64,000 bases of DNA. Source: Paenibacillus sp. sptzw28 (GTDB taxonomy: Bacteria > Bacillota > Bacilli > Paenibacillales > Paenibacillaceae). Made by a program: the position numbers and the translations under genes. The notes beneath the pieces were generated by a model, which did not search any database, had not been told where the DNA came from, and saw only the letters and a list, made by a program, of their open reading frames with translations. Of the stretch, positions 1-64,000 are shown one piece after another. Position 1 is the first letter of the stretch. Every line of letters begins with the position of its first letter. The DNA lies in the NCBI RefSeq assembly GCF_019550795.1, contig NZ_CP080545.1, positions 2,189,501 to 2,253,500 on the forward strand. Direction: 5' to 3'.

Positions 1-624
1 GGCGACAAATCATGTATTAATGCGCTTGATGTGCTGAAATCGCTCAAGGAAGGCCTCGATCAGCACGCCTCGATTATGAAGGAAGAGAGGGAACGGCTGC
101 TTAACCTTATTACGCTTGCCCGTAAAGAATACGACCACAAGGCGCGAACCGAAGTACAGAGAGCTTTCGTCTACTCGTTCGAGGACTCGGCACGCACGCT
201 CATGAACAATTATTTGGACAATGTGGAGGCTTATTGCAACGGCTTCAAAATGAAGGACCCGATCACGGAAGAGGAGCGGGAGCCGGACGAGAAGCTCATG
301 CGGTCCATTGAAGAGCAGATCGGAGTCACGGAAAACCAGAAGAAAGCGTTCCGCGAGGAAATTCTGATCAAGATTTCGACAATGGCCCGGCGCGGCCGAA
401 AATTCGATTACACTTCGCATGAAAAGCTGAAGGAAGCAATCGAGAAGAAGCTGTTCGAGGACCTGAAGGATGTCGTGAAAATAACGACATCGGTCAAAAA
501 TCCGGATGAAAATCAACTCAAACGGATTAACGACGTTTCTGCGCGGCTGATCGAGCACCACGGTTACTGCGCTGTTTGCGCTAACGAGCTGATGAAGTAC
601 GTAGGCAGTCTGTTGAACCGATAA
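1..624 (+). CDS. prkA: PrkA family serine protein kinase, C-terminal part
   Basis: The reading frame is open from the first base of the window, so the gene is cut by the left edge and only its last 207 codons are present (the family is usually about 630 aa). The visible part is the charged, helical PrkA C-terminal region and ends in the family-typical H-H-G-Y-C-A-V-C segment. PrkA is an AAA+/kinase-like protein linked in Bacillus to sporulation and, in enterobacteria (YeaG), to nitrogen and stress responses. It is followed by yhbH and spoVR on the same strand, the same order seen in many genomes. The apparent GTG at 31 is internal and not a real start. The identity is firm from context and C-terminal sequence, although the P-loop lies outside the window. 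Confidence 0.93.
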   Translation, partial: GDKSCINALDVLKSLKEGLDQHASIMKEERERLLNLITLARKEYDHKARTEVQRAFVYSFEDSARTLMNNYLDNVEAYCNGFKMKDPITEEEREPDEKLMRSIEEQIGVTENQKKAFREEILIKISTMARRGRKFDYTSHEKLKEAIEKKLFEDLKDVVKITTSVKNPDENQLKRINDVSARLIEHHGYCAVCANELMKYVGSLLNR

Positions 625-645
625 CTAAATAGCGGGGTGAGTCCG

Positions 646-1872
646 ATGTTTGAACCTTTGTTTGTATTGTCACAAGATGATTGGTCGCTTCATCGCAAAG
701 GAGAGCTTGATCAGCAGCGGCATTCCCGTAAGATAAAAGAAGCAATCCGGAATAACCTGGCCGATCTTGTGAGCGAGGAGTCGATTATAACGTCGCAAGG
801 CGATCGTATATTGAAGGTGCCGATCCGCGGGATGGACGAGCCGAGGTTTCGCTACGATCACGCAGGCAAGAACCAAGTCGGGCAAGGCAGTGGAGGCACG
901 AAGGTAGGAGACGTAATCGGCCAGGCTTCCCAAGACGGGGAGAAAAGCGGACCGGGAAAGGGCGGACAAGCAGGCGATCAGCCAGGCATCGATTATTATG
1001 AGGCGGAAATCACCGTCGACGAGCTGGCAGAGCTGATCTTCGAGGACCTTCAGCTCCCGCGGTTAAAACCGAAAAGCGCCGCCGATCTGACCGTTGACGA
1101 TATCCGCTTCAACGATATCCGCCGCAAAGGCATGATGGGCAACATCGATAAACGGCGTACACTGATGGAATCGATGAAGCGCAGGGCCCTGTCCGGCTAT
1201 TCCGGCGGGGAGCCGGAGACGGCAGCTGCAAGTCAGCATATGCCCCGGGAATTAGGGACGGCGGCATCGGGTGCTCAGGCTGGAATAATCCGCAATGAGG
1301 ATATGCGCTTCAAAACATGGGAGGATTTTCGTAAGCCGCAAAGCTCGGCAGTCGTACTGGCAATGATGGATACGTCCGGTTCGATGGGAACATTCGAGAA
1401 ATACATCGCGCGCAGTTTCTTTTTCTGGATGGTCCGGTTTCTGCGGACTAAGCATGAACAGGTACAGGTATGCTTTCTTGCCCATAATACCGAAGCGAAG
1501 CAGGTTGATGAGGAATCGTTCTTTACGAAAGGGGAAAGCGGCGGCACGAAATGCTCCTCGGTGTATGAATTGGCGCTGGAGCTGCTGGATACCCAGTTTC
1601 CGCCGCAGTATTACAATGCATACGCGTTCCATTTCTCGGACGGCGACAACCTTGATGCGGACAATCCTGCCACGGCAGCACTGGTGAAGAGGCTGCTTGA
1701 GCAGATCAACATGCTCGGGTACGGCGAGATTCGCAGGTACGGGCAAGGTGGAAGGCTGTGGGACGCAATGTCCGATGTCCGGCATGAAGGCTTTATCCGC
1801 TCGGTGCTGAAGGAAAAAGGCGATGTGTACCGTACATTGAAGGACTTTTTCGGTAACGCCGCCGCAGGCTGA
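646..1872 (+). CDS. yhbH: YhbH family sporulation protein (DUF444)
   Basis: This 408-aa protein of the YhbH/YeaH family is needed for normal sporulation in Bacillus and sits with prkA and spoVR. It starts MFEPLFVLSQDDWSLHRKG, and the D-W-S-L-H-R-K-G stretch is typical of the family N terminus. A Gly/Gln/Lys-rich low-complexity linker covers roughly residues 80-120. A von Willebrand factor A-like metal site (D-T-S-G-S, residues 242-246) opens the C-terminal domain. An in-frame GTG at 637 exists, but it lies inside the GGGGTGAG ribosome binding site that is correctly spaced for ATG 646, so 646 is preferred. It lies 21 bases after prkA and 17 bases before spoVR, which indicates one operon. The biochemical function is unknown. 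Confidence 0.93.
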   Translation: MFEPLFVLSQDDWSLHRKGELDQQRHSRKIKEAIRNNLADLVSEESIITSQGDRILKVPIRGMDEPRFRYDHAGKNQVGQGSGGTKVGDVIGQASQDGEKSGPGKGGQAGDQPGIDYYEAEITVDELAELIFEDLQLPRLKPKSAADLTVDDIRFNDIRRKGMMGNIDKRRTLMESMKRRALSGYSGGEPETAAASQHMPRELGTAASGAQAGIIRNEDMRFKTWEDFRKPQSSAVVLAMMDTSGSMGTFEKYIARSFFFWMVRFLRTKHEQVQVCFLAHNTEAKQVDEESFFTKGESGGTKCSSVYELALELLDTQFPPQYYNAYAFHFSDGDNLDADNPATAALVKRLLEQINMLGYGEIRRYGQGGRLWDAMSDVRHEGFIRSVLKEKGDVYRTLKDFFGNAAAG

Positions 1873-1889
1873 CGAAGGGGGGACATCCA

Positions 1890-3149
1890 GTGAAACAAAC
1901 GGATTACGAGCAGCTTGAACAGGCGATCGGGCACATTACCGAATTGGCTGCACGGGAAGGGCTGGATTTCTATTCGATGCGTTACGAAATATGCCCGGCT
2001 GAGGTGCTGTATTCGATAGGCGCTTATGGGATGCCGACTCGATTCACCCACTGGAGCTTCGGCAAAGCTTATCAACGAATGAAATCCGAGTATGATTACG
2101 GCCTCAGCCGGATATACGAGCTGGTCATAAATTCTGACCCCTGCTACGCCTTTCTCCTGGACCGCAACACACTGCTGCAAAACAAATTGATCGTCGCCCA
2201 TGTACTGGGGCACAGCGATTTTTTCAAGAATAATGCCATGTTCTCGGGTACCGACCGCAAAATGGTTGACCGTATGGCGGCGTTTGCCGGGCGAATGAGA
2301 GAATTCGAGCAGGAATACGGTGCCGATGAGGTTGAGCTCATTCTGGACGCCGGTATCTCCATTCAAGAGCATATCGATCCCCACCACCGGTTCGGGCGCA
2401 AAGAAGGCTTCAGTGAAACGGAGGGCGGGAGCAAGGACGTCATGGGCTTTATTGCCGGCGGCAGCAGGACGCTGCAGGACTGGCAGCGAGAGATTGTGTA
2501 TATGCTGCGCGAAGAAATGCTCTATTTCTGGCCGCAAATGGAAACGAAAATCTTAAACGAAGGCTGGGCAAGCTTCTGGCATCTGCGCCTTGTGCGGGAG
2601 CTCGAACTGACCGACCCGGAAATTCTGGAATTCGCCAAAATGAACGCCGGTGTGATTCAACCGGGGACAGGCGGCGTGAACCCATATTATTTGGGGCTGC
2701 GGATGCTTGAATACATCGAGCGAAAAGAAGGAAGGGACGCATTGTTCGAGATTCGCGAGACAGAATCGGATGTGTCGTTCCTGCGCAACTACTTAAACCG
2801 GGAATTGGTGGAAGAAATGGACCTGTTTCTGTTTGAGCGGGATCATGACGTATACAGGGTGACGGAGAAGGATGTCGCTCAAGTGCGTGAAGCGCTGATC
2901 CTCCAGCGTACCAATGGCGGCTTCCCTTATATAACGGCGATGGATGACGATTATCATGGACGAGGCGAGCTGCTGCTTAAACACCGGTACGAAGGGCTCG
3001 AGCTCGACAGCAAATATGTCGAGAGAACGCTGCCGCTCGTATACCGGCTGTGGGGACGTCCCGTTCATTTGGAGACGCGGAATGAAGACAATCTCACACT
3101 AAAGTACAGTTATGACGGTCTTCAGATGTTCGCGAAGGGGAATCACTGA
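1890..3149 (+). CDS. spoVR: SpoVR family protein
   Basis: This 419-aa protein has the usual SpoVR length and is involved in spore cortex formation in Bacillus; the molecular role is unknown. Recognisable segments are R-F-T-H-W-S-F-G-K-A-Y near residue 51, F-F-K-N-N near residue 112, the metal-ligand-like H-x-x-H-R-F near residue 163, and N-E-G-W-A-S-F-W-H near residue 225. The start is GTG, seven bases after a strong AAGGGGGG ribosome binding site. It is the third gene of prkA-yhbH-spoVR and is followed by a hairpin terminator, so it probably ends the transcript. Confidence 0.95.
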   Translation: MKQTDYEQLEQAIGHITELAAREGLDFYSMRYEICPAEVLYSIGAYGMPTRFTHWSFGKAYQRMKSEYDYGLSRIYELVINSDPCYAFLLDRNTLLQNKLIVAHVLGHSDFFKNNAMFSGTDRKMVDRMAAFAGRMREFEQEYGADEVELILDAGISIQEHIDPHHRFGRKEGFSETEGGSKDVMGFIAGGSRTLQDWQREIVYMLREEMLYFWPQMETKILNEGWASFWHLRLVRELELTDPEILEFAKMNAGVIQPGTGGVNPYYLGLRMLEYIERKEGRDALFEIRETESDVSFLRNYLNRELVEEMDLFLFERDHDVYRVTEKDVAQVREALILQRTNGGFPYITAMDDDYHGRGELLLKHRYEGLELDSKYVERTLPLVYRLWGRPVHLETRNEDNLTLKYSYDGLQMFAKGNH

Positions 3150-3207
3150 TTGTGAAGGTAACATCACGATTGAAGGATGGCATGAATGCCGGAATTGGGC
3201 AAATTAG

Positions 3208-3234
3208 GCAGGCGCGCACGTGCCTGCTTGTTTT
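3208..3234 (+). terminator. Rho-independent terminator after spoVR
   Basis: A GC-rich inverted repeat (GCAGGC facing GCCTGC, extendable to nine pairs with one mismatch) is followed by TTGTTTTG. It lies 60 bases after the spoVR stop and before the next promoter. Confidence 0.7.
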
Positions 3235-3261
3235 GTTGGATGGAAGAATTTGCAGCAGCAG

Positions 3262-3302
3262 TTGACAAGATCCAATAAATATTATATCTTAAATTTAAGA
3301 TA
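3262..3302 (+). promoter_or_regulatory. Promoter with MhqR-like palindromic operator
   Basis: A consensus -35 box TTGACA lies at 3262-3267. A -10 candidate TATCTT lies 17 bases later at 3285-3290. The -10 falls inside a perfect 18-bp palindrome, TATCTTAAATTTAAGATA (3285-3302). The B. subtilis MhqR operator has the same outer form (ATCT...AGAT around an A/T-rich centre), and MhqR controls homologues of the genes that follow. A MarR-type repressor bound here would cover the -10 and block transcription. No mhqR gene is in the window. The palindrome is seen directly; the regulator identity is inference. Confidence 0.75.
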
Positions 3303-3375
3303 AATAATTTAAAGATATTTACAGAGCTTTAGAAACAAAGTTTTATCAATTAATATAACTTAAGGAGGAATATTT

Positions 3376-4326
3376 ATGTCTTTACAATCGGCCGGCATCC
3401 ATCATATTACCGCTTTTGCCAGAAATCCGCAGGAAAATGTCGACTTTTACGCAGGTGTGCTCGGTCTTCGACTGGTCAAAAAGACGATTAACTTCGATGC
3501 TCCTGAGGTATATCATTTATACTTCGGCAATGAAGCCGGCAGCCCGGGAACCATTATTACTTTCTTCCCATGGCCGGATTCGCGCAAAGGGAGTGTCGGG
3601 GGAGGTCAAGTCGGGATCACGACTTATGCCGTACCGCCGGGCTCGCTCGGTTTTTGGGAAAACCGGTTGAAAAGCTTTGGCATTTCCACTCACAGAGTAA
3701 ACCGGTTTTCCGAGGAATATCTTCAATTCGCGGATAAAGAAGGCATGCAGCTGGAACTGGTAGAACGTGAAGAGGGTCAGGAAAGCAAATGGTTATTCGG
3801 CGGAATTCCGGAGGGCAGAGCAATCAAGGGCTTCGGGGGCGCTGTGTTATTCAGTACCAATGCCGGCAAAACAATGGATGTGCTTGAAAACATCCTTGGC
3901 TTGGCTAAAACCGCCGAGGACGCAGAGTATGTTCGTTATCGCGCTGCTGGGGATATCGGCAACGTGATTGACGTTCCGAAAGCCAATATGGAGTGGGGCG
4001 GGGGCGGTGCCGGTACTGTTCACCATATTGCATGGCGGGCGAAAGATTATCATGAGCATGAAGAATGGCAGCGTTCAGTCGCGCAACACGGCTATCAACC
4101 GACCCAGATCATCGATCGCCAATATTTCAATGCGATATATTTCCGTGAGGGCGGCGGCATATTGTTTGAAATCGCAACGGATCCGCCGGGATTCGCCCGT
4201 GATGAGCAAGCAGATGCTTTAGGGGAAAAGTTGATGCTGCCTGAATGGTTTGAGCCGAAGCGCTCGCAAATCGAAGCGAAGCTGCTGCCCATCCAGGTAA
4301 GGGAATTGGAGGGAGGCGAGATATGA
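3376..4326 (+). CDS. mhqO: Ring-cleaving (extradiol-type) dioxygenase, MhqO-like
   Basis: This 316-aa protein of the vicinal-oxygen-chelate/glyoxalase fold has two modules. The first begins with I-H-H-I-T near residue 8 and the second holds V-H-H-I-A-W, with I-L-F-E-I-A-T-D-P-P-G near the C terminus. These His and Glu residues are the expected metal ligands. Relatives (MhqA, MhqE and MhqO of Bacillus) are induced by hydroquinones and catechols and are thought to open thiol-reactive aromatic rings. AAGGAGG precedes the ATG. The stop overlaps the next start (ATGA), so it is translationally coupled to the esterase. Confidence in the family is high; MhqO rather than a paralogue is inferred from the operon. 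Confidence 0.88.
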   Translation: MSLQSAGIHHITAFARNPQENVDFYAGVLGLRLVKKTINFDAPEVYHLYFGNEAGSPGTIITFFPWPDSRKGSVGGGQVGITTYAVPPGSLGFWENRLKSFGISTHRVNRFSEEYLQFADKEGMQLELVEREEGQESKWLFGGIPEGRAIKGFGGAVLFSTNAGKTMDVLENILGLAKTAEDAEYVRYRAAGDIGNVIDVPKANMEWGGGGAGTVHHIAWRAKDYHEHEEWQRSVAQHGYQPTQIIDRQYFNAIYFREGGGILFEIATDPPGFARDEQADALGEKLMLPEWFEPKRSQIEAKLLPIQVRELEGGEI

Positions 4327-4934
4327 AACACATTTTCGAAAAGGGCAGTGCTCCTGAAGCGCCGACTCTTGTTCTCTTTCACGGAACCGGTGGAACCGAG
4401 AGGTATTTACTGCCGCTGGCCAAACGTATTTCACCGTCGTCTTCGGTGCTTAGTGTCCGGGGAAATGTACTGGAGAACGGGATGCCCCGTTTCTTCAGAC
4501 GTTTGGCGGAAGGCGTATTCGATGAAGAAGATTTGATCTTCCGGACAACGGAAGTAAACGAGTTTCTGGATCAGGCCGCCGAGCAATACGGATTCGACCG
4601 CGGCAACCTGGTGGCCGTCGGTTACTCCAACGGAGCCAATATCGCGGGCAGCCTTCTGTTCCACTATAAGAATTCATTGAAAGGCGCCGTTCTCCATCAT
4701 CCCATGGTGCCTCGCCGAGGCATACAACTGCCGGAGTTAAGCGGAACTCCAATCTTTATCGGTGCCGGGACCAATGATCCGATTTGTTCACCGCGGGAAA
4801 CGGAAGAGCTTCAGGAGCTGCTCAGCGGAGCAGGCGCTTCCGTTACCGTACATTGGGAGAATTTCGGCCACCAGCTGACCGGTGCTGAAGCAGATGCCGC
4901 CGCTGAGTGGTTCGGTAATCATTTCGCCGAATAA
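4323..4934 (+). CDS. mhqD: Alpha/beta hydrolase (carboxylesterase), MhqD-like
   Basis: This 203-aa small phospholipase/carboxylesterase-type hydrolase has an early F-H-G-T-G-G oxyanion-hole segment near residue 20 and a nucleophile elbow G-Y-S-N-G with Ser102. The late G-T-N-D-P-I and G-H-Q-L segments supply the likely catalytic Asp and His. Such enzymes follow ring-cleaving dioxygenases in mhq operons and probably hydrolyse ring-opened products. The start overlaps the preceding stop by four bases. Cytoplasmic; no signal peptide. Confidence 0.87.
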   Translation: MKHIFEKGSAPEAPTLVLFHGTGGTERYLLPLAKRISPSSSVLSVRGNVLENGMPRFFRRLAEGVFDEEDLIFRTTEVNEFLDQAAEQYGFDRGNLVAVGYSNGANIAGSLLFHYKNSLKGAVLHHPMVPRRGIQLPELSGTPIFIGAGTNDPICSPRETEELQELLSGAGASVTVHWENFGHQLTGAEADAAAEWFGNHFAE

Positions 4935-4958
4935 TACGATTTGCGAAAGGGGATAACC

Positions 4959-5570
4959 ATGATTTCCATTGATCCGGCTGCGCAAACCGACCTGGAAAAT
5001 TATAAGCTGCTTATTGGGAGTATTGTTCCAAGGCCGATCGCATTCGTTACGACGCTCTCCAAGGACGGAGTCTTGAATGCCGCACCGTTCAGCTACTTTT
5101 CCATCGTAGCGAATAAGCCTCCGCTGCTCTCGGTTTCCGTTCAGCGGAAACAAGGCGTGATGAAGGATACGGCAAGGAATGCGATCGACGCCGGAGCCTT
5201 TGTAATCCATATCACGGACGAATCCATCATTGTCAAGGTAAATCAGACGGCCGCCAGTTTGCCTCCAAGCGAAAGTGAAGTATCGATGGCAGGGTTCACG
5301 CCGGCAGCCAGCGACATGATTGCTGTTCCGGGAGTGGCGGAAGCCAAAATCCGAATGGAATGCCTGCTGGAACGGGCTGTACCGCTTGGAGGCTCAGAAG
5401 GAGACCCCGCCTGTGATTTGTTGATCGGGCGTGTCGTGCGCTTTCACATTGCGGATGAAGTCTATGAGGAAGGGCATATCAATCCTGCAAAACTTGCGCC
5501 GATAAGCCGAATGGCAGGCAGCAATTATTCGAAGCTGGGCGAGCTATTCTCCATAGCGCGCCCAGATTAG
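4959..5570 (+). CDS. Flavin reductase family protein (FMN-binding split barrel)
   Basis: This 203-aa protein carries the N-terminal signature Y-K-L-L-I-G-S-I-V-P-R-P-I-A-F-V and N-A-A-P-F-S-Y-F of the flavin reductase-like/FMN-binding split-barrel family. A TTG at 4941 extends the frame, but AAAGGGG at 4946-4952 is correctly placed for ATG 4959. It is 24 bases after the esterase and closes a three-gene detoxification operon. It may supply reduced flavin or reduce quinones; the substrate cannot be read from the sequence. No clear terminator follows before 5740. Confidence 0.85.
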   Translation: MISIDPAAQTDLENYKLLIGSIVPRPIAFVTTLSKDGVLNAAPFSYFSIVANKPPLLSVSVQRKQGVMKDTARNAIDAGAFVIHITDESIIVKVNQTAASLPPSESEVSMAGFTPAASDMIAVPGVAEAKIRMECLLERAVPLGGSEGDPACDLLIGRVVRFHIADEVYEEGHINPAKLAPISRMAGSNYSKLGELFSIARPD

Positions 5571-5739
5571 AAAGCGGGTTTAATGTAATCCAAAACGGCG
5601 CGGGTACAAAACGGGTTCGCGATTGCTACAAAAGAAACTGGGTCTGCTTGTTAGGTTAAATACGGCTGCCGGTGTTCGAGAGCCTAATTGGACCCATGGG
5701 TCTATTTGAAAAAACAACAGTATCAAACAAGTTTACGAT

Positions 5740-6903
5740 TTAAGCCAGCCTGCGGTAATAGGCGTCGAGCAGAGCCTCGACGCTAATGCCGTCAATGGTC
5801 ATCCCCTGAACACTGCAGCGTTCAATAGCGACCCCGCTTAAATCGCAATCGTGGATACTGCTGCCCTGAAGGTTGCAATTCTCGAGCCGAAGCGGACGCT
5901 GCGCGGCGCCTTCCACATAACCGGGATGGCCCTTCGGCGGCATACCGATGTTATGAATGTACGCACCGCCCAATTGAGCGCCATCGATTTCCAAATCGCT
6001 TAAATTGGCGTCGCTTATTTTTCCGTTGATTAAGTTGATGTTATGCAGACGGGTTCGGCGGAGATCGGCGCATTCGATCGATAAGCCCGGCATCGACACG
6101 TCGTGAAATTTGACATCCTCAGCTCGGCAGTTAACGAATATCGAATAGGCAAAGTTCGTGTTTTCTACCCGAAGCTTCTGATTCGGCTCCCGTTTGTGCT
6201 TGATTTCGAGACTTTCTGACCCGACTTTTGCCCGTTGGGCGGCGGCGGCCAGTTTCGGATTGTCCCAACCGTTCTCAGTATAAAGTACAATGATTTCATC
6301 GTCTTCGAGGGGCCGGTCATAGATTCGAATGTCATCGATTGCGCCTCGGAAGAAAAAGTAAGGCTCGTCCGTAGACTTTCGTCCGATATAGAGCGGTTCG
6401 TCGTCGTTCGGTTCGAAGCTTCCCTCCTTCACGGACATTAGAACCCCGTTTCGATACAGCTTGTGCTTGCTGCCGTCGTATACGGTCACATAGTGCTCCC
6501 AAAGCCCGGCGCCGACCGGCTCCTGAACGAACACTTCGTCAGACTGGAAAAACCGGTGCCAAGTGACATGCTGCTGATGGGTGCTGAGCTGAAAAACACG
6601 ACGCCCATCATGGCCATCCTGAGAAACAATCGCGTTGTTCCACCCCAGCAGCTTGGCGTCACGTCCATACCGGACCCAAACGGAAAGCGAGAATGCTTCC
6701 TTATTGAGTTTTGGTGCGGGCTGCACTAGAATGTAATCGTCCAGTCCATCAAATTCGTAAGCGCTTTCAGGGTTGCCGAACCTGTCGGCGGTCAGAGTGG
6801 CTCCATGCAGCTGCCCATCATAACTACCGGCACTGCCGGTATCGCGGGCGCTACCTTGAAACAAATATTCGGCGATTAAACCATTACGCAATGAATCAGT
6901 CAT
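5740..6903 (-). CDS. LamG-like lectin domain fused to pentapeptide-type repeats
   Basis: This 387-aa protein has no signal peptide. Residues about 5-215 form a concanavalin A-like/LamG fold, with G-L-I-A-E-Y-L-F near the start, F-D-G-L-D-D-Y-I, S-L-S-V-W-V-R-Y, and the closing G-A-I-D-D-I-R-I-Y-D-R-P-L. Residues about 245-380 form a right-handed beta-helix of pentapeptide-like repeats, for example N-T-N-F-A, A-D-L-R-R, A-N-L-S-D-L and N-C-N-L-Q-G. AAGGAGG lies 12 bases ahead of the ATG, a slightly long spacing. It is a single gene divergent from the decayed GH43 piece. LamG domains are usually secreted, so their pairing with pentapeptide repeats in a protein without an export signal is odd. 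Function unknown. Confidence 0.8.
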   Translation of the reverse strand: MTDSLRNGLIAEYLFQGSARDTGSAGSYDGQLHGATLTADRFGNPESAYEFDGLDDYILVQPAPKLNKEAFSLSVWVRYGRDAKLLGWNNAIVSQDGHDGRRVFQLSTHQQHVTWHRFFQSDEVFVQEPVGAGLWEHYVTVYDGSKHKLYRNGVLMSVKEGSFEPNDDEPLYIGRKSTDEPYFFFRGAIDDIRIYDRPLEDDEIIVLYTENGWDNPKLAAAAQRAKVGSESLEIKHKREPNQKLRVENTNFAYSIFVNCRAEDVKFHDVSMPGLSIECADLRRTRLHNINLINGKISDANLSDLEIDGAQLGGAYIHNIGMPPKGHPGYVEGAAQRPLRLENCNLQGSSIHDCDLSGVAIERCSVQGMTIDGISVEALLDAYYRRLA

Positions 6904-7025
6904 CGGATGCCCAATCCTCCTTAATTGGAATATAATTGAATAATGTTATCATAACAAACAAATGTTCGTATGTATAGTAACTCTGGTAAATATTCTAATG
7001 TTGATAGCAAATGAGACCTGAAAAT

Positions 7026-7060
7026 ATGTCCACTTTAACTGGATATTGGACATTTTTTTT
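7026..7060 (+). terminator. Weak hairpin with T-run in a gene-poor stretch
   Basis: ATGTCC and GGACAT pair around a 15-base loop and are followed by eight T. There is no intact plus-strand gene upstream, so it is either a relic or a leader attenuator of the decayed gene at 7148. The remainder of 6904-7147 holds A+T-rich promoter-like sequence and nothing else I recognise. Confidence 0.4.
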
Positions 7061-7147
7061 GTTTGTTTTACGGGATATCTTTCAGAAGTCAGCGTTCGTT
7101 CGTTAAAGCGATAACGCAATCGGACATTAAATAAAGAGAGGGATATT

Positions 7148-7392
7148 ATGAGCGGAAGCGCACGAATCGGAACCTTGTGCTTTTATTGTCAATTTTGCTT
7201 ATGTATTATTCCTTTTCGATTTGGGGAGACAGCAATCTTGAAATAGGCGTTGCGACTGGGGGCCGTCCTGAGGGTCCGCTTACGGATCACGGCGCTTTGT
7301 TCTCGAGCAACGAAATCGGGGTGGACAATTCCGTCGATCCTATGTATTTTAAAGACGATGCCGGTAAAGCAGGACGATTGGCCGCGCGTTAA
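7148..7392 (+). pseudogene. Remnant of a glycoside hydrolase family 43 gene
   Basis: AGAGAGGG and ATG 7148 look like a real translation start, but that frame stops after 33 codons. A second frame from 7177 carries a recognisable GH43 stretch: Y-Y-S-F-S-I-W-G-D-S-N, I-G-V-A, P-E-G-P-L-T-D-H-G and V-D-N-S-V-D-P-M-Y-F-K-D-D. That is the strand pair around the catalytic-domain D-P-x-x-F-x-D-D motif. It then runs into unrelated residues and stops. The N-terminal catalytic Asp region and the rest of the five-bladed propeller are missing. This is an internal scrap of a GH43 gene left by deletion and frameshift. An intact GH2 gene follows 93 bases on. Confidence 0.65.
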
Positions 7393-7485
7393 GGATTCTC
7401 ATCCTGGAAGCGGGAAGCAGAACGGCCCAGTAATCCGTTAGAAGCCGCGGCCGATTTACCGACTACTATTAAAAGGAGAAATCGT

Positions 7486-9255
7486 ATGAATCCTCCAAGA
7501 CCGGAATATCCTCGTCCGCAATTTGTCCGTGACCAGTGGATAAATTTGAACGGGACCTGGGATTTTTGCTTTGATGATCATAATGAAGGATTGAAACAAA
7601 AGTGGTATCACAGTTTCCCCGCCGAACGTCGAACGATTGAGGTTCCTTTTGCTTTTCAAACCAAGCTTAGCGGTATCCACGATACATCCTTCCACGATAT
7701 GGTGTGGTACCGCCGGACCTTCACGGTGCCCTCCGATTGGGCGGGTCAGGAGGTCATTCTGCATTTTGGGGCGGTCGATTACCGCGCCTGGATTTATGTA
7801 AACGGCCAGATGTCGCACTACCACGAAGGAGGCCACGTCTCTTTCTCAGCCCGGATCACTCACCTTCTGAATGGAGCTGAGAATGAACTGGTGCTGCGTG
7901 TGGAAGACCCTTCCGAGGATCAATTGATTCCCCGTGGAAAGCAGTATTGGCATGAGCGTTCGGAGTCGATTTTTTACACCCGAACGACGGGGATTTGGCA
8001 GACGGTATGGCTGGAGGCAGTAAATGAATCACATATTGACAATATCAAGTTTACGCCGGATATTGACTCAGGAGATATCATTACAGAATACGATATCGAA
8101 TGTACAAGTGAAGACGGTTCCCGGTACGAACTGCTTACAGAAATTTCTTTTCAGGGCGAGCTGCTCGTCTCCGATTCGTTTCAGGTATTTGAAGCATATA
8201 CCAAACGTGCATACAATCTGCGTAACCGCTTCGCCCATCGAAGCAACATTCATGACAACGGCTGGTATTGGACGCCTGAAACACCGAACTTGTTCGATGT
8301 GAAATTTGTCTTGAAGAAAAACGGCAGCACTGTCGATCAGGTAGACAGTTACTTCGGTATGCGCAAGGTATCTGCTGACAACGGCAAGTTTCTGCTGAAT
8401 AATAAGAAGTATTACCAGAAGCTCATATTGGACCAGGGATATTTTCCGGGCGGGCTGTTGACTGCGCCATCGGACGAGGCTTTGAAGAACGATATTGTAT
8501 TGGCCAAACAAATGGGCTTTAATGGGGCCAGGAAACATCAGAAGGTGGAGGACCCGCGGTATCTTTATTGGGCGGACCGACTCGGATTTCTGGTCTGGGG
8601 GGAAACGGCCAACTGCGTGGAATTCGCTTCGCAGGCGGTAGAACGGCTCACGAAGGAATGGTTTGAAATTGTAAACCGCGACTACAATCACCCGTCGATT
8701 GTTGTCTGGGTGCCGATCAATGAAAGCTGGGGCGTTTCGCGTATCCAGCTGGAGGAACGACAGCAGAGGCATGCGACTGCCATGTACCAACTGGTCAAGT
8801 CGCTGGATTCTAGCCGCCTCGTCATTTCCAACGACGGCTGGGAGCATACTTTATCCGATCTGTGTACCATTCATAACTATCAAAGCGGTGAAAAAATGAA
8901 AGAAGCCTATGCTGCACTCGAATCGGCAGTGGCTACGGAGCCGGCAGGCAGGGCGATTTACGCGAACGGATATTCATACCGGGGCGAGCCGATTCTGATT
9001 ACCGAATACGGCGGCATTGCCTTCAAAATGGATCAAACCGAGGGTTGGGGCTATTCCTCCGTGCAATCCGGAGAGATGCTGATCGAAGCTTATCGCGATG
9101 CGACGGCGGCATTAATGGAAAGCCCGGTTGTTCAGGGGTTTTGCTATACGCAATTGACGGACGTGGAGCAGGAAATTAACGGCTTATTGACCTACGACCG
9201 CAAGCCCAAGTGCGACTTCGCCAAAATAAAAGAGATCAATGATATGAAGCGGTAA
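7486..9255 (+). CDS. Glycoside hydrolase family 2 protein
   Basis: This 589-aa GH2 enzyme (beta-galactosidase/beta-glucuronidase group) has an N-terminal jelly-roll sugar-binding domain (W-I-N-L-N-G-T-W-D-F near residue 20, V-W-Y-R-R-T-F near residue 71), an immunoglobulin-like domain and a TIM barrel. The acid/base is Glu413 in W-V-P-I-N-E-S-W and the nucleophile is Glu507 in I-T-E-Y-G-G. No signal peptide, so it acts in the cytoplasm on imported oligosaccharides. At 589 aa it is the short GH2 form, unlike the 1000-aa LacZ form. AAAAGGAG lies correctly upstream of the ATG. Substrate specificity is not readable. Confidence 0.9.
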   Translation: MNPPRPEYPRPQFVRDQWINLNGTWDFCFDDHNEGLKQKWYHSFPAERRTIEVPFAFQTKLSGIHDTSFHDMVWYRRTFTVPSDWAGQEVILHFGAVDYRAWIYVNGQMSHYHEGGHVSFSARITHLLNGAENELVLRVEDPSEDQLIPRGKQYWHERSESIFYTRTTGIWQTVWLEAVNESHIDNIKFTPDIDSGDIITEYDIECTSEDGSRYELLTEISFQGELLVSDSFQVFEAYTKRAYNLRNRFAHRSNIHDNGWYWTPETPNLFDVKFVLKKNGSTVDQVDSYFGMRKVSADNGKFLLNNKKYYQKLILDQGYFPGGLLTAPSDEALKNDIVLAKQMGFNGARKHQKVEDPRYLYWADRLGFLVWGETANCVEFASQAVERLTKEWFEIVNRDYNHPSIVVWVPINESWGVSRIQLEERQQRHATAMYQLVKSLDSSRLVISNDGWEHTLSDLCTIHNYQSGEKMKEAYAALESAVATEPAGRAIYANGYSYRGEPILITEYGGIAFKMDQTEGWGYSSVQSGEMLIEAYRDATAALMESPVVQGFCYTQLTDVEQEINGLLTYDRKPKCDFAKIKEINDMKR

Positions 9256-9431
9256 AGGTTAAAGCCGGCAGAATAGGCATTGGAAAAACTGGGTATTTCA
9301 GCTTATGCTCGCCGCGAAAGCGAAGGGGCTCCAGACGGTCATCTGGGACGCGTTTGACGCCTTATGCCGCAACTCTATGAAGCCTAGAGTCTCAGCACGT
9401 CCCAGTGACAATCCAGACTGTACTTTTATAT

Positions 9432-9463
9432 AAAGACGTCGCCACGAAAGCGGTGACGTCTTT
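9432..9463 (+). terminator. Hairpin after the GH2 gene
   Basis: Twelve-base arms (AAAGACGTCGCC / GGTGACGTCTTT, one G-T pair) enclose an 8-base loop and end in TTTACTTTG. It lies between convergent genes and could serve both strands. Upstream, 9304-9430 has an open frame with a short nitroreductase-like run (M-L-A-A-K-A-K-G), too short to call. Confidence 0.55.
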
Positions 9464-9489
9464 ACTTTGTACAGCCTCCAAGAACTCAA

Positions 9490-10581
9490 CTACATACCTA
9501 TTTCATCTTCCCGAAGTGTCGCCATGGGGTGCAGGAATTGATGTTCGAGACGGTTTAGAACGATTCCTTCCTTCACTTTATTCACCCAATCCGGATTCAC
9601 TAATGCGCTTGTGCCAATCGCGGCTAACTCGGCTTCACCTGAGGCTAAAAGCTGTTCCGCCATTTCCGGGTCCCCGAGTTTGCCGTTTGCGATAACGGGC
9701 AGACCGCCGTAAGTCGCTGCGAGTTTGGCCAGCGTAGGCCCACCATTTGTGAATGCCGGCGCAAACGCCTTGTATTCGGTAGTATGAATGTAAGTTGGGC
9801 AAGCGGTACCGAGCTTTTCGAAGATGATTTTCGCATCGTTGATTCCGTTCGCCCATTTATGGTTGAAATCATTAACTTTGCCTTGCGATATGCGAACGCC
9901 TACCGTGTAATTTTGGCCCACAACGGATCGAATCCTATCCAGCAATTCCACGACGATTCGAATACGATTCTCCGTGGAACCGCCGTATTCATCGGTTCTT
10001 TGATTCGTGTATTTGGTAATAAATTGATCCAATAAATAACCGTTGGCGGCATGTAATTCGACCCCGTCGAATCCAACCTGTTTGGCGCGTTGTGCGGCAT
10101 GTGCGAAGTTATCAATCACCTGCCGGATATCTGATTTGCTCATCGCGTCTGGAACGGAATATTCTCCGCTGCCTCCGTGTTCTTCCAGCATTGTACCGAC
10201 CGGCTTGACGGCGGAAGGTGCTATCGGCTTAAATTCGTTATGCTGAACGAGGGCACCTGCGTGCATCAGTTGAGCGATTATTCGTCCGCCTTCACGATGT
10301 ACGGCTTCTACAACCGGCCTCCAGGACTCGGCCTGCTCTTTATCCGCAAGGCCGGGCTGATTCTTATAGCTTTGACTGTTCACTGAGTCCGGATAGATCC
10401 CTTCCGTTATGATAAGACCGAACCCTCCCTTGGCGAACCTTGTATAATAACGGACCATAAGTTGGTTCGCAAGGCCATTGCACTCTGCGCTCGTACGTGT
10501 CATGGGCGAGAGTACCGCTCGATTGTGGAGACGTAAGGAGCCTAATTGAAATGCGGATAAAAGCTTGGAATACGTAATCAT
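9490..10581 (-). CDS. NADH:flavin oxidoreductase, Old Yellow Enzyme family
   Basis: This 363-aa FMN-binding TIM barrel has L-H-N-R-A-V-L-S-P-M-T-R near the N terminus, G-V-E-L-H-A-A-N-G-Y-L-L-D-Q-F in the middle, and Y-G-G-S-T-E-N-R-I-R. These family motifs place FMN and the substrate-binding pair H-A-A-N. Members reduce activated C=C bonds of enones, nitro compounds and quinones. The frame can be extended to 10698, but AGGAGG lies seven bases before ATG 10581, giving the normal OYE length. It is transcribed divergently from the LysR gene, a typical regulator-target pair. Confidence 0.9.
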   Translation of the reverse strand: MITYSKLLSAFQLGSLRLHNRAVLSPMTRTSAECNGLANQLMVRYYTRFAKGGFGLIITEGIYPDSVNSQSYKNQPGLADKEQAESWRPVVEAVHREGGRIIAQLMHAGALVQHNEFKPIAPSAVKPVGTMLEEHGGSGEYSVPDAMSKSDIRQVIDNFAHAAQRAKQVGFDGVELHAANGYLLDQFITKYTNQRTDEYGGSTENRIRIVVELLDRIRSVVGQNYTVGVRISQGKVNDFNHKWANGINDAKIIFEKLGTACPTYIHTTEYKAFAPAFTNGGPTLAKLAATYGGLPVIANGKLGDPEMAEQLLASGEAELAAIGTSALVNPDWVNKVKEGIVLNRLEHQFLHPMATLREDEIGM

Positions 10582-10736
10582 TTGATAGTCCTCCTCAAAT
10601 ATGGGTGTGCGGTCGTTGTTCCAGCCGATGGTAAGTTGTTGTGGAAATGATTGTAACCCGGGTTGAAACATACTGTAAAATGATTGATAATGATACATGT
10701 ATTAAAAAAAATGATACCGAAGAATAAGGGGCACCT
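10582..10736. promoter_or_regulatory. Divergent promoter region, OYE gene / LysR gene
   Basis: These 155 bases separate the two start codons. They contain small dyads such as ATACATGTAT (10693-10702) and A+T-rich tracts. LysR proteins usually bind such shared regions. No consensus boxes are strong enough to name. Confidence 0.45.
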
Positions 10737-11600
10737 ATGGAATTAACGGATTTGAAAATCGTAATCGTAATTATGGAGGAAGGAAGCATATCGAGAGCGG
10801 CAGAGAAGCTGGGTTACGTGCAATCGAACGTCACTGCGAGGATCCGCAAGCTGGAGACGGAGCTTGGTATTCATCTCTTCAGCAGACATCCGAAGGGTGT
10901 AACCCCCACCGAGAAAGGGCTCACCTTCAGCAAATATGCTTTGGAAATTCTTCGCAAGACGGAAGAAGCTGTGATGGCGGTGAAAGAGCCGGAATATCCA
11001 TGCGGACCGCTTGCCATTGGAGTTGTGGAGACCATCGCATCCTCAGGTCCTTTTATCCAGGCGCTGTCGAAATTCCAACGACAATACCCCGAAGTTGCCT
11101 TATCGCTGGTTCCCGGAACATCACCGCAAAATTACGAGAATGTGCTGAGTCGTCAATTGGACGGCGCGTTCTTCACGGGGGACTTCGATACCTCCGCGCT
11201 GGAGGTAGAGGTTGAGATTCAAGATCAAGTTGTCTTGCTAACGGCAGCTGAGAATGAAACGTCAGAATACCCCAGTATCGAGGATGCCGCGTGGGTCGTA
11301 TTCCCAAAGGGCTGCCCTTTCAGGACTGCAGTTGAGGAATGGCTTCGTAGCAGGGGGGCGTCGAATACGAACATAATTGAAATAAGTACAATGGAAACGA
11401 TGCTGAGCTGCGTACGGGCAGGACTCGGCTTCGCACTAGTGCCCAAATCAGCTCTTGCCGGAGATAATGAATTGCTGCGTGTATATCCGGTTCCGGAACC
11501 GTATCAATACGCCACTACACGCCTGGTTCGTCGTAATGAGCAGTTCCGCAGCAAAGCATTCGCCGCTTTCGCGGAATGTGTGAGAACGACAGGGTTTTGA
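10737..11600 (+). CDS. LysR family transcriptional regulator
   Basis: This 287-aa protein has an N-terminal winged helix (residues about 1-60, with G-S-I-S-R-A-A-E-K-L and L-E-T-E-L-G-I-H-L-F) and a periplasmic-binding-like effector domain from about residue 90. The ATG is preceded by AATAAGGGG. It is divergent from the Old Yellow Enzyme gene and so likely controls it; the effector is unknown. It ends 35 bases from the convergent ada gene. Confidence 0.92.
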   Translation: MELTDLKIVIVIMEEGSISRAAEKLGYVQSNVTARIRKLETELGIHLFSRHPKGVTPTEKGLTFSKYALEILRKTEEAVMAVKEPEYPCGPLAIGVVETIASSGPFIQALSKFQRQYPEVALSLVPGTSPQNYENVLSRQLDGAFFTGDFDTSALEVEVEIQDQVVLLTAAENETSEYPSIEDAAWVVFPKGCPFRTAVEEWLRSRGASNTNIIEISTMETMLSCVRAGLGFALVPKSALAGDNELLRVYPVPEPYQYATTRLVRRNEQFRSKAFAAFAECVRTTGF

Positions 11601-11635
11601 AATACTTAGGACGATTGTTCCGATCAATCCGGATG

Positions 11636-12709
11636 TTAGTCTGAACTAGTTTTGGATGTTTGAACAAAATCGTATTTTTCATGATTTAGCAGCCATTGTT
11701 TGCGTGAAATCCCTCCACCGTAACCACCCAAATCGCCATTGGAGTTGATGACGCGGTGACAAGGAATTACAATGGCAAGCTGATTTGCGCCGTTTGCTTG
11801 AGCTATAGCACGATAAGCGTTTGGTTTTCCAACCGCTGCTGCAATCTCGGCATAGGATAGCGTTTCTCCTGGAGGGATTTGTATTAACTGCTCCCAAACC
11901 TCCTTTTGAAAAGGCGATCCCAAAAGAAATAACGGTGTTTTGAATTCTGTTAACTCGCCGTTAAAATAGCCGCTCAACTCACTTTCAATCGAACGGATCG
12001 GTGCCGTGTAACCCGGAATAATGGCTGATTTTGTTCTTAGTCTAAGGCGTTCAACCTCACGCTCCAAACCACGGCGGTCAACAAATTCGAGCAGATAAAG
12101 CGCTGTTTCATCCGCGATCGCTATCATTGGGCCGAGCCGTGTATCGAGCCACGATGCTTTTAAGATATTATGATGACCAAGCAGGGTTGGCGCTGCTCCC
12201 ATGATTCGTGAGAACGCATCCCTGAAGCCGCTGCTGGATTCATAACCGGTTGAAAGCTGGGCGTCGATTACGGGGTTTCCCGCTCTGATCTGTTTCAATG
12301 CGATTCCCATGCGCCGGGCTCGTGCATATTGAACAAATGTCATGCCAAAACGCTTTTTGAACTGGCGGCGCGCTGTTGCAGCATCGACGGACAGATTCCG
12401 AAAGTCTCTATCGGTCCATCGCTTTTCCGGATTCTCTTCGACGGCGCTAACAAGCTGCCGAACCAGCTCTGAAACGTGACCCGGATGAGAAAGCGGACGG
12501 CAGCGTTGACAAGGCCGGAACGAAGCCAGAAGTGCTTGCTCGGCAGTTTCATAAAACTCGCAATTCTCGAATTTTGGTTTTCTGGCGGGACATGTCGGGC
12601 GGCAGAACACGCCTGTTGTCTTGACCCCCACATAAAAGACACCTTCATATTCTGACTTCTTATCGATTAATGCCTGATAATATTCATGTTTGTTTTCGGT
12701 CGCAATCAT
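11636..12709 (-). CDS. ada: Ada: bifunctional transcriptional activator / methylated-DNA repair protein
   Basis: This 357-aa full-length Ada has three domains. The N-terminal zinc domain carries Cys36, Cys40, Cys67 and Cys70 (F-C-R-P-T-C-P, F-R-P-C-Q-R-C), which take a methyl group from phosphotriesters. An AraC-type helix-turn-helix region covers about 85-180 (R-R-Q-F-K-K-R-F-G-M). The C-terminal O6-methylguanine methyltransferase has P-C-H-R-V with acceptor Cys317. In B. subtilis these functions are split between AdaA and AdaB; here they are fused as in E. coli. AAGGAGG precedes the ATG. An MFS exporter lies 32 bases upstream on the same strand, so they may be co-transcribed. Confidence 0.93.
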   Translation of the reverse strand: MIATENKHEYYQALIDKKSEYEGVFYVGVKTTGVFCRPTCPARKPKFENCEFYETAEQALLASFRPCQRCRPLSHPGHVSELVRQLVSAVEENPEKRWTDRDFRNLSVDAATARRQFKKRFGMTFVQYARARRMGIALKQIRAGNPVIDAQLSTGYESSSGFRDAFSRIMGAAPTLLGHHNILKASWLDTRLGPMIAIADETALYLLEFVDRRGLEREVERLRLRTKSAIIPGYTAPIRSIESELSGYFNGELTEFKTPLFLLGSPFQKEVWEQLIQIPPGETLSYAEIAAAVGKPNAYRAIAQANGANQLAIVIPCHRVINSNGDLGGYGGGISRKQWLLNHEKYDFVQTSKTSSD

Positions 12710-12741
12710 TTTGTTCCTCCTTAACGAAACTTACTGAAATA

Positions 12742-13932
12742 TTAGTCTTGAAGCTGTAGTGTGCTTCCTCCGGCCTTTTCCCGCATATCTGAGCGGAATA
12801 GCATCAAAGAACAAGCAATGGCTGCCACGATTCCAATAGACCCGACCCAGGTAACAGATGATAAGGAGACATACTGCGCCGCCGCACCCCCTATTGCTGC
12901 CCCCGCAGACATGGATAATTGCATCATCGACTGATTGAATCCAAGTATCACACCGGAAGATTCCGGCTTAAGACGGATCATATTATACTGATGTGCCGGG
13001 CCGGATGACCAGCACGCGAACGACCACGCCATAAGGATGGCGAAAATCGGAATGAAATTCTCCGCCGCAGTTGTAAATGAGAGGGCTATCAATGCCGCCA
13101 AATGAAGCAGCATCCCCCCGATTAACGTTGAAGGAACGCCCCATTTGTCCGTGCTGTAGCCCCCGAATTTGGAGCCGATCAAGCTGGCGAGACCGAAAGC
13201 GAGTAAAGCGGCACTAAGCATCCTTTCATTTAATCCCGTAACCGTGAGAAGATAAGGAGAGATGTAGGTATAAGCGACTGAGTATCCGCCGAGCCAAAAG
13301 AAGGTTATGGATAATCCAAGCGCTATTTTGGTGTTTTTCAGCAGTGCGACCTGCTTACGTAAAGGTATGGGTACATCCCCTTTTGACCGCGGGATGGCCA
13401 GGAATAGAACAATCATTGCAAGGATTCCGAGTATCGCAATAAGTCCGAAAACCGATTTCCATCCAAAGGCCGCAGCTGCAATTCGCCCGAGCGGGACACC
13501 GATTATTAACGAGGCCGTGAATCCCATAATAATAATTGCAATGGAGCTGGCCTGCTTGCCCGCAGGTGAAATTCTTGCTGCAATTCCTAATGCCGTTACA
13601 ACAACCATTCCTGCACTTAAAGCCATGATAATGCGCGCGGCAACAAAAAGTCCAATCCCCGGCAGCGCATAAGAAAGGATATTGGCCAGCACGAATATTC
13701 CCAGTGAGTAAATGAGCAGCTTTTGCCTCTCTATGCTCGTAGTCAAAGCCATAAGAATGGGCGTTCCGACCGCATATACCAATGAAAATACAGTAATGAG
13801 TTGACCGGCAGCGGATATCGATATCTCCATCGTAACCGCAATTTTATCCAAAACACCCGAAATAATGTACTCGGAAGTCCCCACCAAAAAACTGACGACC
13901 GCCAAAAAGTAAATTCTCCATGTACTCGGCAT
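12742..13932 (-). CDS. MFS transporter (AraJ/YdhP-like drug or sugar efflux)
   Basis: This 396-aa hydrophobic protein has about 12 membrane spans and a typical DHA1-like N terminus (F-L-V-G-T-S-E-Y-I-I-S-G-V-L in TM1). The interdomain loop near residue 190 is charged. The substrate cannot be read. It lies directly upstream of ada on the same strand. From 13933 to 14075 I see only A+T-rich promoter-like sequence. Confidence 0.85.
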   Translation of the reverse strand: MPSTWRIYFLAVVSFLVGTSEYIISGVLDKIAVTMEISISAAGQLITVFSLVYAVGTPILMALTTSIERQKLLIYSLGIFVLANILSYALPGIGLFVAARIIMALSAGMVVVTALGIAARISPAGKQASSIAIIIMGFTASLIIGVPLGRIAAAAFGWKSVFGLIAILGILAMIVLFLAIPRSKGDVPIPLRKQVALLKNTKIALGLSITFFWLGGYSVAYTYISPYLLTVTGLNERMLSAALLAFGLASLIGSKFGGYSTDKWGVPSTLIGGMLLHLAALIALSFTTAAENFIPIFAILMAWSFACWSSGPAHQYNMIRLKPESSGVILGFNQSMMQLSMSAGAAIGGAAAQYVSLSSVTWVGSIGIVAAIACSLMLFRSDMREKAGGSTLQLQD

Positions 13933-14075
13933 GACCGCTCCGCTCCTATCCGCTTGTCAATTAACCAGCCTCATTCCGTTATCTGTCACTATTATATTTC
14001 TTTCATAAAATGACGCAGCCGAAAATCGTACATCGATTTTTTTTTCAACCGTTTTGTTGTTTGGATACCATCAAC

Positions 14076-14104
14076 AAAAACAGGCTGCCGTCATTGGCAG
14101 CCTG
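14076..14104 (-). terminator. Rho-independent terminator of the glycerophosphodiesterase gene
   Basis: On the minus strand CAGGCTGCC pairs with GGCAGCCTG around a 6-base loop and is followed by TTTTTG. It lies 31 bases past the stop of the gene at 14135. Confidence 0.85.
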
Positions 14105-14134
14105 CGCAGGTAAATTGAATCCAAATGCAAATCG

Positions 14135-14965
14135 TTATCCGTTAACCCGCGGAACATAATCAGGGTAATCGGTAATAATGCCGTCAACGCCAGCATCCAG
14201 AAGCGGCTGCACTTGCGACCGGTTCCGTACGGTCCAGGCCATGACGCCCATACCCAAGCGATGAACGCGTTCCACTAATTCGGCATTTACATAAGCCAGA
14301 TTCGGATTAATATAATCGGCATAAGTGCTAAACTCGGTCAGCATGGCATCGGTCAAGTGGTGGTAGCCGGAAGTAAGTACACCGACAGGTATATCCGGAA
14401 GAAGAGCATGAAATTTTTTGACGGATTCGAATTCAAAGGACTGCACAATGATTTTTGCGTTATTCGGCTTATCCATGTCACGATCCCTGAGTGCTGCCGC
14501 TACCTTCTCTTCAATTCCCGGATAGAGATAAGATGCTTTAATCTCGATCAAAATACCGATTCGACCCCTGTATGCATCCAAAACCTCCTCCAAAGACGGG
14601 ATCTTCTCGCCTTTAAATGCTTCAGAGAAGAAGCTGCCTGCATCAAGTTGTCTCAATTGGTCAAAGGTGAGGCTGCCGACCAGACCGGTGCCGTCAGTGG
14701 TACGGTCGACCGTCGTATCGTGAATAACGACAAGACGCCCGTCTTGGCTGAGCTGAACATCCAATTCCAAATAGTCCGCTTTCATCTCAACCGATTTCTC
14801 GAATGCAGCCATCGTGTTCTCCGGAGCGTACCCCGATGCCCCCCGATGGGCTACATTTACAAGCTTCTCTTCCTTCTGAATGGCTGCCGACGCTCCTCCT
14901 GCTTGGGCTGCCAGCATCCCCGCAGCAAGTAATGTCAAAACCGTTATTCTGCCTGGACGAATCAT
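14135..14965 (-). CDS. Secreted glycerophosphodiester phosphodiesterase
   Basis: This 276-aa protein of the GDPD family hydrolyses glycerophosphodiesters to glycerol-3-phosphate and an alcohol. An N-terminal signal peptide covers residues 1-27, with a likely A-S-A cleavage site. The catalytic signature A-H-R-G-A-S-G-Y-A-P-E-N-T follows near residue 40, then E-L-D-V-Q and V-I-H-D. The family C-terminal motif D-G-I-I-T-D-Y-P is present. A strong AGGAGG lies before the ATG, and the gene is monocistronic with its own terminator. It acts at the cell surface or outside. Confidence 0.9.
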   Translation of the reverse strand: MIRPGRITVLTLLAAGMLAAQAGGASAAIQKEEKLVNVAHRGASGYAPENTMAAFEKSVEMKADYLELDVQLSQDGRLVVIHDTTVDRTTDGTGLVGSLTFDQLRQLDAGSFFSEAFKGEKIPSLEEVLDAYRGRIGILIEIKASYLYPGIEEKVAAALRDRDMDKPNNAKIIVQSFEFESVKKFHALLPDIPVGVLTSGYHHLTDAMLTEFSTYADYINPNLAYVNAELVERVHRLGMGVMAWTVRNRSQVQPLLDAGVDGIITDYPDYVPRVNG

Positions 14966-15164
14966 TATTAATCTCCTCCTTTGAATTGAAATCGAACTAA
15001 TCTTAAAGGAGTTATGTTAACGCAGTATAAGGCTCATTTATTTTAAACATTAACGGGTAAGTGAATACATAGCGGTGGAAGAACAGTTGTACAAGACTTT
15101 CAACCCGGTCGTGGAAGTGCGCGGTAACCGGCCAAAGCCGGCTCAATTCATGTTAATAATTTGA

Positions 15165-15193
15165 TTGCAATCGAATAAAGTAAAGGGTATAAT
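15165..15193 (+). promoter_or_regulatory. Sigma-A promoter of the iol operon
   Basis: TTGCAA (15165-15170), a 17-base spacer, then a perfect TATAAT (15188-15193). Transcription would start near 15200, leaving a leader of about 230 bases before iolD with operators in it. The rest of 14966-15430 shows no gene. Confidence 0.7.
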
Positions 15194-15203
15194 AAATGCT
15201 GAA

Positions 15204-15222
15204 AGGTAAAGCGCTTACCCTA
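15204..15222 (+). promoter_or_regulatory. LacI/CcpA-type operator, copy 1
   Basis: A GGTAAAGCGCTTACC near-palindrome contains AAGCGCTTACCCTA (15209-15222). The AAGCGCTT core is the LacI-family/cre hallmark, but it misses the TG of the cre consensus. It sits at about +5 to +20 of the predicted transcript, where a bound repressor would block elongation. Copy 2 is 190 bases on. Confidence 0.6.
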
Positions 15223-15395
15223 CATATCGTTTCATATACGCGCACCATTTTAGGGGAGCTAATAATCTTTGCACGAAGAGAGTCATTTCTTGTTTATCTT
15301 CTAAAGTTGAAAATGAAAACGGTTGCTCATGATGGATGTTTTCGTATCTTCGTTTTAGCTGGCAAGAAGTAGTCCTCTTTTTATTTTATTGATGG

Positions 15396-15412
15396 GATAA
15401 GCGCTTACCCTA
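15396..15412 (+). promoter_or_regulatory. LacI/CcpA-type operator, copy 2
   Basis: The same 14 bases, AAGCGCTTACCCTA, recur at 15399-15412, 19 bases before the iolD start. The exact repeat and 190-bp spacing suggest one dimeric regulator using both sites, possibly by looping. Confidence 0.6.
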
Positions 15413-15430
15413 ACTTATCGGGAGGAAATT

Positions 15431-17296
15431 ATGACGACAATCCGATTAACGATGGCCCAGGCATTATTGAAGTTTCTTGATAACCAGTACATTGAGATTG
15501 ACGGCGAGGAGCGCAAGTTCGTCAAAGGCGTAATGGGGATATTCGGCCATGGCAATGTGACCGGTATTGGAGAAGCGCTCGAGAACGATAAAGGGACGCT
15601 TCAGTTCATACAGGGAAAGAATGAGCAGGGCATGGCCCATGCCGCTATGGCGTTCGCAAAACAAAAGAACAGGCTTGAAATATTCGCATGCACTTCTTCA
15701 ATAGGACCCGGTGCTTTAAATATGGTGACGGCTGCGGGAACTGCTACGGTCAACCGAATACCCGTGCTGTTTCTTCCGGGCGACATCTTCGCCTGCAGGC
15801 AGCCGGATCCCGTGCTGCAGCAGGTTGAGAACCCTGCCGACTATACGATCTCCGCGAACGATGCATTCAAGCCGGTAAGCAAATACTGGGACCGTATTTC
15901 GCGGCCGGAGCAGCTGATGACGGCAGCCCTGCAGGCGATGCGGGTATTGACCGATCCGGTGGATACAGGGGCCGTAACCTTGTCCCTCCCGCAGGACGTC
16001 CAATGCGAAGCCTTTGACTACCCGGCTGATTTCTTCGATAAACGGATCCATTATATCGACAGGCGGTCATTATCCGCCGGCGCTCTCCAGAGAGCCGTAG
16101 ATGCTGTGAAAAACAAGAAAAAGCCGATCATGATTGTCGGCGGCGGCGTTCACTACTCGCTTGCGGTGAAGGAAATGATCGCATTCGCGGAAGAATTTCA
16201 AATTCCGGTGGTCGAGACGCAGGCCGGGAAGAGCGCCCTTCCTTGGACGCATCCGCTGAATATGGGCGGCATCGGAACAACCGGGTCGCTCGCGGCCAAC
16301 AAGCTGGCGAGGGAAGCGGATTTGGTCATCTGCGCCGGAACGCGCATGGCGGATTTCCCGACGGCGTCGAAGAGCGCTTTTCAGAATCCGGATGTATCCT
16401 TCATCAACATTAATGTGAGTGCTTTCGATGCGATGAAGATGAATTCGCTTATGCTAGTAGCCGACGCGAAGGAGGCGTTCACCGCACTGCAGCAGGCTCT
16501 GCGCGGTGTTGATTACAAGAGCTCGCACGACATTAACCGGCTCGCGGCATTGAAGGAAGAATGGGACGCCGAGGTCGACCGTCTGTACGCAGTGGAACGG
16601 GAAGACGGGCTTGCACAAACCAAAGTTCTCGGAACAATCAATTCGTTCATCGGCAAGAACGACGTAATCGTATGCGCTGCCGGAAGCTTGCCCGGGGACC
16701 TTCACCGTCTGTGGAGATGCGAGAATCCGAACACCTACCATATGGAATACGGCTTCTCCTGCATGGGCTACGAGGTATCCGGGGCCTTCGGTGCGAAGCT
16801 GGCTGATCCTGGGCGCGAGGTGTATGCCGTAGTCGGAGACGGAAGCTTCCTGATGCTTCATTCCGAGCTGCTGACGAGCATTCAGGAAGGGCGTAAAATC
16901 ACGGTCATTCTGCTCGACAACCACGGGTTTCAATGCATCCACAACCTTCAAAGAGGTCACGGCAGCAGCGGGTTCGGCAATGAATTCCGGTTCCGTTCGG
17001 GCGAGACGAACCGGCTCAGCGGGGACTTTCTGCCACTTGATTTCACCCTGATTGCGAAAGGGCTTGGGGTCAAGGCCTACACGGCAGGCACGATACAAGA
17101 GCTGCAGGCGGCGCTGGCCAATGCCAAGGACGATGCCCGGTCTGTGCTGATTGAGGTGAAGGTGGTGCCCGGAACGAATACGGACGGCTATGAATCGTGG
17201 TGGCGGGTCGGAGTGGCTGAAGTATCGGAGAGCACTAAAGTGACCGAGTCGTATCAAGCGGGATTGAAGAAGATTGAGACTGTCAAAAAATATTGA
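15431..17296 (+). CDS. iolD: 3D-(3,5/4)-trihydroxycyclohexane-1,2-dione hydrolase
   Basis: This 621-aa thiamine-diphosphate enzyme of the acetolactate synthase fold hydrolyses the C-C bond of trihydroxycyclohexanedione to 5-deoxy-glucuronate, the third step of myo-inositol breakdown. The conserved pyrimidine-binding Glu lies in the N-terminal domain (K-N-E-Q-G-M-A-H). The C-terminal ThDP-Mg site contains V-G-D-G-S-F-L-M, followed by a Gln/His-rich segment. CGGGAGGAAATT gives a textbook ribosome binding site. It is the first gene of the operon; iolE starts 22 bases later. Confidence 0.95.
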   Translation: MTTIRLTMAQALLKFLDNQYIEIDGEERKFVKGVMGIFGHGNVTGIGEALENDKGTLQFIQGKNEQGMAHAAMAFAKQKNRLEIFACTSSIGPGALNMVTAAGTATVNRIPVLFLPGDIFACRQPDPVLQQVENPADYTISANDAFKPVSKYWDRISRPEQLMTAALQAMRVLTDPVDTGAVTLSLPQDVQCEAFDYPADFFDKRIHYIDRRSLSAGALQRAVDAVKNKKKPIMIVGGGVHYSLAVKEMIAFAEEFQIPVVETQAGKSALPWTHPLNMGGIGTTGSLAANKLAREADLVICAGTRMADFPTASKSAFQNPDVSFININVSAFDAMKMNSLMLVADAKEAFTALQQALRGVDYKSSHDINRLAALKEEWDAEVDRLYAVEREDGLAQTKVLGTINSFIGKNDVIVCAAGSLPGDLHRLWRCENPNTYHMEYGFSCMGYEVSGAFGAKLADPGREVYAVVGDGSFLMLHSELLTSIQEGRKITVILLDNHGFQCIHNLQRGHGSSGFGNEFRFRSGETNRLSGDFLPLDFTLIAKGLGVKAYTAGTIQELQAALANAKDDARSVLIEVKVVPGTNTDGYESWWRVGVAEVSESTKVTESYQAGLKKIETVKKY

Positions 17297-17318
17297 TGAT
17301 GAGAGAGGAGAGCAGACA

Positions 17319-18242
17319 ATGAACACAGATAACCTGAAGCTGGGCATTTCCTCAATCAACTGGGTGAATGAGGATGTTCTTGAACTCGGTGACCACTATA
17401 CGTTTGAGGATCTGGTATCGGATTTCTCGTCCCTTGGTTTTCGCGCCACGGAGAACTGCCGTAAATTCCCGAAGGACCCGGAGATTCTGCGCGCGGCTCT
17501 TGCAGAGAAAGGCATTCAATTGACCTCTCAGTGGAAAGGAGTGCTGTTCTCCGATCCCAGCCGCCGCGATGCCGAGCTCGAAGCATATAGACAGCATGTG
17601 CAGTTTCTCAAAAAAATGGGCAGCGCACACGTCGTTACCTGTGAGCTGGGAGGATCGATTATCGGCGATCCGCGGCGGGAGCCGCTCGCAGCGGATATAA
17701 TCCCGCCGACGGACGAGGAATGGGACCATATGGTGGAAGGACTCCATCAAGCCGGAGAAATTTGCCGCGAGTACGGAATGAAGCTGATATATCACTATCA
17801 TATCGGAACGATAGTCGAGAAGCCGGAGGAGATCGACCGTCTGATGCAGTCGACCGACCCGGAGCTGGTGCATCTGCTGTATGATACGGGCCACGCATAC
17901 TACGGGGGTGCCGATCCGCTTGCCCTGTTGCAAAAATACCCGGATCGAATCCCTTATGTCCATTTGAAGGATATCAGGCAGGACGTGCTTGACCGCGTGA
18001 GACGCGAAGGCATTCGTTTCCAGGATGCGGTGATCCAGGGCGTATTCACGGTTCCCGGAGACGGCTGCATCGATTTTGGTCCGATATTCAGAGAGCTGCT
18101 GCTTAAACAAGGCTACGACGGATGGATGATTATCGAAGCCGAGCAGGATCCTTCCGTTGCTAACCCTTACGAATATGCCAAACTATCCAAACAGTACATC
18201 AATGGCCTTCTTTCGAATCTTAAAACGGATATAACGGGGTGA
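17319..18242 (+). CDS. iolE: Myo-inosose-2 dehydratase
   Basis: This 307-aa xylose isomerase-like TIM barrel (AP endonuclease 2 family) dehydrates 2-keto-myo-inositol to the trihydroxycyclohexanedione used by IolD. It begins L-G-I-S-S-I-N-W-V-N-E-D, a strong IolE signature. Metal-site segments include Y-H-Y-H-I-G-T, D-T-G-H-A-Y-Y and H-L-K-D-I-R. The frame is open from 17274, but GAGAGGAG lies eight bases before ATG 17319. It is placed between iolD and iolB. Confidence 0.94.
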   Translation: MNTDNLKLGISSINWVNEDVLELGDHYTFEDLVSDFSSLGFRATENCRKFPKDPEILRAALAEKGIQLTSQWKGVLFSDPSRRDAELEAYRQHVQFLKKMGSAHVVTCELGGSIIGDPRREPLAADIIPPTDEEWDHMVEGLHQAGEICREYGMKLIYHYHIGTIVEKPEEIDRLMQSTDPELVHLLYDTGHAYYGGADPLALLQKYPDRIPYVHLKDIRQDVLDRVRREGIRFQDAVIQGVFTVPGDGCIDFGPIFRELLLKQGYDGWMIIEAEQDPSVANPYEYAKLSKQYINGLLSNLKTDITG

Positions 18243-18246
18243 GTTT

Positions 18247-19062
18247 ATGGCGAAATTGATTGTACCAAGCGGCAAGCAGGCGGATGAGCGGGGCAATGTC
18301 CTCACAATTACGCCGGAATCGGCCGGCTGGACCTATGTCGGATTTGAAGTGTACACGTTGAAAGCCGGTCAGAGCCTGAGGAAAGAAACCGGCGATCTGG
18401 AAATATGTCTAGTGCTGGTAACGGGGAAAGCGGATGTCCGCACCTCGGAGCTGGAGCTGGATAATATCGGACGCCGGATGTCGGTCTTCGAGAGGATTCC
18501 ACCCTACAGCGTATATGTTCCGTCTGATGATTTCTACGAGGTAACGGCGGTAACCGAGCTGGAGCTGGCAGTATGCAGCGCACCGGGCAAAGGCGGTAAC
18601 CCGGCCAGACTGATCGCTCCGGAGCAGGTCGGCATTGAAAAGCGCGGATACGGCAATATCGAACGCCGGATTCATAATATTTTGCCGGAGTCAGAGCCTG
18701 CGGACAGTCTTCTCGTAGTGGAGGTGTTTACTCCTAACGGCCATTGGTCGAGCTACCCTCCTCACAAGCATGACCAGGATAACCTGCCTCATGAATCGTA
18801 CTTAGAGGAAACCTATTATCATAAAGTTAGCCCCGATACCGGCTTTGCTGTGCAGCGTGTTTATACCGATGACGGATCGCTGGATGAAACCATGGTCATC
18901 AAGAATGGAGACGCGGTTCTTGTCCCTAAGGGCTATCATCCGGTATCGGCTCCTCCGGGGTATGACGGCTACTATTTGAATGTTATGGCCGGACCGGTAC
19001 GGACCTGGAAGTTTCATAACGATCCCGCGCATGAATGGTTAATGACGCAAAGCAAGCAATAA
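18247..19062 (+). CDS. iolB: 5-deoxy-glucuronate isomerase
   Basis: This 271-aa bicupin protein of the KduI/IolB family converts 5-deoxy-glucuronate to 5-dehydro-2-deoxygluconate. Signature segments are S-S-Y-P-P-H-K-H-D near residue 168, E-E-T-Y-Y-H near residue 187, and V-P-K-G-Y-H-P-V, which supply the cupin His/Glu ligands. It starts four bases after iolE with GGGGTGAG as ribosome binding site, implying coupling. Confidence 0.95.
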   Translation: MAKLIVPSGKQADERGNVLTITPESAGWTYVGFEVYTLKAGQSLRKETGDLEICLVLVTGKADVRTSELELDNIGRRMSVFERIPPYSVYVPSDDFYEVTAVTELELAVCSAPGKGGNPARLIAPEQVGIEKRGYGNIERRIHNILPESEPADSLLVVEVFTPNGHWSSYPPHKHDQDNLPHESYLEETYYHKVSPDTGFAVQRVYTDDGSLDETMVIKNGDAVLVPKGYHPVSAPPGYDGYYLNVMAGPVRTWKFHNDPAHEWLMTQSKQ

Positions 19063-19088
19063 ATATCCGTACGGGGAGGCTGGGTAAC

Positions 19089-20102
19089 ATGAGCGAAATC
19101 GAATTTCCGCAGGGCCGCAGGCTGGACTTTATCGGTCTGGGCAGAGCCTGCATCGATCTCAACGCCAATGAGATCAACCGTCCGATGGAAGAGACGCGGA
19201 CGTTTACGAAATATGTGGGCGGATCGCCGGCTAATATAACGATCGCAATGGCGAGGCTGGGCATGAAGACCGGGTTTATCGGGCGGGTGGCCGACGATCA
19301 ATTCGGACGCTTCATCACGAGTTATTTCAACAATGAGAATATCGACACGGGCAATTTGATTACGGACCGCCCGGGAAGCGTGACCGGGCTTGCTTTTACC
19401 GAGATCAAATCCCCTACCGACTGCAGCATATTGATGTATCGGGACAATACGGCCGATCTAAATCTCGAAACCGGAGATATCGATGAGGAATACATCAAGA
19501 ATGCCAAAGCGCTGCTGATTTCCGGCACGGCATTGGCGAAGAGCCCGTCAAGGGAAGCGGTTTTCCTGGCGCTTCAGCATGCGCGCAAGCATGGCGTCGT
19601 CGTCTTCTTCGATATCGACTACCGGGGCTATACCTGGCAATCGAAAGAGGAGACAGCGGTCTATTGCAATCTGGTAGCCGAGAAATGCGATGTCATTATC
19701 GGTGGCCGGGAAGAGTTCGATATTATGGAGACGATCACGGGTCCTGCGGAGAAGAATGACCGGGCCACGGCGCGGAGATGGTTTGATCACTTTGCAAAGA
19801 TGGTTGTCGTTAAGCATGGCGGCGAAGGATCCACCGTATTTATGAAAGACGGCAAAGAATCCGCAGCAGGAATTTTCCCGGCCGAGAATGTCATCAAGAC
19901 CTTCGGCGCAGGCGATTCCTTCGCAGGCGCTTTCATTTACGGCTTAATGCAGGGCTGGCCGGTGGAGCGATGCCAAGAGTTCGGCAGCGCAGCGGCTTCG
20001 ATCGTCGTATCCAGCCACAACTGCTCGGATGCAATGCCTACCGCTCCGCAGATTACCGAATTTATAGAACAGGCAAAGCAGAAACAGAATACCGGGTTAT
20101 AA
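19089..20102 (+). CDS. iolC: 5-dehydro-2-deoxygluconokinase
   Basis: This 337-aa PfkB-family sugar kinase phosphorylates the IolB product. The N terminus has G-L-G-R-A-C-I-D-L-N-A and the glycine-rich G-G-S-P-A-N-I-T. The C-terminal anion-hole motif G-A-G-D-S-F-A-G-A-F holds the catalytic Asp. The frame reaches back to 19035, but a GGGAGGC ribosome binding site supports ATG 19089. Confidence 0.95.
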   Translation: MSEIEFPQGRRLDFIGLGRACIDLNANEINRPMEETRTFTKYVGGSPANITIAMARLGMKTGFIGRVADDQFGRFITSYFNNENIDTGNLITDRPGSVTGLAFTEIKSPTDCSILMYRDNTADLNLETGDIDEEYIKNAKALLISGTALAKSPSREAVFLALQHARKHGVVVFFDIDYRGYTWQSKEETAVYCNLVAEKCDVIIGGREEFDIMETITGPAEKNDRATARRWFDHFAKMVVVKHGGEGSTVFMKDGKESAAGIFPAENVIKTFGAGDSFAGAFIYGLMQGWPVERCQEFGSAAASIVVSSHNCSDAMPTAPQITEFIEQAKQKQNTGL

Positions 20103-20132
20103 AGTCACCACACCTTGAAAGGATGAACAACC

Positions 20133-21587
20133 ATGTCACAGAATTTAAGACAAATCCAGAACTATATCGGCGGACAATGGGTCGATGCGGCATCGGAGCG
20201 GACGGATATCGTAGTGAACCCCGCGACTGGAGAGGAGCTGGCGGCCGTACCCCTTTCCACCCGGGAAGACGTGGAACGCGCAGTATCGACGGCCAAAACC
20301 GCATTCAAGGAATGGAGCAGAGTGCCGGTTCCGCGGAGGGCCCGGATTATGTTCAAATACCAGCAGCTGCTCGTTGAGAACTGGGATGAGCTCGCGCGTC
20401 TGGTCACGCTGGAGAACGGTAAAAACTATGCCGAAGCCCACGGCGAAGTGCTGCGCGGCATCGAATGCGTTGAATTCGCCGCCGGTGCGCCGACATTGAT
20501 GATGGGAAGCGTACTTCCCGACATTGCGACCGGTCTTGAATCGAATATGTACCGTTATCCGATCGGCGTTGTAGGCGGAATTACACCTTTCAACTTTCCG
20601 ATGATGGTGCCGTGCTGGATGTTCCCGCTGGCGATCGCATGCGGCAATACGTTCGTGCTTAAGCCTTCCGAGCGTACGCCTATTCTTGCCTGCCGCCTTG
20701 CTGAGCTGCTCCAGGAAGCGGGGCTGCCGGACGGTGTGTTCAACATCGTACATGGCGCGCACGATGTGGTGAACGGTCTGCTGGAACACCGGGATATCAG
20801 CGCGATCTCATTCGTAGGCTCGCAGCCGGTGGCGGAATATGTGTACAAAACGGCCGCAGCGCATGGGAAAAGAGTGCAGGCACTAGGCGGAGCGAAGAAC
20901 CACTCCATCGTGCTTCCGGACGCGGACATGAGCCTGGCAGTCAAGGAAATCGTCAACGCCGCTTTCGGTTCGGCGGGAGAACGGTGCATGGCTTGTTCCG
21001 TAGTGGTGGCCGTCGGAGAGACCGGTGACGAGTTGGTTGAGAAATTAGTGGAGACGGCCAAGCAGCTGACGATCGGGAACGGCATGGACAAGGAAAACTT
21101 CCTGGGCCCGGTTATACGCGACTCGCATAAAACGCGCACGATCGGCTACATCGGCAAGGGAGAAGCCGAGGGTGCGGTGCTTGCTTTGGACGGGCGGAAG
21201 TGCGAGTCGGCACCCGCTGACGGTTACTTTATCGGCCCGACGATATTCGATCATGCGAAGCCTGGGATGGAGATCTGGAACGATGAAATCTTTGCTCCCG
21301 TTCTGCAGGTTGTTCGTGCCGGCAGTCTTCAGGAAGCGATTGAGATTACCAATCAGTCGGAATTCGCAAACGGGGCTTGTTTATACACAAACAGCGCGAA
21401 AGCCGTCCGTGAGTTCAGGGACAACATCGATGCTGGAATGCTAGGCATCAATGTCGGCGTACCTGCGCCGATGGCCTTCTTTCCCTTCTCCGGCTACAAG
21501 AAGTCCTTCTACGGCGACCTGCATGCGAACGGCAAAGACGGCGTAGAGTTCTATACCCGCAAAAAAATGGTAGTGGCACGGTACTAA
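20133..21587 (+). CDS. iolA: Methylmalonate-semialdehyde / malonate-semialdehyde dehydrogenase
   Basis: This 484-aa CoA-acylating aldehyde dehydrogenase of the MmsA/IolA type converts malonic semialdehyde to acetyl-CoA and CO2. It has the N-terminal I-G-G-Q-W-V-D, the central [13 protein letters not shown] and the catalytic Cys in [16 protein letters not shown] lies before the ATG. The gene is also called mmsA in other genomes. Confidence 0.94.
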
Positions 21588-21615
21588 TTCGCAAATGATG
21601 AAAGGACTAACACCT

Positions 21616-22644
21616 ATGCGGAAAATAACATTGGGCATTATTGGAGCCGGACGAATCGGCAAGCTTCATGTCGAGAATCTGAAAGGCCTTCCTCAAGTGA
21701 AAATTAAATCGATATCCGATATCCTTGCCGATTCCATTCGGGATTGGGCGGCCGATAACGGTATACAGAACGTGACGAACAACTACAAAGACATCGTAAA
21801 CGATCCCGAAATCGACGCTATCTTCATCTGCTCACCGACTGACACTCACATCGAGATTATTGAAGAGGCGGTAAAGGCAGGGAAACATATTTTCTGCGAG
21901 AAACCGATCAGCTTTAATCTTGGCGGAACGATTCAGGTATTGGAGTGGGTACGCAGCTCCGGCGTCAAATTCCAGACCGGCTTCAACAGACGGTTCGATC
22001 ACAATATGAGCCGCGTGAAGGAGCTGATCAGGGAAGGCAAAGCGGGTGAGCCGCATATGCTGAAGGTTACATCGAGGGATCCCGCGCCGCCGCATAAGGA
22101 ATATATTAAAAATTCAGGCGGGCTCTTCGTTGACATGGCGATCCATGATTTTGACATCGCAAGATTTCTGATGGACAGCGATGTTGAGGAAGTTTATGTA
22201 CAGGGTGCGGTCCTGGTCGATCCTGTATTCGCCGAATTCCAGGATATCGATACGGCCATTATCACATTAAAGTTTGAAAATGGAGCTCTAGGCGTTATCC
22301 ATAACAGCAGGCAGGCCCACTACTATGATCAGCGTGTCGAGTTCTTCGGCTCGGCAGGCTCAATCACGATCCAAAATGACAATCCGAATACCGCAGAGGT
22401 GTATACGCAGAACGGCGCATACAGGGACAATCCGCTTCATTTCTTCCTCGAACGGTACAAGGAAGCCTATGTGAAGGAAGTGCTTTCCTTTATCGATGCG
22501 GTCGTCAATGATACGCCGGTGCCTGTTGACGCCAATGACGGTTACCAGGCCGAGCTGATCGCGAGCGCTGCTGCCATTTCATTGCGGGAAAGACGTCCCG
22601 TGCGCATTGAAGAAGTCGTGAGCGGACTGAGGCAGAAGGTATAA
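21616..22644 (+). CDS. iolG: Inositol 2-dehydrogenase
   Basis: This 342-aa Gfo/Idh/MocA oxidoreductase oxidises myo-inositol to 2-keto-myo-inositol with NAD. The Rossmann motif G-I-I-G-A-G-R-I-G is at the N terminus. E-K-P-I-S follows, with the catalytic Lys, as does the F-V-D-M-A-I-H-D-F-D segment. Two upstream in-frame starts (from 21595) lack a ribosome binding site, while AAAGGA is nine bases before ATG 21616. It ends the operon, and a strong terminator follows. No transporter, aldolase or IolR gene is beside it. Confidence 0.93.
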   Translation: MRKITLGIIGAGRIGKLHVENLKGLPQVKIKSISDILADSIRDWAADNGIQNVTNNYKDIVNDPEIDAIFICSPTDTHIEIIEEAVKAGKHIFCEKPISFNLGGTIQVLEWVRSSGVKFQTGFNRRFDHNMSRVKELIREGKAGEPHMLKVTSRDPAPPHKEYIKNSGGLFVDMAIHDFDIARFLMDSDVEEVYVQGAVLVDPVFAEFQDIDTAIITLKFENGALGVIHNSRQAHYYDQRVEFFGSAGSITIQNDNPNTAEVYTQNGAYRDNPLHFFLERYKEAYVKEVLSFIDAVVNDTPVPVDANDGYQAELIASAAAISLRERRPVRIEEVVSGLRQKV

Positions 22645-22718
22645 CTCACCGGTATCATACTTAACAGGATAAGTGTCCCGCATAGATATTGCTGGAATCG
22701 GACTCCAATATAATAAGG

Positions 22719-22763
22719 AATCGCCCTTTCTTGGCCGCTTGGCCAAGTGGAGGGCGATTTTTG
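22719..22763 (+). terminator. Rho-independent terminator of the iol operon
   Basis: AATCGCCCT pairs with AGGGCGATT around a smaller internal stem (TTGGCC/GGCCAA) and is followed by TTTTTG. It lies 75 bases after iolG. The outer stem closely resembles the terminator at 27032-27077. From 22764 to 22949 I see only A+T-rich promoter-like sequence. Confidence 0.88.
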
Positions 22764-22949
22764 TTATGTTCCGAATAATGAGGTTACCAAGCCTTTCGAT
22801 TTTCAGGCTCCCTCTACATTCATATAATTTTCAGCCAACCTTCAACAAACGTTCAGCCGGGCTTCATTAACATTTAAGACTCGTTAGGGATAATGAGGAC
22901 AAGCTTCAAATAGAAGCCGTAAGTATTCCAATAAAAAGGAGGTGCACAA

Positions 22950-23510
22950 ATGAACGAATTGAAGAAAAAAGGATGGCTGTTTAAAGGCATCTTGATTCTT
23001 GCGGCCGTCGTCGTGCTGGCACTGGTGGTGAAATGGATCGGAATGCTCCTTCCGGGCCAACATGGATATGGATTCGACAGATCGCCGAGAATGTCCCCCG
23101 GCATTGCCGGGCCGTTCGGAAACGGTATGAGGCACGGTGCTCCAGGAGCCGGAGGCATGTTCGAACGCGGAATGTTCAAAGGACACGGAGGCTGGTTCCA
23201 CGGCTTCGGAATCTGGCTCCTGCTGGTCAAGATTGGAGTAATTATGGCCGGCTTGCTGCTGTGGAGAAAGGCTCGAGACGGAGGCTTTGGAAAATGGGCA
23301 GGCGCTGCTCTCGTCCTGGGCGGCATCTGGTCGCTGCTTCCGGCTTTGCTGGCACTGCCGATTATCGTTCTGATCGCTTATCTGGCGTACAAAACGAGGA
23401 AGAAAGAAGAACGCCGCTATTCGGATATACCAATCCAGCAACCGACCGTTATTTCGAATTCCGATGTATTAGACCAATGGGAGCGAGACACCCTTAAGGA
23501 GGAAAAATAG
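22950..23510 (+). CDS. Membrane protein paired with PspA, unknown function
   Basis: This 186-aa protein has TM1 at about residues 12-33, a Gly/His/Met-rich extracellular loop (about 38-85, with G-H-G-G-W-F-H-G-F-G), TM2 at about 88-105, TM3 at about 115-138 and a charged cytoplasmic tail. AAAAGGAGG precedes the ATG. It ends one base before the PspA gene starts, so the pair is co-transcribed. The layout recalls LiaI-LiaH or PspA with membrane anchors, but the loop is unlike LiaI. A role as membrane anchor for PspA is inference. Confidence 0.75.
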   Translation: MNELKKKGWLFKGILILAAVVVLALVVKWIGMLLPGQHGYGFDRSPRMSPGIAGPFGNGMRHGAPGAGGMFERGMFKGHGGWFHGFGIWLLLVKIGVIMAGLLLWRKARDGGFGKWAGAALVLGGIWSLLPALLALPIIVLIAYLAYKTRKKEERRYSDIPIQQPTVISNSDVLDQWERDTLKEEK

Positions 23511-24179
23511 ATGGCCGTATTCAAGAGAATCAAGAACATATTGTCCGCGGATATTCACGATCTGCTTGACCGGGCGGAGGATCCTTCCAGCATGCTCAAG
23601 CTGTATGCGAGGGAACTGGAAGAACAAATGGGGAAAATACAGACCGCGCTGGGGAACCAGCTTTTTGCACAGCGGAAGCTCCAGGCGCTGATCGCCGAAA
23701 CGGAGCCGGTCGTTTCCAGACGAGCCCGGCAAGCAGAGCTTGCAGTGCAGCGGGGAGAAGATAATATCGCCGAATTGGCGCTGCAGGAGCGGATATTGCA
23801 GGAGAAGAAGCTGGAAGCTTACCGTCTTGAGCTGGGGGCCGCCGAGACCCAGATAACAGTGCTGACGGAACAGTTTCGGCGACTGAAGGATACACATAGT
23901 CAGCTTCAATTTAAGCATTTCGTGTATGTTTCGCGATCGAGCGCCGCTCAAACCATTCGGGAAACAAATGATACTATTGGTCAATATGACACCGACCGTG
24001 TCTTGAAGGAATATTCGAAGCTTGAACAGAAGCTGTGGCGGGCTGAAGCCGAAGCGGAAGCCAGCCAAAAGGCGTACCAGATCCTGCACGGCGCCGTCCC
24101 GAAGCAAAACGATGAACTACAGAGTCAAGTACAGGAGGAATTGCGGCGCATGAAAGAAATGAAAGCCGCAACCTCATAA
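23511..24179 (+). CDS. pspA: PspA/IM30 family envelope-stress protein
   Basis: This 222-aa long coiled-coil protein has the PspA start F-K-R-I-K-N-I-L-S-A-D-I-H-D-L-L-D-R-A-E-D-P. It is almost wholly helical and charged, and the Q-Q-L-like repeats continue to the C terminus. Members (PspA, LiaH, Vipp1) assemble on the inner face of the membrane and stabilise it under stress. GGAGG lies directly ahead of the ATG, inside the last codons of the upstream gene. A terminator follows. Confidence 0.9.
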   Translation: MAVFKRIKNILSADIHDLLDRAEDPSSMLKLYARELEEQMGKIQTALGNQLFAQRKLQALIAETEPVVSRRARQAELAVQRGEDNIAELALQERILQEKKLEAYRLELGAAETQITVLTEQFRRLKDTHSQLQFKHFVYVSRSSAAQTIRETNDTIGQYDTDRVLKEYSKLEQKLWRAEAEAEASQKAYQILHGAVPKQNDELQSQVQEELRRMKEMKAATS

Positions 24180-24187
24180 TGGAGTGA

Positions 24188-24231
24188 AGCCATCAAATCC
24201 GCGATCGTATGCGGGGCTGGTGGCTTTTTTT
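24188..24231 (+). terminator. Rho-independent terminator after pspA
   Basis: AGCCATCA / TGGTGGCT with an inner ATCCGC/GCGGGG stem, then seven T. It starts nine bases after the pspA stop. Confidence 0.88.
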
Positions 24232-24323
24232 ATGGGAATTTAATATTAAATGTTGTGATTGAGGTTTTTCAATATTCATAGTATTATTAATTTGTTGGTA
24301 ATAACATTAACAAAAACATTATT

Positions 24324-24337
24324 TGTAAGCGCTTTAT
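24324..24337 (+). promoter_or_regulatory. Probable CcpA (cre) site upstream of the arabinanase gene
   Basis: TGTAAGCGCTTTAT matches the cre core TGNAANCGNW and deviates only at its 3' end. It lies about 100 bases before the GH43 start in an A+T-rich promoter region (24232-24439) that holds no gene. Catabolite repression of the secreted hydrolase is the natural reading. Confidence 0.6.
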
Positions 24338-24439
24338 AAACTAAAGCCGAATTGGGTGACAAGGAGGTATTATTGTTTTTTTTGAAGGCAGGAAATGAAT
24401 GTATTCCATTAAAAGCTGGCAATGAGAGGAGAACAATGA

Positions 24440-27007
24440 ATGAGAATGAGCAAAAGCTTGATGCGCAGATTTACACTTCTTTTCTTAATGTTTGTATTAA
24501 TGATACCAAGTATCATAGTGGCAGAGGGGATGGAGAGTACGAGTAGTCAGCTTAGCGATAATAGTAACAAGCCCTATGTTGATGAGCAAGGCGCAGTTCC
24601 GGTATTTCAAAACGTTTCCGTTCACGACCCTTCGATTGTTAAAGACGGCGATACATTCTACGTCTTCGGTTCGCATATTGATGCTGCAAAGTCAACCGAT
24701 TTGCAGAGCTGGACCCGGTTTACGAACGGTTACACTACGCCGGGCAATGTATTATACGGCGATCTTTCTTCCAATCTGGCGGGTTCTTTTGCCTGGGCCG
24801 GTGAGAATGATTCCGACAGTAAGGGCGGGTTTTCCGTTTGGGCTCCGGATGTTTTCTGGAATAAGGACTATATCAATAAAGATGGAACGATCGGCGCGTA
24901 CATGATGTATTACTGCGCATCGTCCACATATATTCGATCCGCGATCGGCTATGCGGTATCCAAGAACATAGAAGGACCTTATACGTACGGCGATACTGTC
25001 GTATATTCCGGTTTTACGAGAGATCAGGCTTACGATAACAACAGCGTGATTAACAAGAAATGGTCGAATACGAACATTCAGGCGCTTATTGATAGCGGTA
25101 CGCTTAAGGGAACAAGGCCGGAATGGTTTAATGCAAACGGATCTTATGCGAACAGCATGTATCCGAATGCGATCGATGCCAATCTGTTTTATGATGCGAA
25201 TGGTAAGCTGTGGATGACTTACGGTTCGTGGTCCGGTGGTATTTTCCTGCTTGAAATCAATAAGACCACAGGTAAAGCGATATACCCGGGCGAAGACGGG
25301 ACGACTGCCGACGGCAGACTGATCGACCGGTATTTCGGAACGAAAATTGCAGGCGGATACACGAAATCAGGGGAAGGTCCCTACGTCGTGTACGATAAGA
25401 ATGCAGGCTATTACTACTTATACATGACTTATGGGTGGTTAGGCGCGGACGGCGGTTATAATATGAGACAGTTCCGCTCGACATCCCCTGAAGGTCCTTA
25501 TGTTGATGCACAAGGATTGAATGCCGTCCTACCAGGCAACACGGATAATGCTCCTTATGGCAACAAACTGATGAGCAATTATTTATTTGATAGAAAAATC
25601 GGGGACCCCGGAACCGGAATCGGCGTCGGCTACGTTTCACCGGGTCATAATTCCGTATACCTTGATCCTAAAACAGGGCAGCAGTTCCTGGTTTTCCATA
25701 CACGCTTCCCGCAAACCGGCGAATTCCACGAGGTTCGGGTTCATCAAATGTTTATGAACGAGAAGGGCTGGCCGGTGGTTGCTCCGTACCGATATGCCGG
25801 TGAGAAGCTTGACAAAGTGAACGAGCAGGATTTGATCGGGGAATATAAATTGATTAACCATGGAAAAGACAATTCCGCAGCGATCAGAAACTCGGTATTC
25901 ATTCGTTTAAACAATGACTATACCATTTCCGGCGATGTGAACGGCACATGGAAGAAGACCAGCCATAACAAAGCGGAAATCACGGTCGATGGGAACACCT
26001 ATTACGGCGTATTCGTGCGTCTGTGGGACCCAACCCTGGAACGCTATGTGATGACGTTCACAGCGATGTCGAATCAGGGTGTATCCGTGTGGGGAAGTAA
26101 GCAGCCGAATAAAACCGACCAGGAAATAGTCGCGGCTGTTCTGAATGATCTTAATCTCGGCGAGACGTCGAACGTCATTTCGAATTTGACGCTTCCCGCA
26201 GCAGGTACCCAAAACTCACAAATTACATGGCAGTCATCCGATTCCGGCGTTATAACGGACTCTGGAATCATCCATCGCCCGGAGGTCGGTTCGGATAGTG
26301 TAACGGCTGTGCTTACCGCAACCATCACCAAAGGTGAAGTAACCGCAACAAAGAGCTTTACAATTACGGTTTTGCCGTATCAGGCCGCCGGCCTCGCGGC
26401 TCATTATACATTTGACGATAACCTCAGCGATACGACTGAAAAATTCGGCACAGGAACGCCAACCGGTAATCGAATCGATAATTCAGGCGGCACAATAACT
26501 TATGCTGACGGTAAACTCGGTAAAGCTGCAGCCTTTGACGGAACTTCCGGTGTCCGTTTGCCGAACGGCCTGATCTCAAGCAATACGTATTCCGTATCAC
26601 TGTGGTTAAAGCCTGAGCAGCTCACGATGTTTACAACGACTTTCTTCGGAGCCCGAGACAGCAGCAACTGGGTAAGCCTCGTTCCGAGCGGTCCCGTAGG
26701 CGGAAACACCATGGTCTGGTCCGGCTCGAGATGGTACGATGCTGTGGCTGGTATGACGATCAAAACGGGAGAATGGACCCATCTGGCTTTCTCCGTCGAT
26801 AACGGGACAATCCATCTCTACGTTAACGGGGTAGAGAAGTTTACAGGGACGAATTTTCCGGATATCTTTACGGTTGCCGATGCCAGCTTCAGCTTGGGCG
26901 TGAACTGGTGGGATACTCCATATAAAGGCCTGATGGACGATTTGCGCATATATGAAGGGGCCCTTTCGCCGCAAGAAGTTGCAAATTTGGCCGGGATAAA
27001 CGGATAA
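24440..27007 (+). CDS. Secreted GH43 arabinan endo-1,5-alpha-L-arabinosidase with LamG module
   Basis: This 855-aa protein has a signal peptide at residues 1-28. The GH43 five-bladed propeller follows (about 45-440), with catalytic base Asp63 in V-H-D-P-S-I, pKa-modulating Asp246 in I-D-A-N-L-F and acid Glu312 in S-G-E-G-P-Y. The layout matches the large B. subtilis AbnB type. A C-terminal beta domain, an atrophied Ig-like domain (about 555-650, W-Q-S-S-D) and a LamG/concanavalin-like carbohydrate-binding domain (about 655-850, closing M-D-D-L-R-I-Y-E-G-A-L) follow. ATG 24440 has GAGAGGAG at the right distance. It degrades arabinan side chains of pectin outside the cell. Exact specificity is inferred. 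Confidence 0.88.
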   Translation: MRMSKSLMRRFTLLFLMFVLMIPSIIVAEGMESTSSQLSDNSNKPYVDEQGAVPVFQNVSVHDPSIVKDGDTFYVFGSHIDAAKSTDLQSWTRFTNGYTTPGNVLYGDLSSNLAGSFAWAGENDSDSKGGFSVWAPDVFWNKDYINKDGTIGAYMMYYCASSTYIRSAIGYAVSKNIEGPYTYGDTVVYSGFTRDQAYDNNSVINKKWSNTNIQALIDSGTLKGTRPEWFNANGSYANSMYPNAIDANLFYDANGKLWMTYGSWSGGIFLLEINKTTGKAIYPGEDGTTADGRLIDRYFGTKIAGGYTKSGEGPYVVYDKNAGYYYLYMTYGWLGADGGYNMRQFRSTSPEGPYVDAQGLNAVLPGNTDNAPYGNKLMSNYLFDRKIGDPGTGIGVGYVSPGHNSVYLDPKTGQQFLVFHTRFPQTGEFHEVRVHQMFMNEKGWPVVAPYRYAGEKLDKVNEQDLIGEYKLINHGKDNSAAIRNSVFIRLNNDYTISGDVNGTWKKTSHNKAEITVDGNTYYGVFVRLWDPTLERYVMTFTAMSNQGVSVWGSKQPNKTDQEIVAAVLNDLNLGETSNVISNLTLPAAGTQNSQITWQSSDSGVITDSGIIHRPEVGSDSVTAVLTATITKGEVTATKSFTITVLPYQAAGLAAHYTFDDNLSDTTEKFGTGTPTGNRIDNSGGTITYADGKLGKAAAFDGTSGVRLPNGLISSNTYSVSLWLKPEQLTMFTTTFFGARDSSNWVSLVPSGPVGGNTMVWSGSRWYDAVAGMTIKTGEWTHLAFSVDNGTIHLYVNGVEKFTGTNFPDIFTVADASFSLGVNWWDTPYKGLMDDLRIYEGALSPQEVANLAGING

Positions 27008-27031
27008 CAGCTTAGATACACTTACGAAAGC

Positions 27032-27077
27032 AAATCGCCCTCCCTTAAGCCGTATCGGCCAGGTTGAGGGCGATTTT
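27032..27077. terminator. Bidirectional terminator between GH43 and ldh
   Basis: AATCGCCCTC / GAGGGCGATT with an inner GCC/GGC stem, followed by TTTT on the plus strand. It serves the GH43 gene and faces the convergent ldh remnant. Confidence 0.75.
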
Positions 27078-27083
27078 AGTTGA

Positions 27084-28006
27084 TCATTGAAAAGCCAGCG
27101 GTTCGGCCGCGGCGCGGAGGACGGAGCAGGAATAAGCGAATTGTTCCTTCTCTTCCTGCGTGAGGTTTAGCTCAACCAGCTCCACGATGCCGCGCCGCGT
27201 CAATATCGCCGGCACGCCGGCACACAGACCGCTCACCCCGTACTCTCCTTCCAAAATGGCGGAGACCGCCGTTATCTTGTAATCGTCATTCAAGACGGAC
27301 CTGACGATGTGCGCGATTGCATTGGCGATTCCGTAGTGTGTCGAGCCTTTTCGCTGCATGATTTCCCATCCGGCATTGCGTGTTTTGGCTGCGATTTCAT
27401 CAAGCTTAATATGTCCGAAACGGTGGGGATGCTGGGCGAGAATATCCAGAATCGGCTTGCCCCCGATCGTTACGTGCGACCAGGCCGGGAATTGTGATTC
27501 ACCATGCTCGCCGAGCACATATCCCTGAACGCTTCGGGGGTCGACAGGTAGAAACTCGCAGAGCAGCGTTTTTAGCCGCGATGAATCGATCGAAGTGCCT
27601 GTTCCGATTACTTGAGCGCGAGGGAGTCCGGATAGCTTCCATACCATGTACGTGACGATGTCAACCGGGTTCGCGGCAGCAACGAATATGCCGTTAAATC
27701 CGCTGTTCATAAGGAGCTGTCCAGCATACTAAGTCGGCTGTCGCTCGGATTCGGATTTGCGCCGGCGCATAGAACGACGATATCGGCATCGCTGCAATCC
27801 TCATAACCGCCCGCGTACACTTTCGTCCTGGTATGAGTGAAATCCATGCAGTGGGAAAGATCAAGCGCCTGAGCATAAGCACGTTCAGCCGTTCTGTCGA
27901 TGAGCAGAATTTCGTCGCAAATCGACTGGTTCACCATTGAATAAGCGCAGCTTGCCCCGACAAAACCGACACCGACAACCGCCACTTTCCGTGTTTTGCT
28001 GCCCAT
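27084..28006 (-). pseudogene. ldh: L-lactate dehydrogenase, disrupted by an internal deletion
   Basis: Two overlapping frames together give an LDH. 27707-28006 encodes the NAD-binding part ([10 protein letters not shown], then L-L-I-D, then C-A-G-A-N). 27084-27710 encodes the catalytic part (A-N-P-V-D-I, then G-E-H-G-E-S with the active-site His). Between R-L-S-M-L-D and L-L-M-N-S-G-F about ten residues of the usual helix are missing and the frame changes, which fits a deletion of about 31 bases. The downstream part could start at ATG 27710, but it lacks the cofactor-binding half. The gene is almost certainly inactive. A deletion of this size is unlikely to be a base-calling error. Confidence 0.88.
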
Positions 28007-28141
28007 TGCATGCTCCCTCGCTTTCCTGCTGACTCTGATTCCAGTATATGACCGGCCGCGGCTTCATTGTCACTATTATGTGAAAGAAATTAACATTGTA
28101 GAGACGAGTCTAATCAGCTTGTACCCGGGTAATACAGGCAC

Positions 28142-29026
28142 TTAACCGAAGAAGAACTGATGGAAGGACAAACGATCGCGCCCATGCCGGAACTCGCTTG
28201 GCGAGCTGCCTGTCCATTTACGAAACACCTTCGTGAAATAACTGCCGCCTGCAAAGCCGACGGACCGCGCCACTTCATCTATATGAAGATCGGTCTCCCT
28301 GAGGAGCCGGATGGCATGTCCGATCCGAACCTTGGTCAAGTAGGTATTCGGACTTTGGCCGGTTACTTGAGTGAAACGGCGGACGAAATGATATTTGGAC
28401 AGTTCCGCGTGTCCGCAAATCTCATCAATACCGATAATACGGTCATAATGCAGCTCAATCCACTCCGCGGCCTTCTTGATATTGGCCGGCCAATGATCCG
28501 CCGCTGTGCCTTGGCAGCTGAAACGAAGCAGCTCCATCGAGAATTGGTAGACGGTGGAGGAGGCATGGTAGGCATCGGAAATGACACCGTTTCTAGCATT
28601 CCGGTACATATACTGCAGCAGCTGGATAATCGGCTGGTCTTTTGGAATATGCGTGACCGAACCGAGCTGCCCTTTAATGTCGATCCAATAATCCAGAACC
28701 CCCGACGGCCGGATTAAGATAAACAGAAACTCCCACGATTGCCCGGAAGCCGGAAAGAAGTAACGGTGATCGCCTGGGATTTCGACCAGAAAGGCCGCGC
28801 CGGGACCGAGCTTGTGCGTCTGCTCGCCAATACGGATGCATCCGCTCCCTGCAAGCGTGTATTGAAAAAGCAGAAGGGGACCGTCAGTCCGTTTCAAGCC
28901 GTCCCAATTATAATCTGTTGATGTAATTCTTTCCTGGCCGATTGCAAATAATTCAAATAAGGGATGCGGGGGCTGTTCGGAAAAACGGAATCCGATGACC
29001 GAATAGTTGGAGGGTTGCTCCGTCAT
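28142..29026 (-). CDS. AraC family transcriptional regulator
   Basis: This 294-aa protein has an N-terminal cupin-like sugar-sensing domain (G-P-G-A-A-F-L-V-E-I-P-G-D-H-R-Y) and a C-terminal double helix-turn-helix (about residues 190-290, ending F-T-K-V-F-R-K-W-T-G-S-S-P-S-E-F-R). The frame extends to 29050, but AAGGAGG is eight bases before ATG 29026. It lies downstream of the GH27 gene on the same strand, a usual place for a sugar-hydrolase regulator. No membrane spans. The region 28007-28141 holds only the ldh promoter area. Confidence 0.9.
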   Translation of the reverse strand: MTEQPSNYSVIGFRFSEQPPHPLFELFAIGQERITSTDYNWDGLKRTDGPLLLFQYTLAGSGCIRIGEQTHKLGPGAAFLVEIPGDHRYFFPASGQSWEFLFILIRPSGVLDYWIDIKGQLGSVTHIPKDQPIIQLLQYMYRNARNGVISDAYHASSTVYQFSMELLRFSCQGTAADHWPANIKKAAEWIELHYDRIIGIDEICGHAELSKYHFVRRFTQVTGQSPNTYLTKVRIGHAIRLLRETDLHIDEVARSVGFAGGSYFTKVFRKWTGSSPSEFRHGRDRLSFHQFFFG

Positions 29027-29115
29027 GCGAAAATCCTCCTTGGGACTCATTCATAATCTATTGTCTATGCAGATAGCGTATCAGAACAGCCGCCTTTTTT
29101 CATCCCGGCATACAG

Positions 29116-29150
29116 CAGGCCTGTCTCTTGTGGAGGAAGAGACAGGCCTG
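29116..29150. terminator. Perfect 14-bp hairpin between GH27 and the AraC gene
   Basis: CAGGCCTGTCTCTT and its exact complement flank a 7-base loop. No T-run follows on the minus strand, so it may act as an RNA stabiliser, processing site or partial terminator between GH27 and the regulator. Confidence 0.6.
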
Positions 29151-29171
29151 ATTCTTGCACAGTGCAAATTT

Positions 29172-30452
29172 TTAAATCAATTTGTAAAGGGACGCTCCGT
29201 GAGGAGGGAGGTCTGCCTTCAGCGTATCCGTAACCGTACCGATATCCTTCCGGTTCCACAGATCCCTTGCCTGTTTCGGCGACCCTGCTCCTAATTGCTC
29301 GAGTGAAACGCTGACGGTCGCAGGTTCATCTCCGGCATTGAAAAGCGCAGCGTATATCGCCCCGTTATCATCTGAGGCAGTCCAAACGATACGCTCGCCG
29401 TCCCTATATACCTGCCGGGCACCGCTGCTGCTGCGGTGCATGGCCAGAACCTCTTCGTTCGTTAGCAGCGAAAGCGTCCATTCGTCATTGTCCCGCATCT
29501 CTCCGCCGAACATGAGCGGGGAACGGAAAATGCTCCAAAGCGTCATCATCGTGAGCTGCTCATCCTGCGTAAAGCGGGTCCAGCGGTCGGCGCCGCCGCC
29601 ATCCACCGAACGGATGCCGAGATGCCCAAGCGGCAGCATGTCGCAATCCGGCCATTGTCCGGGGCCGACGTGCTCCGCCCACTTCTCGCACCGTTCGAAC
29701 ATGCCGTGCAGCAGCGGCCACAGATCCCAGAAATCGTCCGTCATCCGCCACATGTTGGCGCCAGCGATGAAGACGGAAGCGTATTCAAGCGGCGCCGGAC
29801 CCGGAGAAAGACTTAACACCATCGGGCGGCCGCAGTTGTCGATTGCCTTGCGAATCAGACCGATTTCTTCTTTATGAATATGATAAAGGCGCGAAGCCGC
29901 GATATCGTCCACTTTGACGAAGTCTACGCCCCATTCGGCATACATCCGAAACAGGGAATCGTAGTAGGCCTGGGCTCCTTCTTTGGAAGCATCCACGCCG
30001 TACATATCCGTATTCCACGGACAGATCGAGTTCGTGTGGGCGATATCTCTGGCTGTAGCTGAAGTTCCCATTACAGGAGTGTCAGCGTGAACGGCTTGCC
30101 GCGGAATTCCGCGCATAATATGAATGCCGAATTTAAGCGATAGGCTGTGCACATAATCTGCGAGCGGCTTGAACCCAAGTCCGCCGGCTGCGGAGGGAAA
30201 ACGGTTTGCGGCAGGTATAAGACGCGAGTATTCATCCATCTCCAGCGGAACAAAAGGCCGGTATTGGGAGGAAACCGCACCCGGCTCGTACCACTGAATA
30301 TCGACCACGACGTACTCCCAGCCGTGCTGTTTCAAATGATTCGCCATATATTGCGCATTTCCTCTGATTTCCTCTTCACGTACAGCTGCTCCATAACAAT
30401 CCCAACTGTTCCATCCCATCGGCGGTGTGAGAGCGATTTTCTGATGCTTCAT
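29172..30452 (-). CDS. Glycoside hydrolase family 27 (alpha-galactosidase-like)
   Basis: This 426-aa TIM-barrel enzyme starts L-T-P-P-M-G-W-N-S-W-D, the GH27 signature. The nucleophile is the first Asp of V-K-V-D-D-I, and the acid/base region is W-R-M-T-D-D-F-W-D. A small C-terminal beta-sandwich begins near residue 345. No signal peptide, so cytoplasmic. An ATG at 30461 has its Shine-Dalgarno directly abutting, while ATG 30452 has AAAGGATG nine bases away; the latter is preferred. The gene begins only 26 bases after the last gene of the ger relic, so it may have lost or borrowed its promoter. Alpha-galactosidase is likely; other GH27 specificities are possible. Confidence 0.88.
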   Translation of the reverse strand: MKHQKIALTPPMGWNSWDCYGAAVREEEIRGNAQYMANHLKQHGWEYVVVDIQWYEPGAVSSQYRPFVPLEMDEYSRLIPAANRFPSAAGGLGFKPLADYVHSLSLKFGIHIMRGIPRQAVHADTPVMGTSATARDIAHTNSICPWNTDMYGVDASKEGAQAYYDSLFRMYAEWGVDFVKVDDIAASRLYHIHKEEIGLIRKAIDNCGRPMVLSLSPGPAPLEYASVFIAGANMWRMTDDFWDLWPLLHGMFERCEKWAEHVGPGQWPDCDMLPLGHLGIRSVDGGGADRWTRFTQDEQLTMMTLWSIFRSPLMFGGEMRDNDEWTLSLLTNEEVLAMHRSSSGARQVYRDGERIVWTASDDNGAIYAALFNAGDEPATVSVSLEQLGAGSPKQARDLWNRKDIGTVTDTLKADLPPHGASLYKLI

Positions 30453-30478
30453 GTCATCCATCCTTTATGCTAGAAGTT

Positions 30479-30751
30479 TTACTCCTTCAAGTGTAAAACA
30501 AGGAAGGCGACGTTTCCACCGTAATGTATTGCTCCAGCTTGTAAAATATTGCTGTCACACTCGGCAATGGATATATCTCCGGGCATTTTCGGATAACCTA
30601 TCGGCTCTTCCGACACCACAAGCGTCAGCGTGCAGAGTAATACGAAAACGATACGCTCCCTTTTTAAACGGCGATTTATTTTGGGCCACTCATATAAGCC
30701 GATCAAAAAGAGAATAAAAGCAACAGACAATACCTTTGCCGTTACCAGCAT
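30479..30751 (-). CDS. Small membrane protein at the end of a ger-type operon
   Basis: This 90-aa protein has TM1 at about residues 3-20 and a second hydrophobic stretch at about 33-47, then a soluble tail containing Y-P-K-M-P-G. Small two-span proteins of this kind sit as the fourth gene of some GerA-type operons in spore formers. Its ATG overlaps the stop of the Ger(x)C remnant (TAATG), so it was the next cistron. The tail after P-G looks unlike the usual one and may be altered. Function unknown; possibly non-functional along with its operon. Confidence 0.5.
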   Translation of the reverse strand: MLVTAKVLSVAFILFLIGLYEWPKINRRLKRERIVFVLLCTLTLVVSEEPIGYPKMPGDISIAECDSNILQAGAIHYGGNVAFLVLHLKE

Positions 30752-31260
30752 TATTTCCCTCCATCCTTTTTTACAGCTAAAGGCGGCACGTATTCGCCTG
30801 GTCGTGCAATGTTCACATGGATATCATAATCGGTTTCGACCTGCCGGAACTGAGTGCCCCAGTTGTCCCGTGTCTGTTTCCAAATCTGAGGATATATTTG
30901 TTATAAAAAGCATCCGCATAGCCAAGAACGTCCGTATTGGTCTCTTTGTACCCGCGCAACCGTCTCCTTCGCCAATGGGGCAGAAATAAGCCCAGCCATT
31001 ACCGCCGCTTCTCCGATAACAATCGCGCCGACAATACTCACCGCTGCCCCCACTTGCTTCGGGAGCCGTACTCCCGCTTCGCGAAGCGCCTCAAACGTCA
31101 CTTCCATTATTAAAGCTTCGATAAGAGCCGGAAACGGCACCAATTCGTGGGCCGATGCGAAGCTAAGGATCAACTTTGTGGGCAGCATCTGTTGGTGAAA
31201 GGTCGTGATGGAGATATAAAAAGAAGGCAGGGTGAAAGCGGCAGTACCACAATGAACCAT
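30751..31260 (-). pseudogene. Fused remnants of a GerA-type germinant receptor operon (gerAA-like + gerAC-like)
   Basis: From 31260 downward the frame encodes a GerAA C-terminal piece: I-S-I-T-T-F-H-Q, V-P-F-P-A-L-I-E-A-L-I-M-E-V-T-F-E, L-R-E-A-G-V-R-L-P, V-G-A-A-V-S-I-V-G-A and I-G-E-A-A-V. It then breaks off near S-A-P-L. What follows is the C terminus of a Ger(x)C lipoprotein read in shifted frames: N-T-D-V-L-G-Y-A-D-A-F-Y, then after an extra AT in a TATATA run, P-Q-I-W-K-Q-T, N-W-G-T-Q-F and I-A-R-P-G-E-Y. The rest of gerAA, all of gerAB and most of gerAC are missing. This is a large internal deletion plus at least two frameshifts. Confidence 0.8.
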
Positions 31261-31433
31261 TGTTATAAACCGAAGAGATAATGAGATAGAGAGAGCGTTA
31301 TAGAGTTCCTAAAAGATGTAAGCGCTGCAATCGATGCACGTGTGATGTAAAGGCAGTTTGCAGCATGTTAGTTATATTTACAAACCGACAGAGGAGGCGT
31401 AATATACGATTCATGAATTGAAATATTTTCATC

Positions 31434-31612
31434 AAATCGCTGAGTTTCCGTTAAGGAAAGCGGGGGAACCATGTAATGACGGCTTTCGATGTGAGAGTCG
31501 ATAATCCGTCATTTGGGGTGAATCCTGGAGGAGCCAACTGACAAGGTTGCTTCTTCGGGTAGGGCTACTCTCACAGCCCGAATCCGGCAGCTAACCTCGT
31601 AAGTGTAGAAGG
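31434..31612 (+). ncRNA. c-di-AMP riboswitch (ydaO/yuaA class), first of a tandem pair
   Basis: All conserved blocks are present in order: AATCGCTGAGTTTCC, GCGGGGGAACC, TTGGGGTGAATCC, GGGTAGGGCTACTCTCA, then CCCGAATCCGGCAGCTAACC and CGTAAG. The block at 31576-31603 is identical over 28 bases to the second copy. In this class c-di-AMP binding turns expression off, usually through a downstream terminator, and one lies at 31679-31712. No coding sequence overlaps it. The stretch 31261-31433 upstream holds only promoter-like sequence. Confidence 0.93.
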
Positions 31613-31678
31613 ACAACATTCTGTTTCATTTCAGAATCTGGTTCTTCATTGTTGGGAGGATGATCTTGTGACTTTATC

Positions 31679-31712
31679 GGCCGCAGGGTAGATTCCCTAT
31701 GCGGTTTTTTTT
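31679..31712 (+). terminator. Terminator following riboswitch 1
   Basis: CCGCAGGG pairs with CCCTATGCGG (one bulge) and is followed by eight T. It separates the two riboswitches and is the likely expression platform of the first. Confidence 0.88.
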
Positions 31713-31719
31713 ATTCAGC

Positions 31720-31885
31720 AAACGTCTTTTTCGCTGAATCCCTCTAATAAAGGAGGGAACGGGGGACCCGAACGGATTGTCTTATAATCCATGGGGTGAA
31801 TCGCCCGGTTGCATGGCAACCAGGCGTAGGGCGACTCTCACGCCCGAATCCGGCAGCTAACCTCGTAAGCGTACCAGAGAGAGGC
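31720..31885 (+). ncRNA. c-di-AMP riboswitch (ydaO/yuaA class), second of a tandem pair
   Basis: It carries the blocks TCGCTGAATCCC, GAACGGGGGACCCG, ATGGGGTGAATCG, GCGTAGGGCGACTCTCACG and CCCGAATCCGGCAGCTAACC, then CGTAAGCG. The variable stems differ from copy 1 (for example GCCCGGTTGCATGGCAACCAGGC), so it is a diverged, complete aptamer and not a recent duplicate. It is followed by its own terminator and then the kdp operon. Confidence 0.93.
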
Positions 31886-31926
31886 AACTTTTTAACGTGA
31901 ATAGACACGGTTTTTTACTGTGCCTA

Positions 31927-31968
31927 GAAGCCGCGAGAAGAGTTCCTCTTCCAATGGCTTCTTTTTTG
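31927..31968 (+). terminator. Terminator following riboswitch 2
   Basis: GAAGCC / GGCTTC with an inner GAAGAG/CTCTTC stem, then six T. It ends 37 bases before the first gene of the kdp transcript. Confidence 0.85.
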
Positions 31969-32005
31969 TTGCCTACTCCTGAAAACCAAGGAGGAGAAAC
32001 GCGAA

Positions 32006-32416
32006 TTGCAAGATTTGATTTTGGTTTCGGCGCCGAATATTCGAGGCGAAGACTTTATCAGGCAACTGAAAGACAAGCGTATTCCATTTGCTGTAATTAC
32101 CCGCAATAAGGCGGAACATGAACGCATAATGACTCTTGGAGTAGAGCGCATCATAGCGGTAAATACAACCAAGGAAATTACATGGGCTGTTCCGGAGTTT
32201 CGGATCGGAAAGGTATATTTGTTTGAAAGCAGTCTTAACCTTTGCTGCCGGTATATACAAATATGCCGCAGCTGGACGACAAAGCCGATTTATGTCATAA
32301 CGGACAGCTGCAATCCGAGGCTCGTATACAAAGGGCTTGGCGCCAATTATGTCATCCATACCAGCAGTAACGATATCTCTTTCCTTATAACCGATGATCT
32401 GTTGTCAGATGCGTAA
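32006..32416 (+). CDS. Unrecognised Rossmann-like protein, first gene of the kdp transcript
   Basis: This 136-aa soluble protein starts at TTG with GGAGGAG ten bases upstream. The pattern is strand-helix-strand: D-L-I-L-V-S-A-P, a helix R-G-E-D-F-I-R-Q-L-K-D-K, P-F-A-V-I-T-R-N-K, E-R-I-M-T-L-G-V-E-R-I-I-A-V-N, then K-V-Y-L-F-E and K-P-I-Y-V-I-T. This resembles a small nucleotide-binding Rossmann or receiver-like fold, somewhat like the TrkA-N domains of potassium channels, but the glycine-rich G-x-G-x-x-G is absent. It lies between the c-di-AMP switches and kdpF, so a part in potassium or c-di-AMP control is plausible but unproven. I do not recognise a named family. Confidence 0.75.
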   Translation: MQDLILVSAPNIRGEDFIRQLKDKRIPFAVITRNKAEHERIMTLGVERIIAVNTTKEITWAVPEFRIGKVYLFESSLNLCCRYIQICRSWTTKPIYVITDSCNPRLVYKGLGANYVIHTSSNDISFLITDDLLSDA

Positions 32417-32428
32417 AGGAGGCTTAAT

Positions 32429-32539
32429 ATGCTTGACCTATATATGATTTTGCTGCTTGGCGGCGCTTTTACATTATTCTACGGTTTTCTATCCTGGTGC
32501 AGCCAAGTCATTGATGAGGCAGGTGGAGAGCAATTATGA
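32429..32539 (+). CDS. 36-aa membrane peptide upstream of kdpF
   Basis: It starts MLDLYMILLLGGAFTLF, has one transmembrane segment (residues about 4-24) and a short polar tail ending E-Q-L. AAAGGAGG precedes the ATG. Its stop overlaps the kdpF start (ATGA), so the two are translationally coupled. Similar short peptides occur ahead of kdpF in other Gram-positive genomes as far as I recall. It may help assemble the Kdp complex; this is inference. Confidence 0.7.
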   Translation: MLDLYMILLLGGAFTLFYGFLSWCSQVIDEAGGEQL

Positions 32540-32613
32540 TTGCAGTCTTGATTTTTACGTTATTTATTTTTCTTTATCTGGTTTATGCCTTGATTAATCC
32601 TGAAAAATTTTGA
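32536..32613 (+). CDS. kdpF: Potassium-transporting ATPase subunit F
   Basis: This 25-aa single-span peptide (M-I-A-V-L-I-F-T-L-F) ends L-V-Y-A-L-I-N-P-E-K-F. The A-L-I-N-P-E-K-F tail is the KdpF hallmark. It stabilises the KdpABC complex. It overlaps the preceding peptide gene by four bases and lies 29 bases before kdpA. Confidence 0.9.
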   Translation: MIAVLIFTLFIFLYLVYALINPEKF

Positions 32614-32642
32614 TGATCAGACCGTTCTAAGGAGGTTGCCGG

Positions 32643-34322
32643 ATGGGCATTTTGCAAATAGTGATCGTCTTGGCGGTGATTGTTTTACTAGTCAAACCGC
32701 TTGGGACGTACGTATATCATGTTTTTTCAAACGAGCCGAATCGCTTGGATAAACTATTCGGACCTTTCGAACGCATCCTGTATACGCTGATTGGCCTCAA
32801 GCAGCGAGCCGGCATGACATGGAAAAAGTATGCGCTCAGTTTTCTGCTAATGAATATCGTACTTGTTGCAGTCAGCTATGTGATTTTGCGTTTGCAGCAA
32901 GTGCTGCCGTTGAATCCTAACGGTATCGATAACATGGAGCAAACGCTGACGTTTAACACAGTCATCAGCTTCATGACGAATACAAACCTGCAGGATTACA
33001 GCGGCGAGACGGGGCTCTCTTACTTTTCACAGATGATCGTTATCATGATGATGATGTTCACATCGGCGGCGACGGGTTTCTCGGTTGCGATCGCTTTTGT
33101 TCGCGGTTTGACGAGCAAAGGGGAGACAATCGGCAACTTCTTCGAAGACTTCGTGAAGGCGCACACGCGGATTTTTATTCCGGCTGCCCTCATTCTCACG
33201 CTTGTAATGGTGGCGCTTCATGTGCCTCAGACGCTGGAACCGACGCTTAGCGTGACAACGCTTGAGGGCGCAGCGCAGCACATCGCGATCGGCCCGGTTG
33301 CATCGTTAGAGTCCATCAAGCATTTGGGCACGAACGGCGGCGGTTTCTTCGGAGTCAACTCGGCGCATCCTTTCGAAAACCCGAGTCCGCTGACGAATGT
33401 AATCGAAATTTTATCGATGTGGGCGCTGCCTGCCTCCTTGCCTTATACCTATGGTTTGTTTTCCAAAAACCGCAAGCAAGGCTGGGTCATATTCGGTGCA
33501 ATGATGTCCATGTTTATCGTATTCCTTGTCATGATATATGCTGCAGAACTACGCGGCAACCCGGTGCTGAACAAGCTTGGCATCGACGCCTCACAAGGCA
33601 GTATGGAAGGGAAAGAGGTCCGTTTCGGCATTGCGCAATCGGCGCTATTCACGGCCGTTACGACCGCCGCAACAACCGGTTCGGTCGATAACATGCACGA
33701 CACGCTCACGCCGATCGGCGGACTCGGAGCGCTTGCTCAAATGATGCTCAACTGCGTATTTGGCGGCAAAGGCGTCGGCCTTGTGAACATGCTGATGTAT
33801 GCGATTTTGGGCGTGTTCCTTGCCGGGCTCATGGTTGGCCGGACGCCGGAGTTCCTGGGCCGTAAAATTGAGCCGCGAGAGATGAAGCTGATCGCCGTCG
33901 CGATTCTGACGCATCCGTTCATTATCCTTGTACCGACGGCTATCGCGTTCTTGACTGATCTCGGAAAAGGATCGATTACAAATCCCGGATTTCACGGCAT
34001 TTCACAGGTGCTTTATCAGTATGCATCTTCCGGGGCGAACAACGGCTCCGGCTTCGAGGGGCTTGCCGATAACACGCCGTTTTGGAATATTTCAACCGGG
34101 ATAGTCATGCTGCTTGGCCGGTATGTTTCCATGATCGCTATGCTGGCCGTGGCCGGTTCGCTAGTCCGCAAGCAGTGGGTGCCGGAGACGGTTGGGACGT
34201 TCCGGACGGACAATGGCTTGTTCATGGGTATCTTGATCGGAACAGTATTGATTATTGGAGCGCTGACGTTCTTGCCTGCTCTGGTCCTCGGGCCGATCGC
34301 AGAGCAATTGACACTTCGCTAA
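32643..34322 (+). CDS. kdpA: Potassium-transporting ATPase subunit A
   Basis: This 559-aa channel-like subunit of the high-affinity KdpFABC potassium pump has about ten membrane spans and four selectivity-filter loops, for example T-N-T-N-L-Q-D-Y, G-T-N-G-G-G-F-F and N-N-G-S-G-F-E-G-L. Full length and intact. AGGAGG precedes the ATG. kdpB follows after 24 bases. Confidence 0.97.
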   Translation: MGILQIVIVLAVIVLLVKPLGTYVYHVFSNEPNRLDKLFGPFERILYTLIGLKQRAGMTWKKYALSFLLMNIVLVAVSYVILRLQQVLPLNPNGIDNMEQTLTFNTVISFMTNTNLQDYSGETGLSYFSQMIVIMMMMFTSAATGFSVAIAFVRGLTSKGETIGNFFEDFVKAHTRIFIPAALILTLVMVALHVPQTLEPTLSVTTLEGAAQHIAIGPVASLESIKHLGTNGGGFFGVNSAHPFENPSPLTNVIEILSMWALPASLPYTYGLFSKNRKQGWVIFGAMMSMFIVFLVMIYAAELRGNPVLNKLGIDASQGSMEGKEVRFGIAQSALFTAVTTAATTGSVDNMHDTLTPIGGLGALAQMMLNCVFGGKGVGLVNMLMYAILGVFLAGLMVGRTPEFLGRKIEPREMKLIAVAILTHPFIILVPTAIAFLTDLGKGSITNPGFHGISQVLYQYASSGANNGSGFEGLADNTPFWNISTGIVMLLGRYVSMIAMLAVAGSLVRKQWVPETVGTFRTDNGLFMGILIGTVLIIGALTFLPALVLGPIAEQLTLR

Positions 34323-34346
34323 CGGAACGGATGAGGTGAACCGACA

Positions 34347-36377
34347 ATGAGCACGAATCGAAGACCGATGCTATCCTCTTCTATCGTACAGGGTGCGGTA
34401 AAAGACAGTTTTATCAAATTAAATCCGATCACGATGTTGAAAAATCCGGTCATGTTTGTAGTTGAAGTCGGTACGCTTGTCGTACTGTTGATGACCGTTT
34501 TTCCATCCTATTTCGGCACGGGACACAATGTCGGGTTTAATTTGACGGTATTTGTGATCCTTCTGTTTACGGTGTTGTTCGCCAATTTTGCCGAGGCACT
34601 CGCTGAAGGACGAGGTAAAGCGCAAGCAGATTCGCTGAAGAAATCGAAAAAAGAAATGACGGCCAATAAGCTGGCCTTGGGAAGCGTGAAAGTCGTGTCA
34701 TCCACCGAGCTCCGCAAAGGAGACATCGTCATCGTCTCGCAAGGTGAAATGATACCTGGAGACGGAGAAGTAATCGAAGGTCTCGCTTCCGTTGACGAGT
34801 CGGCCATTACCGGCGAATCTGCCCCGGTCATCAAGGAGGCCGGCGGCGACTTTAGCTCCGTGACAGGCGGAACCCGCGTCGTCAGCGATCAAATCAAGGT
34901 GCGCATCTCAAGCGACCCCGGGGAATCGTTCATTGACAGGATGATCTCGCTGGTGGAAGGCGCCAAGCGGCAGAAAACGCCGAACGAGCTGGCGCTGAAC
35001 ACGCTGCTTACGAGCTTGACGCTCATTTTCCTGATTGTTGTCGTCACGCTCGCTCCGATTGCGAAGTATCTGAATATTGTACTTGATGTCCCTGTCCTTA
35101 TCGCTTTGCTCGTCTGCCTTATCCCGACCACGATCGGCGGACTGCTGTCGGCGATCGGGATCGCCGGCATGGACCGCGTCACGCAGTTCAACGTACTCGC
35201 GATGTCCGGTAAAGCGGTCGAAGCCGCAGGCGACATCAACACGATGATTCTGGACAAGACGGGCACCATCACCTTCGGAAACCGGATGGCCGGCGAATTC
35301 ATTCCGGTCGGCGGCGAAAGCGTCGAAACCGTAGCTGAATGGTCTGCCATCAGTTCAGTGAAGGACGAGACTCCGGAAGGCCGCTCTGTGCTGGAGCTGA
35401 TGAAGAAACAAAATTTGAGCTTTCAGGAGTCGCTGGCATCTGGCGCGGAGTTTATCGAATTCAAAGCGGAAACCAGAATGAGCGGGGTCGATTTGGAGGG
35501 AGGCCGCAAGGTCCGCAAGGGCGCGGTCGATGCGGTGAAGAAATGGGTGTCGGCGCAGGGCGGTTCCATCCCGGGCGACCTCGACGACAAAGGTAACGCG
35601 GTTGCATCCGAGGGCGGGACACCGCTTGCCGTTGCCGTGGATAACCGCATCTTCGGCCTGATCTATTTGAAGGATACCGTAAAGCCGGGCATGCGAGAGC
35701 GGTTCGACCAGCTTCGCAAGATGGGCATCAAGACGATCATGTGTACCGGTGATAATCCGCTTACGGCTGCGACAATCGCGCGCGAAGCCGGGGTGGACGA
35801 TTTTATCGCAGAAAGCAAACCGGAGGACAAAATCGCTGTCATCCGCCGCGAGCAGGCTGAAGGCAAACTCGTCGCGATGACCGGTGACGGCACGAATGAC
35901 GCGCCGGCGCTGGCTCAGGCCGACGTCGGGCTTGCGATGAACAGCGGCACCGTCGCCGCGAAAGAAGCGGCCAACATGGTTGATCTGGATTCCGACCCGT
36001 CGAAAATCATCGAGGTCGTGTCCATTGGCAAGCAGCTGCTCATGACGCGCGGGGCGCTGACAACGTTCAGCATCGCCAACGATATCGCGAAGTATTTTGC
36101 GATCATCCCCGCCATGTTCACACTCGCGATCCCGCAGATGAACGCATTGAACGTGATGCATCTGGGCTCGCCGATGTCGGCCATCCTATCGGCGCTCATT
36201 TTCAACGCCGTTATTATACCGCTTCTCATTCCACTGGCGATGAAAGGTGTCAAATATAAACCGATGAGCGCCTCGAAGCTGCTTAGCCGGAACTTGTTTG
36301 TCTATGGTCTCGGCGGCGTGGTCGTACCGTTTATCGGTATCAAGCTCATTGATATGATCGTCCACCTTTGGGTTTAA
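34347..36377 (+). CDS. kdpB: Potassium-transporting ATPase subunit B (P-type)
   Basis: This 676-aa P-type ATPase energises KdpA. The phosphorylated Asp303 is in D-K-T-G-T-I-T. The actuator motif T-G-E-S lies near residue 156, and G-D-G-T-N-D-A-P is in the P domain. All key residues are present. GATGAGG lies ahead of the ATG. Confidence 0.97.
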
Positions 36378-36399
36378 TCGGAAAGGAAGGAAATCTACG

Positions 36400-37008
36400 A
36401 TGAATAAATCGGTAAGCCTGCCGGAACCGACCGGAGGTTCCTATGTAGTTGTTGCGGTAAGAGCAAGCATCGTGTTTATCGTACTCTGCGGCATTCTGTA
36501 TCCGCTGGCGTGTACAGGTCTTGCTCAGCTGTTCATGCCTTACCAGGCGAACGGCAGCTTGATCAAGAACGCTGCAGGAGAGGTCGTCGGGTCCGAGCTC
36601 ATCGGACAGAGCTTTACGGATCCGAAATATTTTCAGGGCCGCGTATCCAGCATCGGTTACAACGCGGGGGCGTCCGGTTCGAACAACTATGGGCCATCCA
36701 ATCCGGATCTGCTCAAGCGAACGAAAGATTCGATCGAAGCTTGGAAGAAAGAGAACCCGGACGTCCCGGTAAGCAAGCTGCCAATCTCGCTCATAACAAA
36801 CTCAGGTTCGGGGCTTGATCCGGACATCACGCCGGAATCTGCGAGCGTGCAAATTCCCCGGATCAGCAAACTGACGGGGATACCGGTACTGCGGCTGGAA
36901 GAGCTCGTCCGCAAGCAAACGGTTGGACGTGATTTGGTCATCTTTGGTGAACCCCGTGTAAACGTACTGAAATTGAATATCGAGCTGCAGCATTTAGTGG
37001 GTAAATAA
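36400..37008 (+). CDS. kdpC: Potassium-transporting ATPase subunit C
   Basis: This 202-aa protein has one N-terminal membrane span (about residues 18-42), then a periplasm-type domain with [13 protein letters not shown] and [13 protein letters not shown]. The D-I-T-P-E-S-A motif and V-N-V-L-K-L-N end are typical. AAAGGAAGG precedes the ATG. It is followed by a strong hairpin. Confidence 0.96.
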
Positions 37009-37017
37009 TAAAACCTG

Positions 37018-37045
37018 ACCCTGCCTATACATCAATAGGCGGGGT
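37018..37045 (+). terminator. 11-bp hairpin between kdpC and the downstream genes
   Basis: ACCCTGCCTAT pairs with ATAGGCGGGGT (one G-T) around a 6-base loop. It ends in ACTTTC, not a T-run, so it is a weak terminator or an RNA-processing/stability element that would lower expression of the genes after it. It also holds the only G-rich run ahead of the next start. Confidence 0.55.
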
Positions 37046-37055
37046 ACTTTCAGTT

Positions 37056-37253
37056 ATGGGAGTGAGAAGCCGGGTGATTTTTGTATTTTTATTTATTTGT
37101 TCGTTCATGGTCCTGCAAATGTTGTTTCTTTTGTTTGGAAAAGGATTCGGAGCTCAGCGTAGCCTGGTTATAAAAAAGTGGATATTCTTCCTCGGCATTG
37201 CACTTATTCTTTCATCATTTATGAATTGGGTTCTGTTAAAAACAAGCGGATAA
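37056..37253 (+). CDS. Small two-span membrane protein in the kdp operon
   Basis: This 65-aa protein has TM1 at about residues 6-28 and TM2 at about 41-60, joined by a basic loop (G-A-Q-R-S-L-V-I-K-K). The ribosome binding site is poor because the G-rich run lies in the hairpin, so expression may depend on RNA folding. It sits between kdpC and the KdpD-like gene (21 bases). No family recognised. Confidence 0.55.
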   Translation: MGVRSRVIFVFLFICSFMVLQMLFLLFGKGFGAQRSLVIKKWIFFLGIALILSSFMNWVLLKTSG

Positions 37254-37274
37254 CGGATTCAGGGGGCGCTCTTT

Positions 37275-39605
37275 GTGAAAAGCTACAGACGAAAAACGCC
37301 GGAGGAAATATTGCATTCGATCTCAAAGCTTCATTGCGGCAGACTAAAGATTTACATCGGTGCGGTGAGCGGTACAGGAAAGACCTATCATATGCTGCGG
37401 GAAGGTCAAACACTAAAGGACCAAGGCGTCGACGTCGTCGTATGTGCGGTTTCTACGATGAGGCGTCCCGAAACGGTCGAACAGCTCGGTACGCTTGAGC
37501 GCATACCGAGTATACATTGGTTCAAGGATAGCGTTGAAAAGAAAGATCTGAACGTGGAAGCGCTGGTTGAGCGTAATCCTGAAGTCGTTCTCGTTGACGG
37601 GCTTGCCCACCGTAACCGGCCGGAAGCGATGTTTCCGTCCCGGCTTGAAGATATTAAATACCTGCGGAGCCGGGGAATCAGCGTTATAACAACCGTCAAT
37701 GTGTATGAGCTTGAGGGCGTGACGGAGCTTGCCCGGAATTTGACCGGGATTGAAGCGGAAGAGACGGTTCCGATTGAAACGCTGGAGCTTGCGGATGAAG
37801 TGCGGCTCATCGATGTGACACCGGAGACGATTTTGAAACGGATGAATGAAGGGAATTTAAGCAGCCTGAAGGATGCTTCTTTACTGAAGAGGGGAAACCT
37901 CGGGAAGCTTAGGGAGCTGGCGCTTCGTCTTGTGGCGGAGGGGGTCAACGATTCACTTGAGAAATACCGGGAGGAGCAGGGGCTGATCGGTCCATCCGGC
38001 GCTTCGGAACGAATTCTGGTATCCGTCCAATACCATTGGAACGGTTCGATATATATCCGTCGCGGGCAGCAGATAGCCAAACGGCTCAACGGCGAGCTGC
38101 TCGTTGTTTCTCTTGTCAAGCCGGGCCTCGCACTCGGCAAAGAGCAGATTACATTTAAACGTTCCATTCTCAAATTGACGGAAAAAATAGGGGCCCAGTT
38201 TGAGGAGCTTCTGCTAACCGGCAGACGCCATTTGCCGAAAACGCTAGTGAAGTATGCGATGGAGCGTGGCGTTACCCGCATCGTACTCGGCCATTCCAAG
38301 CACAGCCGCTGGCAGGAATTTTGGCAGGGCTCGATCGTGAACGGTATATTAAAGAAAATCAAGAACGTCGACGTCTTCTTCGTCGCCGACCGGGCGGAAC
38401 AGGAGGGTGAGCGCATCCTTCCGACCAAAACCCGGATCGAGAAACCGATTCCTTATAAGCGGCTGAGCGAGAAAGAAGTGGAGCAAAAGATCGAACGTAT
38501 CCGGCGCGGCACATTCAAAGTGTACATCGGCGCGGCGCCGGGCGTCGGTAAAACGTATACAATGCTCCGCGAAGGAAATGTGCTGCTGCGTAAAGGCATC
38601 GACGTGGTTATCGGTCTGCTCGAGACGCATGGGCGGAAGGAGACAGCCGCTCAAGTGGGGGAGCTGCACACGATACCGCGGGCCGTGATTGATTACAGGG
38701 GCACCTCACTCAATGAGATGGACGTTCCCGCAATACTCGAGCGGAATCCCGAGGTGGTGCTCATCGACGAGCTGGCGCATACGAACGTGCCGGGGAGCAT
38801 GAACAAAAAGCGATATGAGGACGTGCTTCAAATACTGGATGCGGGCATCTCGGTCATCTCAACGATGAATGTCCAGCACTTGGAGAGCTTGAACGATGCT
38901 GTCGAGCAAATAACCGGCGTCCGCGTCCGGGAGACAGTCCCTGACAATATCCTCCGGCTCGCGGATGAGGTGGAGCTGATTGACGTCGCGCCGAAAGCGC
39001 TGCAGCAGCGCATGCAGGAAGGCAGGATCTACGCCCTTGACAAGGTAGAGCAGGCGCTCGGAAACTTTTTTAAGACAGGGAATCTGATCGCGCTGCGCGA
39101 ACTGGCTCTGCGGGAAATTGCTGACGATGTTGACGAGCGACTCGAAGCCTGGGAACGAAATGGTTCCCTGCGCGGTCCATGGCGAAGGAGAGAGAGTATC
39201 TTTGTTGCGATTACGCTAAGCTCCAATGCCGACCGATTAATCAGGCGGGGTTTCCGGATCGCATATAGACTTAAAGCGGAATGGCATGTGATGTATGTCC
39301 ATCCCGCCGCTGCGCTCCCGGATAGACTCAAGCAGAGAGTGTGCGTGGTCCGGGAATTGACGGAGCGGCTGGGCGGAAGCTTCGAGCTTGCGCATGCCGG
39401 GTCGCAGCGCGAAGTGCCGACAGTGCTCCTCGCCAAAGCCGACTCCCTCAAATGCACGCAAATGATTATAGGACAATCCACAAAGGGATTTTGGCAATCG
39501 CTCCTTCGAAAGTCCGTTGTCAAAACGATTTTACGGCTTGGTCGTCATATGGATGTGCTCGTTGTCGCTGATTTCGATCCGAATGTCCGTATTAATGAAG
39601 ATTAG
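37275..39605 (+). CDS. Tandem KdpD sensor-head protein without kinase domain
   Basis: This 776-aa soluble protein is made of two copies of the KdpD N-terminal module. Copy 1 (about 9-385) has P-loop G-A-V-S-G-T-G-K-T (29-37) and a Walker-B-like D-G-L-A-H (108-112), then a USP-like domain. Copy 2 (about 395-770) has P-loop G-A-A-P-G-V-G-K-T (419-427) and the canonical D-E-L-A-H (498-502), then a second USP-like domain. There are no transmembrane helices, GAF domain or histidine-kinase region, and no kdpE follows. KdpD USP domains bind c-di-AMP in Staphylococcus. The start is GTG behind AGGGGGCG. Copy 1 has lost the Walker Glu (Gly109) and may be a degenerate regulatory half. Confidence 0.9.
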   Translation: MKSYRRKTPEEILHSISKLHCGRLKIYIGAVSGTGKTYHMLREGQTLKDQGVDVVVCAVSTMRRPETVEQLGTLERIPSIHWFKDSVEKKDLNVEALVERNPEVVLVDGLAHRNRPEAMFPSRLEDIKYLRSRGISVITTVNVYELEGVTELARNLTGIEAEETVPIETLELADEVRLIDVTPETILKRMNEGNLSSLKDASLLKRGNLGKLRELALRLVAEGVNDSLEKYREEQGLIGPSGASERILVSVQYHWNGSIYIRRGQQIAKRLNGELLVVSLVKPGLALGKEQITFKRSILKLTEKIGAQFEELLLTGRRHLPKTLVKYAMERGVTRIVLGHSKHSRWQEFWQGSIVNGILKKIKNVDVFFVADRAEQEGERILPTKTRIEKPIPYKRLSEKEVEQKIERIRRGTFKVYIGAAPGVGKTYTMLREGNVLLRKGIDVVIGLLETHGRKETAAQVGELHTIPRAVIDYRGTSLNEMDVPAILERNPEVVLIDELAHTNVPGSMNKKRYEDVLQILDAGISVISTMNVQHLESLNDAVEQITGVRVRETVPDNILRLADEVELIDVAPKALQQRMQEGRIYALDKVEQALGNFFKTGNLIALRELALREIADDVDERLEAWERNGSLRGPWRRRESIFVAITLSSNADRLIRRGFRIAYRLKAEWHVMYVHPAAALPDRLKQRVCVVRELTERLGGSFELAHAGSQREVPTVLLAKADSLKCTQMIIGQSTKGFWQSLLRKSVVKTILRLGRHMDVLVVADFDPNVRINED

Positions 39606-39702
39606 TTTCTGAAACTGTTGGTAATTGTTCGTAATAAGCCTGTGAGAGGTTGTGAATAATAAACCTTACCATCATCGGAAATTGCATCCAAAGGAGTCTA
39701 TT

Positions 39703-41601
39703 ATGAACCCCTTCTCATGGCTTGCCTCGGAATGGAAGACCGTTCTTCGTTCTCCCAAGACGTATTTATCCTTAATCGGCGTCATGTTCATTCCCGTTCT
39801 CTACAGCGGGGTATATCTCTGGGCGTTCTGGGATCCATATGCTCATATTGAGAGAATTCCCGTCGCTGTCGTTAACGAGGACCTTCCATTCTCCTATGAG
39901 GACAAGACATATGCGATTGGAAATGGGTTGGTTAATGAATTCAAGAGGGACCGCTCTTTTGCATGGGACTTCGTTGACCGTAAGCAGGCCGACCTTGGAC
40001 TTGTTAACAATGACTACTATTTCAGCATCATGATTCCGGAGGACTTCTCCGAGCGGGCCGCGACGCTAACGGCCAATAGGCCGACGCCTCTGGAGTTGAC
40101 CGTGAAGACGAATGAAGGCCTCAACTTTGCCGTTGCGAAAATCGGACAGACAGGGGTTGAACAAATTCGTCAGGAGCTATCGGACCGTCTAAGCAAGAAT
40201 TACGCCGAGATGATCTTTCATGATCTGGAGCCGCTGAAGGAGGGTATGGAGCAGGCTAGTAAAGGCGCTAGCCAGCTGAATCAAGGACTGCACCGGCTTG
40301 AGACCGGCACGTCGCAGATGCTTGAAGGAGTGAAGGCTAAACAAGCTGCGCTCAGCCAGTTGGACCGTGGGGCAGCCGAACTGGATCTGGCAGTGGGGAA
40401 ATTAGCAGCCGATTTTTCGAATTTAGCAGCAGGGTTATCGCAGACGGCGGCCGGGCTGAAGCCCTTGCTGGAATCCGCCGAATTCAGCGGCAGGCAGCTG
40501 GAACAGGGACTGAAGCAAATTTCAGTAACCTCTCAAAGCTTGAACGATGGGCTTATGCGGTATATTAGCGAGCACCCCGAAGCCGGGAATGACCGAAATT
40601 TTGCAGGGCTATCGTCCGATGCCCTGGCGGTTGCGAATGGTGCTGCCCAATTGAATCAGTCCACGGAAGGCTTGAACGCTGCAATCGCCGGAATACGCAA
40701 TAAACCGGAGATGGAGTCTGGCATCGCTCAAATCGCCGATAGGCTGAAGCAGTTCCCCCAAGAAGCTGCCGAATTAAGTAGAGGAACCCATTCGCTCGCG
40801 TCAGCAGTCCATGAGTTAAGAGTAGGGTGGGATAGTCTCGTTGCAGGCCTTGAAGGCCTATCGGAAGGAGAAGCAAAGCTGGCTGCCGGAAGCGGCAGAT
40901 TAAGCGATTCGCTAGCGGATGGAGCGGGCCGATTGAACCGGCTTCACGCTTCGCAAGCTCTGTACGATATGATAGCCAACCCCGTTCGGGTGAAGGAGGA
41001 GTGGGTAAACAAGCTGCCTAACTATGGTACGGGTATGGCCCCTTTTTTCCTCTCCGTTAGTCTCTATGTCGGAGCGCTGCTGCTCAGTACGGTTTATCCG
41101 CTTCGAACAACGGCAAGTCCGCCTCCTTCAGGAATTGTATGGGGCCTCTCCAAATACAGTGTGTTGGCTCTTGTTTCGACCGGACAAGTGCTTATCATGA
41201 CTGTTATCGTCACTCAGGTAGTAGGTCTGGAGCCGACAAGTTTGCTGTATTTTGTGTTGTTCTCACTCTTCACCAGTCTCGTATTCATGTCGTTTATTCA
41301 GTTTCTGGTGACAGCCGGGGATAATGCGGGGAGGTTCGCTGCGGTCATTCTGCTTGTCCTGCAACTATCGGCCACCTCCGGCACTTTTCCCGTCGAGCTG
41401 GTGCCGCGTTCACTGCAAATGGTCCATGCGTTTCTGCCGATTACGTATACCATTGAAGGCTATCGCTCAATCATATCGACAGGCCGGTACGAGACGCTTG
41501 CTAATGATATCCGGGTTCTGTCCTTCTTTGGGGCGGCATCTATTATCCTGACTATGGTGCTTCTTACGCTCCGTCTTCGCAGGAAAAGTCACGGAGTCTG
41601 A
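39703..41601 (+). CDS. YhgE/Pip family membrane protein (ABC-2-like)
   Basis: This 632-aa protein has an N-terminal membrane span (about residues 20-40) followed by the Pip motif region P-V-A-V-V-N-E-D-L-P. A long extracytoplasmic helical domain has repeated heptad-like G-L/G-A segments (about 190-440), and five or six C-terminal spans follow from about 465. This is the architecture of YhgE/phage-infection-protein and ESX-linked exporters. The frame runs back to GTG 39652, but AAAGGAG precedes ATG 39703. Substrate unknown. The next gene encodes a small regulator. Confidence 0.88.
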   Translation: MNPFSWLASEWKTVLRSPKTYLSLIGVMFIPVLYSGVYLWAFWDPYAHIERIPVAVVNEDLPFSYEDKTYAIGNGLVNEFKRDRSFAWDFVDRKQADLGLVNNDYYFSIMIPEDFSERAATLTANRPTPLELTVKTNEGLNFAVAKIGQTGVEQIRQELSDRLSKNYAEMIFHDLEPLKEGMEQASKGASQLNQGLHRLETGTSQMLEGVKAKQAALSQLDRGAAELDLAVGKLAADFSNLAAGLSQTAAGLKPLLESAEFSGRQLEQGLKQISVTSQSLNDGLMRYISEHPEAGNDRNFAGLSSDALAVANGAAQLNQSTEGLNAAIAGIRNKPEMESGIAQIADRLKQFPQEAAELSRGTHSLASAVHELRVGWDSLVAGLEGLSEGEAKLAAGSGRLSDSLADGAGRLNRLHASQALYDMIANPVRVKEEWVNKLPNYGTGMAPFFLSVSLYVGALLLSTVYPLRTTASPPPSGIVWGLSKYSVLALVSTGQVLIMTVIVTQVVGLEPTSLLYFVLFSLFTSLVFMSFIQFLVTAGDNAGRFAAVILLVLQLSATSGTFPVELVPRSLQMVHAFLPITYTIEGYRSIISTGRYETLANDIRVLSFFGAASIILTMVLLTLRLRRKSHGV

Positions 41602-41640
41602 AGGTGCAGATGTAAATTCATAATGTGGAGGTGCCATAGT

Positions 41641-41859
41641 ATGAAATTTGAACTTGGCCGATGCTTGCTGGGCGAACGATTGCACGAATCCGGCATGACC
41701 AGTGAAGAACTGGCCCGGGCTTTATTATATAAGACGGAACGGATAACCGACTTCATGGAAAATAAAAGAGTCATGCCCCTTCAAGTTGCCATATCGATCG
41801 CCGATACCATCGGATGCGGTGTAAGAGACCTCTATGAATTAATTTCTCAAGAGTCCTGA
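41641..41859 (+). CDS. Small XRE-type helix-turn-helix protein
   Basis: This 72-aa single helix-turn-helix domain (L-G-E-R-L-H-E-S-G-M-T-S-E-E-L-A-R and M-P-L-Q-V-A-I-S-I-A-D-T-I-G-C-G-V-R-D-L-Y-E-L) is of the Cro/CI-like YozG type. GTGGAGGTG lies ahead of ATG 41641. It is 39 bases after the YhgE/Pip gene and probably co-transcribed, so it may regulate it. A terminator follows. Confidence 0.82.
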   Translation: MKFELGRCLLGERLHESGMTSEELARALLYKTERITDFMENKRVMPLQVAISIADTIGCGVRDLYELISQES

Positions 41860-41940
41860 TCATCATAGGTCGTAAACGTCTGCGAATTGTAAATGCGGAA
41901 TCTCGATTTCATGAAACATTAATAATAAGGTTCTGGGTAA

Positions 41941-41974
41941 AAAGTCTGCAGGTGCCGTACCTGCGGGCTTTTTT
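41941..41974 (+). terminator. Rho-independent terminator after the XRE gene
   Basis: GCAGGT / ACCTGC, extendable with AAGtC/GgGCTT, then six T. It separates this pair from the ABC importer operon. Confidence 0.82.
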
Positions 41975-42027
41975 GCTGTTTTTCGACCTCTTTCTTGAAG
42001 TCGGAATTTCCACCAACTTGAAGAGTT

Positions 42028-42043
42028 GGTAAATGTATTTACC
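42028..42043 (+). promoter_or_regulatory. Palindromic operator candidate of the ABC importer operon
   Basis: GGTAAATGTATTTACC has perfect 7-bp arms around GT, 95 bases before the ABC ATPase start. It overlaps a second dyad, CCAACT/AGTTGG (42013-42029). The operon encodes its own SorC-type regulator, the natural ligand of such a site. The dyad is seen; the binder is inferred. Confidence 0.55.
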
Positions 42044-42137
42044 CCGGAAATCTTGTGTGCTAGCATGGTTTTCGGCAAGCAATTGTCCGAAATTGAGCAA
42101 ATGATTAGTCTGACATACGAGGGAGGAGAGGGTGAGA

Positions 42138-43211
42138 ATGGCGCATATTACCTTGAAAGGAATAAGCAAACAATACGGTTCCGACTTGGTTGTCCGCGAC
42201 CTGAACCTGACGATCTTGGACGGCTCCTTTACGGTGCTCGTCGGACCTTCCGGCTGCGGAAAGTCGACGACCCTGCGTATGATTGCCGGACTGGAGACGC
42301 AGACGGAGGGTGAAATCCTTATCGGTGAAACCTCCATGAACGGGGTGGAGCCCGGCAAACGCAACGTTGCGATGGTCTTTCAAAATTATGCGCTTTATCC
42401 GACGATGACGGTCAGAGGAAATATCGAATTCGGCCTGATCAACCGTAAAGTGCCGAAAGCCGAGCGAAACCGGCTCATCGAGGAAATATCGGAAATTGTC
42501 GGTCTTACCTACTATTTGGACAAAAAACCTCAAACCTTATCGGGCGGGCAGCGGCAGAGGGTGGCGCTGGCGAGGGCGATGGTGAAGCAGCCGGCCGTTT
42601 TCCTGATGGACGAGCCGTTATCCAACCTGGATGCCAAGCTGCGCAATCAAATGCGCACGGAATTGGTCCAACTGCACGAACGTCTTGGTACGACGTTTGT
42701 CTACGTGACTCATGACCAGGTGGAAGCAATGTCCATGGGCGACCATATCGTTATTATGGACCGCGGTATGATTCAACAGTTCGATTCGCCGATGAGCATT
42801 TACGATAAACCGTCGAACCTGTTCTCCGCCCAGTTTATCGGTTCCCCTCCGATGAACGTGATGGGAAGGCATGCACTGCCGGAATTGCGTTTGATAAACG
42901 GCAGCGAGACTGGATTCGTCGGATTTCGGCCGGAACATGCTGTATTTGCGACAGATAAGAAATCAGACTGCCTCCATTTGACTGCTCAGATCGTATCGAG
43001 AGAAATGCTCGGTTCCGAAATCGTGTACAGATTACGGCATGCGGCAGGGACATTCTTTGTGAAAAGGTTTCTTGAGCCCGCTGAGCAAGCAGCCGACGTG
43101 CTGATAGCGGTTCCTTATTCCAAGCTGCATTATTTTAACAACCAAGGCGAGAGGACGGAAGCTTGGCCCGAACCGTCTGTGCCCGCACTCGTTGCGGGAG
43201 GAACGAAATAA
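42138..43211 (+). CDS. ABC transporter ATP-binding protein (UgpC/MsmX type)
   Basis: This 357-aa protein has Walker A G-P-S-G-C-G-K-S-T near residue 37, signature L-S-G-G-Q near 135 and Walker B F-L-M-D-E-P near 155, then a C-terminal OB/TOBE domain. This is the carbohydrate-importer CUT1 ATPase. GGGAGGAG fits ATG 42138. Its stop overlaps the permease start (TAATG). A dedicated ATPase inside the operon is less common in Bacilli, where one MsmX often serves many importers. Confidence 0.92.
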   Translation: MAHITLKGISKQYGSDLVVRDLNLTILDGSFTVLVGPSGCGKSTTLRMIAGLETQTEGEILIGETSMNGVEPGKRNVAMVFQNYALYPTMTVRGNIEFGLINRKVPKAERNRLIEEISEIVGLTYYLDKKPQTLSGGQRQRVALARAMVKQPAVFLMDEPLSNLDAKLRNQMRTELVQLHERLGTTFVYVTHDQVEAMSMGDHIVIMDRGMIQQFDSPMSIYDKPSNLFSAQFIGSPPMNVMGRHALPELRLINGSETGFVGFRPEHAVFATDKKSDCLHLTAQIVSREMLGSEIVYRLRHAAGTFFVKRFLEPAEQAADVLIAVPYSKLHYFNNQGERTEAWPEPSVPALVAGGTK

Positions 43212-44083
43212 TGAGCTTTTACGCCCGGATTCGGCCTTATGCGATGGTTGCGCCTTCCGTTCTCATTTTCTTATTTTTCTTCATTTATCCGATTTTCTAC
43301 ATGATCTATCTAAGCATGCATAAGTGGAATTTTATTTCTCCGGACAAAACGTTCGTCGGTACGGACAATTTCAAGGATTTGTTCAGTGACAGCGAATTCC
43401 TGCAAGTAATTCGCAATACGTTCTCGTACACGCTGTTCACGGTTTCGCTGACGATTGCGCTGGCATTGCTGATTGCGCTATGGGTCAACCGGCAGGGAAG
43501 GCTGTACAGTATAATGCAGGGACTTATCTTCAGTCCGCATATCATATCGCTCGTTTCCGTATCGATGCTTTGGATGTGGCTGATGGATCCCCAATACGGT
43601 TTACTCAACTGGCTTCTTGGGAGCATCGGTTTGCCGGAGCTGCAATGGCTCGGTGATCCGAAGACATCACTCTTCTCGCTTGTAATCGTTGCGGTATGGA
43701 AGAGTGTCGGCTTTAACACTTTGGTGTTCATTGCCGGTTTACAGAGTATTTCCAGCCAAATCTATGAAGCGGCCGCTTTGGACGATGCCAGCAGGTGGAG
43801 AACGTTCTACAGGCTGACTCTTCCGATGCTATCACCGACATTGTTCTTCTTGATCATTACGAATCTCATCGGCTCGTTTCAGGTCTTTGAGACGATTGCA
43901 ATTATGACGGGCGGGGGACCGGTTAATTCGACGAGCACCCTGGTGTTCTATATCTACGAATACGGCTTCCGGTTTTTCAAAATCGGTTACGCATCATCGG
44001 CAGGCGCTATTTTGCTTATTGTAGTAGGCTTGCTTACGATTCTCTATTTCAAACTGTTAAGCCGTAAAGTTCATTACAGATAG
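43211..44083 (+). CDS. Sugar-type ABC transporter permease 1 (MalF-like)
   Basis: This 290-aa protein has six membrane spans. The EAA loop is Y-E-A-A-A-L-D-D-A-S-R-W-R-T-F-Y-R-L-T-L-P-M, which contacts the ATPase. The start overlaps the ATPase stop by one base, and GGGAGGAAC serves as ribosome binding site. It pairs with the permease at 44167. The 83 bases between the two permeases contain a long imperfect inverted repeat (GAGTTT...AAACTC) of unknown use. Confidence 0.92.
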   Translation: MSFYARIRPYAMVAPSVLIFLFFFIYPIFYMIYLSMHKWNFISPDKTFVGTDNFKDLFSDSEFLQVIRNTFSYTLFTVSLTIALALLIALWVNRQGRLYSIMQGLIFSPHIISLVSVSMLWMWLMDPQYGLLNWLLGSIGLPELQWLGDPKTSLFSLVIVAVWKSVGFNTLVFIAGLQSISSQIYEAAALDDASRWRTFYRLTLPMLSPTLFFLIITNLIGSFQVFETIAIMTGGGPVNSTSTLVFYIYEYGFRFFKIGYASSAGAILLIVVGLLTILYFKLLSRKVHYR

Positions 44084-44166
44084 CGTATGCTTCCGATGTG
44101 AGTTTCCTGCGATCCTGCGCTGGAGCTTAGCATGGAAGTCGCAAAAAACTCTTAGGAGCTGTTGGC

Positions 44167-44994
44167 ATGAACGTCAAACGGATATCGGTTCGAACGATTC
44201 ACAGCGCCGGCCTGCTGCTCCTTCTGTCGGCCTTTGCGATTCCGTTCGTATGGATGGTGTCAACTTCAGTCAAATCGCTGTCGGAGACGAATGTATTCCC
44301 TCCCGTCTGGATACCGAAGGATTTTCAGTGGGGGAATTTCGCCGATGCATGGAATTCAGGGCCGTTTCTGCATTTTTTAACAAACAGTGTCGTCGTGTCG
44401 ATCGGAATCTTGGTACTGCAGTTTCTGACGATCATTCCTGCCGCCTACGCCTTTGCGCGCTACAGGTTCCGCGGAGACGGCTTCCTGTTCGGACTGACGA
44501 TGGTCACGCTAATGATCCCGTCTCAGCTCATCTTTCTGCCTGTTTATCTGATGCTCAGCAAGTGGGGGCTCATTAATACCCAGCTTGCGCTTATACTGCC
44601 GTTTGCCACGAGCGCGTTCGGAATTTTCCTCCTGCGGCAAACGTTCAGGCAGGTTCCCGAGGAGCTGCTTGAGGCGGCCAGGCTCGATCAGGCCGGGGAG
44701 TGGAAAATGATCTGGAAGCTGATGGTGCCGATGGCGAAGCCGACTCTCGTAACGTTCGCTTTGTTCAGCTTTATCGCGCATTGGAACGATTATTTCTGGC
44801 CGCTTGTCATGACCACATCGAACGAAGCGCGTACGCTGCCGATCGGCATTTATATGATCCGTGAGGTCGAAGGCGGAACGGCCTGGAATGTCGTGATGGC
44901 AGGGAATATGATCCTTGTGATCCCTATCCTGATCGTCTTCTTCTTCGCACAGCGGCAAATCATTCAAGCGTTTGTTTACTCCGGCGTCAAATAG
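44167..44994 (+). CDS. Sugar-type ABC transporter permease 2 (MalG-like)
   Basis: This 275-aa protein has six membrane spans. The EAA loop is L-L-E-A-A-R-L-D-Q-A-G, followed by L-M-V-P-M-A-K-P, and the C terminus F-V-Y-S-G-V-K is typical of CUT1 permeases. TAGGAG precedes the ATG. The lipoprotein gene begins 30 bases after. Confidence 0.92.
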   Translation: MNVKRISVRTIHSAGLLLLLSAFAIPFVWMVSTSVKSLSETNVFPPVWIPKDFQWGNFADAWNSGPFLHFLTNSVVVSIGILVLQFLTIIPAAYAFARYRFRGDGFLFGLTMVTLMIPSQLIFLPVYLMLSKWGLINTQLALILPFATSAFGIFLLRQTFRQVPEELLEAARLDQAGEWKMIWKLMVPMAKPTLVTFALFSFIAHWNDYFWPLVMTTSNEARTLPIGIYMIREVEGGTAWNVVMAGNMILVIPILIVFFFAQRQIIQAFVYSGVK

Positions 44995-45024
44995 CAGAAA
45001 TATAAATTTGGAGGTTTTATTCTA

Positions 45025-46359
45025 ATGAAGAAGCTTAAACCATTCATTCTCGTCTGCGCTGCAGCCTTGTCTTTGGCAGGATGCGGAGGCGGAAGCGGCG
45101 GCTCCGGGTCGGAAGCCGTGCAGGGCGGGGAGCCCGGCAGCGCCGCACCGGCACCGACGGCTGCGAATACCGACAAGAAGCCGGTCGAAATTCAGTATTG
45201 GTATGCGAACGGCGATAAAATCGCGGAAAACAACGAAAATTTGGTTAAGCAGTTCAACGAATCGCAGTCGGAAGTGCATGTCACGGCGGCGTTTCAAGGC
45301 AACTACAACGATCTTCACTCCAAAGTTCAAGCGGCATTCGCGGCAGGCAGCGCGCCTGAAGTCACGCAGAACGAAATCAGTACGGTCGCCTTGTTCGCGA
45401 GAAACGGCATGACGCAGGATATGACTGAGCTGGCAAAGCGGGATAATGTGGATCTGGGCGATTTTGTGCCGGGTTTGATGGGGAATTCTTATGTGGACGG
45501 CAAGCTTTATGCGCTTCCTTATTTGAGAAGCACACCGATTTTATACATCAATACGACAATTGCGAAGGAAGCGGGCCTCGACCCTGCAGGGCCGAAGAAC
45601 TGGAAGGAATTCGAGGAATATGCGCGTAAAATGACTGTTCCCGGCAAGCGCGTCGGTATGACGATGACGAATGGATTGTGGTTCTATGAAGCTCTCGTCA
45701 TTCAAAGCGGCGGGAAGCTGTTGTCCGATGACGGAACGAAGACTGCCTTCAATACGCCGGAAGCCATCGAACCGTTGAAGTTTTGGCTGAAAATGAAGGA
45801 AGAAGGCATTCTGAAGATTTTAACGACGGACGATGCAGGCCCGCAAGCCAGAACCGACTTTCAAAATCAGAGGTCAGGCATGTTTTTCAGTTCAACGGCC
45901 GATTTGACCAAATTGATGCAGATCGCCGAGGAATCCAGTTTTGAACTGAACAACACGTTCATGCCGGCGAACAAAAGTTACGGCGTGCCGACAGGCGGAT
46001 GCAACCTGGTCATGATCAGCGGACTTTCCGAGGAGAAGAAAGAAGCCGCGTGGAAATTCATCAAGTGGATGACGGAGAAGGAACAGGCGATTTACGCAAG
46101 CTCCTTCACCGGTTATTTACCGAGCCGCACTTCGGCATTGGAAAGCGATGAAATGAAGAAATTGTATGCGGAGAAGCCGCAGTTTAAAGTAGCGGTCGAC
46201 CAGCTGCAGTATGCGGTTCATCGTCCGATGGTGACCAACTTCCCGGAAGTGCAGAAGATTTTTGAAGATCAATTTGCGCGGACGGTGGTCGATTCCTCCG
46301 TAACCCCGGAAAAAGCAATGGCCGAAGCGGCCGAAAAAGGAGACAAGGTTTTAAAATAA
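45025..46359 (+). CDS. ABC transporter substrate-binding lipoprotein
   Basis: This 444-aa lipoprotein has signal peptide residues 1-19 and a lipobox L-A-G-C, with Cys20 as the lipid anchor. A Gly/Ser-rich then Ala/Pro-rich linker runs to about residue 50, and an extracellular solute-binding family 1 domain follows (I-Q-Y-W-Y-A-N-G, then A-F-A-A-G-S-A-P-E-V). TTGGAGG precedes the ATG. Sugars or glycerol-3-phosphate-like solutes are typical ligands; the substrate is not readable. Confidence 0.92.
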   Translation: MKKLKPFILVCAAALSLAGCGGGSGGSGSEAVQGGEPGSAAPAPTAANTDKKPVEIQYWYANGDKIAENNENLVKQFNESQSEVHVTAAFQGNYNDLHSKVQAAFAAGSAPEVTQNEISTVALFARNGMTQDMTELAKRDNVDLGDFVPGLMGNSYVDGKLYALPYLRSTPILYINTTIAKEAGLDPAGPKNWKEFEEYARKMTVPGKRVGMTMTNGLWFYEALVIQSGGKLLSDDGTKTAFNTPEAIEPLKFWLKMKEEGILKILTTDDAGPQARTDFQNQRSGMFFSSTADLTKLMQIAEESSFELNNTFMPANKSYGVPTGGCNLVMISGLSEEKKEAAWKFIKWMTEKEQAIYASSFTGYLPSRTSALESDEMKKLYAEKPQFKVAVDQLQYAVHRPMVTNFPEVQKIFEDQFARTVVDSSVTPEKAMAEAAEKGDKVLK

Positions 46360-46417
46360 CATCGATAATAAAGCAGCTGTGAAAAGCAAGCCGCTTTATA
46401 TTCACAATGGAGAGATC

Positions 46418-47371
46418 ATGCATAAGACGGCGAATTATGAGCAGCTATCAAGGGACAGCTTTCTGGAGCGTATTGCCCGAATGTATTACGTACTCGGGAT
46501 GAATCAGCAGGAGATATCCGAACGGCTGGCGGTTGGAAGGTCGTCGGTTGCACGATTTCTCCAGGAAGCCAAGGAAAAAGGCATTATACAGTTTCATATT
46601 CACTCAGATATCGAAAATTGCCGTCTCTCCGCAATGGAGAAGCGCCTCAACCGGAAGTATGGCCTCAAGGATTGCGCCGTTTTCCGTCAGGATGATTCGG
46701 CTTATTCGTTCGAGTATTTGGCGGGTCAGTACCTGAATTCGATACTGCCGACTCAAGGCGCAATCGGTCTCGGCTGGGGAAGAACGTTGTATGCGGTCGG
46801 AACGCAGCTGCACTTGGCCGATCCGCGGCCGGGGTTGAAGATCGTGCAGCTAACCGGAGGGTCCGGCGCCAAGGAAGAGCTGGTACCCGCCGCTTCCGTC
46901 ATCCAAATGTGGAGCCAGGGGCTGCGGGGGAAGCCGCTGTTATTCCCGGCGCCGGCTATCGCATTGAACGAGGACAGCAGAATCGGCTTCCTTGAGGAAC
47001 CGAGCATTCAAGAACTGATGGCAGAGATTCGCAATGTCTCGGCTATCATTGTCGGAGTTGGCGATTCCAGCGATAATGCGACGATTATTACTTCAGGCCT
47101 CGTGCCCGGACTGACCGGTCCGATACTGTCAGAGAAAAGCGTCGGAGACGTCATCTTTCATTTTTATAATAAAACCGGCCGCTTCTCTTTCCAAGAGCTG
47201 AGCACGAGGGTGGTCGGCGCTTCTGCGGAAGATTTCATGAGCATTGGTTTGCGCATCGGAATAGCGTACGGTTTACATAAGCGCGAAGCTATACTGGGTG
47301 CCCTACAAGGCGGGCTGCTGCATGTTCTTCTTACAACCGAGCAGACGGCCGCGGTTCTGTTGCACGAATAG
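46418..47371 (+). CDS. SorC/DeoR-type transcriptional regulator
   Basis: This 317-aa protein has an N-terminal helix-turn-helix (about 17-60, M-N-Q-Q-E-I-S-E-R-L-A-V-G-R-S-S-V-A-R) and a C-terminal sugar-phosphate-binding domain of the SorC type (G-L-G-W-G-R-T-L-Y near residue 115; L-T-G-G-S-G-A). GTG 46379 is in frame, but GGAGAG lies before ATG 46418. It follows the importer genes and likely controls them through the dyad at 42028. Confidence 0.88.
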   Translation: MHKTANYEQLSRDSFLERIARMYYVLGMNQQEISERLAVGRSSVARFLQEAKEKGIIQFHIHSDIENCRLSAMEKRLNRKYGLKDCAVFRQDDSAYSFEYLAGQYLNSILPTQGAIGLGWGRTLYAVGTQLHLADPRPGLKIVQLTGGSGAKEELVPAASVIQMWSQGLRGKPLLFPAPAIALNEDSRIGFLEEPSIQELMAEIRNVSAIIVGVGDSSDNATIITSGLVPGLTGPILSEKSVGDVIFHFYNKTGRFSFQELSTRVVGASAEDFMSIGLRIGIAYGLHKREAILGALQGGLLHVLLTTEQTAAVLLHE

Positions 47372-47420
47372 CGGCCGGGACGGCATAATTCGAGAGTAAA
47401 GGAAAGGACTGAGATTAAGA

Positions 47421-48224
47421 ATGTCTACACGGACTTCCGGGCTCAGAGTCATGACGTTTAATGTAAGGCATGCGACGGACCTCTCCCCCAATTCCTGGGA
47501 GGAACGGCTGCCGCTAATTCGGGAGCTGCTTCAGCGTGAGATTCCCGATTTGATCGGAACTCAGGAGTGTTACTACAGTCAAATCAAGGATATGCTGTCG
47601 ATATTGCCGGATTACGAATATATCGGCTTAGGACGAAACGGCGGAAGCCGGGGGGAGTATTCTGCGATCTTCTACAGAAGAGACCGCTTCGACGTTCTGG
47701 AGTATGATCACTATTGGCTGTCTGACACGCCGGGAATGATCGGTTCGACGACCTGGAACCACGAAGCGCCTCGAATGGTCACATGGGGACGGTTTCGGGA
47801 GCTCGGCAGCGGGTTGCAATTCTACATGTGCAATACGCATATGGACCATCTCTCAGAGGAAGCTCGAATCAAAGGCGCTGCGTTACTGGCGGAGCGAGCC
47901 GGGGAGTTCGATAAGGCGCTGCCTGTCCTGATTACCGGCGATTTCAACGTCGGTCCCGATTCAGAGCCATCTCGTATACTCCATCAAGGCGGCTTCACCG
48001 ATACGTGGAATTCAGCTGCGGAACGCGGCGGGGAAGATCTCGGAAGCTTCAATGACTTCAAGGATCCACTGGGAAAAGGCCCGACCTGGCGGATCGATTG
48101 GGTTATTACGCGTGGCGGCATCCAAGTCGACTCCATTCGTATAGTGAACGATCACCAGGGGGGCAGGTTCCCGAGCGACCACTTTCCGGTTGTGGCGGAA
48201 ATGAGATTGAGTTATAAAACGTAG
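47421..48224 (+). CDS. Endonuclease/exonuclease/phosphatase family hydrolase
   Basis: This 267-aa protein of the EEP fold has R-V-M-T-F-N-V-R, G-T-Q-E as the metal-binding Glu region, N-T-H-M-D-H, the catalytic I-T-G-D-F-N-V-G-P-D-S, and the closing S-D-H-F-P-V-V-A-E. No signal peptide. AAAGGAAAGG lies upstream of the ATG. It is the last gene after the importer and regulator. It probably acts on the imported, perhaps phosphorylated, solute; nuclease activity is less likely given its operon. Confidence 0.87.
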   Translation: MSTRTSGLRVMTFNVRHATDLSPNSWEERLPLIRELLQREIPDLIGTQECYYSQIKDMLSILPDYEYIGLGRNGGSRGEYSAIFYRRDRFDVLEYDHYWLSDTPGMIGSTTWNHEAPRMVTWGRFRELGSGLQFYMCNTHMDHLSEEARIKGAALLAERAGEFDKALPVLITGDFNVGPDSEPSRILHQGGFTDTWNSAAERGGEDLGSFNDFKDPLGKGPTWRIDWVITRGGIQVDSIRIVNDHQGGRFPSDHFPVVAEMRLSYKT

Positions 48225-48463
48225 AATGCCATTAAAAGAATATTAAGATCGATTCGGCTCGAGGTGGCATGATTCGGGCCTATTGTATGACGTACGGTAT
48301 CAGCTCACGAGTGGACCTCGCGAAAAACAGCGCGACTTAGACCGGGCAGTGGACGGTATAAGCGAAGGTACGGCGTGTCTAAGGTTTTGCGGGTTAAAAG
48401 AGGCGGGGCAAGCGCGTGAGCGTGCCGTTAAAATCGGGGGTTAGTCACGGATTCAAGTACTTG
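48225..48463. other. Gene-free stretch with possible RNA structure
   Basis: These 239 bases hold no convincing open frame. They are GC-richer than the gene to the right and contain short dyads (for example GGCAAGCGCG/CGTGAGCGTGCC around 48410-48435). No known RNA family was recognised. Confidence 0.3.
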
Positions 48464-49477
48464 TTATTGTTTCTTGTCGGGTACAATATTGCTAGAATTC
48501 GTCATCTCATGGTTTTTGAATTCAACAACATTGTCTGGCAACGCACTAACCACGGCATTAACGCCTTCTCCCGTCAATAAGTAATACGGAGTTGCATACT
48601 CTTGTTCAACTCCCAATGAATCGTGATAATACACTAATTCAATTTTAGTGATATCGACCTCGGAAGCACTCTCATCTTTGGTAAATACAAGACCGTTTCC
48701 TTCTTTTAATTTAATAACTGCATCTGCTAATTCAATTACGGGGTAAGCCCCCACTTCTTTTTCTTCTGCTTCTCTCCAAACACTTTTGACTGCAACTACA
48801 CCTGAACCATAAAAGTATACTGTCAGTTTCGGGCCTGTACCAGTCCAAGTTACGCCATCCAAATCTCTTCTAAACTCCACTCCAACTTGATACGGCATTT
48901 CATCGTATTTATCAGTAGCTGGGTTATAAATCCCCCTAGTGTCAACCTTTATTCCAGAAAATATGGCGTCCTTTTTCATTAAGCCCTTTTCTAATAGAAA
49001 ATCTTCCGCAAGTTTTCTGTACTCTTGTTCAGAGTTCATATTTTTCAGTGGCTCTGATTCGTTTTCCCATTCTTTCGTTGTATAGGTGATTGAACCTGTT
49101 AATTTATCAATAATTAAATTTTTATCAACTGATTTAGCATGGTATTTTTTGTCGTCTTCCTTTATTTCATCTACAACGCCTAAGTTTTTAGCAATATTTT
49201 CAATATCTGATTTCTGTAGTTGAGGTTTTTTTATTTTATAAACTTTAAAATTCTCTGGTTTTGTAAAATCAACTTTTATATTAATTTTATCTGGTACTTT
49301 TCCAGAACCAACATGACCTAAGGAATTAATTGATATTTTTTCAGGACGGTTTATATTATCCGCACTTACTTTATTTGATGAGGTATCGCTTTGGTTAAAT
49401 GAAATAACCGTTATTGTGGTTATAACCACAGCTAATGACAACGTTCCAATAAGTAGTTTTGTTTTTTTACTGAACAT
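48464..49477 (-). CDS. Secreted or membrane-anchored protein of unknown function
   Basis: This 337-aa protein has an N-terminal hydrophobic segment at residues 7-26 (uncleaved anchor or signal peptide), then a Ser/Asp/Asn-rich linker and a mostly beta, Lys/Glu-rich domain. Two-fold patterns such as L-I-I-D-K-L-T-G-S-I-T-Y and P-V-I-E-L-A-D-A-V-I-K-L are reminiscent of YycH/YycI or PepSY-like folds, but I cannot name the family. Codon use is much more A+T-rich than that of the flanking genes, suggesting transfer. AGGAGG precedes the ATG. It begins 15 bases after an orphan C-terminal fragment on the same strand. Confidence 0.75.
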   Translation of the reverse strand: MFSKKTKLLIGTLSLAVVITTITVISFNQSDTSSNKVSADNINRPEKISINSLGHVGSGKVPDKINIKVDFTKPENFKVYKIKKPQLQKSDIENIAKNLGVVDEIKEDDKKYHAKSVDKNLIIDKLTGSITYTTKEWENESEPLKNMNSEQEYRKLAEDFLLEKGLMKKDAIFSGIKVDTRGIYNPATDKYDEMPYQVGVEFRRDLDGVTWTGTGPKLTVYFYGSGVVAVKSVWREAEEKEVGAYPVIELADAVIKLKEGNGLVFTKDESASEVDITKIELVYYHDSLGVEQEYATPYYLLTGEGVNAVVSALPDNVVEFKNHEMTNSSNIVPDKKQ

Positions 49478-49492
49478 CTTAGTCTTTTCCTC

Positions 49493-49666
49493 CTATGCCG
49501 CATGATCCCAGTATGAGCATTTTGTTTTGTCATTGCCATAAGGAATAGGATCAGCAGATACACTACCGTAACCCCATATTTTATCACTATCCGAGGCAAT
49601 TGCACCAAAAACGCGTGAATAATTACCATTAATGATAGATTGGGTATCATCACCATATTTTTTTAC
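49493..49666 (-). pseudogene. Orphan C-terminal gene fragment
   Basis: An open frame of 57 codons without a start codon ends I-W-G-Y-G-S-V-S-A-D-P-I-P-Y-G-N-D-K-T-K-C-S-Y-W-D-H-A-A. The composition looks like real protein. It is immediately upstream of the gene at 48464 on the same strand, so it is probably the surviving tail of a first cistron. Family not recognised. Confidence 0.4.
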
Positions 49667-49670
49667 TTAA

Positions 49671-49871
49671 TGGTTATATATATCTACCAAAGCTAAATAT
49701 ATAGGTGAGCTCATCATTCGTAAACAGGAAAATATTAAATCAGATTCTGTATACTACTTGAATGATATATGTAGGTATAAACTCGAGGATATCAAGCCAT
49801 TGCGGCCAAGTCCCTTCCGCTCCAAGTTGAACAGCAGCTTTATTTTTGTCTCAAATGACGAAGATCAGTAA
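49671..49871 (+). other. Possible second orphan fragment
   Basis: 66 codons are open on the plus strand without an ATG, containing K-Q-E-N-I-K-S-D-S-V-Y-Y-L-N-D and ending S-N-D-E-D-Q. It looks coding-like but could be chance. The rest of 49667-49996 is A+T-rich and holds only the promoter area of the next gene. Confidence 0.25.
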
Positions 49872-49996
49872 TGAGTTCAACCTGTTTATGAGATGATTTT
49901 TGCACAGTCCGAGAGAAGATGATATTTCCCGGAAACATTAATCGGGTAAGATTCGTTATAGAGACAACGAGCCAAAACGACATGGAGGGAAATCTT

Positions 49997-50950
49997 ATGA
50001 AAACTATATTGCCGCGCAAATCAAAGACTGTTACTCTGGCTGTTCTTGCAGCGCTGACATTTTCAATACAAGCAGAAATCACAGCAGCCGCAAGTGCTTA
50101 CGCCGGTAAGTCCGCGGCATCTATGACAGTAAACTCGGCGTTGGGCGATGCCGATTCCGCCAAGATGACCGCCCACTATGAAGCGCTGCTTAAGAAAGGC
50201 CGGCTGCCTGAAGCGATTGCTTATCTATCCGCTCACATCGGAGAAGTATCATCTTATCCGGCTATGATCATGGTGCTGCAACTGGAAAATGCCGTGAAAA
50301 AAGCGCTTCCGTCAATGGATCAGCAATTCGCCAAAACATCGGTACAGGAGAGCATAAACAAAGTTTACAAATTCGGAGACAGCTTCAGTGATGTCATGAG
50401 TCGCTCGAAAGACAGCTCCCTTAAGTCGCTGCTGAAGGAAGCGGACGCAAGCGGATATAAGCTCGAGACGGCTGAGGGCTATTTTTTTCCAGTTATCAAT
50501 TATGCAGCCTTTCAGAAATTTCGCCCTTATGTAACAGACGACATCCAGGCTTACATTGACATCATGACGGTCGAATCGAATAAGGCAAGCGTCAAGGATG
50601 CCGGACTCGTCATCGGTTACCAGGAGCTTGTCAACCGTGCCCTTACTCAAGAGCGGTTCGTGCAGCAGTTTCCGAATTCCAACCGCACGGTCCAAGTAAG
50701 AAGCCTGTTCGACAGGTATAAGATCTATACCTTTTACGGGACGAACAATACGCCGCTCTTCGACTACGAGAGCAAAAAGATGCAGCCGAACGCCATCAAG
50801 GGATACACTGCTCTGCTGCAGTATACAAAGAACGGGAACAGCCCTTACCTGAACCTGCTGCGGAAGTTTATGAATCTGGCGGCGGACAACAACTACAAGC
50901 TCACTTCGGAGGTGGAAAAGTATCGCACTATTAATGTACCGGTGAAGTAA
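49997..50950 (+). CDS. Secreted protein of unknown function
   Basis: This 317-aa protein has a signal peptide at about residues 1-30 (L-A-V-L-A-A-L-T-F-S-I-Q-A, then A-A-A-S-A). The mature part is predominantly helical (E-A-L-L-K-K-G-R-L-P-E-A-I-A-Y-L, F-V-Q-Q-F-P-N-S). The frame extends to 49919, but GGAGGG lies seven bases before ATG 49997. Monocistronic. I do not recognise the family. Confidence 0.78.
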   Translation: MKTILPRKSKTVTLAVLAALTFSIQAEITAAASAYAGKSAASMTVNSALGDADSAKMTAHYEALLKKGRLPEAIAYLSAHIGEVSSYPAMIMVLQLENAVKKALPSMDQQFAKTSVQESINKVYKFGDSFSDVMSRSKDSSLKSLLKEADASGYKLETAEGYFFPVINYAAFQKFRPYVTDDIQAYIDIMTVESNKASVKDAGLVIGYQELVNRALTQERFVQQFPNSNRTVQVRSLFDRYKIYTFYGTNNTPLFDYESKKMQPNAIKGYTALLQYTKNGNSPYLNLLRKFMNLAADNNYKLTSEVEKYRTINVPVK

Positions 50951-50964
50951 TCTTGAAGCCCATC

Positions 50965-51023
50965 TCCCCCTGCGATCATCTCCATTCGGGGGAATTGCGA
51001 CGCGAGATTGAAGCGCAGGGGGA
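50965..51023. repeat. Long-loop inverted repeat between convergent genes
   Basis: TCCCCCTGCG (50965-50974) and its exact complement CGCAGGGGGA (51014-51023) flank 39 bases that contain a smaller CCATTCGGGGG-type dyad. It probably acts as a terminator for both flanking genes, although T-runs are absent. Confidence 0.5.
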
Positions 51024-51044
51024 TCCAACCGAATTTCACCCTAT

Positions 51045-52320
51045 TCAAGCCTTCTCCGCAACTTTAACAGCATCCGTTAATAGTGCATGAAATCGTTCCA
51101 CTTCCTCACGCACCCAAATCGTTCTCTCCCAGGAGTCGATTATAGCAAGCGTTTTTTTTGTGAGCTTCAATGCCTCAGCGTGGTTACCTTTGCGATGCAG
51201 CAATTGCGCCAAGCCATACTGATAATAGATAAGCTCGATCTGATTGGCTTTCGTTCTATTGTAAAGGATTTGGTCAAACGCCGATTCAGCCTTTTCATAC
51301 TCACCGCATTTGATATAAGATACTCCCAAGTTGAAGTAGGCTTCTATCGTCTTTTCGCCGCCATATGACTTACTGACCTCGTTTGCCTGTTCATAACAAA
51401 GCAGGGCATCGCTAAACTCACCGTTAAACAAATACAGATCGCCTCGAACGAGCAGTAAGCGGTGTTTAATCAGAGGCGTACAATATAGGTCGCGTGATTG
51501 CTCCAGAATCTCCGCGGCCTTCTCTCTCTGGAATGTTTTCAAGTAATATTTCGCTTTGAAAGTGAGTCCCAGAACTTTTAAACCCTGGACCTCCGGATCG
51601 TGCGGATCAAGGTTCTCCAGTACCCGGAGGCCGCCCTCGATACGATGCAGCCCTTCATCCAGTAATCCGATTTCGAGCAATGCCCAGCCAGCCGTATCGA
51701 TCAGAAATAAAGCGCTGAGCGTTTCTCTATTAAAGGACAAAGCGGCGCGGGCGGCTTTGAGCCCATATTCAATTCGCATGGGGAGGCTAACCCGGCTTAG
51801 GAAATGACTTAGCCGCAGCATCAACTGAATCAACAGCTCCGCATCCTCTTCGGCGCTTGCCCACTCCATCAGCTTGGTTATATTCGGCCATTCCCGTTTA
51901 ACTTCTTCAAGATCGCGCCCCAGGAGGCAATTCCAATAAGACGCCTCAGGCTTATTCCGCTTAAGATAGGTGTCCAAATAGTTAATGTAATATTGACTCC
52001 ACCTCTGACGGGCTTCAGATTCAAACGTTTTGTTCTCGGATAAATATTGCTCTCCATATGCCAATACGGTCCGATGAGCCCGATAATGCAAATGTCCTTC
52101 TACTCTTTCTGTCTCTATAAGAGCACAGCCCCGCAATTGTTCCGCAGCCAAGAAAAAGCGTCGGCCATCCAAGCCTGCCGCTGCCCCCCAGCTCTCCTCC
52201 GAGGCAGGCCTGCCAAAAAAGCAGAGCACCTGCCACAAATGTCTGGCATCCTCGCTGCAGCGTTCCCAAGTACGGCCGAACAGATACTCGAATAATGCCG
52301 ATAACGAATATCCGACATTA
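51045..52320 (-). pseudogene. Truncated STAND-type regulator, C-terminal winged-helix and TPR part
   Basis: The surviving part, about 420 aa, begins in the post-NB-ARC winged-helix region (G-Y-S-L-S-A-L-F-E, L-W-Q-V-L-C-F-F-G-R-P-A). It runs through many tetratricopeptide repeats (A-Y-F-N-L-G-V-S-Y-I-K-C-G-E-Y-E-K-A, L-A-Q-L-L-H-R-K-G-N-H-A-E-A) to its natural stop. The ATPase domain with its P-loop is missing. The apparent N terminus up to 52442 is only the antisense of a permease fragment. The gene was cut near 52320, at a perfect hairpin. Confidence 0.75.
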
Positions 52321-52335
52321 CCTATGTCGGATATT
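52307..52335. repeat. Perfect 12-bp hairpin at the junction of two truncated genes
   Basis: AATATCCGACAT, a 5-base loop, and its exact complement ATGTCGGATATT lie precisely where a minus-strand gene loses its N-terminal half and a plus-strand gene loses its own. Such a foldback fits a rearrangement breakpoint. Confidence 0.8.
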
Positions 52336-52365
52336 AGCTCTTTGATTGGAATATCAGAATCAACC

Positions 52366-52677
52366 CAAGTCGACGGAGCAACAGGACTGCAGGGTTTCTT
52401 TAAAGTAACGCTTCCCTTGGTCAGGCCGGGAGTCATTGCCACCGGACTGCTTTGTTTTGTCTTTGCTTGGAACGAGTTTCTGCTCGCCGTAACTCTGACC
52501 TACACCAATTCCGCGACAATGCCGGTGTTTATGGCTTCCTTTATGACTCAAGAAGGGCTGTTCTGGGGGAAAATGTCCGCAGTGGCGACTACCGCCGTGC
52601 TGCCGTCCGTCGTTCTGGGTTGGTTTACCCAGAAGCAATTAGTGCAGGGCTTAACGATGGGAGCGGTCAAGGGGTAA
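52366..52677 (+). pseudogene. C-terminal remnant of a sugar ABC permease (MalG-like)
   Basis: The frame starts within the EAA loop (Q-V-D-G-A-T-G-L-Q-G-F-F-K-V-T-L-P-L-V-R-P-G) and keeps the last two spans (C-F-V-F-A-W-N-E-F-L-L-A-V-T) and the usual end V-Q-G-L-T-M-G-A-V-K-G. The first four membrane spans are gone. ATG 52324 is accidental, lying in the hairpin arm. No ATPase or partner permease is nearby. Confidence 0.82.
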
Positions 52678-52762
52678 CGGATCAGTTTGCAGCAATTACA
52701 GTTGACTATACCACTGGTGTCATGCTTTATCATGTGATTATAACCCCTAAGGAGTTGATTGC

Positions 52763-53095
52763 ATGATCGTATTGACTTTCTGCTATAAACGAGAGATCCC
52801 ATTTGATGAGACCTATTATTTCAATTCGCATCTTCCCTTACTGTCCAGGAAAACCGTTCTTGAGAAGGGCGCTTCCAAGTACGAGGTGAAAAAGGTTTTG
52901 TCTACGGCAGACGGCTCTTCCGCTCCGAATTCCTTTATTTTCAATTTGTAATTTGAATCCAGGGAAGCTCTGGATATTTTTATCAGCGACCCAAGAATCA
53001 AGGCTTTACAGGATGATGTTTCTAACTATTACATTGGAGAGCAAGATATCTTTATTGAAGAAGTCATCGCATCTTTCACGGCTGCCAACCTTTGA
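52763..53095 (+). pseudogene. EthD-family protein gene with in-frame stop
   Basis: The frame reads M-I-V-L-T-F-C-Y-K-R at its start and Y-Y-F-N-S-H-L-P-L near residue 18, both typical of EthD/REDY small dimeric barrel proteins. At codon 63 (52949-52951) TAA interrupts the strand where Y or F is expected. The same frame continues F-E-S-R-E-A-L, D-D-V-S-N-Y-Y and ends at 53095, giving the full family length of about 110 codons. A single nonsense change seems to have killed it. Confidence 0.75.
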
Positions 53096-53239
53096 CCAGC
53101 TTATAACAATTTTAATTAAACATAAATTCATCAACCACAGCATCCTCAGGGTGATGTGGTTTTTTTTCGTTTTTTCGGAAGGAAAAGCGGATTAATGCAA
53201 GAATTAATGGGATACAGAGAGAAAGAGGAGGACGCGAAA

Positions 53240-55564
53240 TTGAATGATTTGAAGGTGTGGTTTGATAAGCCTGCCGCCCGTTGGGAGGAGGCCTTCCCGA
53301 TCGGAAACGGAACGTTGGGCGGGATGGTTTTTGGCAAGGGCGAAGTCGAGCGTATTCAGCTGAACGAGGACAGCTTATGGTACGGAGGCCCGATGAACAG
53401 GAACAACCCGGACGCCTTCAAGCATTTAAACGAAATCCGCAGGCTGGTGTTCGCCGGCCGAATTCAGGAAGCGGAGGAATTAGCGTCGAGGTCATTGATC
53501 GGAGTGCCGGACGGGCAGCGGCATTATGAACCGCTCGGCGACCTGTATTTGGATTTTGGTTCCGCTACGGAGGAAGCGAAGCGGTATCGCCGGGAATTAG
53601 ACCTTGATCAAGGCGTCGCACGTGTACAATATAACGTCGACGATGTTTCCCATGAACGGGAATATTTCTCGAGTTTTCCGGATCAAGTGATGGCAATCCG
53701 TCTAACCGCCGACAAGCCGGGAAGTATTACGTTCTCCATGCTTTTTGGCCGTGGGGCTGTATTGGAGCCTACGCCTTGGTCGGATATTTTAAAGCATCCG
53801 GTAGGGTTTCACGCTAATTTGGACCGGATCGGGACGAATGAGGCCGGCGACCTCATTATTCGCGGCCGAAGCGGCGGCGAGGAAGGCATTCGTTTCTGCT
53901 GTGCGGTGAGAGTGCTGACGGAGGGAGGCAGGCGTACTAGTACCGGCCGGCAGCTTCAAGTTGAGCAGGCGGATGCAGTGACCATTCTTTTCTCCGCATG
54001 CACGGACTTCAGGATTTCGAAAGAGCATATGGAATCCGAGTGCGTTCGACGGCTTGATAAGGCTGCTTCTCAATCTTACGAGTCGCTTCGCGCGAAGCAC
54101 GTTGAAGATTACCGGTCCTTATTCGGCCGTGTCAGCTTAATGCTTCAAGGCTGCGAGACCGAAGCGGCGCTCGCGGATATCCCGATCGACAGACGGTTGG
54201 AACGAGTCCGGGAAGGAAACGAGGATGCCGGGCTTGCCCGCTTATACTTCCAATTCGGCCGGTATCTGCTCATCTCGAGCAGTCGCCTTGGATCGCTGCC
54301 GGCCAATCTTCAGGGTATCTGGAATCAGGACATGCTGCCGATTTGGGACAGCAAATATACGATCAATATTAATACGCAAATGAATTACTGGCCGGCCGAA
54401 ATGTGCAATTTGGCGGAATGTCACCGCCCCTTGTTCGATATGACCGAAAGGCTGCGGGTCCGCGGGCGGGAAACGGCAGCTGTGATGTACGGGTGCCGCG
54501 GTTTCGTGGCTCATCATAATACGGATATATGGGCGGATACGGCTCCGCAGGACGTTTGCATAACGTCCACCTTCTGGACGATGGGGGCCGCCTGGCTTTG
54601 CCTGCATTTGTGGGATCATTATGAGTTCGGAAGAGACGAAGCGTTTCTCCGCGGGGTTTATGGAACAATGAAGGAAGCGGCGCAATTCGTACTGGATTAT
54701 CTGGTGGAAGACCCGCAGGGACAGCTCGTCACTTGTCCGTCCTCCTCGCCGGAAAACAGATACTTCCTTCCGAACGGGGAAACGGGAGCGTTGTGCTTCG
54801 GCCCTTCCATGGACAGCCAGATCATTCGGGAGCTGTTCCAGAACTGTGTGAAGAGTGCGGATATCCTGCAAACGGACAGCGAATTCGCCGAGACGTTGAA
54901 GAAGACGCTTGAGCGTATTCCACAGCCCGCAGTCGGCAAACACGGTCAAATTCAGGAATGGAGCGTCGACTACGAGGAGCTTGAACCGGGTCATCGGCAC
55001 ATCTCGCATCTGTTCGCGCTCCATCCCGGCTCGCAGATTGACGTCTCCCGTTCCCCGGAGCTTGCCGCGGCCGCCAAACGAACGCTTGAACGCAGGCTTA
55101 TGCACGGCGGCGGCCACACCGGCTGGAGCCGGGCGTGGATTATTAACATGTGGGCGAGATTGGAAGAATCGGAGCTTGCTTACGATAACGTAATGGAGCT
55201 GCTTCGAACTTCTACTTTACCTAATTTGTTCTGCAATCATCCCCCATTTCAAATCGACGGTAATTTTGGCGGGACTGCAGGCATCGCAGAAATGCTCCTG
55301 CAAAGTCATGCCGGCGAAATAAATCTGCTTCCGGCTCTGCCTGCGGCATGGAAGCAAGGAAGCGTTCGGGGGTTGCGGGCACGCGGCGGGTTTGAAGTCG
55401 ACATCGAGTGGATAGACGGATGTCTTGCGAATGCATCCATAAGTGCAAAACAAGAAGGGAGCTTTACGGTCAGGTACCGTGAAAAATCTGTCAGCTTGGT
55501 GTTTGACAAACAAAGGCCCTTTTATAAAATTGACGGAAAAACGTTCACAAAGCACCTTGAGTGA
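53240..55564 (+). CDS. Glycoside hydrolase family 95 (alpha-L-fucosidase-like)
   Basis: This protein of about 774 aa has an N-terminal beta domain with [16 protein letters not shown] and [10 protein letters not shown]. The (alpha/alpha)6 barrel carries [19 protein letters not shown] and Q-E-W-S-V-D-Y, with H-R-H-I-S-H-L and G-H-T-G-W-S-R-A-W. All are GH95 hallmarks, including the inverting acid and Asn/Asp base region. No signal peptide. The frame extends to ATG 53195 and beyond, but AGAGGAGG lies eight bases before TTG 53240, which gives the usual family N terminus. Alpha-1,2-fucosidase or alpha-L-galactosidase activity is possible. Confidence 0.88.
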
Positions 55565-55713
55565 CCGTCAGTGCAAACTGATTGTGTCCTTTTTTCCCCT
55601 TATATGATCATCTTCTGCAGCGCAATGCTATACAGGTTCTCCCAAGGTCTTCTTATGAAGGCCTTTTTTTTGTATGATGAATATAAGAGGACAAATAGCG
55701 AGCAGGTGAATGG

Positions 55714-57498
55714 ATGATTAATTTATTGCCATTAATGCTGGAGCGGGTCGGTATTCTCCTGATTGTCGTTTTTCTGCTCTCGAGAATGCGGTCCTTCCGT
55801 CAAATTATTCATAATGAGCATGGCCTGAAAGAAAAAATGCTGATGATCGCCATATTCGGAGCCTTCGGCATCATCAGCAACTATACGGGGATCGAAATCC
55901 GCAATGGTTTGATTTTACCGCAGGTGTGGCAGACAGATGTCAGCTATGAGAGCGCTCTTGCCAATACGAGAGTGCTGGGGGTTGCACTCGGCGGTCTGCT
56001 GGGGGGGCCACTGGTCGGGTTTGGCGTCGGTATGATAGCCGGCCTGCACCGGCTGACACTGGGCGGATTTACGGCTGTCGCTTGCTGCATCTCCACGATA
56101 TTGGCCGGAATTGCAACCGGTATCATTGGTGTGTACCTGCGTAAGAGCGGTAAAAACACGCCTATGCGGGCGGTAGCGATCGGTATTCTGATGGAATGCA
56201 TTCAGATGCTGGTCATCGTTATCTTCGCCAAACCGTATGATGCTGCTCTGGATCTGGTCCGGATTATCGGCATTCCGATGGTTCTTATCAACGGCTTCGG
56301 TACGCTGCTCTTTATGTTAATCGTTCAATCCATTCTCCAGGAGGAGGAGCGCACACGTGCGCTGCAGACCCACAAAGCGCTGTATATTGCAGATCAGACG
56401 CTGCCTTTTTTCCGGCAAGGACTGAATGCGCATTCATGCCGGGAAGCGGCGGCGGTTATTCTGAAATGGACGAATGCGGCCGCCATCGCCATTACGAATC
56501 AGAGCCAGGTATTGGCGCACGTCGGAGCAGGCTCCGACCATCACATTCCGCTGCAAAGCCTATCAACCCAATTAACGAAAAATGTTCTCGAGCAAGGACG
56601 AATCCTGAAGGCGAGATCGCGGGAGAAGATTCAATGCTTTGAGCCAAACTGCCCTTTGCAGGCTGCGATTGTGCTTCCGCTTAAGGTTCACCATAAGACG
56701 GTCGGGACATTAAAGCTGTATTTTTCCAACCCGGCTCAGATGGATAGGGTGGAACAGGAGCTGGCTGAAGGTCTGAGCAAGCTGTTTTCCACTCAGCTGG
56801 AACTAGCGGATGCCGAGCTTCAGGGCAGGCTGCTCAAGGATGCCGAGATAAAAGCGCTGCAGGCACAGATTCATCCCCATTTCCTGTTTAACGCCATTAA
56901 CACCATATCTGCGCTATGCCGTACCGATTCGGAGAAAGCAAGAAAACTGCTGCTGCAATTAAGCGTATTTTTTCGCAGCAACCTGCAAGGGGCGCGTCAA
57001 ATGCTCATTCCGCTTCATAAGGAGCTCGAGCATGTAGGTGCCTATTTATCTTTGGAAAAGGCGCGTTTTCCGGATAAATATACGGTGTGCCTCGACATTG
57101 ATCCATCGCTCGAGGATGTGCTAATTCCACCGTTTACCCTGCAGCCATTAGTGGAGAATGCCGTTCGTCACGCCTTTTCCAAATCCAAAGGAAGAGAAAA
57201 GGGACAAGTCACGGTCCGGGCTTACCAAGAGGGTGATCAAATGATTCTGGTCACGGAGGATAACGGAAGAGGGATACCTGCGGAACAGCTTGGCTGGCTT
57301 GGCAAACAAACCGTCAAATCGGCGGAGGGAACGGGGACGGCCTTGTTCAATATCCGCACGCGGATAGAAGAAATCTACGGGGGCGAAGCGGCCTTTCATA
57401 TCGAAAGCAAATGGAACGCAGGCACCAGGATCGCAATTGTCGTACCTTTACATTATGTCATGGGAGGAATTCAGCATGCTGAGGGCTTTGATCGTTGA
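55714..57498 (+). CDS. LytS-type sensor histidine kinase
   Basis: This 594-aa protein has an N-terminal 5TMR-LYT membrane domain (about 1-205, with G-I-E-I-R-N-G and G-F-T-A-V-A-C-C), a GAF-like domain (about 230-365) and a HisKA-type LytS domain with H-P-H-F-L-F-N (phosphoacceptor His389). The ATPase domain has N-A-V-R-H-A and G-R-G-I-P. The next gene, its response regulator, overlaps it by 23 bases. Relatives sense pyruvate or membrane state. Confidence 0.93.
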   Translation: MINLLPLMLERVGILLIVVFLLSRMRSFRQIIHNEHGLKEKMLMIAIFGAFGIISNYTGIEIRNGLILPQVWQTDVSYESALANTRVLGVALGGLLGGPLVGFGVGMIAGLHRLTLGGFTAVACCISTILAGIATGIIGVYLRKSGKNTPMRAVAIGILMECIQMLVIVIFAKPYDAALDLVRIIGIPMVLINGFGTLLFMLIVQSILQEEERTRALQTHKALYIADQTLPFFRQGLNAHSCREAAAVILKWTNAAAIAITNQSQVLAHVGAGSDHHIPLQSLSTQLTKNVLEQGRILKARSREKIQCFEPNCPLQAAIVLPLKVHHKTVGTLKLYFSNPAQMDRVEQELAEGLSKLFSTQLELADAELQGRLLKDAEIKALQAQIHPHFLFNAINTISALCRTDSEKARKLLLQLSVFFRSNLQGARQMLIPLHKELEHVGAYLSLEKARFPDKYTVCLDIDPSLEDVLIPPFTLQPLVENAVRHAFSKSKGREKGQVTVRAYQEGDQMILVTEDNGRGIPAEQLGWLGKQTVKSAEGTGTALFNIRTRIEEIYGGEAAFHIESKWNAGTRIAIVVPLHYVMGGIQHAEGFDR

Positions 57499-58222
57499 TG
57501 ATGAACCGCTCGCCAGAGATGAATTGACGTACATTCTTCGCCGGACGAAGCGGGTGGATGTGGCGGGGGAAGCCGAAAATATGGAGGATGCCTATGCGCA
57601 GATTGGGCAGCTGATGCCTGATGTGGTGTTTCTGGATATTCAGCTTGCCGAAGGCAGCGGCCTGGATTTGGCGAAGCAGCTGCTAAGCTTTGACCGCAGA
57701 CCCGAAATTGTATTCGCGACAGCATATGACGAATATGCCTTGAAGGCTTTCGAGTTGGAGGCAGTTGACTACATCCTCAAGCCTTTCGATGAGTACCGCA
57801 TTCAGCAAACGGTGGAGAAGCTGTGCAAGCTGAATGGTCTGCGTGACGGAAGTCAACCTTTAAAAGCGCTTCAGAAGTTCGTGCCGCGCGAGCAGACCGA
57901 TAAACTGGCAATAACCGCCCAAGACCGTATTTTATTAGTGAATATTTGCAGAATATTGTACATCAGCTCAGTTGAAGGGAAGACGGTCATTGTAACGGAA
58001 GATGCGCAGTATACAGTTAGCGATTCGCTTGTTACCTTCGAGCAGAAGCTGCATAACAGTCCGATTGTTCGCGTTCATCGCGCATTTCTCGTCAACCTCG
58101 ACGGAATTGTTGAAATACAGCCATGGTTCCATTCTACGTATAATCTGATTATGAAGGACGGGTCAAAGGTGCCTGTCAGCCGGACGCACATGAAGGAGCT
58201 CAAGCAGCTTATCGGATTTTAA
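57476..58222 (+). CDS. LytTR-type response regulator
   Basis: This 248-aa protein has a receiver domain (I-V-D-D-E-P-L-A-R at the N terminus, phospho-Asp54 in F-L-D-I-Q, Lys in Y-I-L-K-P-F) and a C-terminal LytTR DNA-binding domain (I-V-R-V-H-R-A-F-L-V-N-L, V-P-V-S-R-T-H-M-K-E-L). GGGAGG precedes ATG 57476, which overlaps the kinase gene. It most likely activates the transporter gene that follows 144 bases on. Confidence 0.93.
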   Translation: MLRALIVDDEPLARDELTYILRRTKRVDVAGEAENMEDAYAQIGQLMPDVVFLDIQLAEGSGLDLAKQLLSFDRRPEIVFATAYDEYALKAFELEAVDYILKPFDEYRIQQTVEKLCKLNGLRDGSQPLKALQKFVPREQTDKLAITAQDRILLVNICRILYISSVEGKTVIVTEDAQYTVSDSLVTFEQKLHNSPIVRVHRAFLVNLDGIVEIQPWFHSTYNLIMKDGSKVPVSRTHMKELKQLIGF

Positions 58223-58233
58223 TTTTAGATCGG

Positions 58234-58247
58234 TGTAACCGCTTGCA
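58234..58247 (+). promoter_or_regulatory. cre site upstream of the CstA-type gene
   Basis: TGTAACCGCTTGCA fits the cre consensus TGNAANCGNWNNCW at every position. It lies 120 bases before the transporter start, so CcpA control is likely on top of the two-component system. Confidence 0.6.
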
Positions 58248-58366
58248 GCTCGGGCCGCGATTATTGCCGTTCACTCTTAAACCTTTGCGTTCTGTCCTGA
58301 AAACCTAATAAACGGCCTTTCATTATGTATGATGGATTTAATTAAATCCTTTGGGAGGTCATACGA

Positions 58367-60160
58367 ATGAATGCGGTTACAATAGTGATAGGATCGATCT
58401 GTATTCTCATGATTGCATATCGGTTATACGGCACATTTATAGCGGCCAAAGTACTGAAGCTCAGCGATGCGAGCCCAACTCCGGCCCACACGTTAAACGA
58501 CGGGAAGGATTATGTTCCGACCAATAAATGGGTCACCTTCGGACACCACTTTGCCGCCATTGCGGCCGCCGGTCCGCTTGTCGGCCCGATACTCGCTGCG
58601 CAGTTCGGCTATCTGCCCGGCTTGCTCTGGCTCTTGATCGGGGCGGTTATTGGAGGAGCGGTTCACGATGCAGTTGTCCTGTTCGCCTCCATGCGCAAGA
58701 ATGGCAAGTCGTTGTCTGAGGTAGCGAAGGACGAGCTTGGTCCCGTTGCGGGTTTCTGTACCGGTCTCGCGATGCTGTTCATCATCACGATTACGATGGC
58801 GGGATTATCGATGGTCGTGCTGCATGCGCTGGAGAACAACCCCTGGGGAACGTTCGCCGTCGGAATTACGATCCCGATTGCGATGGGTGTAGGCCTATTT
58901 TATAAGAAAACAGGTAACCTGAAATTAGCTTCGACGATCGGCTTTATTCTTCTCATGGTCGGCGTTTTTGCCGGCCCTTCCATTCAACATACCGTTATTG
59001 GAGAGTGGCTAACCTTTGATACGAAGACATTAGCCGTAATTTTGCCTGCGTACGCTTTTTTTGCGGCGGCGCTTCCCGTCTGGCTGCTGCTCGCTCCGCG
59101 CGACTATTTGAGCAGCTTTATGAAGATCGGCGTATTCATCGCTCTGATTATAGGCGTGTTTGTTATTAATCCCGGCATTCCATTCCCTGCCGTGACGCAG
59201 TTCGTTAATGGCGGCGGGCCGATTATTGCGGGTCCAGTCTGGCCTTTTATTTCGATTACGATCGCCTGCGGCGCGATCTCCGGCTTTCACGCTTTTGTCG
59301 GGTCGGGGACAACGCCGAAAATGATGAACCGCTGGACCGATATTAAAGTGGTCGGCTTCGGTGCCATGCTGGTCGAATGCGTCGTCGGCATTATGGCTTT
59401 AATAGCGGCTACCTCGCTTCAGCCTGCAGATTATTTTGCCATCAACTCCACACCCGCTGTATTTCAAACGTTAGGTATGAATGTCGTCAATTTGCCGCAT
59501 CTCAGCCAAGAAATCGGCCTGAGTCTGGAAGGCCGTACAGGCGGAGCGGTCACACTTGCGGTCGGAATGACGTATATCTTTACGAAAATCCCTTGGTTCA
59601 GCCATCTGGCACCATATTTCTTCCAATTCGTCATTATGTTCGAAGCCGTTTTCATTTTAACAGCAATTGATGCGGGAACCCGCGTCGCCCGTTATCTCAT
59701 CCAGGATTTCTTCGGTGAAGTTTACAAGCCGTTGAAACGGGTGGACTGGGTCCCGGGCAATATTTTTGCCAGCGCGCTTGCGTGTCTGATGTGGGGCTAT
59801 CTGCTTTTTTCCGGCGATATCGGCTCGGTATGGGCTTTGTTCGGTGTTTCCAATCAACTGATGGCCTCGATAGGATTGATCATTGGTGCAACCGTAATCC
59901 TGAATATCGCCGATAAGCGCCGTTATATGCTGACCTGTCTCATACCGCTTGCCTACCTGTTTGTCACGGTTAATTATGCAGGTTACTGGATGGTGAAGAA
60001 CGTCTATCTCAATCCGTCGGCGGCCGGTTTCAGCATCCTTAATGCCGTCTTATCTATAGTGATGCTTGTGTTAGGCATTATCATTCTCGTCATGGCTGTC
60101 AAAAAGTGGATCCAATTGTTGAACGCCCCGCGACTTCAGCTGGAAGCTCTGTCGGCTTAG
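58367..60160 (+). CDS. CstA/BtsT-type carbon-starvation transporter
   Basis: This 597-aa protein with about 15-16 membrane spans has the N-terminal T-P-A-H-T-L-N-D-G-K-D-Y-V-P-T and H-H-F-A-A-I-A-A-A-G-P-L-V-G-P motifs of the CstA family, and G-S-G-T-T-P-K in the middle. E. coli members import pyruvate (BtsT, CstA) or peptides. In E. coli btsT is controlled by the LytS/LytTR-type pair BtsS/BtsR; the same two-component type lies directly upstream here, so pyruvate uptake is the best guess. GGGAGG precedes the ATG. Confidence 0.92.
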   Translation: MNAVTIVIGSICILMIAYRLYGTFIAAKVLKLSDASPTPAHTLNDGKDYVPTNKWVTFGHHFAAIAAAGPLVGPILAAQFGYLPGLLWLLIGAVIGGAVHDAVVLFASMRKNGKSLSEVAKDELGPVAGFCTGLAMLFIITITMAGLSMVVLHALENNPWGTFAVGITIPIAMGVGLFYKKTGNLKLASTIGFILLMVGVFAGPSIQHTVIGEWLTFDTKTLAVILPAYAFFAAALPVWLLLAPRDYLSSFMKIGVFIALIIGVFVINPGIPFPAVTQFVNGGGPIIAGPVWPFISITIACGAISGFHAFVGSGTTPKMMNRWTDIKVVGFGAMLVECVVGIMALIAATSLQPADYFAINSTPAVFQTLGMNVVNLPHLSQEIGLSLEGRTGGAVTLAVGMTYIFTKIPWFSHLAPYFFQFVIMFEAVFILTAIDAGTRVARYLIQDFFGEVYKPLKRVDWVPGNIFASALACLMWGYLLFSGDIGSVWALFGVSNQLMASIGLIIGATVILNIADKRRYMLTCLIPLAYLFVTVNYAGYWMVKNVYLNPSAAGFSILNAVLSIVMLVLGIIILVMAVKKWIQLLNAPRLQLEALSA

Positions 60161-60176
60161 ACTCATATCCAACGAT

Positions 60177-60204
60177 AAGGTCCGGTTATCCGGGCCTTTT
60201 TTTT
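60177..60204 (+). terminator. Rho-independent terminator after the CstA-type gene
   Basis: AAGGTCCGG / CCGGGCCTT with a TTAT loop and eight T, 16 bases past the stop. Confidence 0.92.
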
Positions 60205-60537
60205 AATATCTTAACGGCAGCCTCGCTGCGCTAACCATTTTTTAATAACTGGACGCGCTACCTTTGCGAGCTTAGACAACAGCTTTAAGCTGAACCCCTG
60301 TTGCTCGTGAACCGACCGGATGACCTCATACACTTGCCTTGCCTATGCCCGCTTAAGCTCGCCCCCTTTGCAATTCCTGTAACTTTTTTTAAGAAAACAA
60401 CCTCTGCCCGAAGCCGCTCATTTCATACTCAAGCTTCTTCGGGGCAGCATAGTGTAATGATATTGGTTTTACCAAAGTTCTCCTGTGTCAAATATTTTAT
60501 GCTTCATTTATATTTGAAGAGAACAGGGGGCTAATAT
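60205..60537. other. Intergenic stretch, no gene recognised
   Basis: These 333 bases have no supported gene. The left part is mixed composition; from about 60380 on the sequence becomes A+T-rich and carries the promoter area of the gene at 60538. This is where base composition changes for the rest of the window. Confidence 0.5.
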
Positions 60538-61098
60538 TTGATTAACAAATTAAAATTTATGTTAACACCACTCATTGGAAATTGCGCTTTGATTTTCGTG
60601 TTATATTATCTTCTCAACCGTTTCGTCTTTGGAGGATTAACGGGTTTCTGGGGAAATGGTCCATTTATTACTGAAGCTATTTACTTCGGACCATTAACAG
60701 TAATAGCAATCATTATGATTATAGTTTTCAACTGGGCATGTTATATCGGTTTTCAAAAAGCGCGGGGCAATCTAAAAAAAATTTATTCAAATAATAAATT
60801 GCTTTTACTATTATTGGCGTCTATACTGGCAATTTACCTAGTATTGAATGCGAATTTGATTAGGGGGTATATTGTTCAACCCTATTCCAGGAGTGAGCTT
60901 GCACAGGTTACTTGGAATGATTGGGAAAAGATGAGTTCAGTTGATAAACTACGAGTAGGTCAATCCTATTATTGGGAGTATAAGGGTCGACAAGATGGAT
61001 TATATAAGGCGTCTGATTATGTAACTCTTATTGAATCATTGCTCAATAATTATGACAGCATAGATCATGCAGTTTTTTACCATTTTTGTGAATGTTGA
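60538..61098 (+). CDS. Membrane protein of unknown function
   Basis: This 186-aa protein has three membrane spans (about residues 9-30, 45-72 and 86-107) and a soluble C-terminal part with W-N-D-W-E-K-M and Y-Y-W-E-Y-K-G-R. The start is TTG behind GGGGGCTAATAT. It is clearly more A+T-rich than the genes to the left. No family recognised. Confidence 0.65.
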   Translation: MINKLKFMLTPLIGNCALIFVLYYLLNRFVFGGLTGFWGNGPFITEAIYFGPLTVIAIIMIIVFNWACYIGFQKARGNLKKIYSNNKLLLLLLASILAIYLVLNANLIRGYIVQPYSRSELAQVTWNDWEKMSSVDKLRVGQSYYWEYKGRQDGLYKASDYVTLIESLLNNYDSIDHAVFYHFCEC

Positions 61099-61144
61099 GC
61101 TATGAAGAACTATTAGCTGGTTGGAGAAATATGAAAGGAGTTGA

Positions 61145-61589
61145 ATGAGAAAGATGACAGCATCATTTTCACATAAGCCCGAAGGATACGAATGTCCATT
61201 TTGTCGTGTTTCGGGTATCGAGCGACCTAATCAGGGAACAAAAAACTCCCAGCGGATTACGCTGTTGTAATTCACCGCGCGGCTCAGCTTACAGCGTTTG
61301 CAATGAAAAGTACATATGATGTGATGGGATTTCTACGCGGCAACATAATGAGCCTGCTGGCAATCAAGACGTGTGGCATTATCATCTCCATGTTTACCCT
61401 AGATATGTGAATGATCAACTTTATCTGACAAAGGGTTCTGAGTCCGATCCAGATGAACGCTCTTTCTATGCTGGTAAGTTGCGTTCTTGGATAAAGGAAG
61501 GGTTGCCACATGGCAGCCTTTTCACAGCTAAAAGGGACACTATAATTAAACCCTTTATTTCATTTGACTTTCTTAAAATTAGGTCTTGA
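61145..61589 (+). pseudogene. HIT family nucleotide-binding protein gene, decayed
   Basis: The start frame has Y-E-C-P-F-C-R, the zinc-binding N terminus of HIT proteins. It hits a stop at 61268 after losing the middle of the domain. Another frame gives A-F-A-M-K-S-T-Y-D. A third gives D-G-I-S-T-R-Q-H-N-E-P-A-G-N-Q-D and the catalytic triad H-Y-H-L-H-V, then a natural C terminus. There is an internal deletion plus at least one frameshift. Confidence 0.75.
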
Positions 61590-61756
61590 TAAGTGATGGT
61601 GTAGCCTGCGAGACATAAAAAATCCCCTGCGCTTCGGCCAGGTAGCTCGAGAAGGTTAAAAGTTGAATTTTATTATACAGAAAGTTTCCCCTAGAATTTG
61701 AATGGCATTTTTAGGTAAAATATAAGGCGGAAATAGCTGAAAGGAGTGATCTATTA

Positions 61757-61783
61757 ATGTTAAACAAGGTGGTTATCATTTAA
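61757..61783 (+). CDS. Leader peptide (8 aa) of the downstream phosphotransferase gene
   Basis: AAAGGAGTGATCTATTA and ATG begin the peptide M-L-N-K-V-V-I-I followed by TAA. The ribosome binding site is the best in this area and the frame is too short to be a normal gene. It precedes mutually exclusive hairpins, as in ribosome-mediated attenuation of resistance genes. Confidence 0.55.
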   Translation: MLNKVVII

Positions 61784-61823
61784 GTCCACAGAAGGACTTT
61801 TCATTTTTAGGCTTCTTCTGTGG
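61784..61823 (+). promoter_or_regulatory. Alternative hairpins after the leader peptide (attenuator candidate)
   Basis: CCACAGAAG (61786-61794) pairs with CTTCTGTGG (61815-61823). Its first half also forms GTCC/GGAC (61784-61797), followed by TTTTCATTTTT, a weak terminator. The two folds exclude one another, so ribosome stalling on the leader could switch read-through. Confidence 0.5.
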
Positions 61824-61833
61824 TAATTTCGGT

Positions 61834-62946
61834 GTGGGAAGAGTTGCAAGAATTTTAACTGGAGGAGATATTATAAATTATAATGAGGTTATTAAAATCA
61901 GTGATGCATATTTACTTACATTAGTATCAGAGTTGTACGGATTAGAAGGCTATGAAATCATGCCGGTTAAGGCACATAATGGAGGGCGTAATGTCGTTTA
62001 TACATGTGAGAAAGAGGGCACCGATGCAAAAATACTTAGAATCGCCTTCTTAAATGACAGAAGCCGGGAAGATTTTCTAGGTGAACTTGAGTATGTCAGG
62101 TATTTATTCAATCATGGCGGAAGTGTTTCGGATGTAGTCAACTCCCTGAAGGGGAATTTGCTAGAAGAAATAACTCATAATAATCATACCTTTTTTATCT
62201 GCCTGTTTAAAAAGGCCAAGGGAAAAATGCTTGTGGAAAATAATTTTCGGTACCGGGAAGGAGCTCCAATTACCGAATATTATTATAACTGCGGTAAAGT
62301 CCTGGGGAAGCTACACCAAATATCGAAAGGATATACTCCTGTCCATCGCCGGTATAGTTTTTTTGACAAATACAATGCTGAATATATCGACAAACTCATT
62401 CCCGGTTCGTTACCTCTGCTGATGGAGAAGCTGTTAGATCTCCTTAAAACCTTAGAGGAATTGGACAGGAACCGTGAGTCTTTCGGTATGATCCATTTTG
62501 ATTACAATGATGGGAATTATTCGATAGATTTTGATAACGGGCAAATAACCGTTTATGATTTCGATAATTCTTGTTACTGTTGGTATATGTTTGACTTGGC
62601 CAGTCTCTGGACAAACGGAGTGGGCTGGATACAATTTGAACCAGATGCCGGCAAACGGAAAAAGTTTATGGATGATTATTTTAAAACAGCCCTCGAGGGA
62701 TACAAATCTGAGACCAGGATCGAAGATTCAATGCTAGAAAAATTGCCCTTATTTATCCAAGTAAACCTCATGGAAGGTATTGTAGATGCATTCGAGGTAA
62801 TGCGGAACAACGGCGAAGAGCCGGAGTGTGATGAGGAGTTGTCGTATCGCATAAAATGCCTGGAAGACGATATCCCGTATATGGGATTTTTCCATGAAAT
62901 TTACTCGTGTGAAGAACCCTTTGAGTATGAGGAACGAAATATTTAG
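61834..62946 (+). CDS. Aminoglycoside/choline kinase-fold phosphotransferase
   Basis: The frame gives up to 370 aa. Features of the APH fold: catalytic loop H-F-D-Y-N-D-G-N near residue 219 and Mg-binding D-F-D in V-Y-D-F-D-N near 237; the N-terminal lobe has G-G-R-N-V-V-Y. The true start is unclear. GTG 61834 has no ribosome binding site. The best one, GGAGGAG at 61861-61867, points to codon 61873, which is ATA, not ATG; a change there may have weakened translation, or a non-standard start is used. Substrate unknown: antibiotic, choline or other alcohol. A+T-rich like its neighbours. Confidence 0.75.
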   Translation: MGRVARILTGGDIINYNEVIKISDAYLLTLVSELYGLEGYEIMPVKAHNGGRNVVYTCEKEGTDAKILRIAFLNDRSREDFLGELEYVRYLFNHGGSVSDVVNSLKGNLLEEITHNNHTFFICLFKKAKGKMLVENNFRYREGAPITEYYYNCGKVLGKLHQISKGYTPVHRRYSFFDKYNAEYIDKLIPGSLPLLMEKLLDLLKTLEELDRNRESFGMIHFDYNDGNYSIDFDNGQITVYDFDNSCYCWYMFDLASLWTNGVGWIQFEPDAGKRKKFMDDYFKTALEGYKSETRIEDSMLEKLPLFIQVNLMEGIVDAFEVMRNNGEEPECDEELSYRIKCLEDDIPYMGFFHEIYSCEEPFEYEERNI

Positions 62947-63205
62947 TCTTTTTGCAGCATCTTTTGACTGAGCTAAACCGAGGGACGGATACGATAGTGA
63001 ATGCGAAAGGGGCTGCCGCACGGCAGCTCAACGGGCAGTATAATATAGTTTATAAACGTACTTTCCAAAAAGTGTGTGGTAAACTATTCATATATAATTG
63101 ATGGACTTAAACAAACATTTGCCAATAAGAGTTTTGAAAACACGTGATTACAGAACAGTGACAATTCAAAAAATGGATTAGAACGATCGTTAATTGGGGT
63201 GATGG

Positions 63206-64000
63206 ATGTTCATGTCAGTTTCAAAAAGTGATATTGGAAAAGTCCTAATAGACTTAGGAATAAATAAAAAACCAGTTTGTGTTCATTCTTCACTCTCTTC
63301 ATTTGGATGGATTGATGGAGGAGCAGAAACAATTGTTCAAGGTTTCTTAAATGAAGAATGTACTTTACTTGTACCTACATTTTCAGATGCCTTTAGTGTA
63401 TTCCCACCAGAACATCTAAGACCATCCCAAAATGGTTGCGGTGACTATAGTTGGTTAACTAACGACAATTCCAAAGAAATGAATTATATTTATTCTCCAA
63501 CGAGCAATGAAGTAGATATAGAGATGGGTGCTATTCCCAAAACAATACTAAGGTTGAAAAATCGACTACGAGGTAATCACCCATTAAATTCATTTACTGC
63601 AATTGGGTCATATGCAGAAGAATTGATATCGAAACAAGCTCCGTTAAATGTATATGCACCATTAAAAGCCATTGCTGAACTTGGTGGATATGTTGTTCTT
63701 ATGGGTGTTAATTTTAACCGTTTGACATTAATTCACTTAGCGGAGCAAATGGCAGGAAGAAATTTGTTTAGACGATGGGCTAAAGATTCTAAAGGTTTAA
63801 CAATTGAGGTTGAGGTTGGCGGATGCTCCGAGGGTTTTATTAAATTACAGGATGTTCTTATGCCAGTTACTAAAAAAGTTAAAGTTGGCCAAAGTGAATG
63901 GAATGTACTTGATGTAAATTCAATGCTAAAGATTTCAGAAAATGCCATAAGGAATAATCCTATGATAACACATTGTGGTGATTATAGATGTGATCGCTGT
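63206..64000 (+). CDS. Aminoglycoside 3-N-acetyltransferase family protein, 3' end cut
   Basis: 265 codons are open to the last base of the window, so the C terminus is missing (family length is about 260-290 aa). Motifs: V-C-V-H-S-S-L-S-S-F-G-W-I-D-G-G-A-E-T near residue 28, L-L-V-P-T-F-S-D near 60, G-N-H-P-L-N-S-F near 131, and G-V-N-F-N-R-L-T-L-I-H-L-A-E. The E and H residues of the AAC(3) active site are present. GGGG lies six bases before ATG 63206. The family includes true gentamicin-type resistance enzymes and broader antibiotic acetylases. In 62947-63205 upstream I see only a GC-rich hairpin (GCTGCCG/CGGCAGC at 63012-63027) and promoter sequence. Confidence 0.85.
   Translation, partial: MFMSVSKSDIGKVLIDLGINKKPVCVHSSLSSFGWIDGGAETIVQGFLNEECTLLVPTFSDAFSVFPPEHLRPSQNGCGDYSWLTNDNSKEMNYIYSPTSNEVDIEMGAIPKTILRLKNRLRGNHPLNSFTAIGSYAEELISKQAPLNVYAPLKAIAELGGYVVLMGVNFNRLTLIHLAEQMAGRNLFRRWAKDSKGLTIEVEVGGCSEGFIKLQDVLMPVTKKVKVGQSEWNVLDVNSMLKISENAIRNNPMITHCGDYRCDRC

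Follow-up and report, generated by a model that had tools for sequence, protein, structure and literature searches.

A tandem KdpD-USP protein beside the kdp operon of Paenibacillus sp. sptzw28, a candidate two-headed atypical serine kinase

The window analyzed here, a 64,000-nucleotide stretch of the Paenibacillus sp. sptzw28 genome, contains a kdp operon preceded by two c-di-AMP riboswitches and followed by a gene for a protein with a doubled KdpD-USP module (Table 1). Both riboswitches, already noted in an initial annotation made from the sequence alone, are matched by Rfam RF00379, which supports its proposal of c-di-AMP control at the RNA level. A strict terminator scan of positions 31250-32100 reported no terminator, neither of the two stems assigned by eye included. 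The short product encoded ahead of kdpA is presumably KdpF, judging from its likeness to that protein. The TGES motif of KdpB corresponds to residues 155-158, with the target-serine codon at 34818-34820. A small reading frame between kdpC and the tandem gene (tm65, 37056-37253) was considered as a part of the system and dropped, since it matches no Pfam family and occurs in none of 80 related loci (the best 80 of 303).

Table 1. Features of the kdp locus and of the tandem KdpD-USP protein.
Feature	Window position	Strand	Details
c-di-AMP riboswitch aptamer 1	31428..31620	+	Rfam RF00379, 89.5 bits, E 1.3e-19
Likely intrinsic terminator of riboswitch 1	31676..31714	+	Stem then 8 T; by eye, RNAfold -13.8 kcal/mol
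c-di-AMP riboswitch aptamer 2	31722..31886	+	Rfam RF00379, 96.5 bits, E 1.4e-21
Likely intrinsic terminator of riboswitch 2	31924..31972	+	Stem then 6 T; by eye, RNAfold -17.4 kcal/mol
orf136	32006..32416	+	Lone RCK_N/TrkA-N-fold protein, between riboswitch and kdpA
Small ORF	32429..32539	+	36 aa, hydrophobic, directly before kdpF
Probable kdpF	32536..32613	+	25 aa, ...YLVYALINPEKF
kdpA	32643..34322	+	PF03814, 792.7 bits
kdpB	34347..36377	+	TIGR01497
kdpC	36400..37008	+	PF02669
Tandem KdpD-USP protein gene	37275..39605	+	776 aa, GTG start
Half 1 KdpD domain	37332..37979	+	Residues 20-235
Half 1 Walker A			GAVSGTGKT, residues 29-37
Half 1 Walker B			D108, with G109 replacing the catalytic Glu; D-G-L-A-H, residues 108-112
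Half 1 USP domain	38004..38393	+	Residues 244-373
Half 1 USP loop			QYHWNGS, residues 252-258, near-invariant; G-S phosphate loop, residues 352-353
Linker	38394..38447	+	Residues 374-391; pLDDT <50, block means 43 and 32
Half 2 KdpD domain	38505..39146	+	Residues 411-624, canonical; Walker B D498-E499
Half 2 Walker B			D-E-L-A-H, residues 498-502
Half 2 USP domain	39192..39578	+	Residues 640-768, variable ligand loop

The protein encoded by orf136 has no Pfam match at default settings and a sub-threshold match to DUF4218 (E 0.005); among three orf136 proteins tried against Pfam, none gave a TrkA_N match at E ≤ 1. Its AF2 model (pLDDT 93.2) has as best Foldseek match the TrkA-N structure 3fwz (E 1.2e-5), together with the RCK domain of GsuK and with KtrA, so the predicted fold is of the Rossmann-type RCK_N class. 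A tblastn match to orf136 is found in 53 of the best 80 of 303 related loci. A stretch of the form FE-x-S-x-x-L-x-C-R is conserved. It may be an additional regulator of the Kdp pump.

The domains of the tandem protein are arranged in the order KdpD-USP-KdpD-USP (Pfam: KdpD PF02702 twice, Usp PF00582). Pfam identifies no membrane or histidine-kinase family in it, and the PF13493, DHp and CA domains of the KdpD histidine kinase are absent. The NCBIfam model NF038185, named "KdpD-like non-kinase potassium sensor", matches the protein twice; the whole-protein score of 769.7 bits, the sum of the two matches, exceeds the 550-bit cut-off, while the halves score 451.6 and 325.9 bits, each below it. 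Thus, Pfam and NF038185 agree with the initial annotation, which had described a doubled module of KdpD N-terminal domain and USP without membrane spans or kinase, and its reading of D-G-L-A-H against D-E-L-A-H is correct; a Walker A motif is present in both halves. The self-alignment that it had called for gives 39% identity over 377 aa (E 6e-81), indicating that the halves are homologous rather than alike by chance. An accident or a frame error is ruled out, as the gene is a single open frame and as all of the best 120 of the 7,789 proteins passing E 0.001, the window's own among them, are 767-793 aa long.

No further KdpD domain over the cut-off (one match of 23 bits lies below it) and no PF13493 domain were found in the genome (6.1 Mb, one contig). 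A full KdpD elsewhere, which would speak against the proposed absence of a histidine kinase, was thus looked for and, as regards KdpD, did not turn up. When a KdpD-HK was used as query, 52 places in the genome were matched, none reaching the first 220 residues of the query, its membrane part. The genome encodes one KdpA and two genes with a diadenylate-cyclase domain, and it contains eight c-di-AMP riboswitches by Rfam, all eight of which were also seen by our script pattern.

The tandem form is not a rare curiosity: NF038185 matches 21 of 22 genomes of the genus (own included), 13 of which carry two tandem proteins, and matches are present in 151 of 198 genomes of the order. Among the matches listed for the order, the best ones lie in frames of 768-853 aa, except in G103 (891 aa), G113 (673 aa, contig end), G153 (577 aa, stop inside) and G211 (409 aa); seven matched genomes have weak matches only (E 1e-43 or worse), and the one match in G026 has an E of 9e-99. 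Of the 398 genomes in a sample of the phylum, 85 are matched by an N-half profile. Tandem frames outside the order are present in three genomes of this sample (G570, G251 and G536, the last with a very divergent first half), G541 carries two adjacent, unfused single genes, and the other matches are single short forms of ~377-409 aa, full-length KdpDs of ~900 aa, or USP-part or partial matches. Search listings of open-licence PubMed Central gave no account of a tandem KdpD-USP protein.

In the tree built from 48 halves, 13 N-halves group in a clade of their own (100/98), as do 13 C-halves (100/99); these sequences are most simply explained by one ancient duplication and fusion. A clade joining the N- and C-halves is 10.3 log units worse and not quite rejected (p 0.053). 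The first half of the G536 protein joins the N-halves (99/96), and a clade of C-halves that takes in G536 is not rejected (p 0.28); a single origin that includes this protein is thus possible, its placing being unsure because of long branches (3.27 for the first half). The two unfused G541 copies form a lineage apart (94/86, not starred), and each keeps D-E.

In a study published in 2024 (PMC11018627), the KdpD module is described as an atypical serine kinase (ASK) that switches off KdpB at the TGES serine and requires Walker A, Asp109, Glu110 and the W39/R190 pair; E110A by itself abolishes the activity of E. coli KdpD. We compared the two halves at these positions in the best 120 of 7,789 proteins (E 0.001, own included; effective number 45.6). 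Walker A (G-x5-GKT) is present in both halves, as GKT in all 120 first halves and as GKT (117) or GKS (3) in the second. Half 2 has the Walker B Glu in 119/120. The equivalent position of half 1 is Gly in 106, Glu in 4 and another residue in 10, so that 116/120 proteins, own included, are without the catalytic Glu there, even as the Walker A Lys and Thr and Asp108 are retained in 120/120. The same split is seen in the tree set, with Glu in 31/31 C-half, single-copy and full-length rows versus 0/13 tandem N-halves. In the window protein, the adenine-contact pair (W39/R190) is Tyr and Arg in either half, with Tyr replacing Trp as in most tree-set rows. Taken on its own, half 1 is without the Walker B Asp-Glu pair (G109), which half 2 has. 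By its sequence, half 2 is a canonical short KdpD. The suggestion of the initial annotation that one half is catalytic and the other regulatory is supported by the loss of the Glu from half 1, given that E110 is essential for the serine kinase of E. coli (PMC11018627).

Conservation of the two halves is reciprocal in the best 120 of 7,789 proteins. Half 2 has the more conserved KdpD domain (mean entropy 0.85 bits in half 1 vs 0.66 in half 2; 216 paired columns, p 0.002), and half 1 the more conserved USP domain (1.05 vs 1.54 bits; 129 columns, p 4e-6). In 31 paired columns, each half is conserved, yet with different residues.

On the evidence of these sequence patterns, we consider the tandem protein to be, on balance, probably a two-headed atypical serine kinase of the KdpD type, in which a pseudokinase/sensor half 1 tunes a kinase half 2 that silences the pump. 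Half 2 would phosphorylate the serine of the KdpB TGES motif (Ser158 here, Ser162 in E. coli), and this phosphorylation would shut the pump when potassium is abundant. Half 1 would be a pseudokinase that has retained its ATP-site residues and, through a fixed USP pocket packed on USP2, would tune half 2. Transcription would be set separately, by the two serial c-di-AMP riboswitches or, in some relatives, by a split KdpD-HK/KdpE system. The job of the tandem protein is likely to be the serine phosphorylation of KdpB rather than transcriptional sensing. For this protein we infer the kinase activity, KdpB as the target, nucleotide binding, the direction of control, and c-di-AMP as a protein ligand. 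Several observations go against the two-headed reading: among the best 120 of 7,789 proteins, the Glu is still present in 4 of 120 half-1 copies, neither USP loop has the strict c-di-AMP motif, and the conserved USP1 is the half without any relaxed match; the AF2 model has low interdomain confidence, and some tandem copies occur away from kdpABC.

The USP domains bear on both the ligand and the role of half 1. In the best 120 of 7,789 proteins, the USP1 loop QYHWNGS has Q, Y, N and S in 120/120, with G in 117, W in 116 and H in 112, and the G-S phosphate loop is present in all first halves versus G in 67 and S in 98 of the second. S. aureus positions were placed by motif spacing and an ungapped loop alignment, from an alignment without the S. 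aureus sequence; positions 242/244/246/248/249 then correspond to S250/Q252/H254/N256/G257 of half 1 and A645/T647/S649/N651/A652 of half 2. The strict S. aureus c-di-AMP core, (A/G/C)xSxSx2N as given in PMC8214093, is absent from both USP loops in all of the best 120, and occurs once elsewhere in a chain (1/120, outside the loop) and in 0/48 tree-set rows. This absence says little, since the single-copy and full-length KdpDs of the tree set are also without the motif, which discriminates poorly. A relaxed core, [AGC]x[ST]x[ST], is found in 70/120 USP2 and 0/120 USP1 domains, and USP2 has Tyr or Phe at the likely Y271 position in 116/120. With either USP sequence as query, 7ji4 was not among the solved structures retrieved. 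Judged by these residues, USP2 is the more canonical c-di-AMP candidate, if the protein senses c-di-AMP, and USP1, whose pocket is under stronger constraint, may bind a different nucleotide or accommodate c-di-AMP in another way.

Half 1 could instead be no more than a built-in dimer partner, the fusion replacing a USP-mediated dimerisation that was lost with the kinase part, with c-di-AMP sensed in USP2. The distribution of the relaxed core and of the Tyr/Phe residue among the best 120 of 7,789 agrees with this, as does the AF2 model (pTM 0.51, mean pLDDT 73.4), where USP1 and USP2 pair like tandem USPs. This pairing is what came of the structure prediction recommended at the outset; the arrangement of the domains has low interdomain confidence. 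However, the ligand loop and the G-S phosphate loop hardly vary in USP1 and do vary in USP2, and a scaffold need not retain Walker A and Asp108 in 120/120. We regard this explanation as unlikely, although it deserves to be weighed.

Among the best 80 of 303 related loci, kdpC is present in 73, kdpB in 71 and kdpA in 69, and the TGES motif is found in KdpB of all 70 covered loci. A tandem protein that is a pure sensor or scaffold, with no kinase activity, is improbable in view of this target motif, of the Asp-Glu of half 2 in 119/120 and of Walker A throughout the best 120 of 7,789 proteins; one copy away from kdp genes, in L149, does read D-N at the half 2 Walker B.

A search for the same fusion beside riboswitch-controlled kdp operons was proposed at the outset. 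Our script pattern for the riboswitch occurs within 2.5 kb upstream in 47 of 69 kdpA loci, with two in 25 (best 80 of 303). Rfam added riboswitches in L140 and L148 and found none in 18 other loci tried, including the closest named relative (L073); the riboswitch is not universal among kdp loci. A separate histidine kinase and KdpE lie downstream in 25/64 scored relatives (tblastn); in L131 (12297-14532), for example, a DUF4118/GAF_3/HisKA/HATPase_c protein and a KdpE-like receiver/winged-helix regulator directly follow the tandem KdpD. The 64 scored loci comprise 35 with the riboswitch only, 13 with a downstream split KdpD-HK and KdpE only, 12 with both and 4 with neither; 16 of the best 80 were left out (11 without kdpA, 5 unscorable at a contig end), and L096 and L117, whose kdp genes are on the other strand, were entered as riboswitch-positive by hand from the pattern result. 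All 17 riboswitch-negative scored loci are also negative by Rfam. The Fisher p of 4e-4 is too small, because the loci are related and the best 80 of 303. The 12 loci with both do not fit the mutual exclusion of riboswitch and KdpDE stated in PMC6488665; the riboswitch of L110, 2.4 kb away, may serve another gene. The tandem protein is constant while the transcriptional module is exchangeable, which fits a post-translational job. In L079 (P. tyrfis), a DUF445 gene of 415 aa (8709-9956) lies between kdpC and the tandem KdpD, and a gap of that size is present at this place in several other loci.

Six loci (L084, L093, L123, L124, L143 and L149) contain a tandem gene and no kdp genes in the locus (around 9600-15000). 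In all six, the riboswitch pattern lies ~270-400 bases upstream of the tandem gene by script, and downstream there is at least one Pfam-confirmed amino-acid ABC importer gene (a solute-binding protein in five, a permease in L124). The surroundings of the half 2 Walker B are altered in some, reading D-N in L149, DELPH in L084 and L123, and DELAS in L093. A DUF445 gene lies upstream of the orphan in L093 (Pfam) and, by likeness, in L084, L123 and L124. In two further loci, L095 and L119, which have no kdpA, a riboswitch precedes orf136 and the tandem gene. Since orphan copies exist without kdpABC, KdpB need not be the sole target. The orphans beside importer genes, together with the retained Walker A and Asp108, hint that half 1 could be an active kinase on another substrate through another catalytic residue. 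This is highly improbable, however, as the acceptor-activating position is Gly in 106/120 (best 120 of 7,789), E110A alone kills the E. coli activity (PMC11018627), and the orphan neighborhood may be adjacency only.

That half 1 is a decaying, functionless duplicate is hardly credible: the catalytic Glu is lost, the KdpD1 domain is somewhat less conserved and the N-half clade has a long stem branch (0.79), but USP1 is more conserved than USP2, the end branches are about as long in the N-halves as in the C-halves, and both halves are retained in all of the best 120 of 7,789 proteins.

The two-headed reading can be carried further, in a form that we offer tentatively and hold to be somewhat doubtful as a whole. 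The pseudokinase-kinase fusion would stem from one ancient duplication; the dead, ATP-holding half, with its new QYHWNGS pocket, would gate its active twin allosterically, so that silencing of the pump would depend jointly on ATP and a second messenger, with the paired riboswitches controlling the same pump at the RNA level. The orphans may apply the device to another transporter.

Parts of this arrangement resemble known systems. The short KdpD/Usp serine kinase of the D. geothermalis type (NF038185; PMC11018627) likewise consists of KdpD and USP without a membrane or histidine-kinase part and lies beside kdp genes. The short KdpD of D. radiodurans, which follows kdpC and was compared in place of the D. 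geothermalis sequence, is 47.8% identical to half 2 and 34% to half 1. In contrast to that kinase, the chain here has two modules, the first without the catalytic Glu and with a fixed USP loop of its own. Full-length KdpD of the E. coli KdpD/KdpE system shares the N-terminal KdpD-USP module (40% identity to half 2, 32% to half 1), while the window protein is without its TM, GAF, DHp and CA domains. In tandem-type USPs such as UspE, Rv2623 and TTHA0350, the two USPs are not separated in the chain by a whole KdpD domain, as they are here. The kdp operon of B. thuringiensis (PMC6488665) also has a c-di-AMP riboswitch with termination ahead of kdp and an N-terminal-only KdpD downstream, and the authors report there that they found no kdpE; that KdpD has a single module of 365 aa, whereas the present locus has a tandem KdpD, two riboswitches and orf136. 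Joint control by riboswitch and short KdpD has already been described for some Bacillota (PMC11018627); the present locus adds the two-headed form.

These results suggest that a large bacterial order runs its Kdp pump with a two-headed regulator. The tandem protein stays constant as riboswitch and split KdpD-HK/KdpE are exchanged around it, which argues for a post-translational job. The tandem form would be a natural separation of parts, with catalysis kept in one half and the sensor in the other, and with its halves one can test directly how the kinase is controlled by a USP domain.
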